Positions 1 through 64,000 of a stretch of 64,000 nt of DNA are shown here, in pieces. Location of the stretch: contig NC_014654.1 of assembly GCF_000166415.1 (NCBI RefSeq), positions 1,984,001 to 2,048,000 of the forward strand. The letters are read 5' to 3'. The notes beneath the pieces were generated by a model, which was not told the DNA's origin, did not search any database, and saw nothing but the letters and a program-made list of their open reading frames with translations. Every line of letters starts with the position of its first letter. The first letter of the stretch is position 1. The translations under genes were made by a program, and so were the position numbers. The stretch is from Halanaerobium hydrogeniformans. Lineage in GTDB: Bacteria; Bacillota; Halanaerobiia; Halanaerobiales; Halanaerobiaceae.

Positions 1-2
1 TC

Positions 3-614
3 TCTTTAGCTTACAGACTTGCTCCTAAAATCAATGAGCTTGATCTGCCTTTATCTGGTATTGTTGCTGTTGATGAAACATATATTAAAATAAAAGGCAG
101 CTGGCATTATCTTTTTACTGCCATAGATGGTGAAAATGGCTGTGTTATCGCTCAGCATCTTTCTAAAAATCGCGACGCTAAAGGTGCAATAACCATTTTA
201 AAAAGAATAATCGACCAATATCAAGACCAAAAATTTGTTCTAGTTACTGATATGGCTCCAATTTACAGAGCTGCTGTCCATGCTGCTAAAGTGTTTTTGA
301 AAACCAATATTGACCACAAACAACTTAAGGGGCTATTTGCTAACGATGATAACTCAGATGAAATTTACAGACCTTATAAAAACATCATTGAAAGGTTTTT
401 CGGTACTTATAAAGCCCATTACAAACGCCATAAAAGCTTTAGCTCTTTTGATGGTGCACTTACTCATATAACTCTTTATCAGCTCTATTTTAATTATTTA
501 AAACCTCATAGTTCCTTTAATGATAAACCACCACTGATAGTGGAAGGAGCAAGAGGTCAGCCTATCGAATCCTGGGCCCAACTTATCAGATGGATCACCA
601 AAACTGATAGGTAA
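3..614 (+). CDS. DDE transposase, IS6/IS240-like, 5' end outside window
   Basis: The reading frame is open from base 3 to the TAA at 612-614, so the gene enters from outside the window and an internal Met at 252 is not its start. The DDE triad can be followed: D in VAVDETYIK (bases about 72-98), D in VTDMAPIY just before and across base 252, and E in NIIERFFGTYK. The spacing and the DETYIK...WHYLFTAID context resemble the integrase core of IS6/IS240-like transposases. The N-terminal zinc-ribbon/HTH part would lie before the window. I could not define terminal inverted repeats on the visible side. Family placement is moderately sure, the transposase call is sure. Confidence 0.85.
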   Translation, partial: SLAYRLAPKINELDLPLSGIVAVDETYIKIKGSWHYLFTAIDGENGCVIAQHLSKNRDAKGAITILKRIIDQYQDQKFVLVTDMAPIYRAAVHAAKVFLKTNIDHKQLKGLFANDDNSDEIYRPYKNIIERFFGTYKAHYKRHKSFSSFDGALTHITLYQLYFNYLKPHSSFNDKPPLIVEGARGQPIESWAQLIRWITKTDR

Positions 615-865
615 TTAAATATCTTTTAGAAAAATCATGTTTTATCTCTTTAGATATTTATAATCACTAAATACCATTTTCTTACTTTATTTACAACTTT
701 AAACTTTTGACATTCTGATCATTTTCATTATAATCGTAATTAGTGGTGCTCTATTACTATTTGCTTACATTTTATGGTAACTATCATATTTTATTTGACG
801 TTATCAATATATAAGTATTTAACCTAAATATATTTTATCTGTAGTTAAAGTAAAAATCAAATATT

Positions 866-905
866 TTTAAAAAAATAAAAACCCCGACTAAATTAATAGC
901 CGAGG
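866..905 (-). terminator. Rho-independent terminator of the cold-shock gene
   Basis: On the minus strand a 9-bp stem (897-905 with 882-890, two G-T wobbles) is followed by an almost pure T tract (881 down to 866). It lies 40 bases past the csp stop codon. The rest of 615-945 holds no gene that I can see. Confidence 0.85.
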
Positions 906-945
906 CGTTTAAATTCTAATTTTAATTATAATTACCTAATTAGTA

Positions 946-1149
946 CTATATAACAACAACATTTTCTGCCTGAGGACCACGGTCTCCTTCAACAATTTCA
1001 AATTCTACCTCTTGATCTTCACTCAAAGTTTTAAAGCCTTCCTGTTCAATGGCAGAAAAATGTACAAATACATCATCTCCATCTTCTCTTTCAATAAACC
1101 CATAACCTTTTTTCTCATCAAACCATTTTACTTTACCTGTGTAAACCAT
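946..1149 (-). CDS. cspA: Cold-shock protein (CspA family RNA chaperone)
   Basis: A 67-residue single OB-fold protein of normal family length. RNP1 (KGYGFIE, residues about 14-20) and RNP2 (VFVHF, residues 27-31) are intact, with the aromatic residues that stack on single-stranded nucleic acid. Family members bind mRNA or ssDNA and relieve secondary structure in the cytoplasm. The start is set by a GGAGGA site 9 bases upstream. The gene is monocistronic, with its own terminator, and its leader contains two mutually exclusive hairpins close to the ribosome site (described separately). Which csp paralogue this is cannot be told from sequence. Confidence 0.95.
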
Positions 1150-1172
1150 ATTAATATCTTCCTCCTAAAATT

Positions 1173-1206
1173 TAACCTGAGTAATGTTACTATTTTAGGT
1201 TACTCA
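1173..1206 (-). promoter_or_regulatory. Leader with mutually exclusive hairpins upstream of csp
   Basis: TGAGTAA (1178-1184) can pair with TTACTCA (1200-1206), while the overlapping TAACCT (1173-1178) can pair with AGGTTA (1197-1202). The two stems share bases so only one can form. The segment begins just upstream of the Shine-Dalgarno (complement of 1160-1166). Long structured leaders are known for csp mRNAs; the switch itself is inference. Apart from this, 1207-1475 shows only AT-rich promoter-like sequence. Confidence 0.4.
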
Positions 1207-1475
1207 GTGCTTTTAATATATCATCCATTTTATAATTTGTCAAATATTGCGAACATCTACCAGTTTATTTTAAAACAAATTATAGTTGAAAAAATTTATC
1301 CTGAACTTAATCGGAAAATAGCTTTAATAATAATTTTTTTTTTAATTTAGCCAATTGTCTTTTCTGCTGCTTTAATCTATGATATAATTCTTTAAGAAAG
1401 TTTTAGTGCTTAAATTAAAAATTTAACTTTTTATATATACTATAATTACAAATATATATTTCAGGAGGAAATTAC

Positions 1476-2741
1476 ATGCCTCAATATTTTTACAGTAACT
1501 TTGTTTTTGATAATATTAATCTTTTATTATTAACAACTGGTGTTTTGGTTACATTATTTACTTCATTATCAGCCTGGCGCAAAATAGAAAAGAACAAAAT
1601 AATATTTTATCTATTGATTATTTTTTACATATTAAGCTTTAGTATAGTTATTACTACAAATAACTGGTTTTTATTTATGGTAGGTTGGGAAATTGCAACT
1701 TTAGCTACTTCTTTAATGCTTGTCTGGGATAATAAAAATATTGCCTGGGAATATTTTGTTATACAATTTATTGCTGGAGCATTTTTATTATTAACTGTAA
1801 TAACTGCTTATACAAATGGGTATAATCAAATAGGAGCAATAAATGAATTTTGGCTTCAGTTAATGTTTATTATAGGTGTCGGTGTAAAAAGTGCTTTAAT
1901 TGGTCTACATTTCTGGGTTCCCTATGTATATAAACAGGCATCTACCACCTTTTGTGCAATTTCATCTGCCTGGGTTGCTAAATTAGGTTATATTGCTCTT
2001 CTAAAAATAATTACAGAAGGGAATAGAATATTACTTTATATGGGAATTATTATGATTTTTTATGGTGGTATAAAAGCTTTAGAAGAAAAAAATTATAAAT
2101 TAATCCTAGCTTATAGCTCGATCAGTCAATTTGGTTTTATTGCACTGGCAATTGGAAGTGGAAATATTTATGGTTACACCGGGGCAGTATTACATATTAT
2201 AGCTCATGCTATTGCAAAATCAGTATTATTTAATGGTGCTGGAAATTGGATTAAAGAATTTAATTCTACTTCTATCTTTGATTTTAAAAGATGTGAGTTA
2301 AAACAAAAAATTAATACAGCAAGTACTATCCTGGCTTTTCTATCTTTAATGGCAGTCCCTAGCTTTTTAGGTTATAACAGCAAACATCTCATTAAATATT
2401 CACTTGAATCAATAGAAATGTTTGAATTTCTTTTGCACCTCGGGAGTATCTTAACTGTAGCGTATTCAATTAAAATAATGTGGGTTATTATTTTTAAAGA
2501 CCTAAAAGATAATGATTTTAACTTTAAACTTAAAGTAACTAGCAATTATAAACCGACTATTATTGAAAATACCTCTTTAATAATTCCTGCAGTTACGCTA
2601 ATTTTCCTTGCTTTAACTGCAAATTATTATCTGCATCCTCATTTTGATTTTCACTATATTAACGGGATATTTACAACTGTAATTTATTTTGGTATCGCCT
2701 ATCTGATTCGCTTCCCGATTATGTCAAGACTAAAAAATTAA
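1476..2741 (+). CDS. Proton-antiporter-type membrane subunit (complex I/Mrp-like), orphan
   Basis: A 421-residue protein with about 12 predicted hydrophobic helices. It shows the antiporter-module landmarks shared by NuoL/M/N, MrpA/D and HyfB-type subunits: a Glu in a membrane helix (GWEIATLATSLML, near residue 72), a Lys in VKSALIGLHFWVPYVYKQAS (about 140-160), and histidines plus Lys in LHIIAHAIAKSVLF (about 238-251). Such subunits move protons or Na+ in multi-subunit complexes. Here it stands alone between a csp gene and an unrelated transporter, each on the other strand, with its own AGGAGGA ribosome site and terminator. No NADH dehydrogenase, hydrogenase or Mrp partners are in the window, so the complex it serves is unknown. 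A cation/proton antiport role is inference. Confidence 0.75.
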   Translation: MPQYFYSNFVFDNINLLLLTTGVLVTLFTSLSAWRKIEKNKIIFYLLIIFYILSFSIVITTNNWFLFMVGWEIATLATSLMLVWDNKNIAWEYFVIQFIAGAFLLLTVITAYTNGYNQIGAINEFWLQLMFIIGVGVKSALIGLHFWVPYVYKQASTTFCAISSAWVAKLGYIALLKIITEGNRILLYMGIIMIFYGGIKALEEKNYKLILAYSSISQFGFIALAIGSGNIYGYTGAVLHIIAHAIAKSVLFNGAGNWIKEFNSTSIFDFKRCELKQKINTASTILAFLSLMAVPSFLGYNSKHLIKYSLESIEMFEFLLHLGSILTVAYSIKIMWVIIFKDLKDNDFNFKLKVTSNYKPTIIENTSLIIPAVTLIFLALTANYYLHPHFDFHYINGIFTTVIYFGIAYLIRFPIMSRLKN

Positions 2742-2747
2742 ATCTTT

Positions 2748-2780
2748 AAAAAAGGCTGGTGATTTACACCAGCCTTTTAT
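2748..2780. terminator. Bidirectional terminator between convergent genes
   Basis: A 10-bp stem, AAGGCTGGTG (2752-2761) with CACCAGCCTT (2767-2776), is flanked by an A tract on the left and a T tract on the right, so it can end transcription from both the antiporter-like gene and the convergent transporter operon. Confidence 0.85.
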
Positions 2781-2805
2781 TTGTCAATATAATATTTAAC
2801 TAAAT

Positions 2806-3750
2806 TTAATTATTAATATAGTTTGCTAAATCACTGATAGTTTTTAAATTCAATTCTTCTGCTCTTTCTTCTCTCATCAATAGTGTATAAGTATTATTTG
2901 CTTCTGCAAAATTTAGCCAGTGAATATTATGAGTTTCTTTATCCCATTCTCTTACTTTTTCATAGGCTTCTTCTGCACTTACAATACCTTCTTCTCCCAT
3001 GCTTGTCATCAAAGTAGTCCCTGTATATTCCCAATAAATATCAATTTGGTCTGATTCTATTGCATTACGCAAAACAGCAGTTGAACCAAGGCTACTCCTG
3101 TCCCTAACATTATAACCATGATTTTCTAATAACTGTACAGTAATACTGCCTAAAATTAACTGCTCTGTCCAGTTTTTAGATGAAACAACAATAGTTGAGC
3201 CTTCCTTTTCTTCTGCGTTTTCAACTAATAGAGAACTTTCTAAAAGAAAATCTTCTGCTATTTGGTCTGGCTCTTCACCATCTACATCTGCTCTTTCATT
3301 AAGCTCAATTAATTTTTCATCGGTAAATAATACTGTTAAATCATGGATTAGTTCTTCTAATTCTGGATGTTCAGCAAGTACCTCTCCCCTAACAAGCGCT
3401 GCTACATTATAGGCAGGAAAAAATCTTCTATCATCTTCGAGCATCCTTAAATTAAGAGAAGAGATTCTGCCATCTGTTGCATAACCCATCGCAACATCTA
3501 CCTTATCAGAATCCAAAGCCTCATAACTCAAACCAATCTGAATTGTACTCAAAGCATCACGATCAAATCTGAAATCATATTCTTTTTCTAAACCTGGAAT
3601 TCCATCTTCTCTTTCTAAAAAATCGACACTTGTAGCCATCCTAATTGCTTCTTTCTCTTCAGAAGCTTCTTGTGTATAACCTCCTAGAAAAAAAGCTGAT
3701 AATAATACTAAAACAACAATTAAAAATATCATTTTTTTATTTTTTAACAT
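2806..3750 (-). CDS. Glycine betaine/carnitine/choline-type substrate-binding protein, circularly permuted
   Basis: Last gene of a four-gene OpuC-like operon. Residues 1-27 form a signal peptide; the expected lipobox Cys is absent (FLGGYT), so it is probably not a lipoprotein. The domain order is unusual. Residues about 36-170 (FLEREDG.PGL, ATDGRISS, MLEDDRRFFPAYN, NERADVDG, AEDFL) match what is normally the C-terminal half of OpuCC/OpuBC-type binding proteins. Residues about 186-314 (VVSSKNWTEQLILG, IDIYWEYTGTTL, NNTYTLLMR, ISDLA) match what is normally the N-terminal half. Total length (314) is that of one normal binding protein, so this is a permutation and not a fusion. Ligand is inferred from family: quaternary-ammonium compatible solutes. 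Confidence 0.85.
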   Translation of the reverse strand: MLKNKKMIFLIVVLVLLSAFFLGGYTQEASEEKEAIRMATSVDFLEREDGIPGLEKEYDFRFDRDALSTIQIGLSYEALDSDKVDVAMGYATDGRISSLNLRMLEDDRRFFPAYNVAALVRGEVLAEHPELEELIHDLTVLFTDEKLIELNERADVDGEEPDQIAEDFLLESSLLVENAEEKEGSTIVVSSKNWTEQLILGSITVQLLENHGYNVRDRSSLGSTAVLRNAIESDQIDIYWEYTGTTLMTSMGEEGIVSAEEAYEKVREWDKETHNIHWLNFAEANNTYTLLMREERAEELNLKTISDLANYINN

Positions 3751-3766
3751 AAAGACAACTCCTATC

Positions 3767-4387
3767 TTATTTTAATTTTCTTCCCAGCAGTTCAAATGAA
3801 CGATCTATAATTATTGCAATAAATGCAGCTAATAACGATCCGAGTAATATTTTTCGTCTATCAAACATAGCTAAGCCTGTAAAAATCATCTGGCCTAGAC
3901 CACCAGCTCCTATTAAATTGGATACAACAGCTGTCCCTACTGTTACTACAGCAGCTGTTTGTATACCAGCAATTATAACTGGTAAGGCTAATGGTAATTC
4001 AATTTTATATAGAATCTCAAAAGGTGTCATTCCCATTCCCTGAGCAGCCTCTATTAAATCGGTTTCAATATTATTCAAACCTGCAATTGTGTTTCTAATG
4101 ATAGGTAAAAGGGCGTAAATTATCAGAGCAGTAACTGCAGGTACAAATCCTATTCCTAAAAAGGGCAGCACTAGTGCTATTACTGCAAGACTAGGTAAAC
4201 CCTGGGCAATATTAAAGAAAAATATTAACTTTTCACTGTAATTTTTAATAAAATTCCTGCTTAGAATTATACCAGTTGGTAGAGCAATTAATATTGCAAT
4301 AAAAACCGAAAAGCCTACCAACCTTAAATGCTGTATCATCAATGTTATACCCTCTTCAACAAAAATCTGCCAGTATTCTAACAGCAT
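3767..4387 (-). CDS. OpuC-type ABC transporter permease (second permease)
   Basis: A 206-residue membrane protein with about five to six hydrophobic segments and the BPD_transp_1 coupling loop EAAQGMGMTPFEILYKIELPL, followed by the conserved ALPVIIAGIQTA and GAGGLGQ. It is the size of OpuCD/OpuBD-type permeases. It lies 3 bases after the other permease and 16 bases before the binding-protein gene, so the four genes are one transcription unit. It should pair with the permease at 4391-5053 to form the membrane channel for compatible-solute uptake. Which of the two corresponds to OpuCB and which to OpuCD is not decided by sequence alone. Confidence 0.88.
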   Translation of the reverse strand: MLLEYWQIFVEEGITLMIQHLRLVGFSVFIAILIALPTGIILSRNFIKNYSEKLIFFFNIAQGLPSLAVIALVLPFLGIGFVPAVTALIIYALLPIIRNTIAGLNNIETDLIEAAQGMGMTPFEILYKIELPLALPVIIAGIQTAAVVTVGTAVVSNLIGAGGLGQMIFTGLAMFDRRKILLGSLLAAFIAIIIDRSFELLGRKLK

Positions 4388-4390
4388 TTA

Positions 4391-5053
4391 TTAACCCCTC
4401 CCCAGGTTAAGACTTTTTTTGACTCCTGGAGAAAGGAATTTCTTTTCTAAAAAACCCATTAAAATATCTACACTTACAGATATAGCAGAAACCAAAACAG
4501 CTCCAGTAACAATCATTTCTGTTCTGGTCCTTACAATTCCCTGATAAATTAACTGGCCTAAATTTCTTTCTCCTATGAAAACTGCCAGGGTTGCAATGCC
4601 AACCATCATTACAAGAGCTACCCTTACCCCGGCAATTATAACCGGTAAAGCAAGGGGAAACTGTATCTTCCACAGTATTTGTCTTTCCGACATACCCATA
4701 GCCCTGGCTGATTCTATAATCGCTGGATTTACCCCATTTAAAGCAGTATAGACATTCCTCAAAATAGGAATCATGGAATATAGCACTAAAGCAAATACAG
4801 CACTTCTAATATTTAAACCAAAAGCAGGGATTGTCATCAAGATTCCATATAGTGATATACTTGGTACTGCCATTATGAAACTACCAAAAGCAATCAATGT
4901 TTTGGCAGTTTTGCTCTTATTTCTGATAATTATTCCCACACTCAGCCAGAGGAACAAAGATAAAGTTATAGAAATCATAAGTAAATAAAGATGGGCAAAA
5001 GTATATTCAATAATATTATCTAAATTTCCAAAAAAGTAATTAATAATAGACAT
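4391..5053 (-). CDS. OpuC-type ABC transporter permease (first permease)
   Basis: A 220-residue integral membrane protein whose EAA loop reads ESARAMGMSERQILWKIQFPL, followed by ALPVIIAGVRVALVMMVGIATLAVFIGERNLGQLIY, typical of glycine betaine/carnitine permeases. It follows the ATPase gene by 17 bases and precedes the second permease by 3 bases. In this family two different permeases form a heterodimer that docks on a CBS-containing ATPase. The C-terminal tail is short and charged. The transport direction (import) is inferred from the dedicated binding protein in the operon. Confidence 0.88.
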   Translation of the reverse strand: MSIINYFFGNLDNIIEYTFAHLYLLMISITLSLFLWLSVGIIIRNKSKTAKTLIAFGSFIMAVPSISLYGILMTIPAFGLNIRSAVFALVLYSMIPILRNVYTALNGVNPAIIESARAMGMSERQILWKIQFPLALPVIIAGVRVALVMMVGIATLAVFIGERNLGQLIYQGIVRTRTEMIVTGAVLVSAISVSVDILMGFLEKKFLSPGVKKSLNLGRG

Positions 5054-5070
5054 CTTTTAACTCCCCTTGA

Positions 5071-6180
5071 TTATTTCTGATACTCACAGCTAATATGTGA
5101 TTTAATATTATCTAAAGTTACCCTTGCCAACAACTTATTATCTTTATCCACAACCGGAAATATGGTAAATTCTTTTTCTAACATCAGATTAAAAACATCT
5201 TTTAATGATGCATCTTCCTTGATAACAGGTATTTCTTTAATATAATCCTGCCAATCTTTATTGCCGTTTTTTTCTAAAGATCTTAAAGTTACATAACCAG
5301 CCATTTTTTTATCGTCAGAAGTTATTAATAAATATTTTTTTTCTTTCTTCTTTATTTTTTTGAGAAGACTATGATAATCATCAGAAAGTGATGCAAATTC
5401 AAAAGTGCTTTCCATGATTTCATTTACTTTAATTAAATTTAAAACCTTTAAAGCACGATCTGAACCAATAAAATCTTCCACAAATTCATTTTTTGGACTA
5501 AACAATATGTTTTTGGGGCTATCATATTGAACCATTTTACCTTTATTCATAATTAAAATTTTATCCCCCATTTTGATAGCTTCATCTATATCATGGGTAA
5601 CAAAACAAATAGTTTTATTAATTTTTTTCTGAAGTCTTAAAAATTCATTCTGTAGTTCAGCTCTTGTGATTGGATCTACAGCCCCAAATGGCTCATCCAT
5701 TAACATAATTGGTGGATCTGCTGCCATAGCTCTTGCTACACCAACCCTCTGCTGTTGACCACCTGATAATTCATGTGGATATTTATCCATGTTATTATCT
5801 GCATCTAAATCAATTAATTTAAGCAGTTCCATTACACGTTTATTGATCTTATTTTGATCCCATTTTAATAAGACAGGTACAGTTGCAATATTTTCTCTTA
5901 CTGTCATGTGAGGAAAAAGTCCAATTTCCTGTATAACATAGCCGATTTTCCGTCTCAGTTCACTCTTTTTTTGTTCTGCAGTATTAACTCCATTTATATA
6001 AATATTTCCAGAACTGGGTTCAATTAATCTATTAATCATTTTTAATGTTGTTGTTTTCCCACAACCTGAAGGACCTACAAATACACAAATTTCTCCTTTA
6101 TTAATTTCAAGATTAAGGTTATAGACAGCTTCTTTTGCTTCACCCTGATAAGACTTAGTAAGATTTTCTAGTTTAATCAT
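5071..6180 (-). CDS. OpuC-type ABC transporter ATP-binding protein with tandem CBS domains
   Basis: First gene of the transporter operon. A 369-residue ATPase with Walker A GPSGCGKTT (near residue 35), Q-loop YVIQEIGLFP, signature LSGGQQQRVGVARA, Walker B IMLMDEPFGAVD and H-loop VTHD. From residue about 250 to the end are two CBS repeats, the second containing FPVVDKDNKLLARVTLDNI. CBS pairs on OpuA/OpuC-type ATPases are known to sense ionic strength or nucleotides and gate uptake, so osmotic gating is a reasonable family-based inference. It hydrolyses ATP to drive solute import through the two downstream permeases. No regulator gene is linked. Confidence 0.92.
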   Translation of the reverse strand: MIKLENLTKSYQGEAKEAVYNLNLEINKGEICVFVGPSGCGKTTTLKMINRLIEPSSGNIYINGVNTAEQKKSELRRKIGYVIQEIGLFPHMTVRENIATVPVLLKWDQNKINKRVMELLKLIDLDADNNMDKYPHELSGGQQQRVGVARAMAADPPIMLMDEPFGAVDPITRAELQNEFLRLQKKINKTICFVTHDIDEAIKMGDKILIMNKGKMVQYDSPKNILFSPKNEFVEDFIGSDRALKVLNLIKVNEIMESTFEFASLSDDYHSLLKKIKKKEKKYLLITSDDKKMAGYVTLRSLEKNGNKDWQDYIKEIPVIKEDASLKDVFNLMLEKEFTIFPVVDKDNKLLARVTLDNIKSHISCEYQK

Positions 6181-6307
6181 TTATCTGCACCTCTTAATAT
6201 TTTTCCTAAAAATCTATAAAAATTAATCCATATAAGTTTAATAGGAATTTTTATTAATAAAGTATACAGGGAAAAAGATAGATTTGTCAAGTAGTAAAAA
6301 TACTTAA

Positions 6308-6372
6308 AAAGAAAAAATTCCCTCTAGAGCAGAAATGTAAATAATAAATCTATCTGCTCAAAAGAGGAAATT
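6308..6372 (-). terminator. Terminator downstream of the pgpA-like gene
   Basis: On the minus strand, AATTTCCTCTTTTGAGCAG pairs imperfectly with CTGCTCTAGAGGGAATT across a 21-base loop, followed by TTTTTTCTTTTT. It lies 80 bases past the stop. The remaining 6181-6300 holds the AT-rich promoter zone of the transporter operon. Confidence 0.6.
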
Positions 6373-6452
6373 ATAATTAGGATATAAACAATATTAGTTT
6401 TAAAAATCAAATGTTTTCATTTAACATGTTTAGATATTTAAGTGCTTATAGT

Positions 6453-6932
6453 TTACTCATTACCTTCACCATGTGCATAGCGACTGGCTGCTGCAGAAGC
6501 TATTCCTGCAACTAAGTCATCTAAAAAGGTGTTGACCTTCCCATTTTTTTTAGTATCAAGTTTTTCAATAATGCCAAATTTCTTTTTATCTAAAAAACCA
6601 TAACTGGTTAATCCAATTGTCCCATATAAATTTACAATGGAAAGGGGAATAATTTCATCAATACCATAAAGTCCTTCATCCGTGTCAATAATAGTTTGAA
6701 TAGGTTCTGGAAGCTGTTTTTTCTCAGCTAGCTCATCAAGAGCAACTCCAGTTAAAATTGCATGAGCAACTTCCCTTTTTTTTAAAACAGCTTCAACATT
6801 TTCACGACAAGTTTTTAAAGTTATTTCTGGATTAAAAGGCTCCTGTAATGATTTAACCAATTCTGCAATATCTTTAACAGTCACCCCTCTGGTATTTAAA
6901 ACTTCGATTGATTTTTCATATAATGATTCCAT
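6453..6932 (-). CDS. Phosphatidylglycerophosphatase A-like protein (PgpA/YutG family)
   Basis: A 159-residue soluble-looking protein of the PgpA superfamily as found in Firmicutes. The C-terminal core has the conserved acidic and glycine motifs DTDEGLYGIDEIIPLSIVNLYG (in pieces), SYGFLDKKKFG and VNTFLDDLVAGIASAAASRYAH. PgpA enzymes remove the phosphate of phosphatidylglycerophosphate in phospholipid synthesis; the YutG-type members have an extra N-terminal helical part, seen here as residues 1-80. The gene stands alone with its own terminator. The lipid phosphatase role is by family and was not tested for this subgroup, so the symbol is left blank. Confidence 0.8.
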   Translation of the reverse strand: MESLYEKSIEVLNTRGVTVKDIAELVKSLQEPFNPEITLKTCRENVEAVLKKREVAHAILTGVALDELAEKKQLPEPIQTIIDTDEGLYGIDEIIPLSIVNLYGTIGLTSYGFLDKKKFGIIEKLDTKKNGKVNTFLDDLVAGIASAAASRYAHGEGNE

Positions 6933-7027
6933 TCAGACACTCCTTTATAAATTTTAATTCTCTTTAAATTGATTAACTAGCTCTCATTTTACAATAATAA
7001 GCTGAGCATTGCAAAAATGCTTTTAAT

Positions 7028-7981
7028 TTAACTACCTAATCTTTTTTCACTAAATTCATCGATAAGTTCTAGGACTTCATCTAATCTTGCCAGTTTTCTT
7101 AGCCATTCAGCAGGAATATCAGAATATCCATAATGAATTCCTGCCAGTCCACCTGTTACTGCTGCGACAGTATCCGTATCTTCACCTAGATTTACAGCTT
7201 TCAATACAGCATAGCTGTATGAATCAGTATTTAAGAGCACCCAGAATGCTGCTTCAAGTGTATCAACAACATAGCCTGTTGATTTGATCTCATTTTCGTT
7301 ATAGTATTTAATATTTCCAGCCAAAATTCTTTTATAATATTTCAATTCTTTTTTATATGCTTCATCTTGAATAAAATCTTTTAAATGTTCTACTGTTTCT
7401 TGATAGGCATTTTTAAGCTCAGCACCCTCAATTATTCGAATAGCAAAATCAATATAAATATAACATCCCAAAATTGAACGAGGATGACTGTGGGTTAAAG
7501 AAGTGACTTCTTTTGTTTTATTAAATCTCTCTTCATTATCCGCATCTAAAAGATAAAATGCCAGTGGTAAAATTCGCATTAAAGCTCCATTCCCATTATC
7601 TCTTTCTCCACCAGCACCTGCCCTTGTTGGAGACTGACCAGCTTTAAGCCTTGATATAGATTCCCGAGTAGAGTTCCCTACATCAAAGGTTCTACCCCTA
7701 GCTGTCCAATAAGCATCATAAAGCCAGCTGACAAATTTATCGGCCTGGTCTTGAAGATCATATCCATTTATAAGTGATTCCAAAAGACAGAGAGTTAAAG
7801 AACTATCATCAGACCATGTACCAGGCGGCTGATAATAGGTTCCATAACCCCGCATTTTTTGAACAGGATCTTTTTTTAATTCTTCCCGGCTCTTAAATTC
7901 CACAGGCACACCCAGAGCATCAGCAGTTAAATGAACAATTATTCCAGCCTTAAGTTTTTCTTTAATCTTTCTAGCACTCAT
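7028..7981 (-). CDS. ADP-ribosylglycohydrolase (DraG/ARH family)
   Basis: A 317-residue all-helical hydrolase. The dinuclear metal-site motifs are present: ADALGVPVEF at the start, TWSDDSSLTLCLLESL (residues about 56-71), GNGALMRILPLA, and NLGEDTDTVAAVTGGLAGIHYG near residue 270. DraG/ARH enzymes release ADP-ribose from proteins or nucleic acids, or act on small ADP-ribosyl compounds. No DraT transferase, nitrogenase or toxin partner is in the window, so the substrate is unknown. The gene is 26 bases after a small membrane protein gene and may be co-transcribed with it and the acetyltransferase upstream. Confidence 0.9.
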   Translation of the reverse strand: MSARKIKEKLKAGIIVHLTADALGVPVEFKSREELKKDPVQKMRGYGTYYQPPGTWSDDSSLTLCLLESLINGYDLQDQADKFVSWLYDAYWTARGRTFDVGNSTRESISRLKAGQSPTRAGAGGERDNGNGALMRILPLAFYLLDADNEERFNKTKEVTSLTHSHPRSILGCYIYIDFAIRIIEGAELKNAYQETVEHLKDFIQDEAYKKELKYYKRILAGNIKYYNENEIKSTGYVVDTLEAAFWVLLNTDSYSYAVLKAVNLGEDTDTVAAVTGGLAGIHYGYSDIPAEWLRKLARLDEVLELIDEFSEKRLGS

Positions 7982-8006
7982 TTTTTCACCTTCTTAATTA
8001 TTAGCT

Positions 8007-8330
8007 TTATTGATAACGCCTGACTACTGCAGCAATAATGACCCCATAAATAATACCAGCTAAAAATGAAACTAAATCTGTCATACCAGTTGATAGATAA
8101 AAAGCTAAAGAAACCATTAAACCGAGCAGCCCACCTTTAATCAATCCCTGGCTACCTGCTTCGATTTTAGTCAGACCGATCAAAAATCCCATGAGCAACC
8201 TATTATACCAGAGTGCAAAAAGGTATAATTCATTTCCACTAAAACCCTGTCTGATACTTCCCCCAATTATACAGATGATTCCCAGGAGTGCTCCACTAAT
8301 GATTGAGATTTGCAATTTTTTATTAAACAT
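8007..8330 (-). CDS. Small multi-pass membrane protein, unknown
   Basis: A 107-residue hydrophobic protein with about three or four membrane segments (residues 8-27, 38-52, 65-82, 86-102), glycine-rich in the middle (GLIKGGLLGLMV) and ending in a basic tail RRYQ. I do not recognise the family. It sits between the acetyltransferase gene (24 bases upstream) and the ADP-ribosylglycohydrolase gene (25 bases downstream), and the spacing suggests one transcript. A SD-like GAGGAG precedes the ATG. Confidence 0.65.
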   Translation of the reverse strand: MFNKKLQISIISGALLGIICIIGGSIRQGFSGNELYLFALWYNRLLMGFLIGLTKIEAGSQGLIKGGLLGLMVSLAFYLSTGMTDLVSFLAGIIYGVIIAAVVRRYQ

Positions 8331-8354
8331 ATCAGTCTCCTCTTTCTCTATATT

Positions 8355-8933
8355 TCATTGATTATTATTTTTGTTTATACTATATATTTTAGGGTTAAAA
8401 ATTCTAAATAAAATTGGAGTGTAAAAATCTTTAAGCAGATCAATATATTCTTTTTCTTCTACTTCTTTTCCCTGCAGAGATAAAACTTCGTATTTTTCTT
8501 TATCTTCTTCCATAATTAAGCCAATAAAATTATAATTATTTTTTAAATAAAACTTTTTTCTCTTAATTCGCTGCTTATAATTAGCTGCATCTTCATAAGG
8601 AGATTCAATATCCAAAATTATTTTTTGATCTTTTTTCAGCTCACTTAACTCATAAAGAACTTTGCTGCCATAACCTTTTCCCCTGTGTTCTGAAGCTACA
8701 GCTAAATAAAGGACAAAAGTTATTTCTTGATGGTTAACAAGATAAAAAAAGCCAATAAATTCACTCTGATCATAAATAGCAAGAAATTCAACCCTATCTT
8801 TTAATGCTCGCAAAGATAAAAACCATAACGGTAATCTCTGTTCAGAAGGAAAGGCTTTTTTATATAATTTTTCAATTCTTTTATAATCAGCTGATAAAAA
8901 GTTAACTGCTTTAAATTTAAAGCTTGACTTCAT
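8355..8933 (-). CDS. GNAT-family N-acetyltransferase
   Basis: A 192-residue protein with the acetyl-CoA binding signature VASEHRGKGYGSKVLYEL (motif A, residues about 78-96) after the beta-strand ITFVLYLA. The N-terminal YKKAFPSEQRLPLWFL and the GFFYL segment also fit the GNAT fold. The acceptor is unknown; members act on small molecules, amino groups of proteins or antibiotics. It is the first gene of a probable three-gene transcript with the membrane protein and the ADP-ribosylglycohydrolase. Confidence 0.8.
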   Translation of the reverse strand: MKSSFKFKAVNFLSADYKRIEKLYKKAFPSEQRLPLWFLSLRALKDRVEFLAIYDQSEFIGFFYLVNHQEITFVLYLAVASEHRGKGYGSKVLYELSELKKDQKIILDIESPYEDAANYKQRIKRKKFYLKNNYNFIGLIMEEDKEKYEVLSLQGKEVEEKEYIDLLKDFYTPILFRIFNPKIYSINKNNNQ

Positions 8934-9186
8934 CTTTTCACTCCTAAGATTATATTATTTAAAGCTGCTCGGCTAAAAAATATTTAGCAAAACTTTCTCC
9001 GGCAATCTTTTACAGATATACTTACTTTATTGATTCTTCATTCTAGTATTTTTTCCTGCCTATTAGATGAATTAAGTCAAAAAGCCCTGAGCAAATATTA
9101 AACCCTGTTGAAATTGAATACTTCAGTAAAAGTAGTCTTTATCTTTAACCACAGCTTTTGTTTTTCAACTTCTATTTTAAAATGAA

Positions 9187-9237
9187 TTGATTTAAATATT
9201 ATTTATGTTATAATTGTCCTAATTGTCCTAATTGTAT
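9187..9237 (+). promoter_or_regulatory. dpaL promoter with three 9-bp direct repeats
   Basis: TTGATT (9187-9192) and TATAAT (9209-9214) are separated by 16 bases. Overlapping the -10 and the expected start are three direct repeats, TAATTGTCC twice (9211-9219, 9220-9228) and TAATTGTAT (9229-9237). They could be an operator or a slippage product. The remaining 8934-9186 shows no gene. Confidence 0.55.
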
Positions 9238-9274
9238 TATTAAAATTATCTAAACAGCGAAAGGAGATTTATAA

Positions 9275-10495
9275 GTGAAAAGCAAGGATAGATTAATTGA
9301 TATTCAATCAATAAAAAATAAAAATTTAGGTGGCTCAAAACCAGATTTTCTCAATGCAGAGACTGCAAAACATGTTCGAAAATTTCATATTTCTTTTGAT
9401 GAATACAGAGCAACTCCTCTGACTAGTTTGAAAAACCTGGCTGACTACCTTGGTATTAAAAACATCTATGTTAAAGATGAATCATATAGATTTAAGCTTA
9501 ATTCTTTTAAAGTTTTGGGTGGTACCTATGCTATCGCAAGATCTCTAGCTGAAAAACTGGATCGAGATATTGAAAATTTAAATTTTGAAATGCTCAAATG
9601 CAAAGAAGCTAAAGAAAAATTAGGCGAGATAACTTTTATAACAGCGACTGACGGAAATCATGGTAAAGGAATTGCCTGGGCAGCAAATCATCTCGGACAT
9701 CAGGCAGTAATTTATCTGCCAGATGGTTCTGCCCAAAAAAGAGTTGATGCTATTAGAGAAGTAGGTGGAAAAGCAATTGTTACAAATTTAAATTATGATG
9801 ATACGGTTGCTTATGCAATGAAAAAGGCTAAAGAAAACAACTGGCATCTGGTACAGGATACTGCCTGGGAGGGTTATGAAAAAATACCGACCTGGATTAT
9901 GCAGGGCTATACCACAATGGCTGAGGAAATTAAGCTTCAGCTCGAACTAGAAGGTATCGAAGAACCAACCCATATGTTTCTTCAGGCAGGGGTGGGATCT
10001 ATGGCCGGCTCTATTCTGGGTTATTATATCAACCAATTTGATAATTATCCGATCACCACAATTATTGAACCAAATGAAGCAGCATGTGTATTTAATTCTG
10101 CCTCTCACTCTGATGGAAAAACCCATAAAGTTGAAGGAGATTTAAAAACCGATATGGCAGGCCTTGCCTGTGGAGAAGCTAATCCTTTAGCCTGGGAAAT
10201 TTTAAGAGATTATGCTCATATGTTCGTTACCTGCAATGATTATGTTTCTTCAAGGGGAATGAGAATTTTGGCCAATCCAATCGCGGATGATAAACAGATT
10301 ATTTCTGGTGAGTCAGGATCTGTTGGGCTTGGTTTTCTTTCTTTATTGATGGAAAAAGAAAACCTACGCTCTTTAAAAAATGAGCTTCAATTAGATGAAG
10401 ATTCAATTGTTCTAATCTTTAATACTGAAGGAGCCACAGATACAATTAATTATAGGAAAATTGTCTGGGATGGAAAAGACAGTTTGTTGGATTAA
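9275..10495 (+). CDS. dpaL: Diaminopropionate ammonia-lyase (YgeX/DpaL)
   Basis: A 406-residue fold-type II PLP enzyme. The PLP lysine lies in NSFKVLGGTYA (residues about 73-83), with TATDGNHGKGIAWAA as the phosphate/substrate Asn loop and the glycine-rich QAGVGSMAGSILGYY later in the chain. The arrangement VRKFHISFDEYRATPL...KDESYRFKLNSFK is that of YgeX, which converts 2,3-diaminopropionate to pyruvate and ammonia. The start is GTG at 9275, set by AAAGGAG nine bases upstream. Length matches the family. It is single, with its own promoter and terminator; no ygeY-type peptidase or carbamoyltransferase partner is nearby, so it probably serves amino acid catabolism. Confidence 0.92.
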   Translation: MKSKDRLIDIQSIKNKNLGGSKPDFLNAETAKHVRKFHISFDEYRATPLTSLKNLADYLGIKNIYVKDESYRFKLNSFKVLGGTYAIARSLAEKLDRDIENLNFEMLKCKEAKEKLGEITFITATDGNHGKGIAWAANHLGHQAVIYLPDGSAQKRVDAIREVGGKAIVTNLNYDDTVAYAMKKAKENNWHLVQDTAWEGYEKIPTWIMQGYTTMAEEIKLQLELEGIEEPTHMFLQAGVGSMAGSILGYYINQFDNYPITTIIEPNEAACVFNSASHSDGKTHKVEGDLKTDMAGLACGEANPLAWEILRDYAHMFVTCNDYVSSRGMRILANPIADDKQIISGESGSVGLGFLSLLMEKENLRSLKNELQLDEDSIVLIFNTEGATDTINYRKIVWDGKDSLLD

Positions 10496-10518
10496 ATACA
10501 AATCAAATATGATAAAGC

Positions 10519-10554
10519 AAACCCTTCTCTTTTAGATTATGAGAAGGGTTTTAT
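10519..10554 (+). terminator. Rho-independent terminator of dpaL
   Basis: AACCCTTCTC (10520-10529) pairs with GAGAAGGGTT (10541-10550) and is followed by TTAT. It lies 24 bases past the dpaL stop. Confidence 0.85.
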
Positions 10555-10896
10555 GCTTGAAAGATAAAATTTTTAATTGTGCCATATCTATCAACTTTCT
10601 TACCTCTCGCATAATATGATTTTTTGTTTACAAGAGGCGGTGATAGAATGGTACATTTTTAGTTTAGCATATGCAAATTTAAGTGAATAATTGAGGTGGT
10701 TTTAATCTTATTGTTAATTGTATCAAAATACTATGACAGCATATTGTCGCGGACTGATGTATATTTTACTTATTATTTAAACATCTGTATAATTATTTTA
10801 AAGATTTAGTTGTTATTTGATTTAAATTAAAATTTGAAAGGAGTTATTTTGATGGATGAATTGATATATTTTTTAATTGCTACATCCATATACTTT

Positions 10897-10933
10897 TTAA
10901 AAACAAAAAACCTCCAGAGCTTTCGCCCTAGAG
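10897..10933 (-). terminator. Terminator of the disrupted GGDEF/HD-GYP gene
   Basis: On the minus strand a 9-bp stem closed by a GAAA tetraloop (10925-10933 with 10912-10920) is followed by a T tract. It lies 37 bases after the ancestral stop codon. The stretch 10555-10896 shows no convincing gene. Confidence 0.8.
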
Positions 10934-10969
10934 AGCTATTAATTCCATTAACACTTTCGAAGTTATCAC

Positions 10970-11240
10970 TTATTTTATAAACTCCAGAAATTTTTTAACT
11001 AAATCAGGATCAAATTGACTTCTTGCAGCTGCTTCAATCTCAGCTAGAGTTTCTTCTTCAGTCATTTTTTCTTGATAAGGTCTACCACTTATCATAACAT
11101 CATATGCATCAACAATAGAAATTATCCTGGCTAGATAAGGTATATTTTTGCCTGAAAGACCTTTTGGATAACCACTACCATCCCATTTTTCATGATGGGT
11201 TAGTATTTCCTCTGCTACAATAGAGAATTCTTCAGATGAA
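10970..11240 (-). pseudogene. C-terminal remnant of HD-GYP domain, cut off by IS3-family insertion
   Basis: Reading the minus strand from 11240 gives an open frame without a start codon: SSEEFSIVAEEILTHHEKW, then DGSGYPKGLSGKNIP, LARIISIVDAYDVM and ending FDPDLVKKFLEFIK with stop at 10970-10972. HHEKWDGSGYPKGL, the IVDAYD motif and SGRPY are HD-GYP phosphodiesterase landmarks. It is the missing end of the gene at 12453-14128: removing 11241-12452 and one GAA copy joins KIALS directly to SEEFS in frame. It has no promoter or ribosome site of its own here and is unlikely to be translated. Confidence 0.9.
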
Positions 11241-11308
11241 TGGATCGGGTATAATTAATTAAACAGTTTTTTCTCGGACATGATATAATAAGATAATAAC
11301 AAACTAAA

Positions 11309-11596
11309 ATGGAGGAAAATATCATGCCTACAAAATATCCTGAAGAAATCAAAAGAAAAGTTGTTGCTCTGGCCAATAATGGTAAAAATCAAACTGAAAT
11401 ACTCAATGAATATGGAATGGCAAGGTCCACACTTCATAAATGGATAAAAGACTATAATAACTCAGGTTCATTCAGCGCTAAAGATAATAGATCTGATAAA
11501 GAAAAAGAATTAATTAAATTACAAAAAGAAAACAAGCAGTTAAAAATGGAGAATGATATTTTAAAGCAAGCGGCGCTGATAATGGGACGAAAGTAG
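11309..11596 (+). CDS. IS3-family OrfA (HTH protein)
   Basis: A 95-residue protein with an N-terminal helix-turn-helix (KRKVVALANNGKNQTEILNEYGMARSTLHKWIKDY) and a C-terminal leucine-zipper-like coiled coil (ELIKLQKENKQLKMENDILKQAA). It binds the ends of the element and, fused to OrfB by frameshifting, makes the transposase. The start ATG at 11309 has no perfect SD; AATGGAGGAAAATATC upstream gives GGAGG at the right distance for the second ATG (codon 6 at 11324), which may be the real start. It ends with TAG at 11594-11596. Confidence 0.88.
   Translation: MEENIMPTKYPEEIKRKVVALANNGKNQTEILNEYGMARSTLHKWIKDYNNSGSFSAKDNRSDKEKELIKLQKENKQLKMENDILKQAALIMGRK
11560..11566 (+). promoter_or_regulatory. 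Programmed -1 frameshift heptamer T TTA AAG
   Basis: In the OrfA frame the codons read ATT TTA AAG, giving the slippery heptamer X XXY YYZ. Slipping back one base here enters the OrfB frame downstream of that frame's last stop (TGA at about 11554-11556) and upstream of the OrfA stop, so it is the one place where a single OrfAB protein can be made. Confidence 0.7.
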
Positions 11597-11637
11597 CAGT
11601 TATTAAGGCAAACAGGGATAAATACAGTATTAGCGCC

Positions 11638-12435
11638 ATGTGCAGAGCACTCAATATATCAAGGGGTATGATCTATTATACCCCTAAAGAAAAACAGGTT
11701 GATGTTGAACTAGAAAGCGAAGTGATTTCCATTTACAAAGCAAGTAGAAATCACTATGGAACCAGAAAAATCAAAAGAGAATTAGCTAAAAAAGGTTATC
11801 AGGTGTCCAAGCGAAGAATAGGTAAAATAATGAAAAAATATAATCTAGTTTCTACTTATACTAAAAAACAATACAAAGTTCATTCTCCAAGCTGTAATGA
11901 AGATAAAATTGCCAATATTGTAAACAGAGAATTTAACAAAGAAGAAGCTCTAGACGTTGTTGTCAGTGATTTAACCTATGTTAATGTAAAAGGAAAATGG
12001 AACTATGTCTGTCTGATCATAGATCTCTTCAACCGTGAATTTGTTGGTTATGCAGCAGGTAAAAAGAAAAATGCCGAATTAGTAACTGAGGCTTTTAAAA
12101 GTATTAAAAGACCACTAAATCAAATTAATATTTTACATACTGATAGAGGTAATGAATTCAAAAATAAAGCTATCGATGATATTTTAGTCAGGTTTGATAT
12201 TGAGCGTTCTTTAAGCAATAAAGGATGCCCATATGATAATGCAGTGGCAGAAGCAGCCTTTAAAGTAGTTAAGACTGAATTTGCTTATGACAGAATATTT
12301 AACAGCTTTGAAGAGCTGGAATATGAGCTATTTGACTATGTTAACTGGTATAATAACCACAGAATCCACGGGTCGTTAGATTACCTAACACCTGTTGAAT
12401 ATAGATATTTAATGTTCGATAAAAAATTGTTGTAA
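11638..12435 (+). CDS. IS3-family OrfB (DDE integrase core)
   Basis: A 265-residue rve-type integrase. The catalytic residues are D in VVSDLTYVNVKGKW, D in LHTDRGNEFKN and E in NAVAEAAFKVVKTE, with the DD(35)E spacing of the family, and the usual ending NWYNNHRIHGSLDYLTPVEYR. The open frame extends upstream from ATG 11638 to the frameshift heptamer, adding DNGTKVAVIKANRDKYSIS, which confirms that OrfB is made as an OrfAB fusion and not from this ATG alone. All parts look intact, so the element may be active. Confidence 0.92.
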   Translation: MCRALNISRGMIYYTPKEKQVDVELESEVISIYKASRNHYGTRKIKRELAKKGYQVSKRRIGKIMKKYNLVSTYTKKQYKVHSPSCNEDKIANIVNREFNKEEALDVVVSDLTYVNVKGKWNYVCLIIDLFNREFVGYAAGKKKNAELVTEAFKSIKRPLNQINILHTDRGNEFKNKAIDDILVRFDIERSLSNKGCPYDNAVAEAAFKVVKTEFAYDRIFNSFEELEYELFDYVNWYNNHRIHGSLDYLTPVEYRYLMFDKKLL

Positions 12436-12505
12436 AAAGTATTGACAATCCAGAAAGTGCAATTTTATAACCCTGTTGAGGATGAGATTTTAAAAGGTCA
12501 TACTC

Positions 12506-14128
12506 TTATTTGCTCAATTTACTCTTCTTATTTAATATTTTTTCTGGAATACTTACCTTACCAATATCATGTAAACTTGCTAAAAGTGATAATCGGTTTG
12601 TTTCAGTAATATTAAGTTCAAGAAAATCCGCAAAGTTTTTAGCTAAATTTTTTAATCTCATAGTATGTTCTTTCGTTTCATGGCTGATCATATCCAAATA
12701 ATTTAAAAGTCCATAAACTATCTTGCTTGACCGGCTGCTATTTTGAGCTAATTTGTTTTTATACATGATGTCATCTGCTTTGATAAAAACACTATTTATT
12801 TCCTGATCCACTTTAACCTTTGTGGCAGCTCCTAAAGCAATTGATAGTTTTGAGTCTTGTTTTTTAAAATCTTCAACTTTATCTTTTATTCTCCTGATTA
12901 TTTTTTCTCTTTCAACTTTGGCAGTATTCGGCAGTAATATTGCAAATTCATCTCCACCATATCTGGCTAATATATCCTCTTTCCTGAGAGAAGCCTTCAA
13001 TATTTTAGCAGTTTTTTTAATCAACTTATCACCTTCTTGATGTCCATAATTATCATTTATGAACTTCAAACCATTTACATCAGCTACTATTATAGATAAA
13101 GGCAGCTGTCTTTTTGCATCAAGTCTCTTTAATTCTACCTCAAAGAAGCGTCTATTGTATATCCCGGTTAACCCATCTTTAAAACTCAAATCAAGTATTC
13201 TCTGATGGTCTATGTGTTTCGCAAAAGCATTTTTAATAATATCAGTAAATATTTTTAAAAGACGTATATTTTCTGTATTAAAATTAATATTTTCTATCTT
13301 ATAATCAAAACCAAAGAAGCCGAATAAATTATTATCGATAAATATTGGTATTATAATTATTGAATCAACTCCAAATTTTTTTAAAAGTCTTTTTTCTTTT
13401 TCTGCCTTGGCTGACATTTTATTTATATCTTTAATATTTATTATTTCATCATTTGATAATCTTTCCATCCAACTGGAAATAACTTGGGTAGATATGCCCT
13501 GCAAGTAATCTTTATGAGATCTTATATTTTTCTTACACCATTCATGGGTATTAGAAATTAATTCATATTTTTTTGAAAACTGAAAAATATAACTTCTCTC
13601 TACAGCAAAAAACTCACCTATTTTGGCTAGAGAATTATTTATTTTTCTATCAATATTAGCTTCATTAACCTCAAACAATGATGAAGATATTCCAGCCAGA
13701 GTTTTCTGGAATTGATGCTGAAATTCTAGATTCTTCTCTCTTTTTATTCTTTCACTTATATCTCTTTGTATACCAATATAGGTATAAATTTTTCCCTTCT
13801 CATTTTTAATCGGTGTTATTTTAAATTCACAGATAAATTTTGAACCATCTTTTCGTCTGTTTAAAAACTGTCCTGTATGTGTTTTGCCCTCTGATATCTT
13901 TTCATACATTTCCTGCTGGAGTTGCTCTGATAAAGGCTCCGCATTAAAAATCTCTGGCGTTTTATTTTTTAATTCATCTAAACTATAACCAAATAGCTCT
14001 TCAGCAGCTTTATTAATATATTTAATATTAAAATTATCATCAGTAATAATTACTGAATCAGAAATATTTGTCATTGCATTTACTAATAATTTTGATCCTT
14101 CAAAGTCAAAAAATTCTTTTTTTGGCAT
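12506..14128 (-). pseudogene. PAS-GAF-GGDEF-HD(GYP) c-di-GMP protein, interrupted
   Basis: A 540-residue truncated product. Residues about 10-130 are a PAS domain with PAC (NAMTNISDSVIITDD, FICEFKITPI, YIGIQRDISERI), about 150-300 a GAF-like sensor, about 315-470 a GGDEF domain with intact ARYGGDEFAILLP, then the first part of an HD-GYP domain (LLASLHDIGKVSIPEKIL). The frame ends at TAA 12506-12508 where homologues have Glu; beyond it the frame continues EYDLLKSHPQQGYKIALS to the IS3 insertion at 12452. So there are two lesions: a nonsense change and an insertion. The cyclase domain could still be made; the phosphodiesterase is lost. It has no partner genes. Confidence 0.9.
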
Positions 14129-14274
14129 TTAGCCCACTCTCCTGCAAACTAATAATACTAATGTCGATACTCTTTATAGATAAATTTTGTCAAAATAAAT
14201 CAAATTTTGTAGAATAATATAGAAAAGTTGTAATAATTATCCTTATAATATAATTAAATAAAACTCTTTTTATT

Positions 14275-15519
14275 CCTTTTTTATTATCCTTGAATTGCAA
14301 TGTTAAATTGAACTAGTTTCAAACTGTAATAATTTTAATTGTATAGAATTAGTTTTAGTTGGTCTTCAAAAGCTTCATCAGGAGTTAAATATCCTAATAT
14401 TTTTCTAGGTAAAGTATTACACCAATTTTGAACTCTAGCAATAGCTTCAATTGAAAATTCATTTATACTTCTACCTTTAGGTATAAACCTTCTTATCAAG
14501 CCATTGTGACGTTCATTTGTTCCTCTTTCCCAGGCTGAATAGGGATGAGTATAATAAATTTTAGTGCCAACTATTTCTTCTACACTGGCTAGCTCTGAGA
14601 ATTCAGAACCATTGTCACTGGTAATGCTTTTAAAGACTGTAGAAAAAAGATCTCCAGTTTCTTTGATTAGCTTTGTCATAGCTTCCTGAACAGAACAAGA
14701 TGTTTTGTCATCAATTTTGCGAATAATTTGTGAGCGAGTTGTACGTTCTGTCATAGTAAGTAGTGCTGCTTCATCTTTAGTCTTTTTACCAATAATAGTA
14801 TCAATTTCCCAGTGGCCAAATTCGCTGCGATCATTAACGCTTTCAGGGCGTTCATCAATGCTGGTACCCAGTTTCTTTTTATTCTGCTTAATACGTTTTG
14901 GTTTTGTAGAACGCTTTAATTTCAATGGTAGATCAATATTTTTAATCTTAAGTAGTCCAGCATCTATGTAATTATAGAGAGTTTTGGTGCAAACCATCTT
15001 TGAATTTGGAAATTTATTATGCACCTGAGCTGATCCACAAATAGAATCAATTGAATGATCTGAGTTGTAAAATTTATCTAAAACATGTTCTATGAAATCT
15101 TCGCACTCTAGGAGTTTAAACTTAGGTCCGCAATTTTTACGATTATTTTCATAAACTCTTTGACCAACATCAGGGAAATAAATATCAACCTTTTTATTGG
15201 CCTTTATTTGAGAAACTGTACCACGTTTCAACTCGTTTCTAATTGTATTTGAAGCTCTACCTAAGCGTTTACCAATTGCATAAGGTGACATTCCTTCTGA
15301 ATGTAATAAAGCAATTTGACCGCGATCATAAGCATTAAGGTGTTTATTTTTTCGAGAATTTGGTGTATCATATAAGTAGTCCATAGTGTGCACCCTCCTG
15401 TAATGTTTATTGTTTGTAGTAATTCAATTATATTACAGTTTGTGCCACTATGGGCATTTTTTTATTAGTTTTTTTTAATTAGTTCAAGTTCATTTTACAA
15501 TTAAGCCTTTTTTATTATC
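14275..15519 (-). mobile_element. IS30-family element 1 (14289-15505) with 14-bp target duplication
   Basis: The direct repeat CCTTTTTTATTATC occurs at 14275-14288 and 15506-15519. Between them the ends CTTGAATTGCAATG and (inward from the right) CTTAATTGTAAAATG align and share TTGAACTA at the same distance, 18 of 23 positions matching after AATTG. Element length is 1217 bp and it carries one transposase gene. IS30 family members usually make 2-3 bp duplications, so 14 bp is notable. Confidence 0.85.
14335..15393 (-). CDS. IS30-family transposase (element 1)
   Basis: A 352-residue transposase. The N-terminal HTH is LNAYDRGQIALLHSEGMSPYAIGKRLGRASNTIRNELKRG, and the DDE core has D in FGHWEIDTIIGKK, D in SITSDNGSEFSEL and E in WERGTNERHNGLIRRFIPKG, all typical of IS30. 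The end TLPRKILGYLTPDEAFE is also characteristic. Length is normal and no lesions are seen. The start ATG at 15393 is close to the right inverted repeat; a second ATG three codons in (MDYLYD) with GGAGGG upstream is an alternative. Confidence 0.93.
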   Translation of the reverse strand: MHTMDYLYDTPNSRKNKHLNAYDRGQIALLHSEGMSPYAIGKRLGRASNTIRNELKRGTVSQIKANKKVDIYFPDVGQRVYENNRKNCGPKFKLLECEDFIEHVLDKFYNSDHSIDSICGSAQVHNKFPNSKMVCTKTLYNYIDAGLLKIKNIDLPLKLKRSTKPKRIKQNKKKLGTSIDERPESVNDRSEFGHWEIDTIIGKKTKDEAALLTMTERTTRSQIIRKIDDKTSCSVQEAMTKLIKETGDLFSTVFKSITSDNGSEFSELASVEEIVGTKIYYTHPYSAWERGTNERHNGLIRRFIPKGRSINEFSIEAIARVQNWCNTLPRKILGYLTPDEAFEDQLKLILYN

Positions 15520-15615
15520 AAATATTTTTTCGAAAAAGAAAATCTGCTGTTTTTATTAGTAGTTCATCTACTTTTTGGTGCCATAACTATCATTGAGCAC
15601 CAAATAGGATTTAAA

Positions 15616-15807
15616 GTGCTTGAAAAACAAAATATGGATTTAACAGATGAAGATCTATATGAAAGTATGAGAAACATGGAATCAATGATAAATTCTCAAA
15701 TGTCAGATACTTATCCTTTAGGTCATTTTAATGATAGTGAGCTAACTATTGAAGAAATAGCAGAAAGACTGGCTGATTTTGATGAAGTTGATATGCCTCC
15801 ACCTTAA
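15616..15807 (+). CDS. Small acidic protein, possibly the end of a truncated gene
   Basis: A 63-residue acidic protein (ELTIEEIAERLADFDEVDMPPP at its end, given in pieces) with a GTG start at 15616 and AGGA six bases upstream. The frame is open further upstream to the IS30 element and would add a hydrophobic segment (LLFLLVVHLLFGAITII), but no start codon is present there and a stop precedes it in the reconstructed pre-insertion sequence. So it is either a genuine small protein or the remnant of a membrane protein gene. It has a perfect terminator. I do not recognise a family. Confidence 0.45.
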   Translation: MLEKQNMDLTDEDLYESMRNMESMINSQMSDTYPLGHFNDSELTIEEIAERLADFDEVDMPPP

Positions 15808-15831
15808 AATCTAAGGACCATCGCAAATATA

Positions 15832-15873
15832 AATCAAGTAGGGCAAGCATTAAATTGCTTGCCCTACTTGATT
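15832..15873. terminator. Strong bidirectional terminator, 18-bp perfect stem
   Basis: AATCAAGTAGGGCAAGCA (15832-15849) pairs perfectly with TGCTTGCCCTACTTGATT (15856-15873) over a 6-base loop. It separates the small + strand gene from the convergent HTH gene whose stop is at 15878. Confidence 0.8.
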
Positions 15874-15877
15874 AAAT

Positions 15878-16135
15878 TCAATGTTCTGCTTCCCAAAATA
15901 AAATTTGTTCTGGCAGATCAAAATAATTTGATAATTTTTCTCTTACTTCTGGTTCAGGTACTTTCCCTTCACAGCACCACTCATGAAGTTCTTCTACACT
16001 AACATCCAGTTTTTGAGCCAGCAAATTAAAAGGCATTTTCTCAGCAAAAATCAAACCATAGAGTATCCTATTTTCAGTTTCAGTAATCAGGTCCTTTTTA
16101 GACAATTCAGTACAGTCTAAACCATCTAAGGTCAC
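15878..16135 (-). CDS. XRE-like helix-turn-helix protein, paralogue of the gene at 32.8 kb
   Basis: An 85-residue protein with a HTH of the lambda-repressor type (MPFNLLAQKLDVSVEELHEWCCEGKVPEPEVREKLSNYF, in pieces) and a conserved ending DLPEQILFWEAEH. I chose the GTG at 16135 over an upstream GTG at 16144, because the GGGGGT ribosome site then has proper spacing and because the paralogue at 32741-32998 starts at the same place (MSLDGMD against MTLDGLD). Both genes are single and have closely similar leaders. Target unknown. Confidence 0.7.
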   Translation of the reverse strand: MTLDGLDCTELSKKDLITETENRILYGLIFAEKMPFNLLAQKLDVSVEELHEWCCEGKVPEPEVREKLSNYFDLPEQILFWEAEH

Positions 16136-16232
16136 AAATACCACCCCCAGAAGGATAGAGCCTTCTTCTAATTGTATTTTTATTATAGCATAGATAATTT
16201 TATATCTAAACAGTATTTGCTGGAAATGGCTA

Positions 16233-16266
16233 AAAACAGAAAAAAGCCCTCTAAAAAGAGGGCTTT
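16233..16266 (-). terminator. Terminator after tRNA-Leu
   Basis: AGCCCTCT (16245-16252) pairs with AGAGGGCT (16257-16264) and on the minus strand the stem is followed by TTTTTTCTGTTTTT. It is 30 bases past the tRNA. Confidence 0.85.
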
Positions 16267-16296
16267 CAAAATGGCCATAAGGCCAGTCATATCAAG

Positions 16297-16384
16297 TGGT
16301 GCCGAAGGCGGGGGTCGAACCCGCACAGCCGAAAGGGCCACTGGATTTTGAATCCAGCGCGTCTGCCAATTCCACCACTTCGGC
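16297..16384 (-). tRNA. tRNA-Leu (anticodon CAA), CCA encoded
   Basis: The minus strand reads GCCGAAGTGGTGGAATTGGC as acceptor and D-stem, an anticodon stem-loop GGATTCAAAATCC with CAA as anticodon, a long variable arm (GGCCCTTTCGGCTG region), the T-arm GCGGGTTCGACCCCCGC, and acceptor strand CTTCGGC with discriminator A and encoded CCA. The long variable arm is the class II form of Leu tRNAs. Confidence 0.95.
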
Positions 16385-16435
16385 ATTAACATTGATTATT
16401 TTAACATATAATTTATTTAAAAGCAAGCATTATAT

Positions 16436-17709
16436 AAGTTATACTCTTTAGGTGAATTGCAACATGCAATGCACGCTTTTTTAATCTTTCTTAAAATCAC
16501 CTGTACCTTCATTACTTCTAGACACTAAAGCTTAATTTCTCTTTAAATAATTTATCTGAGTTTTCATAGTTAAACATTTTTCTAGGATAAGTATTTATAA
16601 AATCCTGAATCTTTTTTATCAGTTTTCTCTTAATACCTTTAAAACTTGTGCCTTTAGGTAAAAATCTTCTGATAAACTTATTAGCTACTTCATTTGATCC
16701 CCTTTGCCAGCTACAGTATGCATCACAATAATACAAACTAGTTCTAGGTATACTGCTACCTGTATATGATTGTTCTATACCTTCATAATCTGCAAATTCT
16801 GAACCGTTGTCTGTAGTAATCGATTTAAATGTTTCCCTAAAATTAACAACCCCAAATCGTCTTTCTATACGATCAAGTCCTTTTACCACTGACTTTGCTT
16901 TTTTGTTTGGTATTTTTTCTATGATTTCCTGCCTAGTTTGTCTTTCTGTCAGCACTAGTAAGGCAGGTTCATCTTTTTGTTTTAACCCTTCTACTAAGTC
17001 CATCTCCCAATGCCCAAATTCCTCCCTGGTATCAGCTCCTTCAGGCCTATCTCTAATTGTACGACCTTCCTTACGCCTCGTAGTGCTTTCACTTTCTTTT
17101 GGTCTGTCTTTCCCAGTTTTATAATTACCATGTGGGAGATCGCTTCTGTCTATATTCAAAACACCTTTATCTATGTAATTATAGATTGTTTTCCAGTGTA
17201 ATTGAATTTCAAATTTATCTGATTCTTCAATGTCTTTTGCCACTGCTGCAGGAGATCTTAATTCCTTGATTTTTTCTTCTATAAATTCTGCTAACTCTTT
17301 ATTTTTATCGATTTTTAAATCAGGGCCTTTATTCGAATTATTAAATTCATATACTTTCTGTGCTATCTCTGGTACATATTCTTTTCTGGTTGTTCCATCA
17401 CCATTATCAAGTTCTACCTCACCTTTTTTTATTTCTCGACTGATTGTTGTTCTATGGCAGTTTAATTCTTCGCCTATTTCAGTATAATTTTTTTCTTGGA
17501 CATTATATAAATGTTTAATTAATTTGCGATCATCAAAATTCAGGTGTTTTCCTTTGCTTCGTTTTGTGTTACAATTACTTTGACACATATTCTGTACCTC
17601 CTAATGTTTTTGTCGCTATTAACATTATACAAAAGGTACAGGTATGTGTCTATTTTTTTATCTAATCACCGCGTGCATTTAATTATACAATTCAAAGTTA
17701 TACTCTTTA
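16436..17709 (-). mobile_element. IS30-family element 2 (about 16451-17696) with 13-15 bp target duplication
   Basis: AAGTTATACTCTTTA occurs at 16436-16450 and again at 17695-17709. Between the copies the ends GGTGAATTGCAACATGCAAT and (inward from the right) TTTGAATTGTATAATTAAAT share TGAATTG and then AATGCACGC at the same distance. If the ends are made equal in length the duplication is 13 bp, otherwise up to 15. It inserted a few bases after the stop codon of the baeRF-like gene, so that gene is not damaged. Confidence 0.82.
16518..17588 (-). CDS. IS30-family transposase (element 2)
   Basis: A 356-residue transposase clearly different from that of element 1 but of the same family. HTH: LNFDDRKLIKHLYNVQEKNYTEIGEELNCHRTTISREIKKGE. 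Catalytic core: D in FGHWEMDLVEG, D in SITTDNGSEFADY, E in WQRGSNEVANKFIRRFLPKG. The C-terminus NTYPRKMFNYENSDKLF is the family ending. Frame and length are intact. The start ATG at 17588 has AGGAGGT about 7 bases upstream on the minus strand. Confidence 0.93.
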   Translation of the reverse strand: MCQSNCNTKRSKGKHLNFDDRKLIKHLYNVQEKNYTEIGEELNCHRTTISREIKKGEVELDNGDGTTRKEYVPEIAQKVYEFNNSNKGPDLKIDKNKELAEFIEEKIKELRSPAAVAKDIEESDKFEIQLHWKTIYNYIDKGVLNIDRSDLPHGNYKTGKDRPKESESTTRRKEGRTIRDRPEGADTREEFGHWEMDLVEGLKQKDEPALLVLTERQTRQEIIEKIPNKKAKSVVKGLDRIERRFGVVNFRETFKSITTDNGSEFADYEGIEQSYTGSSIPRTSLYYCDAYCSWQRGSNEVANKFIRRFLPKGTSFKGIKRKLIKKIQDFINTYPRKMFNYENSDKLFKEKLSFSV

Positions 17710-17711
17710 AA

Positions 17712-18851
17712 TTAATACCTGTAGATAGCTGCTATATCAGCATTATCAGGCATTTTATCTTCAGTAAGTGGATATACCTTTCCTCCATTTAAAATGGTCT
17801 GAACAGCAGCATAATTATAAAGATCATAGTTTTCTCGATCATTAATATCTTTAATTTCTTTTTCTTCTGCAGAAAAGAAACCTTCTTTATCTGCTTCTTT
17901 ATTAATCATTAAAGAATCTACTCTACTGAAATATGCTGCTTCTAATATTTCTTCAAGTTCTTTTGAGATCTTTTCTGAACCCTTTAATTGAGCAAATTCC
18001 TCCTTAACAGATTTAAGATAATCATGAATATGAGGTTCTACTATTTCCCAGCTCTTTTCTTTTAGTTCTTTTTTATTTATATCTTTCACATTACCACTTA
18101 GGTTTTTCTCTAATAGATTAGAATAGCTATTTATATCATCTTTATAAAGAGAAAAGAGGTGATCATCTGAAACTATTAAAAGATAATCATCTTTTGATTT
18201 TAGTTCTTTAAAAATTACCCTATCTACTTCTCTTAAATAATGAAGCAGGTCTTCCTGATCATCATCAGTTGCTCCCTCACCATGGAATACCGAAGCTGTT
18301 CCAGCCCTGCTCATTGATTGATATTTCTGGGCACCTTCATCATCAATATTTAAAAATTCTTTAATATTTGTAGGTAATTCCTTAAGTTCAACCTCATCTA
18401 TGGTATTTCTGTCGGCTCGATACAATTGATTAAAGTTAGGGCTTAAAGCTAAAATATAATATTTTTTATCATACCAGAGACCTGATATTAATTGCTTTAT
18501 ATTAAAACATTGACTTATATGAGTGCTATTATAAATATCTATTGGAAGTTTAAAAAGCTCAAATTTATTTTCACTGATAAAAACAGCTAATCCTTCTTTT
18601 TGTTTCTGCCAGAAATTAATATCAGCTGCCAGATCAGCAGCTTCATTTAAGAATTCATCTACATCTCGCTGCTTATAACCCCAGATATCTTTTAATTTTT
18701 TCTCGGTTTCCTGCAGCAGATTTTTGAATTCGATTTCCAGTTTTTTGAATTCACCTTTACGAACGGCTTTAGTTGACATATAAATAGAGACACAGGGACT
18801 ATCCTGACAATTGATAAGATCTTTTAAAATCTCCTGATTAATTTCTGTCAT
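17712..18851 (-). CDS. Bacterial archaeo-eukaryotic release factor family protein (baeRF-like)
   Basis: A 379-residue soluble protein. The N-terminus CQDSPCVSIYMSTKAVRKGEFKKLEIEFKNLLQE and the middle block GLWYDKKYYILALSPNFNQLYRADRNTIDEVEL are the landmarks of the baeRF3-type group, which resembles the eRF1/Pelota middle domains. The proposed role of that group is in ribosome or tRNA-related quality control, by domain analysis and not by experiment. The C-terminal GGKVYPLTEDKMPDNADIAAIYRY is the expected L30e-like tail. It is monocistronic with a good SD. An IS30 element landed just past its stop codon. Confidence 0.7.
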   Translation of the reverse strand: MTEINQEILKDLINCQDSPCVSIYMSTKAVRKGEFKKLEIEFKNLLQETEKKLKDIWGYKQRDVDEFLNEAADLAADINFWQKQKEGLAVFISENKFELFKLPIDIYNSTHISQCFNIKQLISGLWYDKKYYILALSPNFNQLYRADRNTIDEVELKELPTNIKEFLNIDDEGAQKYQSMSRAGTASVFHGEGATDDDQEDLLHYLREVDRVIFKELKSKDDYLLIVSDDHLFSLYKDDINSYSNLLEKNLSGNVKDINKKELKEKSWEIVEPHIHDYLKSVKEEFAQLKGSEKISKELEEILEAAYFSRVDSLMINKEADKEGFFSAEEKEIKDINDRENYDLYNYAAVQTILNGGKVYPLTEDKMPDNADIAAIYRY

Positions 18852-18985
18852 TATTATTACCCCCTATTATTTTACTTTACTTAATACTCAATACTCCATT
18901 ACTATTAATGTCCAACTAAATTCAAGTTTTCTATTCTAATTACATTTTATCAAAAAATAGAGTAAATTGAAATAGCTTAATCAAA

Positions 18986-20410
18986 TTAACTAAGATATTG
19001 CCGATAAATTTTTGCTAATTTAACAACCCCCTGCCTAATGCTAAATTGATCGAGTGCTGCAGTTGACAAAATAACCTGATTGCTCTTTGCATCTATTAAA
19101 AAGTTCCTGTAGTCTGCCAGTAAAACACCTGTTTTTTCTGAGAATTTATTAAAGGCTTTTTGATCTAATTGCTGTTCTAAATAGAGAATGCTGTAAAAAG
19201 CAGTTTGACTGCATTTAACTTCAATATCCCTGAAACTTTTATGCAGTTCATCTTTTAATAAAAGATTTCTATTTTTTATCCTTTGTTTTAAAAGTTTGGT
19301 TCTCTTATTCAAATAAGATTTTTCTAAATAATAGGATAAAACATTTTCTAATAACTGATCACCTGCTGATAAAGATCTATATTTGTCTTCCAGTAAATTT
19401 TTATTCAAATTACTTTCTTCTTCATAATAATTACTTTCTGCAAGAAAAACAACCCCTGAATCAAGCCCGGGAAAGACTTTATTGCTTAATTCTCTAATTA
19501 AGATTAAATTATTTTTAAAACTTGAATTAAGAAGTGTCTCTATCTTTTCATTTTTACCAAAGAGATAGTATGACTCAAATATAATTATTTTAAATTTTAG
19601 CATCTCAGCCAGTTCAAATAATGATTTTAATTTTGAAATACTCCAGCTTAAAACATTAGCAAAAACCGGCTCATCACTTAAAATCAAATAATCAATTTTA
19701 TTCTCCCGCAAATAATCCATCAGAACTTCATAATCTGCATTTTTCAGTTTAAGAAACTCTGGTTTTTCAAAATTATTTTCTTCTCCAATCTCATTATCTA
19801 TTGTTAAAAAATGAGCAAATGGGCCCAAATCTGATGGAGACTCAAATAATAAAAGGTCATTTTTTTGAATAAGCAATTCTAAAACCATTATTAATTCAGA
19901 GCGAGAATTATAATACAGAGCCTTGTGTTCAAAACTATCTACTATATCTTTTAAAAAGCAAAACCACTGATTACTTTTAAAATCTATTTCTTTAAAAATA
20001 TTCCCTTGAAATTTGCTGTAAAATTGGTCAAAAACAAGATCAAAAGCATATTCTGGCATATACTCTCTGTTATTTTGAGAACCACTAAAATCAATTATTC
20101 TATTTACAGAAGATTCTTTTGAACTCAATATCCTCAATCTCTGATCATCTTTATTGGACTTATAACCAGCAGCAGGAGCTATATAACTACCACTACCCTC
20201 TTTTTTGTAAATCAAAAATTCTTCCGCCAGAAGATCATATGCTTTAACAACTGTTTCGTTATTTACTCCCAGGCGAGCAGCTAATTTTCTAATGGAAGGC
20301 ATTTTAGAATCTGGAGTATACCTATCTTCTAAAATCTCTGCCTTGATCTGTTGATAAATCTGCTTATATAAATTTTCTTCTCCCTCACGGTCTAATTCTA
20401 TATCGAACAT
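18986..20410 (-). CDS. MocR-type regulator (GntR HTH plus aminotransferase-like domain)
   Basis: A 474-residue protein. Residues about 1-75 are a GntR winged helix (NLYKQIYQQIKAEILEDRYTPDSKMPSIRKLAARLGVNNETVVKAYDLL, in pieces), then a linker and a fold-type I aminotransferase-like domain. The lysine in LSNKVFPGLDSGVVFL is in the position of the PLP lysine, so PLP binding is possible. The tyrosine/aspartate motifs of the enzyme core are weak, as usual in MocR proteins. MocR regulators commonly control vitamin B6, GABA or amino-acid genes next to them; here the neighbours are a pseudogene and IS elements, so the target is unknown. Confidence 0.85.
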   Translation of the reverse strand: MFDIELDREGEENLYKQIYQQIKAEILEDRYTPDSKMPSIRKLAARLGVNNETVVKAYDLLAEEFLIYKKEGSGSYIAPAAGYKSNKDDQRLRILSSKESSVNRIIDFSGSQNNREYMPEYAFDLVFDQFYSKFQGNIFKEIDFKSNQWFCFLKDIVDSFEHKALYYNSRSELIMVLELLIQKNDLLLFESPSDLGPFAHFLTIDNEIGEENNFEKPEFLKLKNADYEVLMDYLRENKIDYLILSDEPVFANVLSWSISKLKSLFELAEMLKFKIIIFESYYLFGKNEKIETLLNSSFKNNLILIRELSNKVFPGLDSGVVFLAESNYYEEESNLNKNLLEDKYRSLSAGDQLLENVLSYYLEKSYLNKRTKLLKQRIKNRNLLLKDELHKSFRDIEVKCSQTAFYSILYLEQQLDQKAFNKFSEKTGVLLADYRNFLIDAKSNQVILSTAALDQFSIRQGVVKLAKIYRQYLS

Positions 20411-20440
20411 TTAACTGCCCTCCCTAATTATATTGACTTT

Positions 20441-20873
20441 TTATTTCCAGCTTACATCTTTTACACTATCAACATCAAAATATTTTTCTTTATTCTCCTT
20501 ATTATCTGTTTCTTTTGCTAACTTGTAGATCTTATGAATAAGATATTTTTTATCTTCCTGCTCTAATTATTAATTGTATTTATCAGCTAATTTACTTAAT
20601 TTTATATCATAGATTAACTGAATATAACCGCTCTTAGTAGGTTTTACCTCACAAAATTCTTTTTTCATCTTTTCTTTTAAATCATCTGGACCCTTATTCT
20701 TTATAAGCTCATTATTATCATTTCTCTCCTTAATTTGATCTACTATTTTTATAATTTCTTTTTTTAGATTTTCTATTAAAAGATTAACCTGAAAAAAGTG
20801 TAGCAATAACTGCATATAATGATGGTATAAAATATATTTTATTTTCTATATTATGGAGTAATTTAAGCCTCAA
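20441..20873 (-). pseudogene. Degenerate DUF2254-like membrane protein gene
   Basis: On the minus strand, a TTG at 20873 starts LRLKLLHNIENKIYFIPSLY and AVIATLFSG, which looks like the first membrane helix of DUF2254 proteins, and then meets TAA. A shifted frame (ORF 20570-20815) continues IENLKKEIIKIVDQI and later KPTKSGYIQLIYDIKLSKLADKYN (in pieces), which resembles the soluble SGYVQ region of DUF2254. After another TAA the frame goes on to 20441. Most of the middle is missing. An IS256-family element sits at its very 5' end. Family assignment rests on two short motifs, so it is moderate; the decay is clear. Confidence 0.6.
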
Positions 20874-22216
20874 AAAAATTTAGTAGTGTACAATAAGTTG
20901 TGTAAATAGATTTTTTTCAATAAAAAAAGAGGAATCCTTCTTTGAATGGTTGAAATATTTATTAGCGAAATAAACTCAACCCAAAGGAGGACTCCTCATG
21001 AACAGTATACCCGAAAAAAACAGTGATGGTCAAGTTGAATTTCACGATTTAATCATTGAACTCATCAAAAATTTTCTCGAGAATTTCCTCAAGGCTGAAT
21101 TAACTGAATTTCTAAACTATGAAAAACATGAATACTCAGGTAGAAACTCTGGCAATAGTCGTAATGGATCTTATCTTCGTGATTTCTTAACTCAGTTTGG
21201 CAGTATTAAAGGCTTAAATGTTCCTAGAGATAGAAATGGTGAATTCCAAACTGAACTATTCCAACCATATAAACGCTATGATAACTGGCTTGAAGAAGCT
21301 ATAATAAACATGTATGCTAATGGCCTTTCCACCCGCTATGTAGCTGATTGGATAGAGCAGATGTATGGACAAAAATATAGCCCTACTACTATTAGTAATC
21401 TAACTAATGTTGCTCTTGAAGAGGTTAAAAAGTGGAAAGAAAGACCACTTCAAAAACGGTACAGCGTTATTTTTATTGATGGCATGAGCATAAAAGTCAG
21501 ACGAGATACTGTTGCAAATGAATCTGTATATATTATCATTGGTATCAATGAAGACGGCTATCGTGAAATACTTGATTTCTACATTGGTGCAACTGAATCT
21601 GCTGCTTTATGGGAAGAAGTACTAAGTAATTTAAAAGAACGCGGAGTCCAGGAAGTCCTACTAGGTGTTATAGATGGACTCCCAGGACTTAAAGATTCTT
21701 TTCTAAAAGTATTCCCTAAAGCGGATGTGCAGCGTTGTATAGTTCATAAAGTGCGTAATACAATAGTCAAAGTTAGAAAAAAAGATACTGATGAAATCGT
21801 TAAAGATTTAAAAAAGATCTATAGATCTCCCAGCAGAGAGTTTGCAGAAAAAGCTTTAGAAGAATTTGATTTTAAATGGAGTAAAATCTATCCTAAAGTT
21901 ACTCAAAGCTGGTACGTAGATAAAGATGAACTATTAACATTTTATAAATATCCAGAAAGCATACATAAAGCCATATACACAACAAACTGGATTGAAAGAG
22001 CCAATAAAGAAATCAAAAAAAGATTAAAGCCTATGAATAGTTTGCCTAATGTACAAGCAGCTGAAAAAATAATTTATTTAAAGATTATTGAGTACAACTC
22101 AAAATGGTCTGATAGAAAGATGAGAGGATTTTTAGCTGCAAAAGATCAGCTCCATCAACTATTTAAAGAACGATACTGATTTATTTACACAAGATTCTTG
22201 ACGTTATCCAAAATTT
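20874..22216 (+). mobile_element. IS256-family insertion sequence (about 20882-22208)
   Basis: The right end, read inward, is GATAACGTCAAGAATC followed by TTGTGTAAATAAAT, close to the known GATAAAGTC...TTGTGTAAAA end of IS256. The left end has AAGTTGTGTAAATAGAT at the same distance from the boundary but its outer 16 bases are poorly conserved. Flanking octamers AAAAATTT (20874-20881) and CAAAATTT (22209-22216) differ by one base and fit the 8-bp target duplication of the family. Confidence 0.8.
20998..22179 (+). CDS. IS256-family (Mutator-type) transposase
   Basis: A 393-residue transposase of normal length. Landmarks are RNGSYLRDFLTQFG, the first Asp in VIFIDGMSIKVR, the second in GVIDGLPGLKDSFLKVFPKADVQRCIVHKVRN (in pieces), and Glu in YTTNWIERANKEIKKRLKPMN. 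These form the DDE site of Mutator-type enzymes. The ATG at 20998 has AAAGGAGG eight bases upstream. The frame is intact, so the element may still move. Confidence 0.95.
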   Translation: MNSIPEKNSDGQVEFHDLIIELIKNFLENFLKAELTEFLNYEKHEYSGRNSGNSRNGSYLRDFLTQFGSIKGLNVPRDRNGEFQTELFQPYKRYDNWLEEAIINMYANGLSTRYVADWIEQMYGQKYSPTTISNLTNVALEEVKKWKERPLQKRYSVIFIDGMSIKVRRDTVANESVYIIIGINEDGYREILDFYIGATESAALWEEVLSNLKERGVQEVLLGVIDGLPGLKDSFLKVFPKADVQRCIVHKVRNTIVKVRKKDTDEIVKDLKKIYRSPSREFAEKALEEFDFKWSKIYPKVTQSWYVDKDELLTFYKYPESIHKAIYTTNWIERANKEIKKRLKPMNSLPNVQAAEKIIYLKIIEYNSKWSDRKMRGFLAAKDQLHQLFKERY

Positions 22217-22461
22217 CATTTACTTCCGATATTTTTTGATAATTCAACAAAAATTTATAATAATCTAATATTACTACTTATTAAATAAAATTCAACATAA
22301 TTGAATAATATCCTTTTTTAATGTTACTATTTAAGGGGAAAGAGCTAAAAACTTTAATAAACCATCTTGTTATAAGCAAAAAGATTCTATATAATTAAAA
22401 GTGAGTAAAAATAGAAGAATTATATTTACTACATACTAAATTAATCAGAAAGGAGTAAAAT

Positions 22462-23049
22462 ATGTATTCTAAAGAATCAATTGAAAGTTTTTTAAATGAC
22501 CTGGCTTCTGAAAAATCAATACCTGGAGGAGGGAGCGCTGCTGCTTTAAGTGGTGCACTCAATGCTGCTGTTGTAAGTTTTATCTCTAATTTAACAATAG
22601 GTAAAGAACAATATAAGGATGTTGAAGAAGAAGCAAAAAATATTTTACTAGAAAGTAATCAGCTAAAAAAAGAAATGCTTCTAATGATCGACCAGGATAG
22701 TCAAATACTCTCTAAAATTTTAGACAGCTACAAAGCAGGAGACCAAAATAAGGTTAAATCAGTCTGCAGTGATGCAGTTGAATTCTCGATGGATATGACA
22801 AAAAAAGCGCTTAGATTAATGGAGTTAACACTTGCAATAAGTAAAATAGGCAATAGAATGCTGGCTAGTGATTTTGAAGTTGCTGCCTATATAGGTGACG
22901 CAGCAGTAGGAAGTGCAATAGCCAATATTAAGATTAATCTCAAAAGCCTTGATGACAATAAATATAAAAAAAATGTAGAAAAAGAATATAAAGCTCTTAA
23001 AAAGAAAAGCTCTAAATTAAAAGAAGAAATAATTAAGTTAGCTAATTAA
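22462..23049 (+). CDS. fchA: Methenyl-THF cyclohydrolase / formimino-THF cyclodeaminase family (FchA)
   Basis: A 195-residue helical protein with the family signature IPGGGSAAALSGALNAAVVSFISNLTIG (residues about 19-46, in pieces) and the C-terminal DAAVGSAIANIKINLKSL. Cyclodeaminase-type enzymes convert formimino-THF or methenyl-THF to formyl-THF. It is followed 18-27 bases later by folD, and together they process one-carbon units between methylene-, methenyl- and formyl-THF. The two activities overlap, so this one may handle histidine or glycine breakdown products. SD AAAGGAG is 7 bases before the ATG. Confidence 0.85.
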   Translation: MYSKESIESFLNDLASEKSIPGGGSAAALSGALNAAVVSFISNLTIGKEQYKDVEEEAKNILLESNQLKKEMLLMIDQDSQILSKILDSYKAGDQNKVKSVCSDAVEFSMDMTKKALRLMELTLAISKIGNRMLASDFEVAAYIGDAAVGSAIANIKINLKSLDDNKYKKNVEKEYKALKKKSSKLKEEIIKLAN

Positions 23050-23076
23050 AATATTTACACAACAGGAGTGGATCAA

Positions 23077-23907
23077 TTGAAAGAATTAAGCGGTAAAAAA
23101 CTTGCAGCAGAAATAAAAGAATGGTGTATTGATGAAGTTGAAAATTTAAAGGCAGAAACCGGTAGTTCTCCTCATTTGTTGGTTTTGCAGTATGGAGAAG
23201 ATGCTGCCAGCAAAGCTTACACTAATAGAATTGCAAAAAACTGTGAGAATATTGGAATTGAATTTGAATATCAACAGATCAAAGATGATCCTGAATCTTT
23301 TTTAGCAATATTAAAAAATGCTAATCAAGACCCAAAAATAACTTCAATAATGGTCCAACAGCCATTACCAGATGAGCTTAAAGACAGTCTAGAAATGATT
23401 AACCCCAAAAAAGATATTGAAGGTATAACCTCTGCTTCATTAGGCAAACTTTTTGCCGGTTATGATACCTTAGTACCAGCTACTGCAGAAGCCTGTATGG
23501 AAATACTCGATTATTATAATATTCCACTTAAAGGTCAAAGAGCTGTTGTTGTTGGCAGAAGTAATATAGTGGGTAAACCAGTTTCTATCTTACTGCAACA
23601 GCGACATGCTACGGTAACAATGTGTCACTCTAGAACTAGAGACTTAACAGCTGAACTGCAAAACGCTGATATTGTTGTAGCAGCTGTTGGTAGACCAAAA
23701 TTAATTACAGCTGAGATGTTAACTGGAAATTCTATTGTTATCGATGTTGGAACCAATTTTGTGGATGGAAAATTAATAGGAGATGTCGATTTTGATTCTT
23801 CAGCAGAAAAGGTTAAAATGATTACACCTGTTCCTGGAGGAGTAGGCACAGTTACTAATCAGGTGTTAATGCGTAATATAGTTAAGTCATTTAAAAATTT
23901 ACATTAA
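23077..23907 (+). CDS. folD: Bifunctional methylene-THF dehydrogenase / methenyl-THF cyclohydrolase
   Basis: A 276-residue FolD of normal length. The catalytic Tyr-x3-Lys region is KAYTNRIAKNCENIG (Lys near residue 55); IMVQQPLP and NPKKDIEGI follow, then the Rossmann motif VVGRSNIVGKPVSILL, CHSRT and the ending TPVPGGVGTVT. Usual DVDG reads DIEG here. I chose the TTG at 23077 because AGGAG is 8 bases upstream; the upstream GTG at 23068 overlaps that site. It sits directly behind fchA. The enzyme makes 10-formyl-THF with NAD(P)H in the cytoplasm. Confidence 0.94.
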   Translation: MKELSGKKLAAEIKEWCIDEVENLKAETGSSPHLLVLQYGEDAASKAYTNRIAKNCENIGIEFEYQQIKDDPESFLAILKNANQDPKITSIMVQQPLPDELKDSLEMINPKKDIEGITSASLGKLFAGYDTLVPATAEACMEILDYYNIPLKGQRAVVVGRSNIVGKPVSILLQQRHATVTMCHSRTRDLTAELQNADIVVAAVGRPKLITAEMLTGNSIVIDVGTNFVDGKLIGDVDFDSSAEKVKMITPVPGGVGTVTNQVLMRNIVKSFKNLH

Positions 23908-23909
23908 AT

Positions 23910-23936
23910 AAAAAAACTCCCCGGGGGAGGGGAGTA
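23910..23936. terminator. GC-rich terminator between folD and the curli operon
   Basis: ACTCCCC pairs with GGGGAGT over a 6-base loop (about 23917-23936). On the minus strand it is followed by seven T, so it is a full terminator for read-through from the curli side; for folD the tail is weaker. Confidence 0.75.
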
Positions 23937-24047
23937 AATTTATTATAATTATATTGACTCTAGGTCAGAACTGACTCTAAGTCGAATTATATAATAAATT
24001 TTCTCTTTTGTCCAGCTTTTTCATGAATTATTAGCTAAAATTTTCAC

Positions 24048-24078
24048 CTAAAACAAAGCCCCGGTTTTAATCGGGGCT
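24048..24078 (-). terminator. Terminator of the curli-like operon
   Basis: AGCCCCG (24057-24063) pairs with CGGGGCT (24072-24078). On the minus strand the stem is followed by TTGTTTT. It is the first classical terminator after csgG and the region between it and the stop codon at 24317 is filled with hairpins. Confidence 0.75.
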
Positions 24079-24082
24079 AAAC

Positions 24083-24174
24083 AGAGCACTAGTGCTCTGG
24101 GATAAATAATTATCCACATTTTAATTTATTGTAATAATTATATTCTAAACCTTACAATGGATAACTTTTATCCA
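24083..24174 (-). other. Run of small hairpins in the curli 3' region
   Basis: Palindromes follow one another: AGAGCACTAGTGCTCT (24083-24098), GGATAAATAATTATCC (24100-24115), ATTGTAA with TTACAAT (about 24128-24158) and TGGATAACTTTTATCCA (24158-24174). No reading frame of note crosses them. They could protect the 3' end of the transcript or form part of the structured element that follows. Confidence 0.5.
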
Positions 24175-24320
24175 TAATTCCACTTTTATGATCAGGGGCT
24201 TGTATTTCAGCCCCTGACTTGTAGTGGAAAAGATTTAATAATCTCTGCTAAGAGATTATTATATTTTTATAAAATTGTTTTTCCACAACAATTTAAATTT
24301 ATTAAATCTGCTTCCACTAC
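24175..24320 (-). repeat. Structured element copy A, downstream of csgG
   Basis: The element has a hairpin CAGGGGC/GCCCCTG (24193-24216) and then GTAGTGGAAAAG (24221-24232). Bases 24221-24240 pair with 24300-24320 (TATTAAATCT and TTCCACTAC arms, one 2-base mismatch), closing over two inner hairpins (24237-24260 and 24272-24294). The closing stem includes the stop codon of the last csgG. A second copy of the core, same orientation, lies at 28881-28951 on the other side of the structural and secretion genes. Confidence 0.6.
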
Positions 24321-25132
24321 ATAATTCCACTTGTACTTAATTTAAACACAGCTTCTTCAAGTAATGTTCTGACTACAAGATTAATTACTTCCTGTTGTCC
24401 CCTACCTGTTTCAAACTCTACAATGTTGTCTCCTATAAAAGAAAATGTGTTGACTCCAACTTTTTTGCCTTCAATTTCTCCTTTTAAACTTTCACCCCAT
24501 ACAACTGTTCCGGTTGTAGAATCAATAACCCTAATATCAATAGCAGTACTTGCAATTGCTTTTTGACGGTTACCTCCTATTGATCCAATAGCAAAACCAA
24601 GACCTCCTGTTTGCATATCAACCTGATACTCAGTAATTGCTCCAGCAATAATATAATCTGCCCCTATAAGCATATCTATTTGAGGACCTTCTCCTTCTTT
24701 AATTCTATCAAGTTCTTTCAAGTTTAATTCTATTGTTATATTAGATAATTGAATTCTGTCTAATATTTTAAACTGTCGAGACCGATGTAAAGCAGTTATT
24801 AACATATCTTCTGCCCCCTGGGTCACTACAGTAGAACGGTTATTACTAAAACGATTATCTTTAAATTGACCTGTCCTATCTTCAATTCTATAAACTGCTA
24901 CAGTAACTCTATCTTTTCTTTCAGGTAACGCTGATAACAACTGGGTGGTGATTGTAACATTAGGTTGAGAAATTTTAATTGTATCAATATTATTTAATAT
25001 TTCTGCTGACTTTTCTTCTAATTGAGATAAAACATTTGTGTCACCTAAAGAACTTGCTGAGACTCTTGGGCTTAAAATCGAAAGGACCATAATTACTATC
25101 AAAACATATCTAATTTTTTTGTAATTTTTCAT
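24317..25132 (-). CDS. csgG: CsgG-like curli secretion pore, paralogue 2
   Basis: A 271-residue protein homologous to CsgG, the outer-membrane pore that exports curlin. Residues 1-26 are a Sec signal with SPI-type cleavage (RVSA/SS) and no lipobox Cys. An N-terminal segment PNVTITTQLLSALP is shared with paralogue 1. CsgG landmarks: VAVYRIEDRTGQF (78-90), GAEDMLITALHRSRQFKILDR (106-126), DYIIAGAITEYQ, TGGLGFAIGSIGG and DIRVIDSTTGTVVW. The loop aligned with the E. coli constriction (Y51, N55, F56) reads DNRFSNNRST, so it is as long as in E. coli but the Phe is Arg. Its ATG directly follows the stop of paralogue 1, indicating translational coupling. Confidence 0.9.
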   Translation of the reverse strand: MKNYKKIRYVLIVIMVLSILSPRVSASSLGDTNVLSQLEEKSAEILNNIDTIKISQPNVTITTQLLSALPERKDRVTVAVYRIEDRTGQFKDNRFSNNRSTVVTQGAEDMLITALHRSRQFKILDRIQLSNITIELNLKELDRIKEGEGPQIDMLIGADYIIAGAITEYQVDMQTGGLGFAIGSIGGNRQKAIASTAIDIRVIDSTTGTVVWGESLKGEIEGKKVGVNTFSFIGDNIVEFETGRGQQEVINLVVRTLLEEAVFKLSTSGIM

Positions 25133-25903
25133 TTACAAACCACCTCTAAAACTATTAGATATATCAAAAACGGCTTCTTCTATTAAAGTGCGTAGTACTA
25201 AATTTATAACTTCTTGCTTACCAGTTCCTGTTTCCAATTCTACAATATTATCTCCAAAAAAGGAAAACATTTGTAAGCCAACTTTTTTACCTTCTACCTC
25301 ACCTTTGAGGCTATCAGCCCAAACAACTTCCCCCGTGGTAATATCTATTACCCTAATATCAATAGCAGTACTTGCAATTGCTTTTTGACGGGTACCTCCA
25401 ATTGCTCCGATAGCAAAACCCAGCCCTCCTGTTTGCATATCAACCTGGTATTCAGTAATTGCTCCTGTTATTATATATTTTGGACCAGACATCTCTCCTA
25501 AAATTGGTCCTTGATCCGGAGCTAAACGGCCTTCAGACTGTAAATTTTGTTCGTTCATAAAACTTCTAAATATAGTTCTATCAATAATACTAAACTGTCT
25601 AGATCTCAATAAAGCAGTAGTTAGCATATCTGCCGCACCTCTGGAAACAACTGAAGAATCCCATGATTGATATTGCCCGGTTTTATCATTAAATTCATAA
25701 ACTGCCACAGGTATTTTAATATCAGTATCAGGTAAAGCAGCCAGCAACTGAGTTGCAGTAGTTACATTAGGTTTACCAGAAAGTATAGACTCAGATGCAT
25801 TTAAAATCTCTTGAAAATCTTCTGCAGCAGTATTTCCTATAAAAACAAAGCAAGTTAAAATCAAAAATAATAATACTACCTTCTGAACCAATTTTCTTTT
25901 CAT
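25133..25903 (-). CDS. csgG: CsgG-like curli secretion pore, paralogue 1
   Basis: A 256-residue CsgG homologue. Signal peptide 1-27 (NTAA/ED); a Cys at residue 18 sits in LILTCF, a poor lipobox. Core motifs: VAVYEFNDKTGQY (66-78), GAADMLTTALLRSRQFSIIDR (89-109), KYIITGAITEYQVDMQTGGLGFAIGAIGG (in pieces) and IDIRVIDITTGEVVWADSLKGE. The loop matching the E. coli pore constriction is about 4-5 residues shorter (SWDSSVVS), lacking the Asn-Phe pair. Two similar but not equal CsgG genes in tandem suggest either a mixed ring or two pores. SD GGAGGGGG precedes the ATG. Outer-membrane location follows from the family. Confidence 0.92.
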   Translation of the reverse strand: MKRKLVQKVVLLFLILTCFVFIGNTAAEDFQEILNASESILSGKPNVTTATQLLAALPDTDIKIPVAVYEFNDKTGQYQSWDSSVVSRGAADMLTTALLRSRQFSIIDRTIFRSFMNEQNLQSEGRLAPDQGPILGEMSGPKYIITGAITEYQVDMQTGGLGFAIGAIGGTRQKAIASTAIDIRVIDITTGEVVWADSLKGEVEGKKVGLQMFSFFGDNIVELETGTGKQEVINLVLRTLIEEAVFDISNSFRGGL

Positions 25904-25938
25904 AGTTAAGCCCCCTCCCTTCCTGTTAAATAGATAAA

Positions 25939-26370
25939 CTAAAACTCAATATCATTATAATCATCCATAAATGAATTGTAAGTTAAAGTAGTTTTGTCTC
26001 CAGTAATTCTATCTTCAATAGTTACAATAACTTCCCCGTCTAATCCTTCGGTAATGTTTATAATTAAATCTCCTACCCTTAAGTCCTCAATTTCTTTGAA
26101 TTCTTCTTCATTTAATAACTGTCTTATTATACTTCGCTGAACTGAGGATAATAACCTTTGTTCTAAACTTGCTCTAAACCTTTCATAACTGCTTATATCT
26201 TCAGTAATCATACCCGCTTGTTTTTCTGCTATATTAATTGCAACCTGCCTGGCATTTGGGTTGTTAAAATACTGAAAATCCCAACTCATAGTATAATTAG
26301 CAGCTTGAGAAACACCGGAAAGAAAGAAAAATATGCAAATTGTTATTACCACTACAAATAATTTTTTCAT
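25939..26370 (-). CDS. csgF: CsgF-like curli assembly factor
   Basis: A 143-residue exported protein. After the signal (VSQA/AN) the mature N-terminus reads NYTMSWDFQYFNNPNA, matching the TMTFQFRNPNFGG start of CsgF, the part that plugs into the CsgG channel. The C-terminal VGDLIINITEGLDGEVIVTIEDRITGDKTTLTYNSF (in pieces) and final NDIEF match CsgF's [21 protein letters not shown]...STDF. I chose the ATG at 26370 since GAGGT lies 9 bases upstream; the ATG at 26391 has no site. In curli systems CsgF links the pore to the surface nucleator. It precedes csgG, as expected for a joint complex. Confidence 0.82.
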   Translation of the reverse strand: MKKLFVVVITICIFFFLSGVSQAANYTMSWDFQYFNNPNARQVAINIAEKQAGMITEDISSYERFRASLEQRLLSSVQRSIIRQLLNEEEFKEIEDLRVGDLIINITEGLDGEVIVTIEDRITGDKTTLTYNSFMDDYNDIEF

Positions 26371-26399
26371 TATAATTGACCTCACTTTCATTTTTATTA

Positions 26400-26921
26400 T
26401 TAAAACTTAATTTGAAAGCCTGCTACTGCAGCAACATTGCTATCTTCTGAACTTAACTCTTCATCTATATATTTAGCTTCTATAAAAAAATTCTCCGAAA
26501 CATCAGTGCCAAGGAAAACTTGATAATTAGCTTTTCCAGTAACTCCGACTCCTGCTCCAATATATGGTGTAAGCATTTGATATTCAAGTGGCGAAAATTT
26601 AACTCCAATAAATGCATCTCCATTTGACTTTGCTCTATAATATATGCCTTCAAACATGATACTTAAACCAGAAACCGGAACATCTACTCCCAAACGCAAA
26701 CCAGGATTAACTTCATTCCCATTTATTTTATAATTCGTAAAAAATACTGCCAATGAATTATGGTTTGCATAAGTTTTTTCTTCTTCCATCTGTCTTTGTA
26801 AATTTTGAGATGCTTCTATTAATCTAATTCTTTCTTCCATACTCGTTTGCGCAGAAACTGAACTACTTATTAACAAAATGATCAGTATCCCAAATAATAA
26901 AATAATAAATTTTTTTTCCAC
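26400..26921 (-). CDS. Small outer-membrane beta-barrel-like protein of the curli cluster
   Basis: A 173-residue protein: signal peptide (SVSA/QT), a short helical part (MEERIRLIEASQNLQRQMEEEK, in pieces), then alternating beta-strand-like segments such as GLRLGVDVPVSGLSIMFEGIYYR and LTPYIGAGVGVTG, ending in AGFQIKF. The terminal Phe is typical of proteins inserted by the BAM machinery. I chose the GTG at 26921 because GGGAGG is 9 bases upstream and runs into the ATG at 26930. It lies between the curlin genes and csgF, 29 bases before the latter, so it is likely a cluster-specific accessory protein. I do not recognise a named family. Confidence 0.65.
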   Translation of the reverse strand: MEKKFIILLFGILIILLISSSVSAQTSMEERIRLIEASQNLQRQMEEEKTYANHNSLAVFFTNYKINGNEVNPGLRLGVDVPVSGLSIMFEGIYYRAKSNGDAFIGVKFSPLEYQMLTPYIGAGVGVTGKANYQVFLGTDVSENFFIEAKYIDEELSSEDSNVAAVAGFQIKF

Positions 26922-26988
26922 TAAAATCATCCTCCCATTTTTTATATCCGTTCAGCCGATCTATTTTTTAAATATAATTTAAAAATTT

Positions 26989-27025
26989 TATAAAAAGCCG
27001 TTTTGATAAAAATAGTCAAAACGGC
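26989..27025 (-). terminator. Intercistronic terminator after the first-described curlin (27055-27684)
   Basis: GCCGTTTTGA (26997-27006) pairs perfectly with TCAAAACGGC (27016-27025); minus-strand tail TTTTTATAAAATTTTT. It separates the curlin genes from the secretion genes, so those need read-through or their own promoter. Confidence 0.88.
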
Positions 27026-27054
27026 CTTAAATAAAATAAACAGATTTTTTGACC

Positions 27055-27684
27055 TTAAAACTGAACTTCCAATTTAAGATCATGACCATCTTGAATAATG
27101 ATAGCGTTTTTATCATTACCCCCTTGAAGGATCAAAGCCATATTATTTGATCCATATTGAGAGATAGAAGCGGTATGTCCATCACCAAATTGACCGATAC
27201 CAGCCCATTGCTTAAAACCATTCTGATAAATATTTGCCTGATTGTCATTTCCATATTGAAGAATCCCGGCAAAGTTAAAATCTCCATATTGGTCAAGATT
27301 CGAAGTATTATTATCACCTTTCTGATAAATACCGGCCCAATTCCAATATCCATGTTGATCAATACACCCATAATTTTCTTCACCGTTCTGGATTATAAAG
27401 GCTTTTGGAGTAAATTCATACCAAAAATCATAGTCCCCGTTTCCACCATTATTTCCATTATCATCTCCAATAAAGGGATTCAAATTGCCAGGGAATTCAC
27501 CAGGACCGGGAAAAGGAAAACCAGGACCTCCACCAGGACCACCTTCTATACCGGGAGGTCTTTCATCTACTAATCCGGGTGGACCTCCTCCACCAGGAGG
27601 GCCTTGAGCAAAAACTCCTATAGAAGTAATGAAAATCATTAGAATCATAACTGTAAAAACAATTGTTTTTTTATAGTCCACCAT
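27055..27684 (-). CDS. Curlin-repeat amyloid protein with Gly/Pro-rich N-terminus
   Basis: A 209-residue exported protein. Signal 1-26 (VFA/QG); residues 27-70 are Gly/Pro-rich; from about 95 come five 22-residue curlin repeats, for example WAGIYQKGDNNTSNLDQYGD, FAGILQYGNDNQANIYQNGF and WAGIGQFGDGHTASISQYGS. They follow the CsgA/CsgB pattern x-x-I-x-Q-x-G-x-x-N-x-A-x-I-x-Q-x-G. Gln and Asn/Gly rungs are conserved. A Cys at residue 107 in the first repeat is unusual for curlins. It could be major subunit or nucleator; the Gly/Pro segment may target or tether it. SD AAGGTGG precedes the ATG, and terminators lie on both sides. Confidence 0.88.
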   Translation of the reverse strand: MVDYKKTIVFTVMILMIFITSIGVFAQGPPGGGGPPGLVDERPPGIEGGPGGGPGFPFPGPGEFPGNLNPFIGDDNGNNGGNGDYDFWYEFTPKAFIIQNGEENYGCIDQHGYWNWAGIYQKGDNNTSNLDQYGDFNFAGILQYGNDNQANIYQNGFKQWAGIGQFGDGHTASISQYGSNNMALILQGGNDKNAIIIQDGHDLKLEVQF

Positions 27685-27710
27685 ATATTCACCACCTTTT
27701 CAAAAAGGGA

Positions 27711-27744
27711 TAAAAAGCAGCCTGAAGTTTAAAAGTCAGACTGC
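27711..27744 (-). terminator. Intercistronic terminator after the 271-residue curlin gene
   Basis: GCAGCCTGA (27717-27725) pairs with TCAGACTGC (27736-27744), one wobble, minus-strand tail TTTTTATCCCTTTTT. It would make the first curlin mRNA more abundant than the downstream ones. Confidence 0.8.
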
Positions 27745-27759
27745 CTCTTTTTTTGTTAA

Positions 27760-28575
27760 TTAATTGCTCTGATTTATTATACCTAAATTACTATTTCCAT
27801 TTTGGCTAATAAAAGCGGAAAGGCCATCTGCATTCTGATGAATTTCTGCATCGTTCCAGTTACCTACCTGCATGACATTAGCTAAATTATCGTAGCCTCT
27901 TTGCTCAACAAATGTTCCGTTACGGTCGCCATCTTGAGAAACTGTTGCTATTTGGCCTTCACCAAACTGCTCTACTAAAACATAGTTGAGCTCTCCACCC
28001 AATTGATCAACTGTTACAGAATGGAAATCTCCATCTTGTCTGGTTCTAATTCTATTTAGATATCCGTATTGAGTTATATCAGCAAATGAACCTTCTCCAC
28101 CAAACTGGCTGACTCTAACAAAACTTCTATCTGCATCCTGATATATAAAAGCTTCCATTAAATCGCCATTTTGCCCTACACCAGCATAGTTTAATTCACC
28201 TTTTTGATCAATATCAGCTAAGTTAAATTCGCCGCGTTGATTAACTTCGCCTTCATTGTAGTATCCGTCCTGCATTATATAAGCTTCATTCATATAACTA
28301 CCAGCTTCAGCAGGTGGAGTAAACTGAAAATCTATGCCCTGGCCGATATGAGCCCAGTTGTCACCAATTTGAGTAATTTCAGCAAGATCAAAATTGCCTT
28401 CCTGAATTATTTCTGCATTATAACCAGCATAAGGTACATTACCGAAATAGTCATTGGTCAGAGTATACCAAGGTTGATTATTAAAATTATCACCATCAAG
28501 ATAACTAGCAGCTACACCTAAGCTCATGCTTAATACAAAAGCTAAAACTAGAGCCATTATTAATAATTTTCTCAT
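27760..28575 (-). CDS. Curlin-repeat amyloid protein, nine to ten repeats
   Basis: A 271-residue exported protein, first of the curli structural genes. Signal 1-23 (GVAA/SY), a 30-residue aromatic-rich linker, then nine to ten curlin repeats of about 22 residues from residue 52 on, such as NEGEVNQRGEFNLADIDQKG, YAGVGQNGDLMEAFIYQDAD and DAEIHQNADGLSAFISQNGN. The second repeat is broken by an 11-residue insertion (DFQFTPPAEAG). Net charge is clearly acidic, unlike its partner with the Gly/Pro region. The longer repeat array makes it the better candidate for the main fibre subunit, which is inference. TGAGGAGTG is 6 bases before the ATG. Confidence 0.9.
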   Translation of the reverse strand: MRKLLIMALVLAFVLSMSLGVAASYLDGDNFNNQPWYTLTNDYFGNVPYAGYNAEIIQEGNFDLAEITQIGDNWAHIGQGIDFQFTPPAEAGSYMNEAYIMQDGYYNEGEVNQRGEFNLADIDQKGELNYAGVGQNGDLMEAFIYQDADRSFVRVSQFGGEGSFADITQYGYLNRIRTRQDGDFHSVTVDQLGGELNYVLVEQFGEGQIATVSQDGDRNGTFVEQRGYDNLANVMQVGNWNDAEIHQNADGLSAFISQNGNSNLGIINQSN

Positions 28576-28806
28576 TTAAATCACTCCTCATTTTTTGTTT
28601 TGAATTCTTACTTTGGCCGCTTTCAACATTGACTAACAGCCATCTATAGGTGATCATTTGAAAATAACGTGTCTTAACATCCAATTAATTAATTCTTTGT
28701 TTCTTGACTGTCTTTTCCCACTAATTTTTGTGCCACCACAGTTGATTTTCATGTTGTTTTTTGCCACCCACCTCCTTTAAGGCTTTCTCTAATACTTTTA
28801 CTTTTT

Positions 28807-28844
28807 ATTATAAACTCCTCAAAAAAATATAAGGAGATTGTCAG
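28807..28844 (-). promoter_or_regulatory. Candidate curli promoter with inverted repeat operator
   Basis: On the minus strand CTGACA (28844-28839) and TATAAT (28812-28807) stand 26 bases apart, much more than 17. Between them is the inverted repeat CTCCT/AGGAG (28815-28819 and 28832-28836). Such spacing would need an activator. The leader to the curlin ATG would be about 225 bases and holds a 32-codon ORF of doubtful value (28654-28752). Confidence 0.4.
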
Positions 28845-28880
28845 CTTAGAGCTTAGATTTTGTTTTAAAAATTAATTAAG

Positions 28881-28951
28881 ATCGGGGGTCATAATTTTCA
28901 ACCCACGTTTTGTAGTGGAAAAGTGTTAGTTTTATAACACTTATACTACTA
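28881..28951 (-). repeat. Structured element copy B, upstream of the curlin genes
   Basis: The core matches copy A in the same orientation: GATC, a run GGGGG with a hairpin GGGT/ACCC, TTTTCA, then TTGTAGTGGAAAAG (28910-28923). After it AAGTGTTA (28921-28928) pairs with TAACACTT (28934-28942 area) inside GTAGT/ACTAC. The outer 24300-type arm is replaced by this short hairpin. It lies between the regulator's terminator and the curli promoter; no gene overlaps it. Confidence 0.55.
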
Positions 28952-29070
28952 TAAAAAAGTTATTTTTAATAAGATGTTATTACTAATTTCTTTTTTATAT
29001 TTATTTCTTTTTTCTTAAGTTAATGATAACAGTCGATACTATCAATATTTTCTAATATAAATCGAAAAAA

Positions 29071-29108
29071 TCTCGAAAAAAAGAAAAAAACCACCGATTA
29101 GGGTGGTT
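29071..29108 (-). terminator. Terminator of the curli-adjacent regulator
   Basis: AACCACC (29089-29095) pairs with GGTGGTT (29102-29108); on the minus strand TTTTTTTCTTTTTTTCG follows. Thus the regulator and the curlin genes are separate transcripts. Confidence 0.88.
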
Positions 29109-29139
29109 TAGTAAAAATTATTTTAAAATTCTATAAATT

Positions 29140-30273
29140 TTAATTAATTTCTGTTATGTCTATACTTGGTTTTTTTAACAAATTTAGTTCCTCACAAAAA
29201 TTATTAAATCTTTGCATGATTATTCCACTATTGACAAGGCTCATCTCATGTAAAATTAAATAGATTTTGTCATTACCAAAAGATAAGATATCACCAGATC
29301 TGAGCATTGCAGCCATTTTTTCAGCTGCTTTTTCAACTGGAACAGTTAATTTACTGCCATTGAAATCAACAGACATTAAAATAAATTCTTTTTTTAATCT
29401 TTTTACCTGTCTTAATTCAAGTTCATATATTTTTTCGAATATATCAAAATCACAAATCATCGCTCCAGAATTAAAATCTTGTTTGTTATTTAGATTAAAT
29501 TGAACCTGTTGAGTTAAATCTCTACTCAATTTTATTCTGTGATATACATTATTTAACTCCTGGCCGGGAAGCAAATCCAATTCTTCTTTTAATATTCTCT
29601 CACACTTTTTATAACTATTTATAGCTTCTGCTATCCTACCAAGTTTTACAAGTGCTTTAATATAGAGTAAATAAAAGTTTTCTCGATAAGGATCATATTC
29701 TATCCCTTTATGCAGATAGTTTACTGTATCCCGATATTTTTCTTCTTTAAATAGCTTATCAGTTAATACTTCAATTAAATTTAAGTAATACTCTCGTAAC
29801 TCTTCCCGATAGATTTCAAGCCAGTCTTCATATTTTAAATTGCTGAAAAAATCTCCTCTGTATAAAACAAATAAATCTTTTAAACTTTCAAGCTTAATTT
29901 CCTCGCCTTTAAGTAGTTTATCTATTTCGCTCTCAAAACATTCCCAATCTGTCCATATTTCATAATTTTTATTTATGGTATAACTGCCGGTTACTGATTC
30001 TATAATATCCTTCGGAACCCCATCTTTAGTAAGCGACCTTCTCAACAAATAAATTGTATTATATAATTTTGTTTTCCCATCTTCTAAATCTGATTCAGGC
30101 CAGAAAACATCTACCAGCTCTTCAACACTAACATTGCGTTTCCACTCTAAAGCCAGATACATCAACAAATACATAGCCCTTTTGGAGACCCAATTACTAC
30201 CATCAACCTGTTTTCCTCCATACTCGAGATAAAAAGAACCCAAACCATAAAAACAAAGTTTTCCACTACTCAT
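29140..30273 (-). CDS. SARP/BTAD-type transcriptional regulator with degenerate GGDEF-like C-terminus
   Basis: A 377-residue regulator. Residues about 1-95 form an OmpR-like winged helix (KRAMYLLMYLALEWKRNVSVEELVDVFWPES, LYNTIYLLRRSL). Residues about 100-245 are a BTAD helical repeat domain (LYRGDFFSNLKYEDWLEIYREELREYYLNLIEVL, PYRENFYLLYIKALVKLGRIAEAINSYKKCERILKEEL, in pieces). The last 90 residues resemble a GGDEF fold: FILMSVDFNG, then MLRSGDILSFGNDKIYLIL where active cyclases have GGDEF. It cannot be a cyclase; nucleotide sensing is possible but unproved. I chose the ATG at 30273 with GGGGGTG upstream over TTG 30288. It is upstream of the curlin genes on the same strand and is the obvious candidate controller, taking the place of CsgD. 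Confidence 0.8.
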   Translation of the reverse strand: MSSGKLCFYGLGSFYLEYGGKQVDGSNWVSKRAMYLLMYLALEWKRNVSVEELVDVFWPESDLEDGKTKLYNTIYLLRRSLTKDGVPKDIIESVTGSYTINKNYEIWTDWECFESEIDKLLKGEEIKLESLKDLFVLYRGDFFSNLKYEDWLEIYREELREYYLNLIEVLTDKLFKEEKYRDTVNYLHKGIEYDPYRENFYLLYIKALVKLGRIAEAINSYKKCERILKEELDLLPGQELNNVYHRIKLSRDLTQQVQFNLNNKQDFNSGAMICDFDIFEKIYELELRQVKRLKKEFILMSVDFNGSKLTVPVEKAAEKMAAMLRSGDILSFGNDKIYLILHEMSLVNSGIIMQRFNNFCEELNLLKKPSIDITEIN

Positions 30274-30376
30274 TTCTAACACCCCCAAAATTAAGACTTT
30301 CCCATTTCACAACTTTTATATTTGGGGCACTTTGTTTTAAAATTTTTATATAAAAACAAAGGTGTCCATTATTTTT

Positions 30377-31567
30377 TTAAAAAGCAGCTTCTAAAACACT
30401 TTCTATATCCTCTCTTTTAACTTTACCGGCTGATGCTAGAACAGCAGTATTATGCATGGCTTTTTCTATAATATCTGGAAAATCATTTCTTTTAACTCCT
30501 ATTTCAGATAAAGTTAAGGGGATTCCTGTTAATAATTGTAGCTCATTTAAAAGTGTTGCTATCTCAGCAACTGCAATCACTGCTCTATCTTTTGCAGGAG
30601 TATTAGAATATTTTTCTGGGCCAGAAAGAGCCAGCAAAATATCCTGATATGAATTGCGACAGTACTCAAATTTAAGGTTATGGAACATTCCATGTGGCAA
30701 TATAATTGATAAAGCATCACCATGTGAAACTCCAGAAATTTTTTCACAGGCATCTCCTATTGCATATATAATGCCAGCTCTTGAATTAGCAAATGCGATC
30801 CCTGACATTAAAGCAGCATTATTCATTGCCATTCTGTGATATTTATTACTTATATTTTTAACCAGTGGTTTAAGTGAACTCCCAATTAATTTTAAAGCCG
30901 AAAAAGCATAAGCATCACTTAAAGGATTACGCTGTAATCCCGTGTAGGCTTCAATTGAATGAACCAGTGAATCAATCCCCGTTGAAGCAGTAAGTCGTGG
31001 CGGCATTTCATAGGTCATTCTGGGATCAATGACAGCCAGGTCAGGCATCAATTTATTTGATATAAATTCTAGGTTTTTATTAAATTGATCATCAGTGATA
31101 ACAGCTTTTAAAGCAGCTTCTGATCCTGTACCTGTAGCAGTTGGAATAATAATAAAAGGCTCCATCTTGGAATGTATGGTATCTATACCCCTCAGATCTT
31201 TAAGGCTTTTACTTTTCTCAGATATTAAAAGATTTATTCCTTTAGCGGTATCTATTATTGCTTCTCCACCCAGGGCAATAATACCATCACAATTATATTT
31301 GTTATATTTATCAGCACATCTTTTCACTATTTCTACTGTTGCCTGATTTGGTATATTCTTTATTATTTGTTCTGGAGAAATATCAGTACTTGCTAAACTT
31401 TCAAGTAAAATATCTAAATTTTTAATCTCATCTAACATCTGATTTGTTAAGATCAGAGGCTTATCCACATTGAGTTGTTCTAACTCATAACTTAAAGTAT
31501 TTAATGAATTTTCACCGGAATTAATTTTGATTGGATTAAAAAACTCGTAATAATTGGGTAAATCCAT
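30377..31567 (-). CDS. Iron-containing alcohol dehydrogenase family protein
   Basis: A 396-residue group III dehydrogenase. NAD-binding motifs are GGEAIIDTAKGINLL and IPTATGTGSEAALKAVI. The metal site has D in DLAVIDPRMT, H in TGIDSLVHSIEAY and H in GVSHGDALS, but the segment that usually reads HAxAHxLG is YAIGDACEK: the middle His ligand is Asp. The fold otherwise is complete. Preferred start is ATG 31567, immediately after the stop of the upstream gene and with GGTGAG 6 bases before; GTG 31579 is the alternative. It forms a unit with the SCP2-like and YwlG-like genes. Substrate unknown. Confidence 0.88.
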   Translation of the reverse strand: MDLPNYYEFFNPIKINSGENSLNTLSYELEQLNVDKPLILTNQMLDEIKNLDILLESLASTDISPEQIIKNIPNQATVEIVKRCADKYNKYNCDGIIALGGEAIIDTAKGINLLISEKSKSLKDLRGIDTIHSKMEPFIIIPTATGTGSEAALKAVITDDQFNKNLEFISNKLMPDLAVIDPRMTYEMPPRLTASTGIDSLVHSIEAYTGLQRNPLSDAYAFSALKLIGSSLKPLVKNISNKYHRMAMNNAALMSGIAFANSRAGIIYAIGDACEKISGVSHGDALSIILPHGMFHNLKFEYCRNSYQDILLALSGPEKYSNTPAKDRAVIAVAEIATLLNELQLLTGIPLTLSEIGVKRNDFPDIIEKAMHNTAVLASAGKVKREDIESVLEAAF

Positions 31568-31568
31568 T

Positions 31569-32069
31569 CTAAATCTCACCCTTTTCTTTTTTTGTCAAGA
31601 AAGCTTTAAAAATTAATGAAATCCAAGAAATTTCTTTTTTTAAATTATATCCTAATAAATCATTAGAGGCTTGTTCTCTACTCAGATAAGCTTCTATAAT
31701 TTCTAAGATATAAATAAAGGAAACAGCAAATTCAAGCTCACCTTCTAAAAGGATTTTCCCTTCAGAAAAAGCTAATCTTATTCCTTCTTTTGCTGCTAAA
31801 ACTTGATAGGCAAACTCTTCGTTTTTAAAATAAATTTTCAAATCAATATTTTCAAAATTTTTGCGGCTGCCAAAGTATGTTATTTCTTTATTGTTTTTTT
31901 TGATTATTAAAGCTGGTGAATTCCGATCAACAGCTAAAGCTAAAATAAATTCTTCAGGTAAATAGGATAGCTCTTTTTTAATTCTAGAATCTAAAGAGCT
32001 TAAAACTACCAATGATCTACCAATTAAACTCAAAATTATTTTATCTGCTAAATGATGTAAATAATTCAA
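31569..32069 (-). CDS. SCP2-like lipid-binding domain protein (tentative)
   Basis: A 166-residue protein. The middle part, LIIKKNNKEITYFGSRKNFENIDLKIYFKNEEFAYQVLAAKEGIRLAFSEGKILLEGELEFAVSFIYILEIIEAYL (in pieces), has the alternating pattern of SCP2-like proteins (isDikikfkn, a gk.. lqxafxeGrixixGd, long helix). These bind hydrophobic ligands. It has no signal peptide. The stop codon TAG is directly followed by AATG of the dehydrogenase gene, so the two are tightly coupled and may act on the same hydrophobic substrate; that is inference. Confidence 0.5.
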   Translation of the reverse strand: MNYLHHLADKIILSLIGRSLVVLSSLDSRIKKELSYLPEEFILALAVDRNSPALIIKKNNKEITYFGSRKNFENIDLKIYFKNEEFAYQVLAAKEGIRLAFSEGKILLEGELEFAVSFIYILEIIEAYLSREQASNDLLGYNLKKEISWISLIFKAFLTKKEKGEI

Positions 32070-32084
32070 AACGAGACCTCCAAA

Positions 32085-32633
32085 TTAATAACTTCTATAT
32101 TTTGCTCTAACTCCACCAACCATCTTTAATCTTGTTTTTGCAGCAGTAAGATGGGCTTTTCCTATTTCTTTTAAGCTCAATCTAACTGGCACTGCTATAT
32201 TTTTTAAATGCATAGCAATCAAAACATCTCCAATATCAATACCTAAGTCAGCCTCAATTTTTTCTACAGTTACCGGATCTTTAAATTGTTTATATGCAGC
32301 TGTCGCAAAAGCACCTCCGGCATTACGATGAGGAATAACATTGACTTCAGGAAATGAGTATTTTTGCTGGCACTCTCTTTCAATTACTAAAGAACGATTG
32401 ATATGCTCACAGCCTTGAACTGCAAGATAAAAATTCTTTTTCTTTACAATATCTATTACTCGTTTTATTATTTTTTCGCCAAGTTTTAAATCTGTAGCAG
32501 AACCGATTTTTTTACCTTGAATTTCACTTGTGCTACCACCAAGAACCATTATTTGACCAGGCTTTGGCTCAGCGATATTTAGCAATTCTCTGATGGAGTT
32601 TTCTACATCAGTTAAAATCTTCTCTGTTTGCAT
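32085..32633 (-). CDS. UPF0340/YwlG family protein (TIGR01440)
   Basis: A 182-residue protein with the family features MVLGGSTSEIQGKKIG, LAVQGCEHINRSLVIE and VIPHRNAGGAFATAAY, and KMVGGVRAKYRSY at the end. The family is widespread in Firmicutes; its biochemical role is not known to me. Length is normal. It starts the three-gene unit with the SCP2-like and dehydrogenase genes (15-16 bases to the next start). SD AAGGAG is present 8 bases upstream of the ATG. Confidence 0.9.
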   Translation of the reverse strand: MQTEKILTDVENSIRELLNIAEPKPGQIMVLGGSTSEIQGKKIGSATDLKLGEKIIKRVIDIVKKKNFYLAVQGCEHINRSLVIERECQQKYSFPEVNVIPHRNAGGAFATAAYKQFKDPVTVEKIEADLGIDIGDVLIAMHLKNIAVPVRLSLKEIGKAHLTAAKTRLKMVGGVRAKYRSY

Positions 32634-32705
32634 TAAAAATCTCCTTCCTTATCTTGCTAATTATATTCTATATTATTATGATCTATATCGCAAACGTGAA
32701 TTATA

Positions 32706-32728
32706 GAAAAAAGCCGGGTAGACCCGGC
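32706..32728 (-). terminator. Terminator of the second XRE-like gene
   Basis: GCCGGGT (32713-32719) pairs with ACCCGGC (32722-32728) with a short loop; minus-strand tail TTTTTTCTATAA. Confidence 0.85.
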
Positions 32729-32740
32729 ATTTAATAAAAG

Positions 32741-32998
32741 TTAATGTTCTGATTCCCAAAAAAGAATCTGTTCTGGGAGATCAAAATATTCTGATAATTT
32801 TTCCCTAACTTCTGGGTCAGGCAGCTCTCCTTTAAAACACCATTTATGCAGTTCATGAGTTGATACATCCAGTCGTTCTGCCAACAGATTGAGCGGCATT
32901 TTCTCAGCATAAATCAAACCATACAGTATCCGATTCCGGGTTCCAATCATTAGCTTTTCTTTAGATCTAACTGTGGAGTCCATGCCATCTAAACTCAT
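32741..32998 (-). CDS. XRE-like helix-turn-helix protein, paralogue of the gene at 15.9 kb
   Basis: An 85-residue protein with NRILYGLIYAEKMPLNLLAERLDVSTHELHKWCFKGELPDPEVREKLSEYFDLPEQILFWESEH (in pieces), nearly co-linear with the protein at 15878-16135. The HTH is LLAERLDVSTHELHKW. I chose ATG 32998 (MSLDGMD) with GGGGGTG upstream; the longer start at 33022 overlaps the ribosome site. The leaders of the two genes are also alike (CCTTCTGGGGGTG). It has its own terminator. Target unknown; a self-regulating pair is possible. Confidence 0.75.
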   Translation of the reverse strand: MSLDGMDSTVRSKEKLMIGTRNRILYGLIYAEKMPLNLLAERLDVSTHELHKWCFKGELPDPEVREKLSEYFDLPEQILFWESEH

Positions 32999-33094
32999 AA
33001 TAACACCCCCAGAAGGGAACACCCCTCATTTATTGTGTCTTAATTATATCACAAAAATTTAAATAAACAAAGCAGGAGGATCTGTTATTTTTGT

Positions 33095-34048
33095 CTAAAA
33101 ATCATTTAATGTCTTACCATTTAAATAATTAAATTTTTTACCCTGATAAGTATTTCTTTTATTCATCTTTTTAATTATTAGATCATGAATTTCCCACCAT
33201 GGTTTATCCCAATTTAAAAATATTGTGCCTTCTTCAGGAGCTCTACCTATCAATCGTTGTACAGCAATATCAGGAGATAAATTCTCTAAAAATAAAATAA
33301 CTCTCTCAATATATTCTTCTAATGAACATAATTCTATTTCCACATTATGATATTTTTCCCCCATAACTGAGTTCTCTCTGATATATAAAGCATGTAATTT
33401 TACATGATCTAATTTTAAAGCAGATATAATTCTTGCCCCTTCTTTTACATCAAGTCGAGAATCACCGGGCAGGTTTAATATCAAATGGGCTCCCACTTCT
33501 GCCTGATATTTTTTTGCAGTTATAACTGCATCAATAAATTCGGCTAATCCATGTTTTCTATTTACTTTCTCTAATGTCTTATAGTTTACAGTTTGCAGCC
33601 CAAACTCAAAAGCTAATTTAATCTCAGGTGAAATTTCATTTAAAGTTTTTTTTAAAACTCTAATATATTTTTCGCTAATAGAATCTGGTCTGGTTGAAAA
33701 ATAAACAGCAGCAATAGCTTCAACTTCACAGGCTTCCTTTAAATATTTAATGAGCTGATCTAAAGGAAGATATGTGTTTGAGAAATTTTGAAAATAAGCT
33801 ATAAAATTATCAACCCCATAACGTTCTCCAATATATTTTTTATTTTCTAAAAGTTGATTTTTAACAGACATACTTTCCGGCAGCATTTCAAAGTCTGCTC
33901 CTTCTTCGCCACAAAAAAAACAACCCTTTGTTCCTAAGTTTCCATCTCTATTAGGACAGGTTGTTGGTAGATTAACCGGGAGCTTATAAGTTTTTTCTCC
34001 ATACTTATCTTTTAAAAACTTAGAATATTTATAATAGGGTTGTTCCAT
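33095..34048 (-). CDS. Radical SAM protein, TIGR01212/YhcC family
   Basis: A 317-residue radical SAM enzyme. The cluster cysteines lie in TTCPNRDGNLGTKGCFFCGEEG (in pieces), spaced C-x10-C-x2-C, a variant typical of this family. The glycine motif LAFEFGLQTVNYKTLEKVNRKHG and HLILNLPGDSR follow. The C-terminal part has GRAPEEGTIFLNWDKPWWEI. Family members are proposed tRNA-modification enzymes; the exact reaction is unknown to me. It is 16 bases downstream of the PHP-protein gene, probably one transcript. Confidence 0.88.
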   Translation of the reverse strand: MEQPYYKYSKFLKDKYGEKTYKLPVNLPTTCPNRDGNLGTKGCFFCGEEGADFEMLPESMSVKNQLLENKKYIGERYGVDNFIAYFQNFSNTYLPLDQLIKYLKEACEVEAIAAVYFSTRPDSISEKYIRVLKKTLNEISPEIKLAFEFGLQTVNYKTLEKVNRKHGLAEFIDAVITAKKYQAEVGAHLILNLPGDSRLDVKEGARIISALKLDHVKLHALYIRENSVMGEKYHNVEIELCSLEEYIERVILFLENLSPDIAVQRLIGRAPEEGTIFLNWDKPWWEIHDLIIKKMNKRNTYQGKKFNYLNGKTLNDF

Positions 34049-34064
34049 AAATTACACCTCATAA

Positions 34065-34817
34065 CTAAATAGTTTTTTTCAGCTCTTTTAGCCGTTGTTC
34101 TCTTAAGCGAAGATAATTTAAAACACTGTCCTGAGAACGATTTATAATTAGATTCCTATCATAGTGTTTACTATTAAAGATAAATTCTAGATTTGAATAA
34201 TCTCCAATATCTTTATGAAAATGAGCATCACTATTAATCGCGAGTTGGAAACCATATTTTTTAGCAAGTTTAAGCAACTTTATTGATTCTGATTTTATAC
34301 CTCTAAAAGAATCTTTTTTGGTACTATAGGAACTGGCATTTAGCTCTAAAATAACATTGTTTTTCGCTGCTGCTTTAGCCACTATATCTAAATCAACTGG
34401 ATACTCCTTTTGCACAGGATGAGTAATCATATCAAGATAAGGATTTTCCATAGCTTTAATTGTAGCTTCAGTATAATCTTGCTTGTTTTTTAGAGTATGG
34501 CCTGTTTGACGGTGGATACCTGCACTAACAAAATCAAGGGTTTTTAGCATATCATTTTCTAGATCCAGTCTGCCTTCATCTAGTATATTTGCCTCAACAC
34601 CTTTTAAAATAGTAACCCCGTATAATTTATTAGGAATGACATTAATATTGCCAAAATGATATAAATGAGGGCCTCCTGGCATTTTTGGCCCATGATCAGT
34701 TATCGCAATCAATTTTATATCATTTATAAAAGCTCCTTTGGCCATTTCATCTACTGTAGAATAAGCATGACCACTAGCTACAGTATGAGTGTGTAAATCA
34801 CTTTGTATTTCTAACAT
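34065..34817 (-). CDS. PHP-domain phosphatase (YcdX-like)
   Basis: A 250-residue PHP protein. Metal-binding motifs are SDLHTHTVASGHAYST (residues about 6-21), ITDHGPKMPGGPH, KGVEANI, GIHRQTG, DMITHPV and AINSDAHFHKDIG. These are the nine ligands of the trinuclear site in YcdX-type phosphatases. No polymerase or histidinol-phosphatase context is present, so the substrate is unknown. It is the first gene of the pair with the radical SAM protein; SD GGGAAG precedes the ATG. Confidence 0.88.
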   Translation of the reverse strand: MLEIQSDLHTHTVASGHAYSTVDEMAKGAFINDIKLIAITDHGPKMPGGPHLYHFGNINVIPNKLYGVTILKGVEANILDEGRLDLENDMLKTLDFVSAGIHRQTGHTLKNKQDYTEATIKAMENPYLDMITHPVQKEYPVDLDIVAKAAAKNNVILELNASSYSTKKDSFRGIKSESIKLLKLAKKYGFQLAINSDAHFHKDIGDYSNLEFIFNSKHYDRNLIINRSQDSVLNYLRLREQRLKELKKTI

Positions 34818-34967
34818 ATTAGCACTTCCCTTCTTTATTATTTACTTATAATCTTATAGAAGTTATGTTAATGATATATTGAATTATCATTAATTATCTG
34901 TAAACATTTTAACAATACTTTGCGCTAAAAGCAAGTATTTATTCAAAACATATTCTTAGATTTAAAT

Positions 34968-35003
34968 AATCAAGCTGCGGCAATATAACCGCAGCTTGAT
35001 TAT
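34968..35003 (-). terminator. Terminator of the pyk operon
   Basis: AATCAAGCTGCGG (34968-34980) pairs perfectly with CCGCAGCTTGATT (34991-35003), 28 bases past the pyk stop; tail ATTATTTAAAT on the minus strand. Confidence 0.75.
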
Positions 35004-35030
35004 TAATTATGAAAAAAATTATTTTTGATA

Positions 35031-36785
35031 TTATTTTAAGTGAGCCTGTCCTCTGTAGACCAAACCTCTTACACCATCAACTGTAATGATTTCTCCATCT
35101 TCAAATAAATCTGAGAGGTCCCCAGTATTAACTACAGCAGGAATACCAATATTTAAACCGACTATAGCTGGGTGAGAGGTTAAACCACCACTATAAGTAA
35201 CAACTGCAGAAGCTTTCTTTAAAGCAGGAATATAATCTCTATCTGTAATCCGGGTGATAAGTATATCTCCCTCTTCAACTTTCTCCATTGCTTCCTCTGC
35301 TGAACTTACAACTCTAGCTTTACCAACAACAATACCTTTACCAATACCCTGGCCTTCTGCAACTGGTTTACCAACAACATCAATTTTGATTAGGTTAGTA
35401 GTGCCAGAAATACCAACAGGTGTACCAGCAGTAATTGTTACCAAATCACCTTCTTCAATCAATCCATGCTCAAGAGCAGAATCAATTGAATTCTCCATCA
35501 TTTCATCTGTATTACTACTTCTAGCAGCAAGTAAAGGATAAATACCCCAGCTTAACACCAGCTGATGTAATACCCTTTTGCTTGGAGTTACAGCGATAAT
35601 AGGAGTTTGAGGTCTATATTTAGAAACCGTTCTTGCGGTTAAACCTGAACCGGTAGAAGTAATTATGGCATCTGCTCCCAGTTCTTCCGAGGTTTCACAG
35701 GTAGCTAAACTTATAGCACCAGTTACTGAGTTAGCTTTAAACTTATAATCCTTAACAAATTTTTCTTTATAACTTTGTGATTCCTCAACTTCTATAGCAA
35801 TTTGAGCCATTGTTTTTACAGATTGAACTGGATATTTCCCGGCTGCTGATTCTCCGGAGAGCATAGTTGCATCTGTTCCATCAAAAATAGCATTTGCAAC
35901 ATCAGAAGCTTCTGCTCTTGTTGGTCTAGGATTTCTAATCATAGAATCAAGCATTTGAGTTGCTGTAATAACAGGTTTAGAAGCTTCATTACATTTGCGA
36001 ATCATCATTTTTTGGACAATCGGAACCTTTTCTGCAGGAATTTCTACTCCTAAATCTCCTCTAGCTACCATAATTCCATCTGCAACCTTTAAAATATCAT
36101 CAAGATTTTCTACACCTTCCTGGTTCTCTATTTTAGCGATAATAAAAATATCTTCATTTCCACTTTCTTCTAAAAGCTTTCTGATTTCTATAACATCATC
36201 TGCTTTTCTAACAAAAGATGCAGCGATAAAGTGAACTCCTTCTTTAACTCCGAAGCGAATATCTGAAATATCTTTTTCAGTTAAAGATGGTAAATTTACA
36301 CTAACTCCAGGTAGATTAACCCCTTTTCTTGAACCAACTTCACCACCATTTAATACTTTAGTAACTAGATCATCACCGTCTATCTCCATAACTTCTAATT
36401 CTATTAAACCATCATCAATTAAAATTTTATCCCCAATATTCATATCTTTAGCAAGTTCTTTATAAGATACGGAAATCTTTTCGGAATTACCAATTATATC
36501 TTCACCAGAAATAATTAGTTGATTACCTTCTTCTAAAGTGATTTTATCCCCATCCATATCACCAGTTCTTATTTCTGGGCCTTTAGTATCAAGCATAATT
36601 CCAATCGGGTTACCTGTTTCTTTTTCTACTTCCCTAACTAAATCAAATCTCTCTTTATGTTCTGCGTGATTACCATGAGAAAAATTGAATCGGGCCACAT
36701 TCATTCCGGCCTCTACTACCTTCTTAATAGTTTCTTTATCATTTGTTGCAGGTCCTAATGTACAAACAATCTTTGTTTTTCGCAT
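35031..36785 (-). CDS. pyk: Pyruvate kinase with extra C-terminal PEP-utilizer domain
   Basis: A 584-residue pyruvate kinase. Landmarks are TLGPATNDKETI, NFSHGNHAEHKERF, LDTKGPEIRTG, IIAKIENQEGVENLDDIL, MVARGDLGVEIP and ITATQMLDSMIRNPRPTRAEASDVANAI (in pieces). From about 480 to the end is an extra domain like the PEP-synthase His domain (GKGIVVGKARVVSS, SGGLTSHPAIVGLNIGIPAVVNTG), as in Bacillus-type enzymes; its TSH motif is present. It makes ATP and pyruvate from PEP in glycolysis. It follows pfkA by 23 bases. Confidence 0.97.
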   Translation of the reverse strand: MRKTKIVCTLGPATNDKETIKKVVEAGMNVARFNFSHGNHAEHKERFDLVREVEKETGNPIGIMLDTKGPEIRTGDMDGDKITLEEGNQLIISGEDIIGNSEKISVSYKELAKDMNIGDKILIDDGLIELEVMEIDGDDLVTKVLNGGEVGSRKGVNLPGVSVNLPSLTEKDISDIRFGVKEGVHFIAASFVRKADDVIEIRKLLEESGNEDIFIIAKIENQEGVENLDDILKVADGIMVARGDLGVEIPAEKVPIVQKMMIRKCNEASKPVITATQMLDSMIRNPRPTRAEASDVANAIFDGTDATMLSGESAAGKYPVQSVKTMAQIAIEVEESQSYKEKFVKDYKFKANSVTGAISLATCETSEELGADAIITSTGSGLTARTVSKYRPQTPIIAVTPSKRVLHQLVLSWGIYPLLAARSSNTDEMMENSIDSALEHGLIEEGDLVTITAGTPVGISGTTNLIKIDVVGKPVAEGQGIGKGIVVGKARVVSSAEEAMEKVEEGDILITRITDRDYIPALKKASAVVTYSGGLTSHPAIVGLNIGIPAVVNTGDLSDLFEDGEIITVDGVRGLVYRGQAHLK

Positions 36786-36808
36786 GTTTACCTCCCAATA
36801 TAATTTGT

Positions 36809-37807
36809 TTACATGGATAATATACTAGATAAATTATATATATCCATATCTATTTGCTGTTTTTCCACAATAGCATCAGCAATTTTACAACTGCCAATGG
36901 AATTATCTTTATAATTTATCATAATATCTCTATGACCTTCAATTAACAGATCAACTGCTTTTGCTCCCATCCGACTGGCAATGATTCTATCAATTGCAGT
37001 TGGGCTACCACCTCTTTGCAGATGGCCTAATATAGTAACTCTTGTTTCCATGCCAGTTTTTTCTCTAATTAAATCTCCCATTGCAAGACCAGGGCTACCA
37101 TTATAACCGGTCAGATCAACAAAAGGTGCTTTTACACCTTCCGCTATTAAAATAAGGCTGTGCAATTTACCTTTATTAAATCCCTGTACTATTCTATTTG
37201 TTACCTCCTGAGGAGTGAAGTCAATTTCTGGTACTAAAATAAATTCTGCTCCTCCAGCTAAACCTGTCATTAAAGCTAAATATCCTGAATCTCTTCCCAT
37301 ACATTCAATCACAAATGTTCTTTCATGAGAAGTAGCAGTATCTCTTATCTTATTTATAGCATCAAGTATTGTATTCATTGCTGTATCTACACCAATTGTA
37401 TAATCAGTACATGATAAGTCATTATCTATAGTTGCAGGAATACCCACAGCACTAATCTCACTTTCTTGATTAATTTTTTGTACTCCGTGTAAAGAACCAT
37501 CTCCACCAATTACTACAAGAGCATCAATTCCTTCTTCTCTCATATTTTGATAGGCTTTTTCTCTTCCTTCTCTTGTTCTAAATTCTTCACAGCGAGCAGA
37601 AAAAAGAACAGTTCCTCCTTTCTGAATTATATCTGCAACTGAACTTCTCTTCATATCAAAAAAATCTTTTTCTATTAAACCTTTAAATCCATATCTGACC
37701 CCTACTACTTCGATGTTATAAAAAATAGCTGTTCTAGCAACTGCTCTAATAGCAGGGTTCATTCCTGGAGCATCTCCACCACTTGTTAATATTGCTATTT
37801 TATTCAT
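36809..37807 (-). CDS. pfkA: ATP-dependent 6-phosphofructokinase
   Basis: A 332-residue PFK of normal length with ILTSGGDAPGMNPAIRAVAR at the start, GGDGSLHGVQ (the Gly typical of ATP use rather than PPi), IPATIDNDLSCTDYTIGVDTA, the catalytic Asp in TIDND, MGRDSGYLAL, and LGHLQRGGSPTAIDRI. It phosphorylates fructose 6-phosphate. Pfk and pyk together with dnaE form the common Firmicute block dnaE-pfkA-pyk. The start ATG has GGAGGAAT upstream on the minus strand. Confidence 0.96.
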   Translation of the reverse strand: MNKIAILTSGGDAPGMNPAIRAVARTAIFYNIEVVGVRYGFKGLIEKDFFDMKRSSVADIIQKGGTVLFSARCEEFRTREGREKAYQNMREEGIDALVVIGGDGSLHGVQKINQESEISAVGIPATIDNDLSCTDYTIGVDTAMNTILDAINKIRDTATSHERTFVIECMGRDSGYLALMTGLAGGAEFILVPEIDFTPQEVTNRIVQGFNKGKLHSLILIAEGVKAPFVDLTGYNGSPGLAMGDLIREKTGMETRVTILGHLQRGGSPTAIDRIIASRMGAKAVDLLIEGHRDIMINYKDNSIGSCKIADAIVEKQQIDMDIYNLSSILSM

Positions 37808-37825
37808 CTATACTATTCCTCCATT

Positions 37826-38002
37826 TTAAAAATTTTCATGCAAACATGTGTAGGCTTCCTCAGCCTCACTAGCAGGTACCTTGATTTGATAATTGTTTGA
37901 CCCAATATCATCTATTTCTATCATGAATCCTTCTCTTTCCATTATAAATAATATTTCTTCTGCTTCTTCTTTTGAAGAAGCTATATATAATACCTGCCAC
38001 AT
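37826..38002 (-). CDS. Small conserved protein, DUF2007-like, unknown
   Basis: A 58-residue protein, MWQVLYIASSKEEAEEILFIMEREGFMIEIDDI in its first half (in pieces), with the beta-alpha-beta look of small ferredoxin-like folds; the pattern resembles DUF2007-type proteins. I chose ATG 38002 with GAAAGGAG 8 bases upstream over the ATG at 38032, which has no site. It lies between mtrB and pfkA. Function unknown. Confidence 0.6.
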   Translation of the reverse strand: MWQVLYIASSKEEAEEILFIMEREGFMIEIDDIGSNNYQIKVPASEAEEAYTCLHENF

Positions 38003-38032
38003 TTTAAAGCTCCTTTCAATAAAAACTCTCAA

Positions 38033-38263
38033 TTAATTACTTTGTGAACTATCAGCTTCAATTTTGCCATGTTTACTTAATAATTCGGCTTTTCCTCTAA
38101 TTTTCATAGCTGAAACATTTTCTGTGAATTGAGCAGCAAGAATCTCTCCTTTATCCAACTTTTCTGTATGATTAAATCTAGTATCTTTCCCTCGGGTTAG
38201 CCCTATTATTGTCACCCCATCTTCTAAAGCTTTAATTATAATAAAATCAGCATTGACATCCAT
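38033..38263 (-). CDS. mtrB: trp RNA-binding attenuation protein (TRAP)
   Basis: A 76-residue protein that follows B. subtilis TRAP along its whole length: DFIIIKALEDGVTIIGLTRG, HTEKLDKGEILAAQFTE and SAMKIRGKAEL. The RNA-contact residues corresponding to Lys37, Lys56 and Arg58 are Lys35, Lys54 and Arg56; the tryptophan-site threonines Thr25 and Thr30 correspond to Thr23 and Thr28. TRAP forms an 11-mer ring which, loaded with Trp, wraps GAG/UAG repeats in trp leaders. It is placed between dnaE and pfkA, not next to folE as in Bacillus. No anti-TRAP gene and no trp gene are in the window. Confidence 0.93.
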   Translation of the reverse strand: MDVNADFIIIKALEDGVTIIGLTRGKDTRFNHTEKLDKGEILAAQFTENVSAMKIRGKAELLSKHGKIEADSSQSN

Positions 38264-38385
38264 GGTTATTCCTCCTTTATTCTAATTAATAATATAATAA
38301 GAAAAAAAGCATTGTCAAGAAAATTTACAATTTTTACTTGTATATTTTAATATGTTGAGATTTTTTTCTCAAATAATTTTTATCT

Positions 38386-41300
38386 TTAATCAATAAATTC
38401 AAAAGATGATGCCCCGATTGCCTTGCCCAGTTCTTTAATTGTTCTTCTATTCTTAGTTAAGTTAAAAGATGAATCGGTAATAACCATCTTATTATCTTTT
38501 TTCAACAGAACAATTACATCACCTTCTTTTTTAGACAAATATTTTTTTAAGCCAATTATTTTTTGTTTTTTCAATTTAGAAATATCAATAATCAAATAAT
38601 TATTGTCTAAAGATAAAATCTTTTCTGCTATTAGTTGATTGTCGTTTTTGCGTGCCAGGACACCAATGGCATTTTGATCTGAAAGCACAAAGTTAATGCT
38701 TTTAAATAAATCAGCGAAAACTATGATCTCTATTTTATCATTCTGATCACTGATTGTTAAGAAAGCCATCTTATTATTTCTTTTAGTAATATGTTCTTTA
38801 TAAGAAATTATATTGCCAGCGGTAAAAACTTTTTCTCCATCAGATGCCTTTATCGCTTGAGAAATATTAGCAATATTCAATTTAGTAATTTTATGCTGAT
38901 AATTGTCTAGGGGATGAGCTGACAAATAAATACCTAAATATTCTTTTTCCTGTTTTAATATTGTTTCAGTTTCCAGCTCTTTTATATCCTCATATTTAAG
39001 ATCTTCCTCGATAAATTTATTTTCTTCTCCAAAAAGTTCAGCGAAGGATCTCTGGCCCTGTGCCCTCTGTCTGGAAAGATTATTATATTTTTGATATAAT
39101 TCCTCATAATTTATTAAAAGAGCAGCTCTACTTTCTACAATATCATCAAAAGCTCCTGCTTTAATAAAAGCCTCAAAACTTTGAATATTTAACGCACTCA
39201 TATCTATTCTTTTTAAAAAATCTACAACTGATTTGAACTCTTTTTCTTTACGAGCATTTTCAAGAGCATAAATAGTATTAGAACCAACATTTTTTATAGC
39301 TTTAAGTCCATAACGAATCTTATTATCTCCTTCTGCTTTAAAATCATGATAGCTTTTATTTATATCAGGTGCTAAAATTTCTAAATCAATTTCTCTTGCT
39401 GCTTTAATATAATCTGCAATTTTATCCTGATTACCCATTACCGATGAAAATAAAGCTGCCATAAATTCAGCCGGATAATAATATTTTAAATAAGCAGTTT
39501 GATATGCCAAAAATGCGTAAGCAGTAGAATGTGATTTATTAAATCCATAACCAGCAAAATATTCCATTTGATCAAATATTTTTTCTGCTGTTTCTGCTGC
39601 TATTCCATTATTTACAGCACCCTGAACAAATTTCTCTCTTTCTGCTGCTACAATTTCTAATTTCTTTTTCCCCATCCCTCTTCGCAAAAGATCTGCTTCT
39701 CCCATTGAATATCCACCAAGACTACTGGCTATTTCCATTACCTGTTCTTGATAAAGAATCATACCAAAGGTTTCTTCTAAAATTGCTTTTAATTTAGGAT
39801 GAAGATAATCGGCTTCTTTTTCACCATGTCGAATTGCGATAAAATCATCCACAATGTTACTGCCAAGTGGGCCTGGTCTACCTAAAGCTAACATAGCAAT
39901 TAAGTCATTAAAACGTTCAGGTTTAAGTCTTTGATTCAAAGACTTAAACAAATAGGACTCCATTTGGAAAACACCTGCTGTTTTACCGGTACTTAAAAAA
40001 TCATAAACATTTTTATCATCAAAAGGTATAGAATTAATATCAATTTTTTCATTTTTCCTGCTTTCTATTAATTCTAAAGTGTTTTTTATAACTGTTAAAT
40101 TTCTCAGACCCAAAAAATCCATTTTCAATAAGCCCAAAGCTTCTAAATCATCCATTGGCAGCTGAGTTATTATATTCTCATCCTGTTTTTGTAAGGGAAC
40201 AATTTCAGCTAAAGGCTCAGCACCAATTATTACTCCTGCTGCATGGGTAGATATATGCCGGGGAAAACCTTCTACTCCCTTAGCATAATCAATCATTTTT
40301 TTTATCTGTCCATCTTCCTTATATAAATTTCTCAATTTTTTATTATTATTTAATGATTCTTCAATCCCAGAACGAGAGGAGATTAATTTAGCAGCCTTAT
40401 CAACTTTTCCATAAGGAATCCCAAGTGCTCTACCAACATCCCTTACTGCAGCTCTAGCTGCCATAGTACCAAAAGTACCAATTTGTGCTACTCTGTCTCG
40501 ACCATATCTATCCCTTACATATTCTATTATTTGATCTCTATTTTCATCAAAGTCAATATCAATATCAGGCATAGTTACTCTTTCTGGATTTAAAAATCTT
40601 TCAAAAATTAAACCATATTTTAAGGGATTAACCTTGGTTATCTTTAATAAATAAGCTACTAAACTACCGGCAGCTGAGCCCCTGCCAGGGCCAACCATGA
40701 TATCATTATTTTCTGCATATTTCACAAAATCATAAACGATCAAAAAATAGGCTGCATAACCCATTTCAAAAATTATTTTAAGCTCATATTGAAGTCGTTC
40801 AACAGCTTTTTCATCTTCAGCCATTCCTCTTTCTTTAAGCGCTTTTTTGCAGAGCTTTTCCAATAATTCCTCTGGGTTTTTATTGTCTTTAAGATCCGGA
40901 TAATCTGGTAAATAAAAATGATTGAAATCCAATTCTAAATTTACCCTATCTGCAATTTTAACCGTATTTTCATAAGCAGAATCCAAATCAGGAAAAAGCT
41001 TTTTCATCTCTGAAGGAGATTTGTAATAATATTCCTGACCACTAAAACTCATTCTGTTTTCGTCATCAATAGTTGTTCCTGTCTGTAAAGCAAGTAATAT
41101 ATCCTGTAATTCAGAATCTTCACGTTCTAGATAGTGAGAGTCATTACTCACAACCAGGGGAATATTTTCTTCATTGCTAAGCTTAATCAGACCCTGAGCA
41201 GCTTCTTTTTCCTCTTTTAGGTTATGGTCCTGCAGTTCAAGAAAAAAGCTGTCATGACCAAATATAGCCTGATAATCAGAAACTGCTTTTTTAGCCAGAT

Positions 41301-41745
41301 CATAATTGCCATTTAAAATAAGTTGTGGTACTTCTCCCTGTAAACAAGCAGAAAGACAGATTAATCCATCACTGTGTTTAGCCAGGAGTTCTTTATCAAC
41401 TCGTGGCTTATAATAAAATCCTTCCAGCCATGATTTAGTAACCAATTGGATTAAATTATGATAGCCCTCATTGTTCTCAGCTAATAAAACAAGATGGTAG
41501 TTCTTTCTATTTCTATTGCTTAATTTGTTTTCAGCTAAATATAATTCACAACCAATAATAGGTTTAATATTCTCCTTTTTAGCCTGCTGATAAAATTCTA
41601 TCATCCCATATAAAACTCCATGGTCAGTTATGCTAACTGCAGGTAGAGAATATTCTTTGCTTTTTCTGATTAAGTCCTTAATTCTGATAGCACCATCTAA
41701 GAGACTATAAGCTGTATGGTTGTGCAAATGAACAAAATTGGCCAT
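38386..41745 (-). CDS. dnaE: DNA polymerase III alpha subunit (DnaE type)
   Basis: A 1119-residue replicative polymerase subunit. N-terminal PHP domain (FVHLHNHTAYSLLDGAI, SITDHGVLYG), the C-family palm with the catalytic PDIDIDFDENRD near residue 400, GPGRGSAAGSLVAYLL before it, FQMESYLFKSL, then tandem helix-hairpin-helix and an OB fold towards the end. No PolC-type exonuclease is inserted. Start ATG 41745 has GGGAG 10 bases upstream; ATG 41754 is too close. It heads the mtrB-DUF2007-pfkA-pyk block. In Firmicutes with PolC, DnaE primes lagging synthesis; whether PolC exists here is not visible. Confidence 0.95.
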   Translation of the reverse strand: MANFVHLHNHTAYSLLDGAIRIKDLIRKSKEYSLPAVSITDHGVLYGMIEFYQQAKKENIKPIIGCELYLAENKLSNRNRKNYHLVLLAENNEGYHNLIQLVTKSWLEGFYYKPRVDKELLAKHSDGLICLSACLQGEVPQLILNGNYDLAKKAVSDYQAIFGHDSFFLELQDHNLKEEKEAAQGLIKLSNEENIPLVVSNDSHYLEREDSELQDILLALQTGTTIDDENRMSFSGQEYYYKSPSEMKKLFPDLDSAYENTVKIADRVNLELDFNHFYLPDYPDLKDNKNPEELLEKLCKKALKERGMAEDEKAVERLQYELKIIFEMGYAAYFLIVYDFVKYAENNDIMVGPGRGSAAGSLVAYLLKITKVNPLKYGLIFERFLNPERVTMPDIDIDFDENRDQIIEYVRDRYGRDRVAQIGTFGTMAARAAVRDVGRALGIPYGKVDKAAKLISSRSGIEESLNNNKKLRNLYKEDGQIKKMIDYAKGVEGFPRHISTHAAGVIIGAEPLAEIVPLQKQDENIITQLPMDDLEALGLLKMDFLGLRNLTVIKNTLELIESRKNEKIDINSIPFDDKNVYDFLSTGKTAGVFQMESYLFKSLNQRLKPERFNDLIAMLALGRPGPLGSNIVDDFIAIRHGEKEADYLHPKLKAILEETFGMILYQEQVMEIASSLGGYSMGEADLLRRGMGKKKLEIVAAEREKFVQGAVNNGIAAETAEKIFDQMEYFAGYGFNKSHSTAYAFLAYQTAYLKYYYPAEFMAALFSSVMGNQDKIADYIKAAREIDLEILAPDINKSYHDFKAEGDNKIRYGLKAIKNVGSNTIYALENARKEKEFKSVVDFLKRIDMSALNIQSFEAFIKAGAFDDIVESRAALLINYEELYQKYNNLSRQRAQGQRSFAELFGEENKFIEEDLKYEDIKELETETILKQEKEYLGIYLSAHPLDNYQHKITKLNIANISQAIKASDGEKVFTAGNIISYKEHITKRNNKMAFLTISDQNDKIEIIVFADLFKSINFVLSDQNAIGVLARKNDNQLIAEKILSLDNNYLIIDISKLKKQKIIGLKKYLSKKEGDVIVLLKKDNKMVITDSSFNLTKNRRTIKELGKAIGASSFEFID

Positions 41746-41859
41746 TTTAATCATTCTCCCACTATTATATGATCTAAAAAATAAGAAAAAGATTTTAAAG
41801 CTTGTAAAAACTTGAGTTTTTTTGTATAATAAAACAAAGTCATTTTAGGAGGTGCAAGT

Positions 41860-42081
41860 ATGAAAGAAGAAGTTCAAAAATATCTTGATAAAATAAGACC
41901 AAGCCTTCAAGCTGATGGTGGAGATGTAGAATTGGTTGAAGTAACTGAAGAAGGCATCGTAAAAGTAAAACTTCTTGGCGCATGTAGTGGTTGTCCAATG
42001 TCAACCTTAACCATTAAAAATGGTATAGAACGCACATTGAAACAAAATGTAGATGGAGTTAAAGAAGTCCAACCTGTTTAA
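41860..42081 (+). CDS. NifU-like Fe-S scaffold domain protein
   Basis: A 73-residue protein equal to the C-terminal domain of NifU/NfuA: IRPSLQADGGDVELVEV, then LLGACSGCPMSTLTIKNGIE with the cluster-binding CxxC. It transiently carries a 4Fe-4S cluster to client proteins. It is single, divergent from dnaE, with promoter-like TTGTATAATAAAA upstream and a strong AGGAGG ribosome site. It shares a terminator with the convergent ylbF gene. Confidence 0.93.
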   Translation: MKEEVQKYLDKIRPSLQADGGDVELVEVTEEGIVKVKLLGACSGCPMSTLTIKNGIERTLKQNVDGVKEVQPV

Positions 42082-42095
42082 ATTATGCACTTTTT

Positions 42096-42121
42096 AAAAG
42101 CACCCAAATTGGGTGCTTTTA
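42096..42121. terminator. Bidirectional terminator between nifU-like and ylbF genes
   Basis: AAAAGCACCC pairs perfectly with GGGTGCTTTT with a 6-base loop. The stop codon of the ylbF gene (42119-42121) lies at its edge. Confidence 0.85.
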
Positions 42122-42499
42122 TTTTTCTGAATTTTCTTCTTCGGTTTCTGCTTCTAGTTCTTCTTCAGCTATCCCAATCTCTAATTCGGAAAAAACTATT
42201 TTCTGAATGTCATTAATCATTTTGCTTAACTGGTATTCAGCCTCTAAATATTTTTTTACATTACTATTAATTTCAATTAAATTTTGCAAATTCTGCAATT
42301 TTTCTTTATCTTCTTCAGCAAGTTCTTCGCCAGCAATCCTTTTATTCTGTAATTTCATCATCAAGTTTTGATAATCAATTAGCATTTTTTTGGAACCTGA
42401 TTTTTCCATTACTTTTTCTCTTAGCTCTTGATAGTTCTGGTATTCTTTAGAATCTTTAAGCTTTCTTTGTAATCGTCTTGCGTGATCATAAACAGACAT
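42119..42499 (-). CDS. YlbF/YmcA family protein
   Basis: A 126-residue mostly helical protein. The block DHARRLQRKLKDSKEYQNYQELREKV with MLIDYQNLMMKLQNKRIAGEEL (in pieces) is that of the Com_YlbF family, followed by a very acidic C-terminus (EEELEAETEEENSEK). In B. subtilis, YlbF, YmcA and YaaT form a complex acting with RNase Y on mRNA maturation and biofilm/competence. Its start codon overlaps the stop of the phosphodiesterase gene by one base, so they are coupled. Confidence 0.85.
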   Translation of the reverse strand: MSVYDHARRLQRKLKDSKEYQNYQELREKVMEKSGSKKMLIDYQNLMMKLQNKRIAGEELAEEDKEKLQNLQNLIEINSNVKKYLEAEYQLSKMINDIQKIVFSELEIGIAEEELEAETEEENSEK

Positions 42500-42993
42500 T
42501 AAGACCCCTCCTCCAAAATTTTTATCTCACCATTAACCTTATCTCCAATATCTATTATACCAAAAGTATGGTTTTTCTCCAATCTTTTATCTGTTGGAGA
42601 ACCAGGGTTAAAAAATAATTTGCCCCCTAATTCTTCGTTAACTGGTCGATGAGTATGACCAAAAATAATTACATCACTTTCAGGAAAACTATAATTCAAA
42701 CTCTGCAAGACATTTCTACCACCAAATTGATGGCCATGAATGACAGAAATTTTCTTATTTGCTATCTCAAAGCTAAGTTGCTCATTTAATTTTTCCTGAA
42801 GTGGAAAACTATCTCTATTACCTGCAACTGCCTTAACTTCATTTAAAGATTTTAAACAATTTAAATATTTTTCCTCAGTAAGATCTCCAGCATGCACAAT
42901 TAAATCGACTTTTCTTAATTCTTCAAGTAATTTTTTTGGTAATTTTCTTCCTACACCTGGAAGATGGGTATCTGAAATAACTCCAATTTTCAT
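42499..42993 (-). CDS. YfcE/MJ0936-type metallophosphoesterase
   Basis: A 164-residue calcineurin-like phosphodiesterase of normal length with the metal motifs SDTHLPGVG, VHAGDLTEE, AGNRDSFP, VIHGHQFG and FGHTHRPVN. Members hydrolyse phosphodiesters in vitro; the natural substrate is not known. It is coupled to ylbF downstream and follows the DUF362 gene by 17 bases, suggesting one transcript 44153 to 42119. Confidence 0.9.
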   Translation of the reverse strand: MKIGVISDTHLPGVGRKLPKKLLEELRKVDLIVHAGDLTEEKYLNCLKSLNEVKAVAGNRDSFPLQEKLNEQLSFEIANKKISVIHGHQFGGRNVLQSLNYSFPESDVIIFGHTHRPVNEELGGKLFFNPGSPTDKRLEKNHTFGIIDIGDKVNGEIKILEEGS

Positions 42994-43010
42994 TTATTTT
43001 TAAACCCCCA

Positions 43011-44153
43011 TTATTTTGCAAAAAACAATCTGGCCAGCAGCGGATATTTTATCTCTACAGCATCATAAGGACATAATTCTTGACAGCAAAAACAGCGTAT
43101 ACAACCATCAAGCTCTACTTCTGGAAAATTATCTACCATAGTTATAACCTTCGGTGGACAATTTGCAGCACAGTTACCACAACCCACACAATTATCTTTT
43201 TTAAAAACTGGTTTTGGTCGAAGAAGATTTTCCAAAATATCGGCCAAAAAGTCAGGCATCCTTTTCTTTAAAAAATTAGTTTCTTTTTCTATTTTCGGAA
43301 TATCTACTGAGGCAAAAGGAATAAAATCATCACCTTTTAAGATTAATTTATCTTTTTCAATAATCGAATCTTCAACTGCAGCTTTTATAGATGGGACCCT
43401 TTCAGCAGGATTAATGCCCAGTAATTTTACTGCTGCTAAATCTAAATAAAAAGGTGATTTAGAAGCCAATAAATAATTAAATCTTTTTGGACTCCCATTA
43501 GAAGGCCCTTCTCCTTCCATCCCAATTACTGCATCCATTATAGTTAAACTTGGGTTAACAAGTAAAGCTAAGTCATTAAGCATTCTAGAAAAATCATAGG
43601 CAGACTGCATCCTTAAATGGTATTCCGCTTTAATAACTCCCGGTATACAACCAAAGAGATTTTTTACAGCTCCTGTATACATAGTTAATCCATGAGTTTT
43701 AAGTTTGGGCAAATTAATTATTAAATCTGCCTCATTGATAAAATCAACCAATTGAAAAGATTTATTTGCTTTCCCCTCAGCAAACTCTACTTTGTTTGAT
43801 TTAGTATTAAAATTTAATTTAAAATTATTTTTTGTGGCAATTTCTGTAAGTCCACTTTTAGCATAGGCTCTTTCTAATAATTTCCCATTAAATGGTCCGC
43901 CTGGACTATCAGCTATAATCACCTCAGCCCCTAAAGCCTGAATTTTTTTGCCCAATGCTGCAATTAATTGAGGATTAGTAGTTACAGCAGTTTCAGGTTT
44001 TTTACCCATTAATAAATTAGTTTTCAATAATACTTTTTGCCCTTTTTTGACAAATGTAGATAGACCACCTAATTCATTAAGCAGTTCATCAATTTGTTTA
44101 TCTAATTCTTTGTCTTGATAAGAATTGCATTTTTTTAAAACAACTTCAGACAT
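43011..44153 (-). CDS. DUF362 protein with two C-terminal 4Fe-4S clusters
   Basis: A 380-residue protein. The first 300 residues are a DUF362 domain (LLKTNLLMGKKPETAVTTNPQLIAALGKKI, IADSPGGPFNG, LINLPKLKTHGLTMYTGAVKNLFG, in pieces). The end has two ferredoxin motifs, CVGCGNCAANCPPKV and CIRCFCCQELCPYDAV. The role is unknown, presumably electron transfer or Fe-S-linked redox. Long usual length. It heads the transcript with the phosphodiesterase and ylbF. Confidence 0.88.
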   Translation of the reverse strand: MSEVVLKKCNSYQDKELDKQIDELLNELGGLSTFVKKGQKVLLKTNLLMGKKPETAVTTNPQLIAALGKKIQALGAEVIIADSPGGPFNGKLLERAYAKSGLTEIATKNNFKLNFNTKSNKVEFAEGKANKSFQLVDFINEADLIINLPKLKTHGLTMYTGAVKNLFGCIPGVIKAEYHLRMQSAYDFSRMLNDLALLVNPSLTIMDAVIGMEGEGPSNGSPKRFNYLLASKSPFYLDLAAVKLLGINPAERVPSIKAAVEDSIIEKDKLILKGDDFIPFASVDIPKIEKETNFLKKRMPDFLADILENLLRPKPVFKKDNCVGCGNCAANCPPKVITMVDNFPEVELDGCIRCFCCQELCPYDAVEIKYPLLARLFFAK

Positions 44154-44181
44154 ATTTCTACCTTCTTTCTTGTCTAAAATT

Positions 44182-44205
44182 AAAACCGGCTCAAAGGCCG
44201 GCTCA
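44182..44205 (-). terminator. Terminator of the fmdB-like gene
   Basis: CCGGC pairs with GCCGG over a CTTTGA loop with added A-T and wobble pairs; minus-strand tail TTTTAATTTTAG. It is 7 bases past the stop. Confidence 0.7.
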
Positions 44206-44211
44206 TCTTAT

Positions 44212-44427
44212 TTAAGAAGCTTTATGATCTTTTTTGTTACTTTTAGATGAATCTTTTTTAGCCTGATTAACATAAAAGTTTGAGCTCTTAAAAAGAATCC
44301 CCGGAGAACCTATTATTCTCTTCACTTCAGACCCACATTCAGGGCATTTTTTTAAAGCTTCATCTTTAATATTTTGAAATTTTTCAAACCTTCCACATTC
44401 TTCACATTCATACAAATATGTCGGCAT
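44212..44427 (-). CDS. FmdB-type zinc-ribbon protein
   Basis: A 71-residue protein starting PTYLYECEECGRFEKFQNI, then KCPECGSEVKRIIGSPGILFKSSNFYV (in pieces): two CxxC knuckles of a zinc ribbon, followed by a disordered Lys/Ser-rich tail. This is the putative regulatory FmdB family; despite the name, a DNA-binding role is not proved. It lies 23 bases after the small membrane protein gene. Confidence 0.9.
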   Translation of the reverse strand: MPTYLYECEECGRFEKFQNIKDEALKKCPECGSEVKRIIGSPGILFKSSNFYVNQAKKDSSKSNKKDHKAS

Positions 44428-44450
44428 TTTTTATTCCTCCTTCAAAGCTT

Positions 44451-44723
44451 TTATTTCATTTGAGCATTTAATAATCCCCAGTAATTATATAACTGAATAA
44501 ATATAAATAAAGCTAAAATCAACCATTCTTGAGAATATATAAAATAGCCTCCACCAATTAGGGTAGTTGATATTATAGATGTTAAAACAAATTTTTTCTT
44601 CATTTTAATTTTCAAAACCTGCCAGGGAATAAGACCAAATCCAATAAAAACACCAGCATCAACATTATAAAAAAGTCCAGCAAAACCAATTATTACAAAA
44701 ACAATTAATAAAAACAGATTCAT
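44451..44723 (-). CDS. Small membrane protein, unknown
   Basis: A 90-residue protein with about four short hydrophobic segments (2-22, 27-38, 47-66, 68-84). Glycines are frequent (FIGFGLIPW, GGGYFIY). I do not recognise the family. Upstream is promoter-like sequence; it precedes the fmdB-like gene in the same direction. Confidence that it is a real gene is good because of position, SD AGGAAGGGG and codon use. Confidence 0.6.
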   Translation of the reverse strand: MNLFLLIVFVIIGFAGLFYNVDAGVFIGFGLIPWQVLKIKMKKKFVLTSIISTTLIGGGYFIYSQEWLILALFIFIQLYNYWGLLNAQMK

Positions 44724-44883
44724 TTATTCTACCCCTTCCTTAAATGGAGTATTATAAAGTAACTTTATAATATAATATATCATAAATATACCTATTTTAG
44801 CAAGTAATCAAGCTATTGGCCCTCCTTGGGGCAAGCCCATGAGGTTTACAAGCAGAATTTTACTCTTTCACAACTATATCTGA

Positions 44884-46254
44884 CTATATTTCACCAGACT
44901 TATTTTTAAGTTTTAATAAAGCTACAGATTCAATATGATAGGTATTAGGAAACATGTCTACTCCCTGTATTTCAATTAACCGGTATTTGCCTTTAAGCTT
45001 TTTAAGATCTCTTGCCTGAGTAGCGGGATTACAGGATATATAAATTACCTTTTCTATTTCCAAATTATTTAATAAATCAATTGTTTTTTCAGCTAAACCT
45101 TTACGAGGTGGATCAAAAATAATGCTATCAATTTTTTCTTCAGCAAGTATTTTAGCTAATTCATCTTCTACAAGACCATTAATAAATTTTATATTTTTAA
45201 TTTTATTTAATGCTGCATTCCTTTTTCCATCTTTTACGGCTGGTTTTAATGATTCAACAGCAAAAACTTTTTCTGCTTTTTCAGCAATATATAAGGCTAT
45301 ACTCCCGGTACCAGAAAAGGCATCTACTATTTTTTGCTCATTATTTTCTTCTAAAAAATCTAAAACTTTATTATATAATTTTTCTGCTTGAAGGGTATTG
45401 ACTTGAAAGAAAGATCTGGCAGATATTAAATAAGCTGTTTTATTTATATATTCCTTAATATAGTTCTCTCCTCTGATAATTATATCTTTTTTGCCAAAGA
45501 TAACATTGGTATTTTTATTATTTATATTTTGAATTACTCCTTTTAATTCAGGAATAGCAGCCAATATCTTCTCAGCAATATTCTCTTTAGCTTTAAATTC
45601 ATTTCCGTTTGTAACAAAAATTAATAAAGCCTGATTTGTACACACTCCAACCCTAATTACTAAATGTCTTAATAATCCTTCAGCTGTTTCTTCATCATAA
45701 ACGCTTATCTCTCTTTTATTTAATTCTTTTAAGGTTGTCTTTAATATTCTATTGATTAATGGATGCTGAATTAAACAATCATGATAGGGAACAACCTCAT
45801 GGCTGCCCCTTTTATAGAAACCAGCAGTTATTTCCCCACTTTCTTTAGTAGTTAAAGGAAATTGAGCTTTATTACGATAACGAAAATCATCTTCTGCAGC
45901 CAGCACTTCATTTATTTTATATTCATCAATTCCAGCAATTCTTTTTATGATCTGCTGAAGATTGTTATTTTTGAGTTCCAGTTCTTTTTTGTATTCTAAA
46001 TGCTGTAGTTGACAACCTCCACAATCATTATAAACTGGACAGGGTGGCTTTTTTCGGCCTTTTCCTGCTTCTATGATTTCAATTAATTTAGCAAATGCAT
46101 AGTTCTTTTTTATTTTGGTTATTTTGGCTTTGATTAAATCACCAGGAATAGTTAACGGTATAAAGACTGCTATTCCTTCTTTTGTTCTGGCAACTCCATC
46201 TCCACCATGGGCGAGGTCTTCAACTTTTAACTTCTTGATTTCTCCTTCATACAT
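44884..46254 (-). CDS. rlmD: 23S rRNA (uracil-5)-methyltransferase, RumA/RlmCD type
   Basis: A 456-residue methyltransferase. TRAM domain at residues 1-60, Fe-S cysteines in CPVYNDCGGCQLQHL (about 74-88), SAM-binding DAFSGTGSIALYIAEKA, FDPPRKGL, and the catalytic Cys in ISCNPATQARDL. The ending VDMFPNTYHIESVALLKL is usual. It makes m5U in 23S rRNA; exact position (RlmC, RlmD or dual RlmCD) cannot be told, so the symbol is a best guess. It is single, divergent from the MATE gene. Confidence 0.85.
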   Translation of the reverse strand: MYEGEIKKLKVEDLAHGGDGVARTKEGIAVFIPLTIPGDLIKAKITKIKKNYAFAKLIEIIEAGKGRKKPPCPVYNDCGGCQLQHLEYKKELELKNNNLQQIIKRIAGIDEYKINEVLAAEDDFRYRNKAQFPLTTKESGEITAGFYKRGSHEVVPYHDCLIQHPLINRILKTTLKELNKREISVYDEETAEGLLRHLVIRVGVCTNQALLIFVTNGNEFKAKENIAEKILAAIPELKGVIQNINNKNTNVIFGKKDIIIRGENYIKEYINKTAYLISARSFFQVNTLQAEKLYNKVLDFLEENNEQKIVDAFSGTGSIALYIAEKAEKVFAVESLKPAVKDGKRNAALNKIKNIKFINGLVEDELAKILAEEKIDSIIFDPPRKGLAEKTIDLLNNLEIEKVIYISCNPATQARDLKKLKGKYRLIEIQGVDMFPNTYHIESVALLKLKNKSGEI

Positions 46255-46440
46255 TTAATATCTAACTCCCTTATATTTTATCTGATTATTAAAGTTAAGC
46301 TAAGTAAATATTATCATAGTTCAAGCAGCTTGACCAGCCCATAGTATTTTGACATCAAAAGCTCTTTTGTGATAGAATGATATGCTAGATTATTCTATAA
46401 AAATTATATATTTTAATCAATCCAGTCTGGAGGATGTCTT

Positions 46441-47823
46441 ATGCAGAGCAGTTCAGAACGTCTAGAAAATGAAGCAATCATTCCGTTATTATTTCGCCTA
46501 TCTGTTCCCTCAATTATAGCAATGGCCACTCATGCACTTTACAATGTTGTTGACAGTATTTATGTTGGCCGCTTAAGCACTGAGGCATTATCTGCTTTAT
46601 CTCTTGCATTTCCAATACAAATTGTTTTAATCGGAATCGGAGTTGGAATCGGAATCGGTGTTAGTTCTTTAATTGCAAGACGGTTGGGAGAAAACAATAA
46701 ACATGCAGCGGTAAATGCTGCTGAACATGGAATTATGATGATCTTTATAGGTGGTTTAGTAGTCGCCATTATTGGTTATTTTTTTTCAACTCAAATATTA
46801 GAACTTTTCACTAATGACGAAATTTTAGTTCAAATGGGTAGTGAATACATTAAAATAATTTTAATAGCTTCTATTTCTATTTTTTACCCGATGGTTGTTA
46901 ACCATATTTTAAGGGGAGAGGGTAATACATTTGTTCCCATGGTAGCAATGTTAATTGGCTCAATTTTAAATATAATAATAGATCCCTTTATTATTTATGG
47001 CTGGTGGATATTCCCCCGAATGGAAATCGCAGGTGCTGCAATTGCTACAGTAATTTCTCAACTAATAAGTGGTGTCTTTTTAACTTATATTTTGCTCAGT
47101 GATAAAAACGAATTAAAAATCTCTTTAAAAGACTTTAAATTTAATTTTAAAATTATTAAGGATATTTATATAGTTGGCTTTCCAGCAATGGTAATGCAAT
47201 TTTTAGCCAGTTTTATGTTAGGTGGTATGAACAGAATCCTGGCCGAATTTGGTAGTACAGCCATTGCAGCTGCAGGTATATATTTTCGACTGCAGTCCTT
47301 TGTTTTTATGCCAGTTTATGGTTTAAACCAGGGTTATATGCCTATTATGGGATATAATTATGGTCATAATAACCCTCAGCGGATGAAAAAAACATTTAAA
47401 TCAGCCCTTTTAGTTGCTTTTATTTTCACAACAATTGGCTTTTTTGTCTTCCAATCAATACCAGAATTAATGATTACGCTTTTTAATAATGACCCTGAAT
47501 TAATTAGAATTGGCACAACAGCCCTCAAAAGAATAAGTATTGCTTTCCCAGTTATAGGACCAGCAATAATTATTTCAACTACATTTCAGGCTTTAGGTAA
47601 TGGTTTTCCAAGTTTGTTCTTTTCTTTTTTAAGACAAATAATCGTTCTACTGCCATTAATGTATTTATTAGGCCAATGGTTTGGCCTTGAATATTTATGG
47701 TTTGCCTTTCCAATTTCAGAAATTGTGAGTGTTATCCCAGCTGCTTTCTGGATTAAGTTAACTTTGAATGATGTTTACCAAAAAATGACTAATAATATTG
47801 CAAACAAAAAGGCAGTTCAATGA
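46441..47823 (+). CDS. MATE-family multidrug/Na+ efflux transporter
   Basis: A 460-residue protein with twelve predicted membrane helices and the two-lobe MATE repeat (LFRLSVPSIIAMATHALYNVVDSIYVGRL at the start, VGFPAMVMQFLASFMLGGMNRIL in the second half, in pieces). VPMVAMLIGSILNIIIDPFIIYG is typical of the NorM/DinF branch. The stop codon is inside its terminator stem. Substrate unknown. No regulator gene is adjacent. Confidence 0.92.
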   Translation: MQSSSERLENEAIIPLLFRLSVPSIIAMATHALYNVVDSIYVGRLSTEALSALSLAFPIQIVLIGIGVGIGIGVSSLIARRLGENNKHAAVNAAEHGIMMIFIGGLVVAIIGYFFSTQILELFTNDEILVQMGSEYIKIILIASISIFYPMVVNHILRGEGNTFVPMVAMLIGSILNIIIDPFIIYGWWIFPRMEIAGAAIATVISQLISGVFLTYILLSDKNELKISLKDFKFNFKIIKDIYIVGFPAMVMQFLASFMLGGMNRILAEFGSTAIAAAGIYFRLQSFVFMPVYGLNQGYMPIMGYNYGHNNPQRMKKTFKSALLVAFIFTTIGFFVFQSIPELMITLFNNDPELIRIGTTALKRISIAFPVIGPAIIISTTFQALGNGFPSLFFSFLRQIIVLLPLMYLLGQWFGLEYLWFAFPISEIVSVIPAAFWIKLTLNDVYQKMTNNIANKKAVQ

Positions 47824-47834
47824 ACTGCCTTTTA
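47807..47834. terminator. Terminator overlapping the MATE stop codon
   Basis: AAAAGGCAGTTCA (47807-47819) pairs with TGAACTGCCTTTT (47821-47833); the TGA stop is part of the stem. It may also stop the convergent reductase transcript (stop at 47862). Confidence 0.88.
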
Positions 47835-47861
47835 TTATATAAAATTAACTGAAAACATTTG

Positions 47862-49625
47862 TTATTTGTTTCTAATATTCTTGATGATTAAATCTGCAAT
47901 CATTTCTGCATCTTCTGGGGTAAGAAGAGAATTTAATTCTGCTTCTTCTTCTTTTTCAATAACCTCGTTTTTATCATCCATAACTGCCTTATATAATTTA
48001 TAACCACCACTTAGATTGCGAACTTTATTAAAACCATTTTGCATTAAAATCCTGGCTGCAATATAACCACGTAGTCCAACTGCACAATATGTTATATATT
48101 CTTTATCTTTATCAAGTTCATCTAATCTATCTCTTAAAGAATTTAAAGGAATATGAATAGAATTAGGGATTTGACCTAATTCAAGCTCTATATTTTCTCT
48201 TATGTCAAGTAAAATAATTTCTTCATTATCAAGCTCATCTAATTCTTGCCAAAATGCTGGCTTAACCAGGCCATTATAAATATTCCCAGCAGCAAAGCCA
48301 AGCATATTAACAGGATCTTTTGCTGATCCAAAAGGAGGAGAGTAGGCAAGTTCTAATTCCTGGAGATCAAAAATATTCATCTGATGCCGTATAGCAGTAG
48401 AAAGTACATCTATTCTTTTATCTACTCCGGCAAAACCGACAATTTGAGCTCCCAGTATTCTACCATCTTTTTTTTGATAAATTAATTTCAACATCATTGG
48501 CAGGGCACCTGGATAATAGCTAGCATGGTTATTAGAAGTAATATGGACTACTTGATAATTAAAGTCATTTTCTTTTAATTTCTTTTCTGCAGCTCCTGTA
48601 GAAGCAGGAATAATATCAAATATTTTTGCTATTGATGTTCCCTGGGTACCATTATATTTTTCTTTTCTTCCCGTTATGTTATTGGCGGCTATTCTACCCT
48701 GTTTGTTGGCAGGACCAGCCAGTGGAATTCGACTGGGCTCATTAATAACAAAATCTTTAACTTCTATAGCATCACCTATTGCATAGATATTTGGGTCACT
48801 TGTCTGGAGATATTGATTAACTTTTATCCCTCCACTAACACCAATATCCAGCCCGGCTTTTTCAGCAAGCTCTGTTTTGGGTTTAACTCCAATTGATAGT
48901 ATTATTAAATCTGTTTCTATTCTTTTACCACTTTGTAGTAAAGCAAATTTTTTCCCGTTTTCTTTTTCTACCGCTGCGATTCCATCACTTAAATTTAAGT
49001 CTACACCTTTAGTTCGCATATGATTATGAACCATTGATACCATTTCTTTATCAAGGGTCCTCATAACCTGATCAGTTAATTCTAATAATGAAACCTTTAA
49101 TCCTCTTTGGTGAAGATTTTCAAGCATTTCTAGACCAATAAAACCACCACCAACTACTACAGCATGTTTTATCTCATTGTTATCAATATATTCTTTAATC
49201 AAATCCATATCTCTAATATTTCTAAGTGTATAAACTTCTTCTATGTCCAGGCCCGGTAATGGTGGTTTGATTGGATCTGCTCCGGGAGATAAAACAAGTT
49301 TATCATAACTTTCTGTATATATATTACCAGTTTCTAGATTTTTTATTTTCAGATTTTTTTCTTTTCTATCAATATCTAATGCTTCATGCATAATTCTAAC
49401 ATCAATATTAAAACGTGCTTTCATTGCTTCAGGGGTCTGAACTAAAAGCTCTTCTCTTTTTTCGATTACCTCACCAATATGATAAGGCAAACCACAATTA
49501 GCAAAAGAAATATACTCACCTTTTTCGAGCATTATAATCTCAGTATCTTCACTCATTCTTCTTAACCGAGCAGCAGTGCTTGCTCCACCTGCTACACCCC
49601 CAACAATAATAACCTTTTTACCCAT
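47862..49625 (-). CDS. CoA-disulfide reductase/polysulfide reductase with C-terminal rhodanese domain
   Basis: A 587-residue flavoprotein. FAD motif IVGGVAGGASTAARLRR, active Cys44 in YISFANCGLPYHIG (the single Cys typical of CoADR/Npsr), NAD motif VVVGGGFIGLEMLENL, and YAIGDAIEV. From residue about 475 there is a rhodanese domain with active Cys in YITYCAVGLRGYIAARIL. Such fusions reduce CoA persulfide or polysulfide with NAD(P)H. It is preceded on the same strand by an ArsR regulator gene (47 bases), so control by sulfur species is plausible. No sqr or sulfur-oxidation genes are in the window. Confidence 0.9.
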   Translation of the reverse strand: MGKKVIIVGGVAGGASTAARLRRMSEDTEIIMLEKGEYISFANCGLPYHIGEVIEKREELLVQTPEAMKARFNIDVRIMHEALDIDRKEKNLKIKNLETGNIYTESYDKLVLSPGADPIKPPLPGLDIEEVYTLRNIRDMDLIKEYIDNNEIKHAVVVGGGFIGLEMLENLHQRGLKVSLLELTDQVMRTLDKEMVSMVHNHMRTKGVDLNLSDGIAAVEKENGKKFALLQSGKRIETDLIILSIGVKPKTELAEKAGLDIGVSGGIKVNQYLQTSDPNIYAIGDAIEVKDFVINEPSRIPLAGPANKQGRIAANNITGRKEKYNGTQGTSIAKIFDIIPASTGAAEKKLKENDFNYQVVHITSNNHASYYPGALPMMLKLIYQKKDGRILGAQIVGFAGVDKRIDVLSTAIRHQMNIFDLQELELAYSPPFGSAKDPVNMLGFAAGNIYNGLVKPAFWQELDELDNEEIILLDIRENIELELGQIPNSIHIPLNSLRDRLDELDKDKEYITYCAVGLRGYIAARILMQNGFNKVRNLSGGYKLYKAVMDDKNEVIEKEEEAELNSLLTPEDAEMIADLIIKNIRNK

Positions 49626-49672
49626 CTTTTTCTCCCCTTTGTTAAAGTTATTGTTTATTTTGTTATTAGTTT

Positions 49673-50008
49673 TTATTCTTCTTTTGAGTATTCTAATTCA
49701 CTTAAAGTTTTAATGATTTTTATTGCTTTATCATTTACAACAAAATAATGTCTTTCAAGGCCATTCCGCTCACTTTTAAGTATACCAGCATCTCTTAATT
49801 TAGCTAAGTGCTGAGAAAGTGTAGATTGTGGTATATCCAAACACTGCTGCATCTCAGAAACATTACAACCTTCTTCAGCTAAAAGACCTTTGACAATAGT
49901 GAGACGAACAGGATGGGCTAAAGCTTTTAAAAGTTCTGCTTCCTCTTCTAAAACAGCACTATTTTTTTCTATAATTTTAGATGATTTATCACTTGTAAAA
50001 AAAGTCAT
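49673..50008 (-). CDS. ArsR-family regulator beside the sulfur flavoprotein
   Basis: A 111-residue winged-helix protein: LLKALAHPVRLTIVKGLLAEEGCNVSEM then IPQSTLSQHLAKLRDAGILKSERNGLERHYFVVN (in pieces). Two cysteines, Cys48 and Cys56, flank helix alpha-3. Metal-type ArsR motifs (ELCVCDL) are absent. Cysteine-only ArsR proteins such as BigR/SqrR respond to persulfide; since its neighbour is a CoA-persulfide-type reductase this is a fair guess, not shown. It likely heads the operon and represses it. Confidence 0.85.
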   Translation of the reverse strand: MTFFTSDKSSKIIEKNSAVLEEEAELLKALAHPVRLTIVKGLLAEEGCNVSEMQQCLDIPQSTLSQHLAKLRDAGILKSERNGLERHYFVVNDKAIKIIKTLSELEYSKEE

Positions 50009-50126
50009 TTTTAATCCTCCTAATCTCCAAGAATATTGTTTTATTTAAATAATACGATATAGTGGATAAATTGTCAAGTTTATTTATGAATTTTTTAACA
50101 AGTTTTAAGAGTTTTAATTTTAATAT

Positions 50127-50750
50127 TTACTCATTTTTAATAATATCAATGAAGTTTTTACTCAGTTCTGCAGTAATGCCCCAGATAACTCTGTCTTTGT
50201 AACGATAAAAATATATATCATACTCACTTTTTAACTTTTTATGATTTTTCCCTTCAGGTAGTAAGTGGTAGGGGAAATCAGCATCAAATTCACTTTTTAA
50301 AAAAGCACCATATTTTTCAGGTTCATTCTCTAAAAAAAATTCGAGTGGTACGGTAAAAACTTCTGCTACCTCATTATTTGTTTTAATTTCAGATAAACTA
50401 TTTACTTTCAAACAACCAATAAAAGCATAAATTATAAAATCAAAAGGTGTGATTAGATAATCTATCTCACCTAACAATTTTATTTTTTCCTGATCTATCA
50501 GTAATTCTTCAGCACATTCTCTAACAGCTGCTTGAGAAAATTCTTCACCTCTTTCTACTTTTCCACCAGGAAAAGATATTTGTCCTGGTTGAGTAGAAAG
50601 ATCACTTGCTCTAAGTTCATAAATCAGATGTAATTTGTCGTCTATCTCTATGATAGGAATTAAAACTGAATAATAAGATTGAATCCTGGTGGGGCCTGGA
50701 ATACGATTTTTGATCCTTCTCCGGATTGTTTTAATATTCAAAAAAATCAT
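50127..50750 (-). CDS. Nudix hydrolase, CoA pyrophosphatase type (YeaB/NudL-like)
   Basis: A 207-residue Nudix enzyme. The Nudix box is GGKVERGEEFSQAAVRECAEELLI and just before it is TQPGQISFP, the mark of CoA-specific Nudix hydrolases (LLTxRs...GQIsFPGG). The metal-binding glutamates RECAEEL are present. It would cleave CoA or acyl-CoA to 3',5'-ADP and pantetheine phosphate. It precedes gatB by a terminator only, so it lies on its own transcript or in the tail of one. Confidence 0.85.
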   Translation of the reverse strand: MIFLNIKTIRRRIKNRIPGPTRIQSYYSVLIPIIEIDDKLHLIYELRASDLSTQPGQISFPGGKVERGEEFSQAAVRECAEELLIDQEKIKLLGEIDYLITPFDFIIYAFIGCLKVNSLSEIKTNNEVAEVFTVPLEFFLENEPEKYGAFLKSEFDADFPYHLLPEGKNHKKLKSEYDIYFYRYKDRVIWGITAELSKNFIDIIKNE

Positions 50751-50756
50751 CCTTTA

Positions 50757-50782
50757 TTAAGAGCCCGCTTTGACACGGGCTC
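50757..50782 (-). terminator. Terminator after gatB
   Basis: GAGCCCG (50761-50767) pairs with CGGGCTC (50776-50782) with an 8-base loop and tail TTAATAAA; it follows the gatB stop by 8 bases. Confidence 0.7.
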
Positions 50783-50789
50783 TATTATT

Positions 50790-52235
50790 TTAATCCATCA
50801 ATTTATCTCTTAACATCTTATTTACCAGTCCTGGATTTGCTTTTCCTCTAGTTTCTTTCATTATTTGACCAACTAAGAAACCTATTGCTCGATCTTTACC
50901 GTTTTTAATATCTTCAACAGCATCAGGATTATCGTCTATGATTTGATCAACTAGACTTTCTAATTTACCCTCATCACTTATCTGTTTTAATCCTTCTTCT
51001 TCAACAATTGTTTCTGGATCTTTACCACTTTCATACATTATTTCAAATACTTTTTTGGCAATTTTACCACTTATGACATCTTTATCTATCATTTTAAGCA
51101 TCTTTGAGAGATTTTCCGGTGTGACTCCAGAATCATAAGGACCTTCATTATTTTCATTTAGCAGCCTTAAAAATTCTCCCATCATCCAGTTACTAATATT
51201 TTTAAGATCATCATAATCTTTAAGTACGGTCTCAAAGAATTCTGCCATATCCCTATTACCTGTAATTACACCGGCATCATAGGCAGGTAAAGAGAATTCA
51301 GAGATAAAACGTTTATATTTCTCTCTTGGTAGTTCTGGCAATTTATTCTTTATTTCTTTTTTCCAGCTTTGATTTATTTCTAAAGGAAGTAGATCAGGAT
51401 CAGGGAAATAACGATAATCATGGGCCTCTTCTTTACCACGCATCGAAATAGTTTTATTTAATTCTTCATCCCAGGTTCTTGTTTCCTGGACCACTTTATG
51501 TCCTTCTTTTAAAAGTTCTTCCTGTCTTTTCATCTCATACTCTAAACCTTTTTCTACTGCACTAAATGAATTCATATTTTTAAGTTCTGCCTTTGTCCCA
51601 AATTCTTTTTGACCTTTAGGTCTTAAAGAAACATTTGCATCACAGCGCAGAGAACCTTCTTCCATATTACAATCAGAAATATCAAGATATTCCAAAATTA
51701 ATTTTAGTTCACTTAAATAAGCTTTAGCTTGAGCTGGAGTTCGAATATCAGGTTCAGAAACTATTTCAATTAAGGGAACACCAGACCTATTATAGTCAAC
51801 AAGACTGGCCTCTGATTTATCAATGCTTCCTTCATGAACTAATTTACCAGCATCTTCTTCTAAATGAACCCTAGTAACTCCAATATTGAAAATGCCATTA
51901 TCTGTTTCTATTTCAATATTACCATTTTCAGCAACCGGTAAATCAAACTGCGAAATCTGATATGCTTTAGCTAAATCTGGATAAAAATAATTTTTACGGT
52001 CAAATTTACTGTATTCTGCAATATCACAATTTAAAGCCATTCCTGCCAAAATGGCATAGTCAACTGCTTTTTTATTTAAAACTGGCAAAGAACCTGGTAA
52101 ACCTAGACATACTGGACAGGTGTTTTTATTCGGTGCTTTACCAAATTCTGTACTGCAGCCGCAAAATATTTTAGATTTTGTTGACAATTGAACATGGACT
52201 TCAAGTCCAATAACTGTTTCATATTTAGTGGACAT
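50790..52235 (-). CDS. gatB: Aspartyl/glutamyl-tRNA amidotransferase subunit B
   Basis: A 481-residue Gat[46 protein letters not shown] (zinc cysteines), [35 protein letters not shown] and [17 protein letters not shown] (in pieces), with the C-terminal YqeY-like tail domain ([18 protein letters not shown]). It binds the misacylated tRNA and phosphorylates it for amidation. Together with gatA and gatC it makes Gln-tRNA(Gln) or Asn-tRNA(Asn). It is the last gene of the operon. Confidence 0.97.
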
Positions 52236-52256
52236 TTTTTCACCTCTCTCAAAAAT

Positions 52257-53699
52257 TTATAATTCTGCTCTTTTATCTTTTATATCAAGAATTTTTTCAA
52301 GTGTATATGCTGCCTGAATAATTTTCCCCTCACCAAAATGGGGACCTATTAACTGCAGACCGATTGGCATATTATTACTGTCAAATCCACAAGGAATTGA
52401 CATTGCAGGAACACCTGCTATATTGATTGGTACTGTAAATATATCTGTATAATACATTTCCAGGGGATCACTTTTTGTCCCCAGTTCTATAGCTGTTGTA
52501 GGTGCGGTTGGTGTTACAATCAGATCAAAATCATTGAAGATTCTATCAAAGTCATCTTTGATTAGGGTTCTTACCTTTTGGGCTTTAAGATAATATGCAT
52601 CATAATAGCCCGAGCTTAAAGCATAGGTACCGATAACTATTCTTCTTTTTACCTCATCTCCAAAGCCCTCAGATCTTGTGTTAAAAAACATTGTTTTTAC
52701 ATCATCAGCTTCTTCACTGCGCAGTCCATATCTAACACCATCATAGCGGGCTAGGTTTGAGCTTGCCTCTGCTGGACCGATAATATAATAGGCGGCCAGA
52801 GCATAGGCAGCATCGGTAATATGTACTTTTTCTACTTCTGCCCCTGCTTTTTCTAATTCTTTAACAGCTGCCAGCACACTGTCTTTAACCTCTTGATCAA
52901 AATCTAAATTAAAATATTCTTCAGGAATCCCGATTTTCATTCCACTGACATCTTTTTTTAAATATTTTCTATAATCTTCTGCCTTATCTTCAACTGATGT
53001 AGAATCTTTTTCATCATAACCGGTAATAACATTTGTCATGATGGCACAATCCTCTACATCTTTTGTAATTGGACCAATTTGATCAAGAGATGAGGCAAAA
53101 GCTACCAGACCATAACGTGAAACCATACCATAAGTTAATTTTAAACCTACAACACCACAGTAAGAAGCAGGCTGTCTGATCGAGCCTCCTGTATCAGAGC
53201 CCAGAGCAGCTGCACATTCACCGGCAGCAACTGCAGCAGCAGAACCACCACTTGAGCCACCTGGAGCATGATTTAAATTCCAGGGATTATTTGTATTAAA
53301 AAAAGCAGAGTTTTCAGTTGAAGAACCCATCGCAAATTCATCCATATTGGTTTTACCTATAATTAATGCCCCAGCATCATCTAATTTATCAATTACTGTA
53401 GCATTAAAAGGCGGCTTATAATTTTTCAGCACTTTTGAAGCACAGCTAGTTTTAATAGCCTCGGTTGAAATATTATCTTTAACCGCTATTGGAATCCCTG
53501 CCAGCAGTTGTTCCTTTTTTTCTTCATATTTAGCAGCACTTTTTTCTGCTAAATCATCAGTAAGTGTTATATAAGATTTAACTTTATCTTCTACAGCAGC
53601 TATTCTATCATCAAAAGCTTTTCTGATTTCAGCTACTGTGGTTTCACCTTTATTTAATTTATCTTTTAATTCGTGAATTGTAAGATCATATAAATTCAA
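52257..53699 (-). CDS. gatA: Aspartyl/glutamyl-tRNA amidotransferase subunit A
   Basis: A 480-residue amidase-signature enzyme. The catalytic triad is Lys in GIPIAVKDNIST (near residue 75), the cis-Ser in GSSGGSAAAVAAGECAAALGSDTGGSIRQPASYCGVVG (in pieces) and the nucleophile Ser in DTGGSI. It releases ammonia from glutamine for the amidation by GatB. It lies 21 bases before gatB and 20 bases after gatC. Length is normal. Confidence 0.97.
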   Translation of the reverse strand: MNLYDLTIHELKDKLNKGETTVAEIRKAFDDRIAAVEDKVKSYITLTDDLAEKSAAKYEEKKEQLLAGIPIAVKDNISTEAIKTSCASKVLKNYKPPFNATVIDKLDDAGALIIGKTNMDEFAMGSSTENSAFFNTNNPWNLNHAPGGSSGGSAAAVAAGECAAALGSDTGGSIRQPASYCGVVGLKLTYGMVSRYGLVAFASSLDQIGPITKDVEDCAIMTNVITGYDEKDSTSVEDKAEDYRKYLKKDVSGMKIGIPEEYFNLDFDQEVKDSVLAAVKELEKAGAEVEKVHITDAAYALAAYYIIGPAEASSNLARYDGVRYGLRSEEADDVKTMFFNTRSEGFGDEVKRRIVIGTYALSSGYYDAYYLKAQKVRTLIKDDFDRIFNDFDLIVTPTAPTTAIELGTKSDPLEMYYTDIFTVPINIAGVPAMSIPCGFDSNNMPIGLQLIGPHFGEGKIIQAAYTLEKILDIKDKRAEL

Positions 53700-53719
53700 T
53701 TTAACTACCTCCTATCAAG

Positions 53720-54007
53720 TTATTCAGACATAATTTTTGGTACTCTAAATTGGCCGTCTTTTTTATCAGGTGCATTTGCAAGTGATTTTTCGCGATCTAA
53801 TGATTCTTCAACTTCATCTTCACGCATTACATTTTTCATTGGTACAGTATATGCTGTTGGCACAACATCTTCTGTATCAAGCTCATTTAGTTTCTCTACA
53901 TAATCAAATATTTTAGCAATTTGTTCTGTATAAAGATCTTTTTCTTCTTCACTTAATTTCAAATGAGCTAAGTCAGCAGAATATTCCACATCTTTTTTAT
54001 CAATCAT
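53720..54007 (-). CDS. gatC: Aspartyl/glutamyl-tRNA amidotransferase subunit C
   Basis: A 95-residue GatC: DVEYSADLAHLKLSEEEKDLYTEQIAKIFDYVEKLNELDTEDVVPT and LREDEV-like MREDEVEESLDRE (in pieces), with the C-terminal FRVPKIMSE. It wraps around GatA and stabilises the complex. It starts immediately after the ligA stop (adjacent codons), so the two are translationally coupled. Confidence 0.95.
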   Translation of the reverse strand: MIDKKDVEYSADLAHLKLSEEEKDLYTEQIAKIFDYVEKLNELDTEDVVPTAYTVPMKNVMREDEVEESLDREKSLANAPDKKDGQFRVPKIMSE

Positions 54008-56032
<2,025 letters not shown>

Positions 56033-58180
56033 CTAAACCTTCTGAATTGGAGCAAATTCTGCCAAAAGTGTTCTTGTTTTTCCTTGTTGAAAAGAAATTT
56101 TAAGCTCTGTATTTTCCTTGCCTCTAATAGAGAGTATAATTCCAATTCCCCAACGAGGATGAACGATTTTTTGGCCGATCACATATTCTGTAGCTGAGTT
56201 GTTATCATTAACCAATTTTGCTTCTTTTGCAATGTCAGTTTTTTCTTTTTTGGGATCAATCAGTAATTCTTCTGGAATTTCTTCAAGAAATTGAGATGGT
56301 GGATTTATCTGTCTTTCTCCAAAACGAAGCCTTATTTTAGCTCTACTTAAAAATAATCTATCCATAGCCCTTGTCATACCAACATAGCAGAGCCTTCTTT
56401 CTTCTTCTATCCCATCTCTTTCATAAAGCGAATTGGCATGAGGGAAAATCCCCTCTTCTAAACCTACCAAAAATATGACTGGAAATTCAAGTCCTTTTGC
56501 AGAATGGATAGTCATCAAAGTAACTGCAGATTGTTCTTCTTCCAGAGTATCTATATCTGACATTAAGGTTACTTCTTCTAAAAATCCGGCCAGCGTATTT
56601 TCGTTACTATTTTTCATGTAATCATTTATAACGGAAAAAAGTTCTTCAATATTTTCTAACCTTGTTTCTGCCTTATTAGTTTTCTCTTCTTCAAGATCTT
56701 TTCTATAACCACTCTTTTCAAGTAATGTTTCAGTTAATCTGGCTAAAGCAATTTCATCTTTCTGTTCTCTAAGTTCCTCAATTATTTTTGTAAAAGCTAA
56801 TACACGTTTTTGATAGCTGCTACTTAAATCAGGATTGCTTTTGGACTGAAGTGCTGCCTGATATAAGCTTATTGATTCGGTTTCTGCATATTGCTGAATT
56901 TTAGCCAGTGTACCTGCTCCAATTCCTCTTTTTGGCCGATTTGTTATCCTTAAAAAACTAATATCGTCAGCAGGGTTATAAATTAAGCGCAGATATGCCA
57001 TAATATCTTTTATTTCCAATCTTTCGTAAAATCTTACCCCTCCAGTAATTTGATAAGGAATCCCATATTTCATCAACATATCTTCAAAAGCACGAGACTG
57101 AGAATTAGTTCTATACAATACAGCCATATCATCATAACTATAATCTTTAGATTTCTTTAATTCTTTAGCCATTCTGCAGAAAAAATCAGCCTCATCTTTC
57201 TCACTTTCAGCTTCATATAATTCAATTTCAGGGCCAGATTCTTTTTCTGTCCAAAGGCTTTTTTCTTTGCGGGAACTGTTATTTTTAATCACAGCTTGTG
57301 CTGCTTTTAAAATATTTGCTTTTGAACGATAATTTTGTTCAAGTTTAATTATTTTAGCATCTGGATAATCATCTTCAAAATTAAGGATATTTCTAATATC
57401 TGCTCCTCTAAAACCATAAATACCCTGATCAGGATCACCAACAACACAAACATTGCGATAACGCTCAGCAAGTAAATTTACCAGCTCATATTGGGCATGG
57501 TTAATATCCTGATATTCATCTACCAAAATATATTTAAAGCGTTCCTGATAATGCTCTAAAACCTTCGGATATTTTTTGAAAAGCTTAACTGTTAGCTGGA
57601 TTAAATCATCAAAATCAACTGCATTATTTGCCTTTAATTGTTTTTGGTATTTCTCATAAAGATCTGCAATATTTTTTGCATAAAAACTGCCGGCAGAATT
57701 TCTGAATTGCTCAGGACTTTTCAACTCGTTTTTTGCATTACTAATTTTATTCAAAACTGAAGAGGGCTTTGTTTTTTTAGGATCAATGTTTTCTTCTTTA
57801 AGAATTTTTTTGATTAATTTGCGCTGATCTATGCTGTCAAAAATTACAAAATTGCTTTGATAACCTAATTTTTCTGCTTCTCTCCTTAGAATTCTTACAC
57901 AAAAAGAATGAAAAGTACTAATTAAAAGGCTTTTATCAACCCCATCTACCATTTTTGCTACCCTGTTTTTCATTTCTTCAGCAGCTTTATTGGTAAAGGT
58001 AACTGCCAGAATATTATATGGAGATACTCCTCTTTGCTTAATTAAATATGCTATTCTCCTTGTTAAAACCCTTGTTTTTCCACTACCTGCACCAGCCAGT
58101 AAAAGCAGGGGACCTTTATCATGTTGAACTGCTTTTTTTTGTTCTTTATTTAAATCTTTTATTATATCACTATCTTCCAC
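56033..58180 (-). CDS. pcrA: ATP-dependent DNA helicase PcrA/UvrD
   Basis: A 715-residue SF1 helicase. Walker A LLLAGAGSGKTRVLTRRIAYLI, TFTNKAAEEMKNRV, VDEYQDINHAQYELV (motif II), VGDPDQGIYGFRGADI (motif III), LEQNYRS (motif IV), TIHSAKGLEFPVIFLVGLEEGIFP (motif V) and RRLCYVGMTRA (motif VI). The C-terminal tail IGQKIVHPRWGIGIILSI is the PcrA-type RNA-polymerase binding module. It works in repair, plasmid replication and clearing RecA. First large gene of the pcrA-ligA-gatCAB run; DUF123 gene precedes. Confidence 0.96.
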   Translation of the reverse strand: MEDSDIIKDLNKEQKKAVQHDKGPLLLLAGAGSGKTRVLTRRIAYLIKQRGVSPYNILAVTFTNKAAEEMKNRVAKMVDGVDKSLLISTFHSFCVRILRREAEKLGYQSNFVIFDSIDQRKLIKKILKEENIDPKKTKPSSVLNKISNAKNELKSPEQFRNSAGSFYAKNIADLYEKYQKQLKANNAVDFDDLIQLTVKLFKKYPKVLEHYQERFKYILVDEYQDINHAQYELVNLLAERYRNVCVVGDPDQGIYGFRGADIRNILNFEDDYPDAKIIKLEQNYRSKANILKAAQAVIKNNSSRKEKSLWTEKESGPEIELYEAESEKDEADFFCRMAKELKKSKDYSYDDMAVLYRTNSQSRAFEDMLMKYGIPYQITGGVRFYERLEIKDIMAYLRLIYNPADDISFLRITNRPKRGIGAGTLAKIQQYAETESISLYQAALQSKSNPDLSSSYQKRVLAFTKIIEELREQKDEIALARLTETLLEKSGYRKDLEEEKTNKAETRLENIEELFSVINDYMKNSNENTLAGFLEEVTLMSDIDTLEEEQSAVTLMTIHSAKGLEFPVIFLVGLEEGIFPHANSLYERDGIEEERRLCYVGMTRAMDRLFLSRAKIRLRFGERQINPPSQFLEEIPEELLIDPKKEKTDIAKEAKLVNDNNSATEYVIGQKIVHPRWGIGIILSIRGKENTELKISFQQGKTRTLLAEFAPIQKV

Positions 58181-58203
58181 ACATTAAACCTCCTCTTTAA
58201 ATT

Positions 58204-58665
58204 CTAACCCTTTAAAAAATTACTAAATTCGCTATTTAAATCTCTATTATCTAGTATTTTATCAATTATATCTTCACCTTTTTTAAAGTCAAAATAAAGT
58301 AAATGACTATTACAACTACAGTCACTTGCCCCAAAGGAGCTGACAATAGTTTTTGCTCCAGCTGATCTTAAAATTTCTGCCAAAAAACATTCTCCCTGCC
58401 TGGTAAAATTAAAAACATAATCAGTTTCTAATACAGATTTTTTTAACAAATAATCTATATGCCAGTGTAATTTTTTCTTTTGACTATAATGTCTTTTGAG
58501 CCTTGATAGAAGATTTCTCTGAGCAGTACCTGCATAAAAATAATAACCTGCAGGAAATATCTTTTCTCCTAGTGCACCAACAGTAATTTTAATCTTTTTT
58601 TTGACTTTTATTTTGAGCAAATAAACTCCGCTTTCTGGATATTTTTTCTGCTTAGCCTTTTCCAT
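58204..58665 (-). CDS. DUF123 protein (GIY-YIG-like)
   Basis: A 153-residue protein. [50 protein letters not shown] (in pieces) and [17 protein letters not shown] are DUF123 landmarks, a group related to GIY-YIG nucleases and often fused to endonuclease III. Active-site Tyr and Arg equivalents seem present (YFYAG, R in SRLKRH). The C-terminal [14 protein letters not shown] is also typical. It starts the pcrA run; 23 bases separate it from pcrA. The function is not established. Confidence 0.85.
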
Positions 58666-58820
58666 CTTAACCTCCAGCTTAAAGATTTGATCTTTTTGAG
58701 TTATTTAAAATAAAAATCTAGATTTTTCAAAAAATAAAACATGATTTTCTGTTATTAAAAAAACACCTAAAAATATATTTCCCGAAAAGTTATTAAAACC
58801 CTTCTATTTAATAGAAAAAT

Positions 58821-58869
58821 GCCGGTAACCCGGCAAATCAATTATAATACATTTAACAGCTTTTATCAA
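58821..58869 (-). promoter_or_regulatory. Consensus promoter running straight into a hairpin with T-tract
   Basis: On the minus strand TTGATA (58869-58864), 17 bases, TATAAT (58846-58841), then, about 6 bases on, the hairpin GCCGGGTTACCGGC (58834-58821) followed by ATTTTTCT. Transcription starting here would make the hairpin its 5' end. It lies 156 bases upstream of the DUF123-pcrA-ligA-gat genes; nothing else is seen in 58666-58820. Confidence 0.55.
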
Positions 58870-59054
58870 TTATTAAAAGCTTAACTTCATTATTTTTTAT
58901 CGAGCCTTTAGAAGGATATTCAACTATTTTAAAAAAATATTTCTTCACAGCATTTTAGAAACTTTAAAAAAATGTTATAATGTAGTTAAGCGAATGCTAA
59001 AACAAGGAGGTAATATTTATTAATAATAATTTTGAGCTTAGCCAGGATAATAAA

Positions 59055-60287
59055 ATGTATAAAGTTGATCAACTCAAAGAAAAGGCTCTGCTTGTTGGTG
59101 TTGATGAGAGTGATTTAGAAGAATTAAAATTACTTGTAGACACTGCAGGTGCAAAAGCAAAATTAACTATGACCTATCATGACCGTAAAATTGATCCAGC
59201 TTTTTATGTTGGCAAAGGCAAAGTAAATGAAATTAAAAATACAGCTGAAAGTACTGATATAAATTTGATTGTATTTGACAATGAACTTTCACCGGTTCAA
59301 CAGCGTAACCTTGAAGATTATATTGGAATAAAAGTTATTGACCGTTCTCAGGTAATACTGGATATTTTTGCTAGACATGCCCATAGCAAAGAAAGCAAAA
59401 TCCAAGTGGAGCTAGCCCAATTAGAATATCGTCTGCCAAGATTGAGAGGACGAGGGATAGAAATGTCTCGTCTGGCTGGTGGTATAGGAACCAGAGGTCC
59501 TGGTGAAAGTAAGCTTGAGGTTGATAGAAGAAGGATTGAAAAAAAGATTCACCGCCTCAAAGAAAAATTAAAAGATATAAAATCAAGCCGTGATGTACAG
59601 CGAAGTCAGCGAAAAGACCCTCTTGCTGCCCTGGTTGGCTATACAAATGCCGGTAAATCAACCATAATGAATTTGCTTTCTGGTGCAAACAGTCATGTTG
59701 CAGATCAACTATTTGCTACTCTTGATTCTACAATGAGACAGCTAGAACTGCCTGTAGGAAGAACAATAATATTAAGTGATACTGTAGGCTTTATCAGTAA
59801 ATTACCCCACCAATTGTTTGCTTCTTTTAGAACCACTTTAGAAGAAATAGAAAATGCTGATATAATTCTTCATGTTATTGATAGCTCAGATCCTAAAATG
59901 GAAAAAAATATTAAAGTTGTTGAGGAAGAATTAGAAAATTTAAATTCTAGCAAAAGCAAAAGAATAAAAATCTTTAATAAAATTGACTTATTAAAGCAAT
60001 CAGAAATTAATGATCTAAAATTAATTTATCCAGATGCAATTTTTATTTCGGCTTTAAAAGGCATCGGTAAAGATAAATTATTAGCTAAATTAAATCAAAT
60101 AATCAGACAAAATATGGTGGAAATCGAGCTTGATTTGCCCTATTCTAAAGGTAAGTGGATAGAAAAAATCCACAATAATGGTCAGGTAATTAAAGAGGAA
60201 TACCAAAAAAACAATATTTATCTTAAAGCTTTAATTTCTGAAGAAACAGCTTCAAGACTGGAAAGATACAGCAGAGAGCATAGTTAA
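59055..60287 (+). CDS. hflX: GTPase HflX
   Basis: A 410-residue GTPase. HflX N-terminal domain with [11 protein letters not shown] and [44 protein letters not shown], then [19 protein letters not shown], and the G domain with P-loop [22 protein letters not shown], and NKIDL. It splits and rescues stalled ribosomes in the cytoplasm. The first ATG is 59055 with AGGA 8 bases upstream. But a perfect AAGGAGG at 59004-59010 stands 8 bases before an in-frame ATT at 59019 (ATT AAT AAT AAT TTT GAG), so translation may begin 12 codons earlier at a rare ATT. It converges with hslO, overlapping by 4 bases. Confidence 0.94.
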
Positions 60288-61174
60288 TGCTCTTCTGCTT
60301 TATCTATTTCTGATAATAACTTTTCGATTTCATTTTTTGTAAATACATATGTCTCACCACAAAAATGACATTTTATCTCTATCTGTTCTTCTTTCTCTAA
60401 AGTTTCTTTAATATCTTCTTTCCCTAATCCTGCAATAAGTTCATAACTTCTAGCCCTGCTGCATTTGCATTTGAACTGGACTTCCTTTCTGGCCATGACT
60501 CTGTAATCTAGATCACCCAATAAACTATCTAGAATTTCTTCTGGGCTAAAGCCCTGATCAATTAAACTACTGATAGATTTTAATTCCGCCAGATTCTTTT
60601 CTAATAATTTTATCGTTTCTTCTGAAGCTTCGGGTAACAGTTGAATTAAAAATCCGCCAGCTGCCTTAACACTTAGATCTTTATCCACCATAACTCCCAG
60701 GCCAACTGCTGAAGGAATCTGTTCTGAAGCAGTAAAATAATAAGTTAAATCCTCTCCGATCTCTCCAGAAACCAGAGGAACACTCCCTGTATATGGTTCT
60801 TTCATATCCATAATTTTTGTTAAAGAGAGCTCTCCTGCTCCCACAGCCTTAGCAACATCAAGTTTACCCTCTTCAGTGGTATTAAATTCCAGCTGGGGAT
60901 TAGCGATATAACCTCTTACTTCTCCTTTTTGATTTGCTTCTGCTATTATTTTTTTAGCAGGACCAGTACCATCAATTTTAAGCACAATCTCTTCACCTGA
61001 TTTTACAAGGGATGCAGTCAAAAGAGCTCCATTTAATACTCTTCCCAGGGCTGCAGTAGCCACTGGTGTTGTCTTATGCCTTTTTTGTGCTTCTGCTACT
61101 AAATTTGTAGATCTAAGAGCTAAAGCACGAAGTTCTTTATTAGTAGTAATTGCTCTAATTAAATAATCTTCCAT
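60284..61174 (-). CDS. hslO: Redox-regulated chaperone Hsp33
   Basis: A 296-residue Hsp33. N-terminal domain [47 protein letters not shown] (in pieces), [53 protein letters not shown], and the zinc-binding redox switch with FKCKCSRAR and [11 protein letters not shown] (CxC...CxxC). Under oxidative stress the cysteines form disulfides and the chaperone is active. Its stop overlaps that of hflX by 4 bases in the opposite direction. Confidence 0.96.
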
Positions 61175-61211
61175 TTCTTGATACCTCCATCTTTAAATCA
61201 AAATTAATTGT

Positions 61212-61244
61212 CCAAGAAAATCCCCATCTATTAAACAGATGGGA
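61212..61244 (-). terminator. Terminator of the DUF4359-like gene
   Basis: CCCATCT (61223-61229) pairs with AGATGGG (61237-61243); minus-strand tail GATTTTCTT. It precedes hslO on the same strand, so hslO has its own promoter between 61174 and 61220 or is read through. Confidence 0.65.
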
Positions 61245-61283
61245 ATAATCAGAATATTTTATAGTTAAAAGATTCCTCTATAC

Positions 61284-61568
61284 TTAGTTTAAATTAAAGA
61301 AGTTATTAAATATGCCTAAATATGAATTTTTTGAGTCAGATGTCTCCACAGTAAAAATACTAAAAAACAGATAATCACTTTCATCAGTTCGCATCTCTAA
61401 CATTGGTCTGGAAAGAGCACCTTCAAAAATTCTCTGCAATTCTGATTCAGCCTCAGAAGCAATTTCATCTACACTCCAGTCAATAAACTGACTCCTAGAT
61501 GGGTTTGTTGCTGCAGCTATTAATAAGACGATCAATACAATCACAATAATAACTAAAATTTTCTTCAT
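61284..61568 (-). CDS. Single-pass membrane-anchored protein (DUF4359-like)
   Basis: A 94-residue protein with one N-terminal hydrophobic helix (residues 3-20, VIIVIVLIVLLIAAATNPS) and a soluble rest (FIDWSVDEIASEAESELQRIF). The TNPSRSQFIDW pattern resembles DUF4359 proteins of Firmicutes, which have no assigned role. It lies 17 bases after recJ and probably shares its transcript. Moderately sure as a gene, less sure on family. Confidence 0.65.
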   Translation of the reverse strand: MKKILVIIVIVLIVLLIAAATNPSRSQFIDWSVDEIASEAESELQRIFEGALSRPMLEMRTDESDYLFFSIFTVETSDSKNSYLGIFNNFFNLN

Positions 61569-61584
61569 TGTTTAACCCTCCTAA

Positions 61585-63888
61585 TTATTTATTCAAGTTA
61601 TTTAGGACTTGTTCAATATCACTAATAGACTTGTTTAAAATAAACCTTCTAAAAGCCGAGCTTTCTTCCAGTAAATTATGCAGTTGTTTTGCTCTCAAAT
61701 TGCTCAATCCCTTATCTTCTATTCCCCCTTTAGAAATAAGTATTTCATCATAGCTTATATATTCATAGTTTAACATTGCTCTTGCAGCTAAATACTGAAT
61801 CCCTCTTTTAATGGTTATTTCTTTTTCACTTAAAGTCACTGCAGCTCTTCTAAGATTAAAAATTCCATTTTCATGATTAAGATTATATTTTATCAAAGCC
61901 ATCAGCATTTTGATGAATTTTTTAAAGCTTTTATCAGCTGGATGAAGATCCGTAATAAAAATTTCTTCTGCTTCAGTTAAAATAATCATTTCTTTAATTA
62001 TCTCAACTGAAGGTGGAATAGTTAAGAAAACAAGTCTTTTCGCTTTTTTTTGATACTCTCTATTTACTACTGGGTAAAGCGAAAACTCTTCTTTGCTTTC
62101 TAAAAAATATGAGGTGTTTTCTAGTCCCGCCTTTAAATCTGCTGCTGACTTATTTTTATAATTGACTATTTTTATAAAACTTGAAGTTTTCTGAGAAGCT
62201 TTATCTATATCTACTGGATCTTTTTGCTTATCTAATGGGCTTAGTGCTTTGATTTCTAACTCTAAACTCCTATTCCCCTGATAAATGTTCTCGCTTAATT
62301 TAAAAGCCAATTTCTGTTTTTGATGGATTTTTATATCTTTTGCCCACCACCAAAGAGCAGTTATTTTATCTTTACCATCAGAAACAACCATTTTTTTATG
62401 TCTACCATTGGAGAGCTCCCTACTATTTAATATCTCAACTTCTGTGTAAAAAACAGGTTCAGGATTTGCTTCCCCGAACGGAGCAAATAATCTTAATTTT
62501 TGATAAAACTCATGGTTCAGCTCAGCTAATTCTACTTCCAGGTCTGTTGTAATAACTAGGTTTTGCTCTAAGCTTTTTAGTTCTTGATTAATTAATCTTT
62601 TTAACCGCAATCTGAATTTTTCCAATCTATCTTTTTTTAATGAAAAACCTGCTGCTGCAGCATGACCACCATGTTTTTCGAGAAGAGAAGAACATTTAGA
62701 AATCAAATTATTAATATTTATTCCTTCAATAGATCGAGCAGAAGCAGTTATTAGATCTTTATCCGGATTATAGGTCATCAACACAACCGGAATTTGATAA
62801 TTTTCTGCAATTCTACCTGCTGCAATACCTATAACACCTTGATGCCAGCTCTTATTATAGAGAATAAGTGCTTTTCTTTGCTCACTATCAATAGCTTTTT
62901 CAGCTTCCAGGAAAATTTCCTGGCTAATTTTTTTTCTCTGTTGATTTATATCTTTTAATTGAGCAGCAAGTGAAAAAGCCTGGGTTTTATCTTCTGCCAG
63001 AAGCAATTTTAAGGCTTTTTCAGCATTATCAATCCGTCCAGCAGAATTTAAAATTGGAGCAATTTGAAAACCAAGTACTTTTTCATTGATCTCATGAGCA
63101 TTAATATTTAATTCATTATAGAGAGCTTTTAAACCAGGTCTTTGGCTCTGCTGCAGTTTTGTTAAAGCAGTTTTAAATAAATATCTGTTTTCACCAATTA
63201 AAGGAACTACATCTGCTATAATAGCCAGCAAAAGTAAATCCAAAAAATCTTTTTCTTCCCCGGCCCGTTCAATTTTTTTATAGATAGCTTTGACCAGAAA
63301 AAATGCCATTCCAGCTCCAGGCAGCCAATATCCCTGGTGATTTTCAGCTAATAATCTGGGAGAAAGAATATAATCTGCAGGTGGTAATTTTTCTGGAAGA
63401 TCATGATGATCTGTCACAACAAAGGCCATCCCCATTTTTTTAGCAAATTTTACTTCTTCATAGTTACTAATCCCACAATCACAACTAATAACTAAATCAA
63501 TACTTTCTGAATATGATTTCAAAACATCTTTATTCAAACCATAACCTTCTTTAAAACGATCTGGAATATGATATACAATATTATCACTCAGCCTTTGCAA
63601 AGCTCCCATTAAAATCGCGGTAGAGCTTATACCATCAACATCATAGTCACCATAGATTAAAATATTTTTATTATTTTTAATATAAGATAAAATAAAGTCT
63701 ACTGCTTCCATAATTTGAGGGAAAGCCTCTAAATTAAGCTCTTCATAATTGTCTAACTCAAGAAACTTCTTTAGTTCATTTTTATTATTTAAACCTCGTG
63801 CAGCAGCTAAAGCAGCTAGTTTTTCATCCTGAAAATAATCAATTAATTCGGCTTTTAGATCAGCTTCCTTTGGTTTCTTTATCTGCAT
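61585..63888 (-). CDS. recJ: Single-stranded-DNA exonuclease RecJ
   Basis: A 767-residue RecJ. Catalytic motifs are IYGDYDVDGISSTAIL (motif I), CDCGISN (II), VVTDHHDLPE (III, DHH), LAIIADVVPL (IV), then DHHA1 with HGGHAAAAGFSL and an OB-fold part. The C-terminal 200 residues are the extra domain seen in Firmicute RecJ. It degrades ssDNA 5' to 3' in recombination and mismatch or base-excision repair. The ATG has GGGGTGGGA just upstream. A preceding gene is cut off by the window edge. Confidence 0.96.
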   Translation of the reverse strand: MQIKKPKEADLKAELIDYFQDEKLAALAAARGLNNKNELKKFLELDNYEELNLEAFPQIMEAVDFILSYIKNNKNILIYGDYDVDGISSTAILMGALQRLSDNIVYHIPDRFKEGYGLNKDVLKSYSESIDLVISCDCGISNYEEVKFAKKMGMAFVVTDHHDLPEKLPPADYILSPRLLAENHQGYWLPGAGMAFFLVKAIYKKIERAGEEKDFLDLLLLAIIADVVPLIGENRYLFKTALTKLQQSQRPGLKALYNELNINAHEINEKVLGFQIAPILNSAGRIDNAEKALKLLLAEDKTQAFSLAAQLKDINQQRKKISQEIFLEAEKAIDSEQRKALILYNKSWHQGVIGIAAGRIAENYQIPVVLMTYNPDKDLITASARSIEGININNLISKCSSLLEKHGGHAAAAGFSLKKDRLEKFRLRLKRLINQELKSLEQNLVITTDLEVELAELNHEFYQKLRLFAPFGEANPEPVFYTEVEILNSRELSNGRHKKMVVSDGKDKITALWWWAKDIKIHQKQKLAFKLSENIYQGNRSLELEIKALSPLDKQKDPVDIDKASQKTSSFIKIVNYKNKSAADLKAGLENTSYFLESKEEFSLYPVVNREYQKKAKRLVFLTIPPSVEIIKEMIILTEAEEIFITDLHPADKSFKKFIKMLMALIKYNLNHENGIFNLRRAAVTLSEKEITIKRGIQYLAARAMLNYEYISYDEILISKGGIEDKGLSNLRAKQLHNLLEESSAFRRFILNKSISDIEQVLNNLNK

Positions 63889-63941
63889 TATCCCACCCCA
63901 GAATACTAATATTTCTGATCTTTTTTAGAGTTAAAAGCAAT

Positions 63942-64000
63942 TTACAAAAACTCCATTTCTTCAACCGCTTCCCAATCAAGATCAAGGTTTAAGTCTTCTT
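63942..64000 (-). CDS. C-terminal end of an upstream gene, 5' part outside window
   Basis: On the minus strand the frame entering from 64000 reads EDLNLDLDWEAVEEMEFL and stops at TAA (63942-63944). The acidic ending and its distance to recJ (about 54 bases) suggest a real gene upstream of recJ in the same direction. Too little is visible to name it. Confidence 0.55.
   Translation of the reverse strand, partial: EDLNLDLDWEAVEEMEFL

Follow-up and report, generated by a model that had tools for sequence, protein, structure and literature searches.

A tandem pair of csgG genes with unlike constriction loops in the curli locus of Halanaerobium hydrogeniformans

Background

The curli pore protein of Escherichia coli, CsgG, is a lipoprotein that spans the outer membrane as a nonameric ring of 36 strands, and both CsgG and the CsgG:CsgF complex serve as sequencing nanopores. 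According to the available portions of two accounts, each CsgF of E. coli contacts two adjacent CsgG subunits and its loop region carries a second constriction (PMC7304575), while residues G32 and G33 did not vary among 35 CsgF sequences and the substitution F31D abolished CsgG binding (PMC12311626). The accessible text of Dueholm et al. 2012 (PMC3521004) describes a single curli locus from Firmicutes, lacking csgC, csgD and csgE, and the curli-bearing Firmicutes are named as Halanaerobium in the excerpt available from another source (PMC4551309). A Halanaerobium curli locus has been known since 2012. A search of the open-licence literature found no paper on this csgG pair.

The locus lies within a stretch of 64,000 nucleotides from H. 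hydrogeniformans (NC_014654.1, positions 1,984,001 to 2,048,000), referred to as the window; the genome is a single contig of 2,613,117 bases. A first-pass annotation, made from the letters of the window alone, had drawn attention to two adjacent csgG genes that differ in the pore-constriction loop.

Results

The locus was best explained as the export part of a curli operon (type VIII secretion) of the Halanaerobiales type, in which csgG is present as an old tandem pair. Gene order on the minus strand was BTAD/SARP regulator, two curlin-repeat genes, orfX, csgF, csgG1 and csgG2 (Table 1). The tandem paralogues reported at 24317–25903 proved to be two intact minus-strand reading frames with strong CsgG matches, both to the domain PF03783 (142.8 bits for csgG1, 148.2 for csgG2; cut-off 20.8) and to the solved E. 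coli CsgG chains in the PDB (E = 2.5e-17 and 5.4e-20, respectively); these were the only CsgG matches in the whole genome. Linkage to CsgF and curlins was evident, since Pfam matches to csgF (34.5 bits) and to both curlins (104.5 and 109.9 bits) fell in the same cluster. There were no bases between the TAA of csgG1 and the ATG of csgG2, and a ribosome-binding-like AGAGGTGG was situated within the 3' end of csgG1, ahead of csgG2. The first-pass annotation had taken this coupling of stop and start to suggest equal amounts of the two proteins; the contact is real, but it is not conserved, the gaps at three other tandem loci being 38, 52 and 57 bases.

Since a hairpin followed by a T-run parts the curlin genes from the export genes, the latter (orfX, csgF, csgG1 and csgG2) are probably a lesser transcript than the curlins. 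A search of Rfam gave no matches, and a scan for sigma-70 promoters was uninformative (26 sites against 22.9 expected). The BTAD/SARP-type regulator, which lies beside curli loci both here and in several relatives, may replace CsgD. A Mutator-family transposase (20998–22179, plus strand) was observed about 2 kb past the end of the operon.

Table 1. Positions of features of the curli locus, numbered from the first letter of the window
Feature	Position	Strand	Remarks
csgG1, curli pore subunit	25133..25903	-	256 aa; Sec signal peptide lacking a lipobox; constriction loop of 9 residues, the standard length in the lineage
csgG2, second curli pore subunit	24317..25132	-	271 aa; no lipobox; loop of 14 residues; start ATG directly follows the csgG1 stop
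csgG1 constriction-loop codons (YQSWDSSVV)	25646..25672	-	
csgG2 constriction-loop codons (FKDNRFSNNRSTVV)	24824..24865	-	
csgG2 loop repeat, two imperfect 15-bp units	24830..24859 (24845-24859 + 24830-24844)	-	11/15 identical
Gene-conversion tract, csgG1 side	25352..25465	-	codons 147-184; first transmembrane hairpin
Gene-conversion tract, csgG2 side	24530..24643	-	codons 164-201; model strands 160-174 and 191-204
csgF, lineage type	25939..26391	-	NPNARQV instead of NPx-FGG connecting loop
orfX	26400..26930	-	signal peptide, helix, predicted 8-stranded outer-membrane barrel; conserved across the lineage's curli loci
Curlin-repeat protein	27055..27684	-	4 repeat stretches; Gly/Pro-rich N-terminal region
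Curlin-repeat protein	27760..28575	-	7 repeat stretches
Strong hairpin then T-run (terminator or attenuator)	26985..27054	-	between curlin genes and export genes; -21.1 kcal/mol, z -6.0
BTAD/SARP-type regulator	29140..30288	-	upstream; also adjoins several relatives' curli loci

Loop length was counted between two fixed motifs, TG[QKE] and [TSP][QR][GS]. It was 9 residues in csgG1 (YQSWDSSVV), 14 in csgG2 (FKDNRFSNNRSTVV) and 13 in the E. coli-like form (FKPYPASNFSTAV), so that csgG1 was four residues shorter than E. coli, within the four to five first estimated, and csgG2 one residue longer. Because the flanking motifs are fixed, the difference is no artefact of alignment, and the comparison of loops that the first-pass annotation had proposed as a check revealed no misplacement; the frames are intact, and in a first alignment the loop length of csgG1 was matched to within one residue in 14 of 16 other CsgG sequences. 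An alignment or annotation error is accordingly so improbable as to be negligible.

The lineage was represented by 30 CsgG sequences, comprising the window pair and 28 others; L069, from another phylum, was excluded, and contigs retrieved twice were counted once (L046, L048, L049, L054, L055, L058, L059, L061, L063-L065 and L067). Loops were of 9–10 residues in 22 of these, of 12 in six (all from Bacillota MAGs: L050, L052, L056, L057, L062 and L068) and of 14 in two, namely csgG2 and the divergent L045. By contrast, 30 CsgF-linked CsgG sequences were sampled from Pseudomonadota and Bacteroidota, and all 29 with a readable loop had 13 or 14 residues, the Ser being preceded nearly always by F, W, Y or I. 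Judged from these alignments, a short loop is a mark of the lineage, and csgG1 conforms to it in length, although it carries W-D where the lineage usually has x-G.

The loop of csgG2, which had been described as full-length, instead appears to be a later insertion. When five residues are removed from it (FKD-NRFSN-NRSTVV), an ordinary 9-residue form is left, and its DNA contains two adjoining 15-base units that agree at 11 of 15 positions, with an offset equal to the length of the insertion; this level of similarity was reached in 6 of 5000 shuffles. A loop of 9 residues was therefore likely lengthened by five through a tandem duplication of 15 bp. Retention from an E. coli-like ancestor was considered and ruled out, as csgG2 falls within the short-loop group and has a short-loop sister, and as the inserted stretch resembles the sequence 15 bases from it. 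Long loops do occur outside, in the Aerophobetes locus L069 and in the divergent L045 (both 14 residues), and recombination from a gene of this kind is a lesser possibility.

The absence of the phenylalanine that narrows the E. coli channel was borne out in both copies. The Tyr51/Asn55/Phe56 constriction was lacking, the csgG1 loop being too short and the csgG2 residue opposite Phe56 being non-aromatic, although the csgG2 loop does hold a Phe further up. For the short loop of csgG1, the counterpart of Tyr51, Asn55 or Phe56 was not fixed, as HMMER placed the gap after 'SWDSS' and MAFFT before W. Loop charges were opposite in sign in three of the four tandem pairs (-1/+2, -2/+1 and +1/-1) and 0/-2 in the fourth; this comparison of four pairs, two of them related, proves nothing.

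Neither copy has a lipobox. The single Cys of csgG1, at position 18, lies inside the hydrophobic core and is preceded by Thr, while csgG2 has no Cys near the N-terminus. The first-pass annotation was correct on this point, but the feature is not special to the pair, since a lipobox was absent from all 30 lineage sequences; on this comparison its absence is a trait of the lineage. A Cys occupied the lipobox place in 30 of 30 CsgF-linked sequences from Pseudomonadota and Bacteroidota, 26 by strict pattern and four by eye (L122, L123, L128 and L145). Loss of the lipobox for want of a Lol carrier was entertained and dropped. LspA was found in the window's genome, and the LolA profile PF03548 matched in none of 38 genomes of the order, most likely through a failure of sensitivity, given that LolA homologues were reported for all the Halanaerobiales genomes examined in PMC5007114. 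Some Halanaerobium CsgG sequences (L036 at 7419-8210, L037-L040 and L042) begin like MEEMIALLL, carrying no positively charged residue ahead of the hydrophobic stretch and having Gly-Gly in place of the Gly-Cys of a lipobox; this is perhaps a lost lipobox.

The connecting loop of CsgF differs too (Table 1). The GG motif of NPx-FGG was absent from the window and from all 24 related loci (one sequence being incomplete). Outside the lineage, a script found it in 25 of 31, and L137 was added by eye; L130, L131, L133 and L134 fail the motif as written (in L130 the GG comes one residue later), L135 gave no ORF, and L137 and L153 were read in the wrong frame. With a short CsgG loop and a CsgF that lacks FGG, both constrictions appear to have been rebuilt in the lineage. 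CsgE (PF10627) was detected in none of the 38 genomes of the order, where an E. coli control was positive and a very divergent cap could escape the profile; this agrees with the Firmicutes locus in the available text of Dueholm et al. 2012 (PMC3521004).

The window and 23 of 24 CsgF-bearing loci contain the gene orfX, the exception being L052, whose contig starts inside csgF. Its structural model (pLDDT 88) comprises a helix and eight strands, and was closest to the OprF N-domain (4rlc, Z = 16.2) and OmpA (1qjp, Z = 14.9); matches by Foldseek were weaker (best E = 7.6e-4). There were no matches among PDB sequences, and only chance matches, to no family, in Pfam. An orfX profile found nothing at the CsgF-linked loci of Pseudomonadota and Bacteroidota within the 1.5 kb or so covered on each side. 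From its model, orfX is predicted to be an 8-stranded outer-membrane barrel; no assessable curli locus of the lineage with a csgF gene lacks it.

Tandem csgG genes occurred at 4 of 22 assessable CsgF-bearing loci (the window, G024, G027 and the MAG contig L051), with direct contact only in the window. The second csgG was absent from the other 18, and from all six assessable loci among the genus's 11 other genomes. The 22 exclude L045 and L066, which lack csgF, and L069, while a second copy was not assessable in L036 and L040. For the first-pass annotation, one copy being absent from close relatives and decayed would have counted against its reading; the absence is confirmed but the decay is not, since csgG2 kept 92 of 100 lineage-conserved sites and csgG1 kept 90 of 100. 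At 607-2867, L066 has a CsgG2-like gene beside a curlin gene, on a contig without csgF or orfX. The MAG contigs L051 (titled Elusimicrobia) and L053 (Nitriliruptoria) carry Halanaerobiales-type curli loci and are probably mis-binned or misnamed.

Phylogenies were estimated with the loop and the conversion tract left out. The second copy grouped with that of G027, a genome from another family of the order (support 99/81), and the first with the first copy of G027, though not firmly (95/68); a sister relationship between the window copies was rejected (p-AU = 0.005). With the tract included, csgG1 was unresolved and csgG2 joined the G027 copy with 93/84 only. A single clade of all second copies was neither supported nor rejected (p = 0.43; the truncated L051 copy was excluded). 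Recent duplication, which the near-identical tract might suggest, was therefore discarded, as the sister pairing fails once the tract is removed. Since the counterparts in G027 group with the window copies, the phylogeny indicates that the pair predates the split of two families of the order, or else moved between them whole.

Between codons 143 and 187 of csgG1, DNA identity between the copies was 0.90, against 0.60 elsewhere, an excess (0.29) that was the largest among 231 pairs (next, 0.10). The best segment at silent sites spanned codons 147–184 (permutation p = 0.0075), and silent codons were identical at 31 of 41 positions in the tract region against 41 of 90 outside (Fisher p = 0.0014, for a region chosen after looking). 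These patterns were interpreted as gene conversion between csgG1 and csgG2, which has homogenised a tract of about 115 bp. The tract corresponds to the first transmembrane hairpin in the single-chain model of csgG2 (mean pLDDT 74.6; best PDB match CsgG 4uv2, E = 4.1e-15). No tract was seen in the first hairpin for the G027 and G024 pairs (p = 0.25 and 0.65), and in the L051 pair the best segment lay elsewhere (codons 103–139, p = 0.013).

Discussion

The sequence-level part of the best explanation is very probably correct: a csgG1 of standard loop length, an old paralogue, a later duplication within its loop, a converted hairpin, and divergence of the loop and of the segment that follows it (csgG1 residues about 103–135). 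What the two proteins do together is less certain. Under the preferred reading, both would cross the inner membrane by Sec, be cut by signal peptidase I and form outer-membrane rings without being lipidated; a single CsgF would serve both as an outer plug, and the two curlins would pass through. CsgG1 and CsgG2 would be co-translated and share one ring in varying proportions, their barrel walls similar and their loops in the lumen different, and CsgG2 may tune an otherwise wide CsgG1 pore by making its constriction narrower and more positively charged. That the two form a mixed ring is a tentative proposition, plausible at somewhat less than even chances. In its favour are the abutting genes with their zero gap and ribosome-binding-like site, one csgF for two csgG genes, loop charges that differ in sign in most tandem pairs, and the age of a pair whose copies are both intact and constrained; the converted tract, moreover, is modelled as the first hairpin, the face through which a subunit has to join the next one. 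Against it, tandem genes often undergo gene conversion, which can be neutral, and other pairs lack it in the hairpin; one csgG suffices for most relatives; and the lone CsgG2-like gene of L066 may form a ring of its own. The E. coli CsgG ring has nine subunits, which makes strict alternation of two kinds impossible. The fuller picture of a heteromeric pore, in which one unlipidated CsgG1/CsgG2 ring has walls kept interchangeable by gene conversion, an uneven constriction due to loop length and charge, both CsgG:CsgF constrictions rebuilt, and the OmpA-like barrel protein as a permanent partner, is rather unlikely to hold as a whole.

Two separate homomeric pores that prefer different curlins or CsgF, with the loop and residues 103–135 setting the choice of substrate, are a possible but doubtful arrangement. 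Within the mature parts, identity between the copies was lowest at about residues 103–135 of csgG1 (windowed values 0.24–0.36), which align around E. coli residues 82–113, and in E. coli a loop at 107–110 helps to bind the N-terminus of CsgA, by the available portion of PMC6957492. The two curlins of the operon have unlike N-termini, Gln119 was kept in all 20 single copies and all four first copies while being lost in three of four second copies, and the CsgG2-like gene of L066 adjoins its own curlin. However, single-csgG loci also have several curlins, so that the numbers of curlin and csgG genes do not go together, and separate pores fit poorly with a single csgF and with barrels kept alike by gene conversion. 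It is unlikely, meanwhile, that csgG2 is a near-redundant extra copy, kept for dosage or heading for loss, with its long loop a tolerated accident. The patchy distribution of second copies, none of them at the assessable loci of the genus's other genomes, and the origin of the insertion by simple duplication are what this would lead one to expect; the lack of decay and an age sufficient for the pair to be common to another family are not.

A whole lineage without a lipobox, with a short CsgG loop and with a CsgF lacking FGG suggests that evolution can replace both constrictions as well as the lipid anchor. Whether CsgG rings can be mixed is a question for which the tandem pair provides a natural example, and orfX may supply a missing component of the curli export machinery of diderm Firmicutes.

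Compared with E. coli CsgG and CsgF (PDB 4uv2, 4uv3, 6l7a and 6si7), the CsgG fold is common over about 200 residues, and csgG adjoins csgF and curlin genes in both. Unlike in E. coli, CsgG here is without a lipobox, its loop is 9 or 14 residues rather than 13 and there is no aromatic at Phe56; CsgF has no FGG loop, CsgE has no match (38 of 38 genomes), and a second csgG and an extra barrel protein are present. That protein, orfX, shares a predicted fold with the 8-stranded barrels of the OmpA/OprF type at a sequence identity of 13%, but differs from them in having a conserved N-terminal helix and no Pfam family, and was found here only with these curli loci. The single-csgG loci of Halanaerobiales (L032, L034, L035, L037-L039 and L041-L043) have the same curlins, orfX, csgF and short-loop csgG without lipobox; they differ in having one csgG instead of two, and none has a 14-residue loop. 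The Halanaerobium curli of Dueholm et al. 2012 probably came from this or a near genome and show the same absence of csgC, csgD and csgE, while the accessible text of that paper makes no mention of two csgG genes, the loop, the lipobox, the change in CsgF or orfX (PMC3521004).
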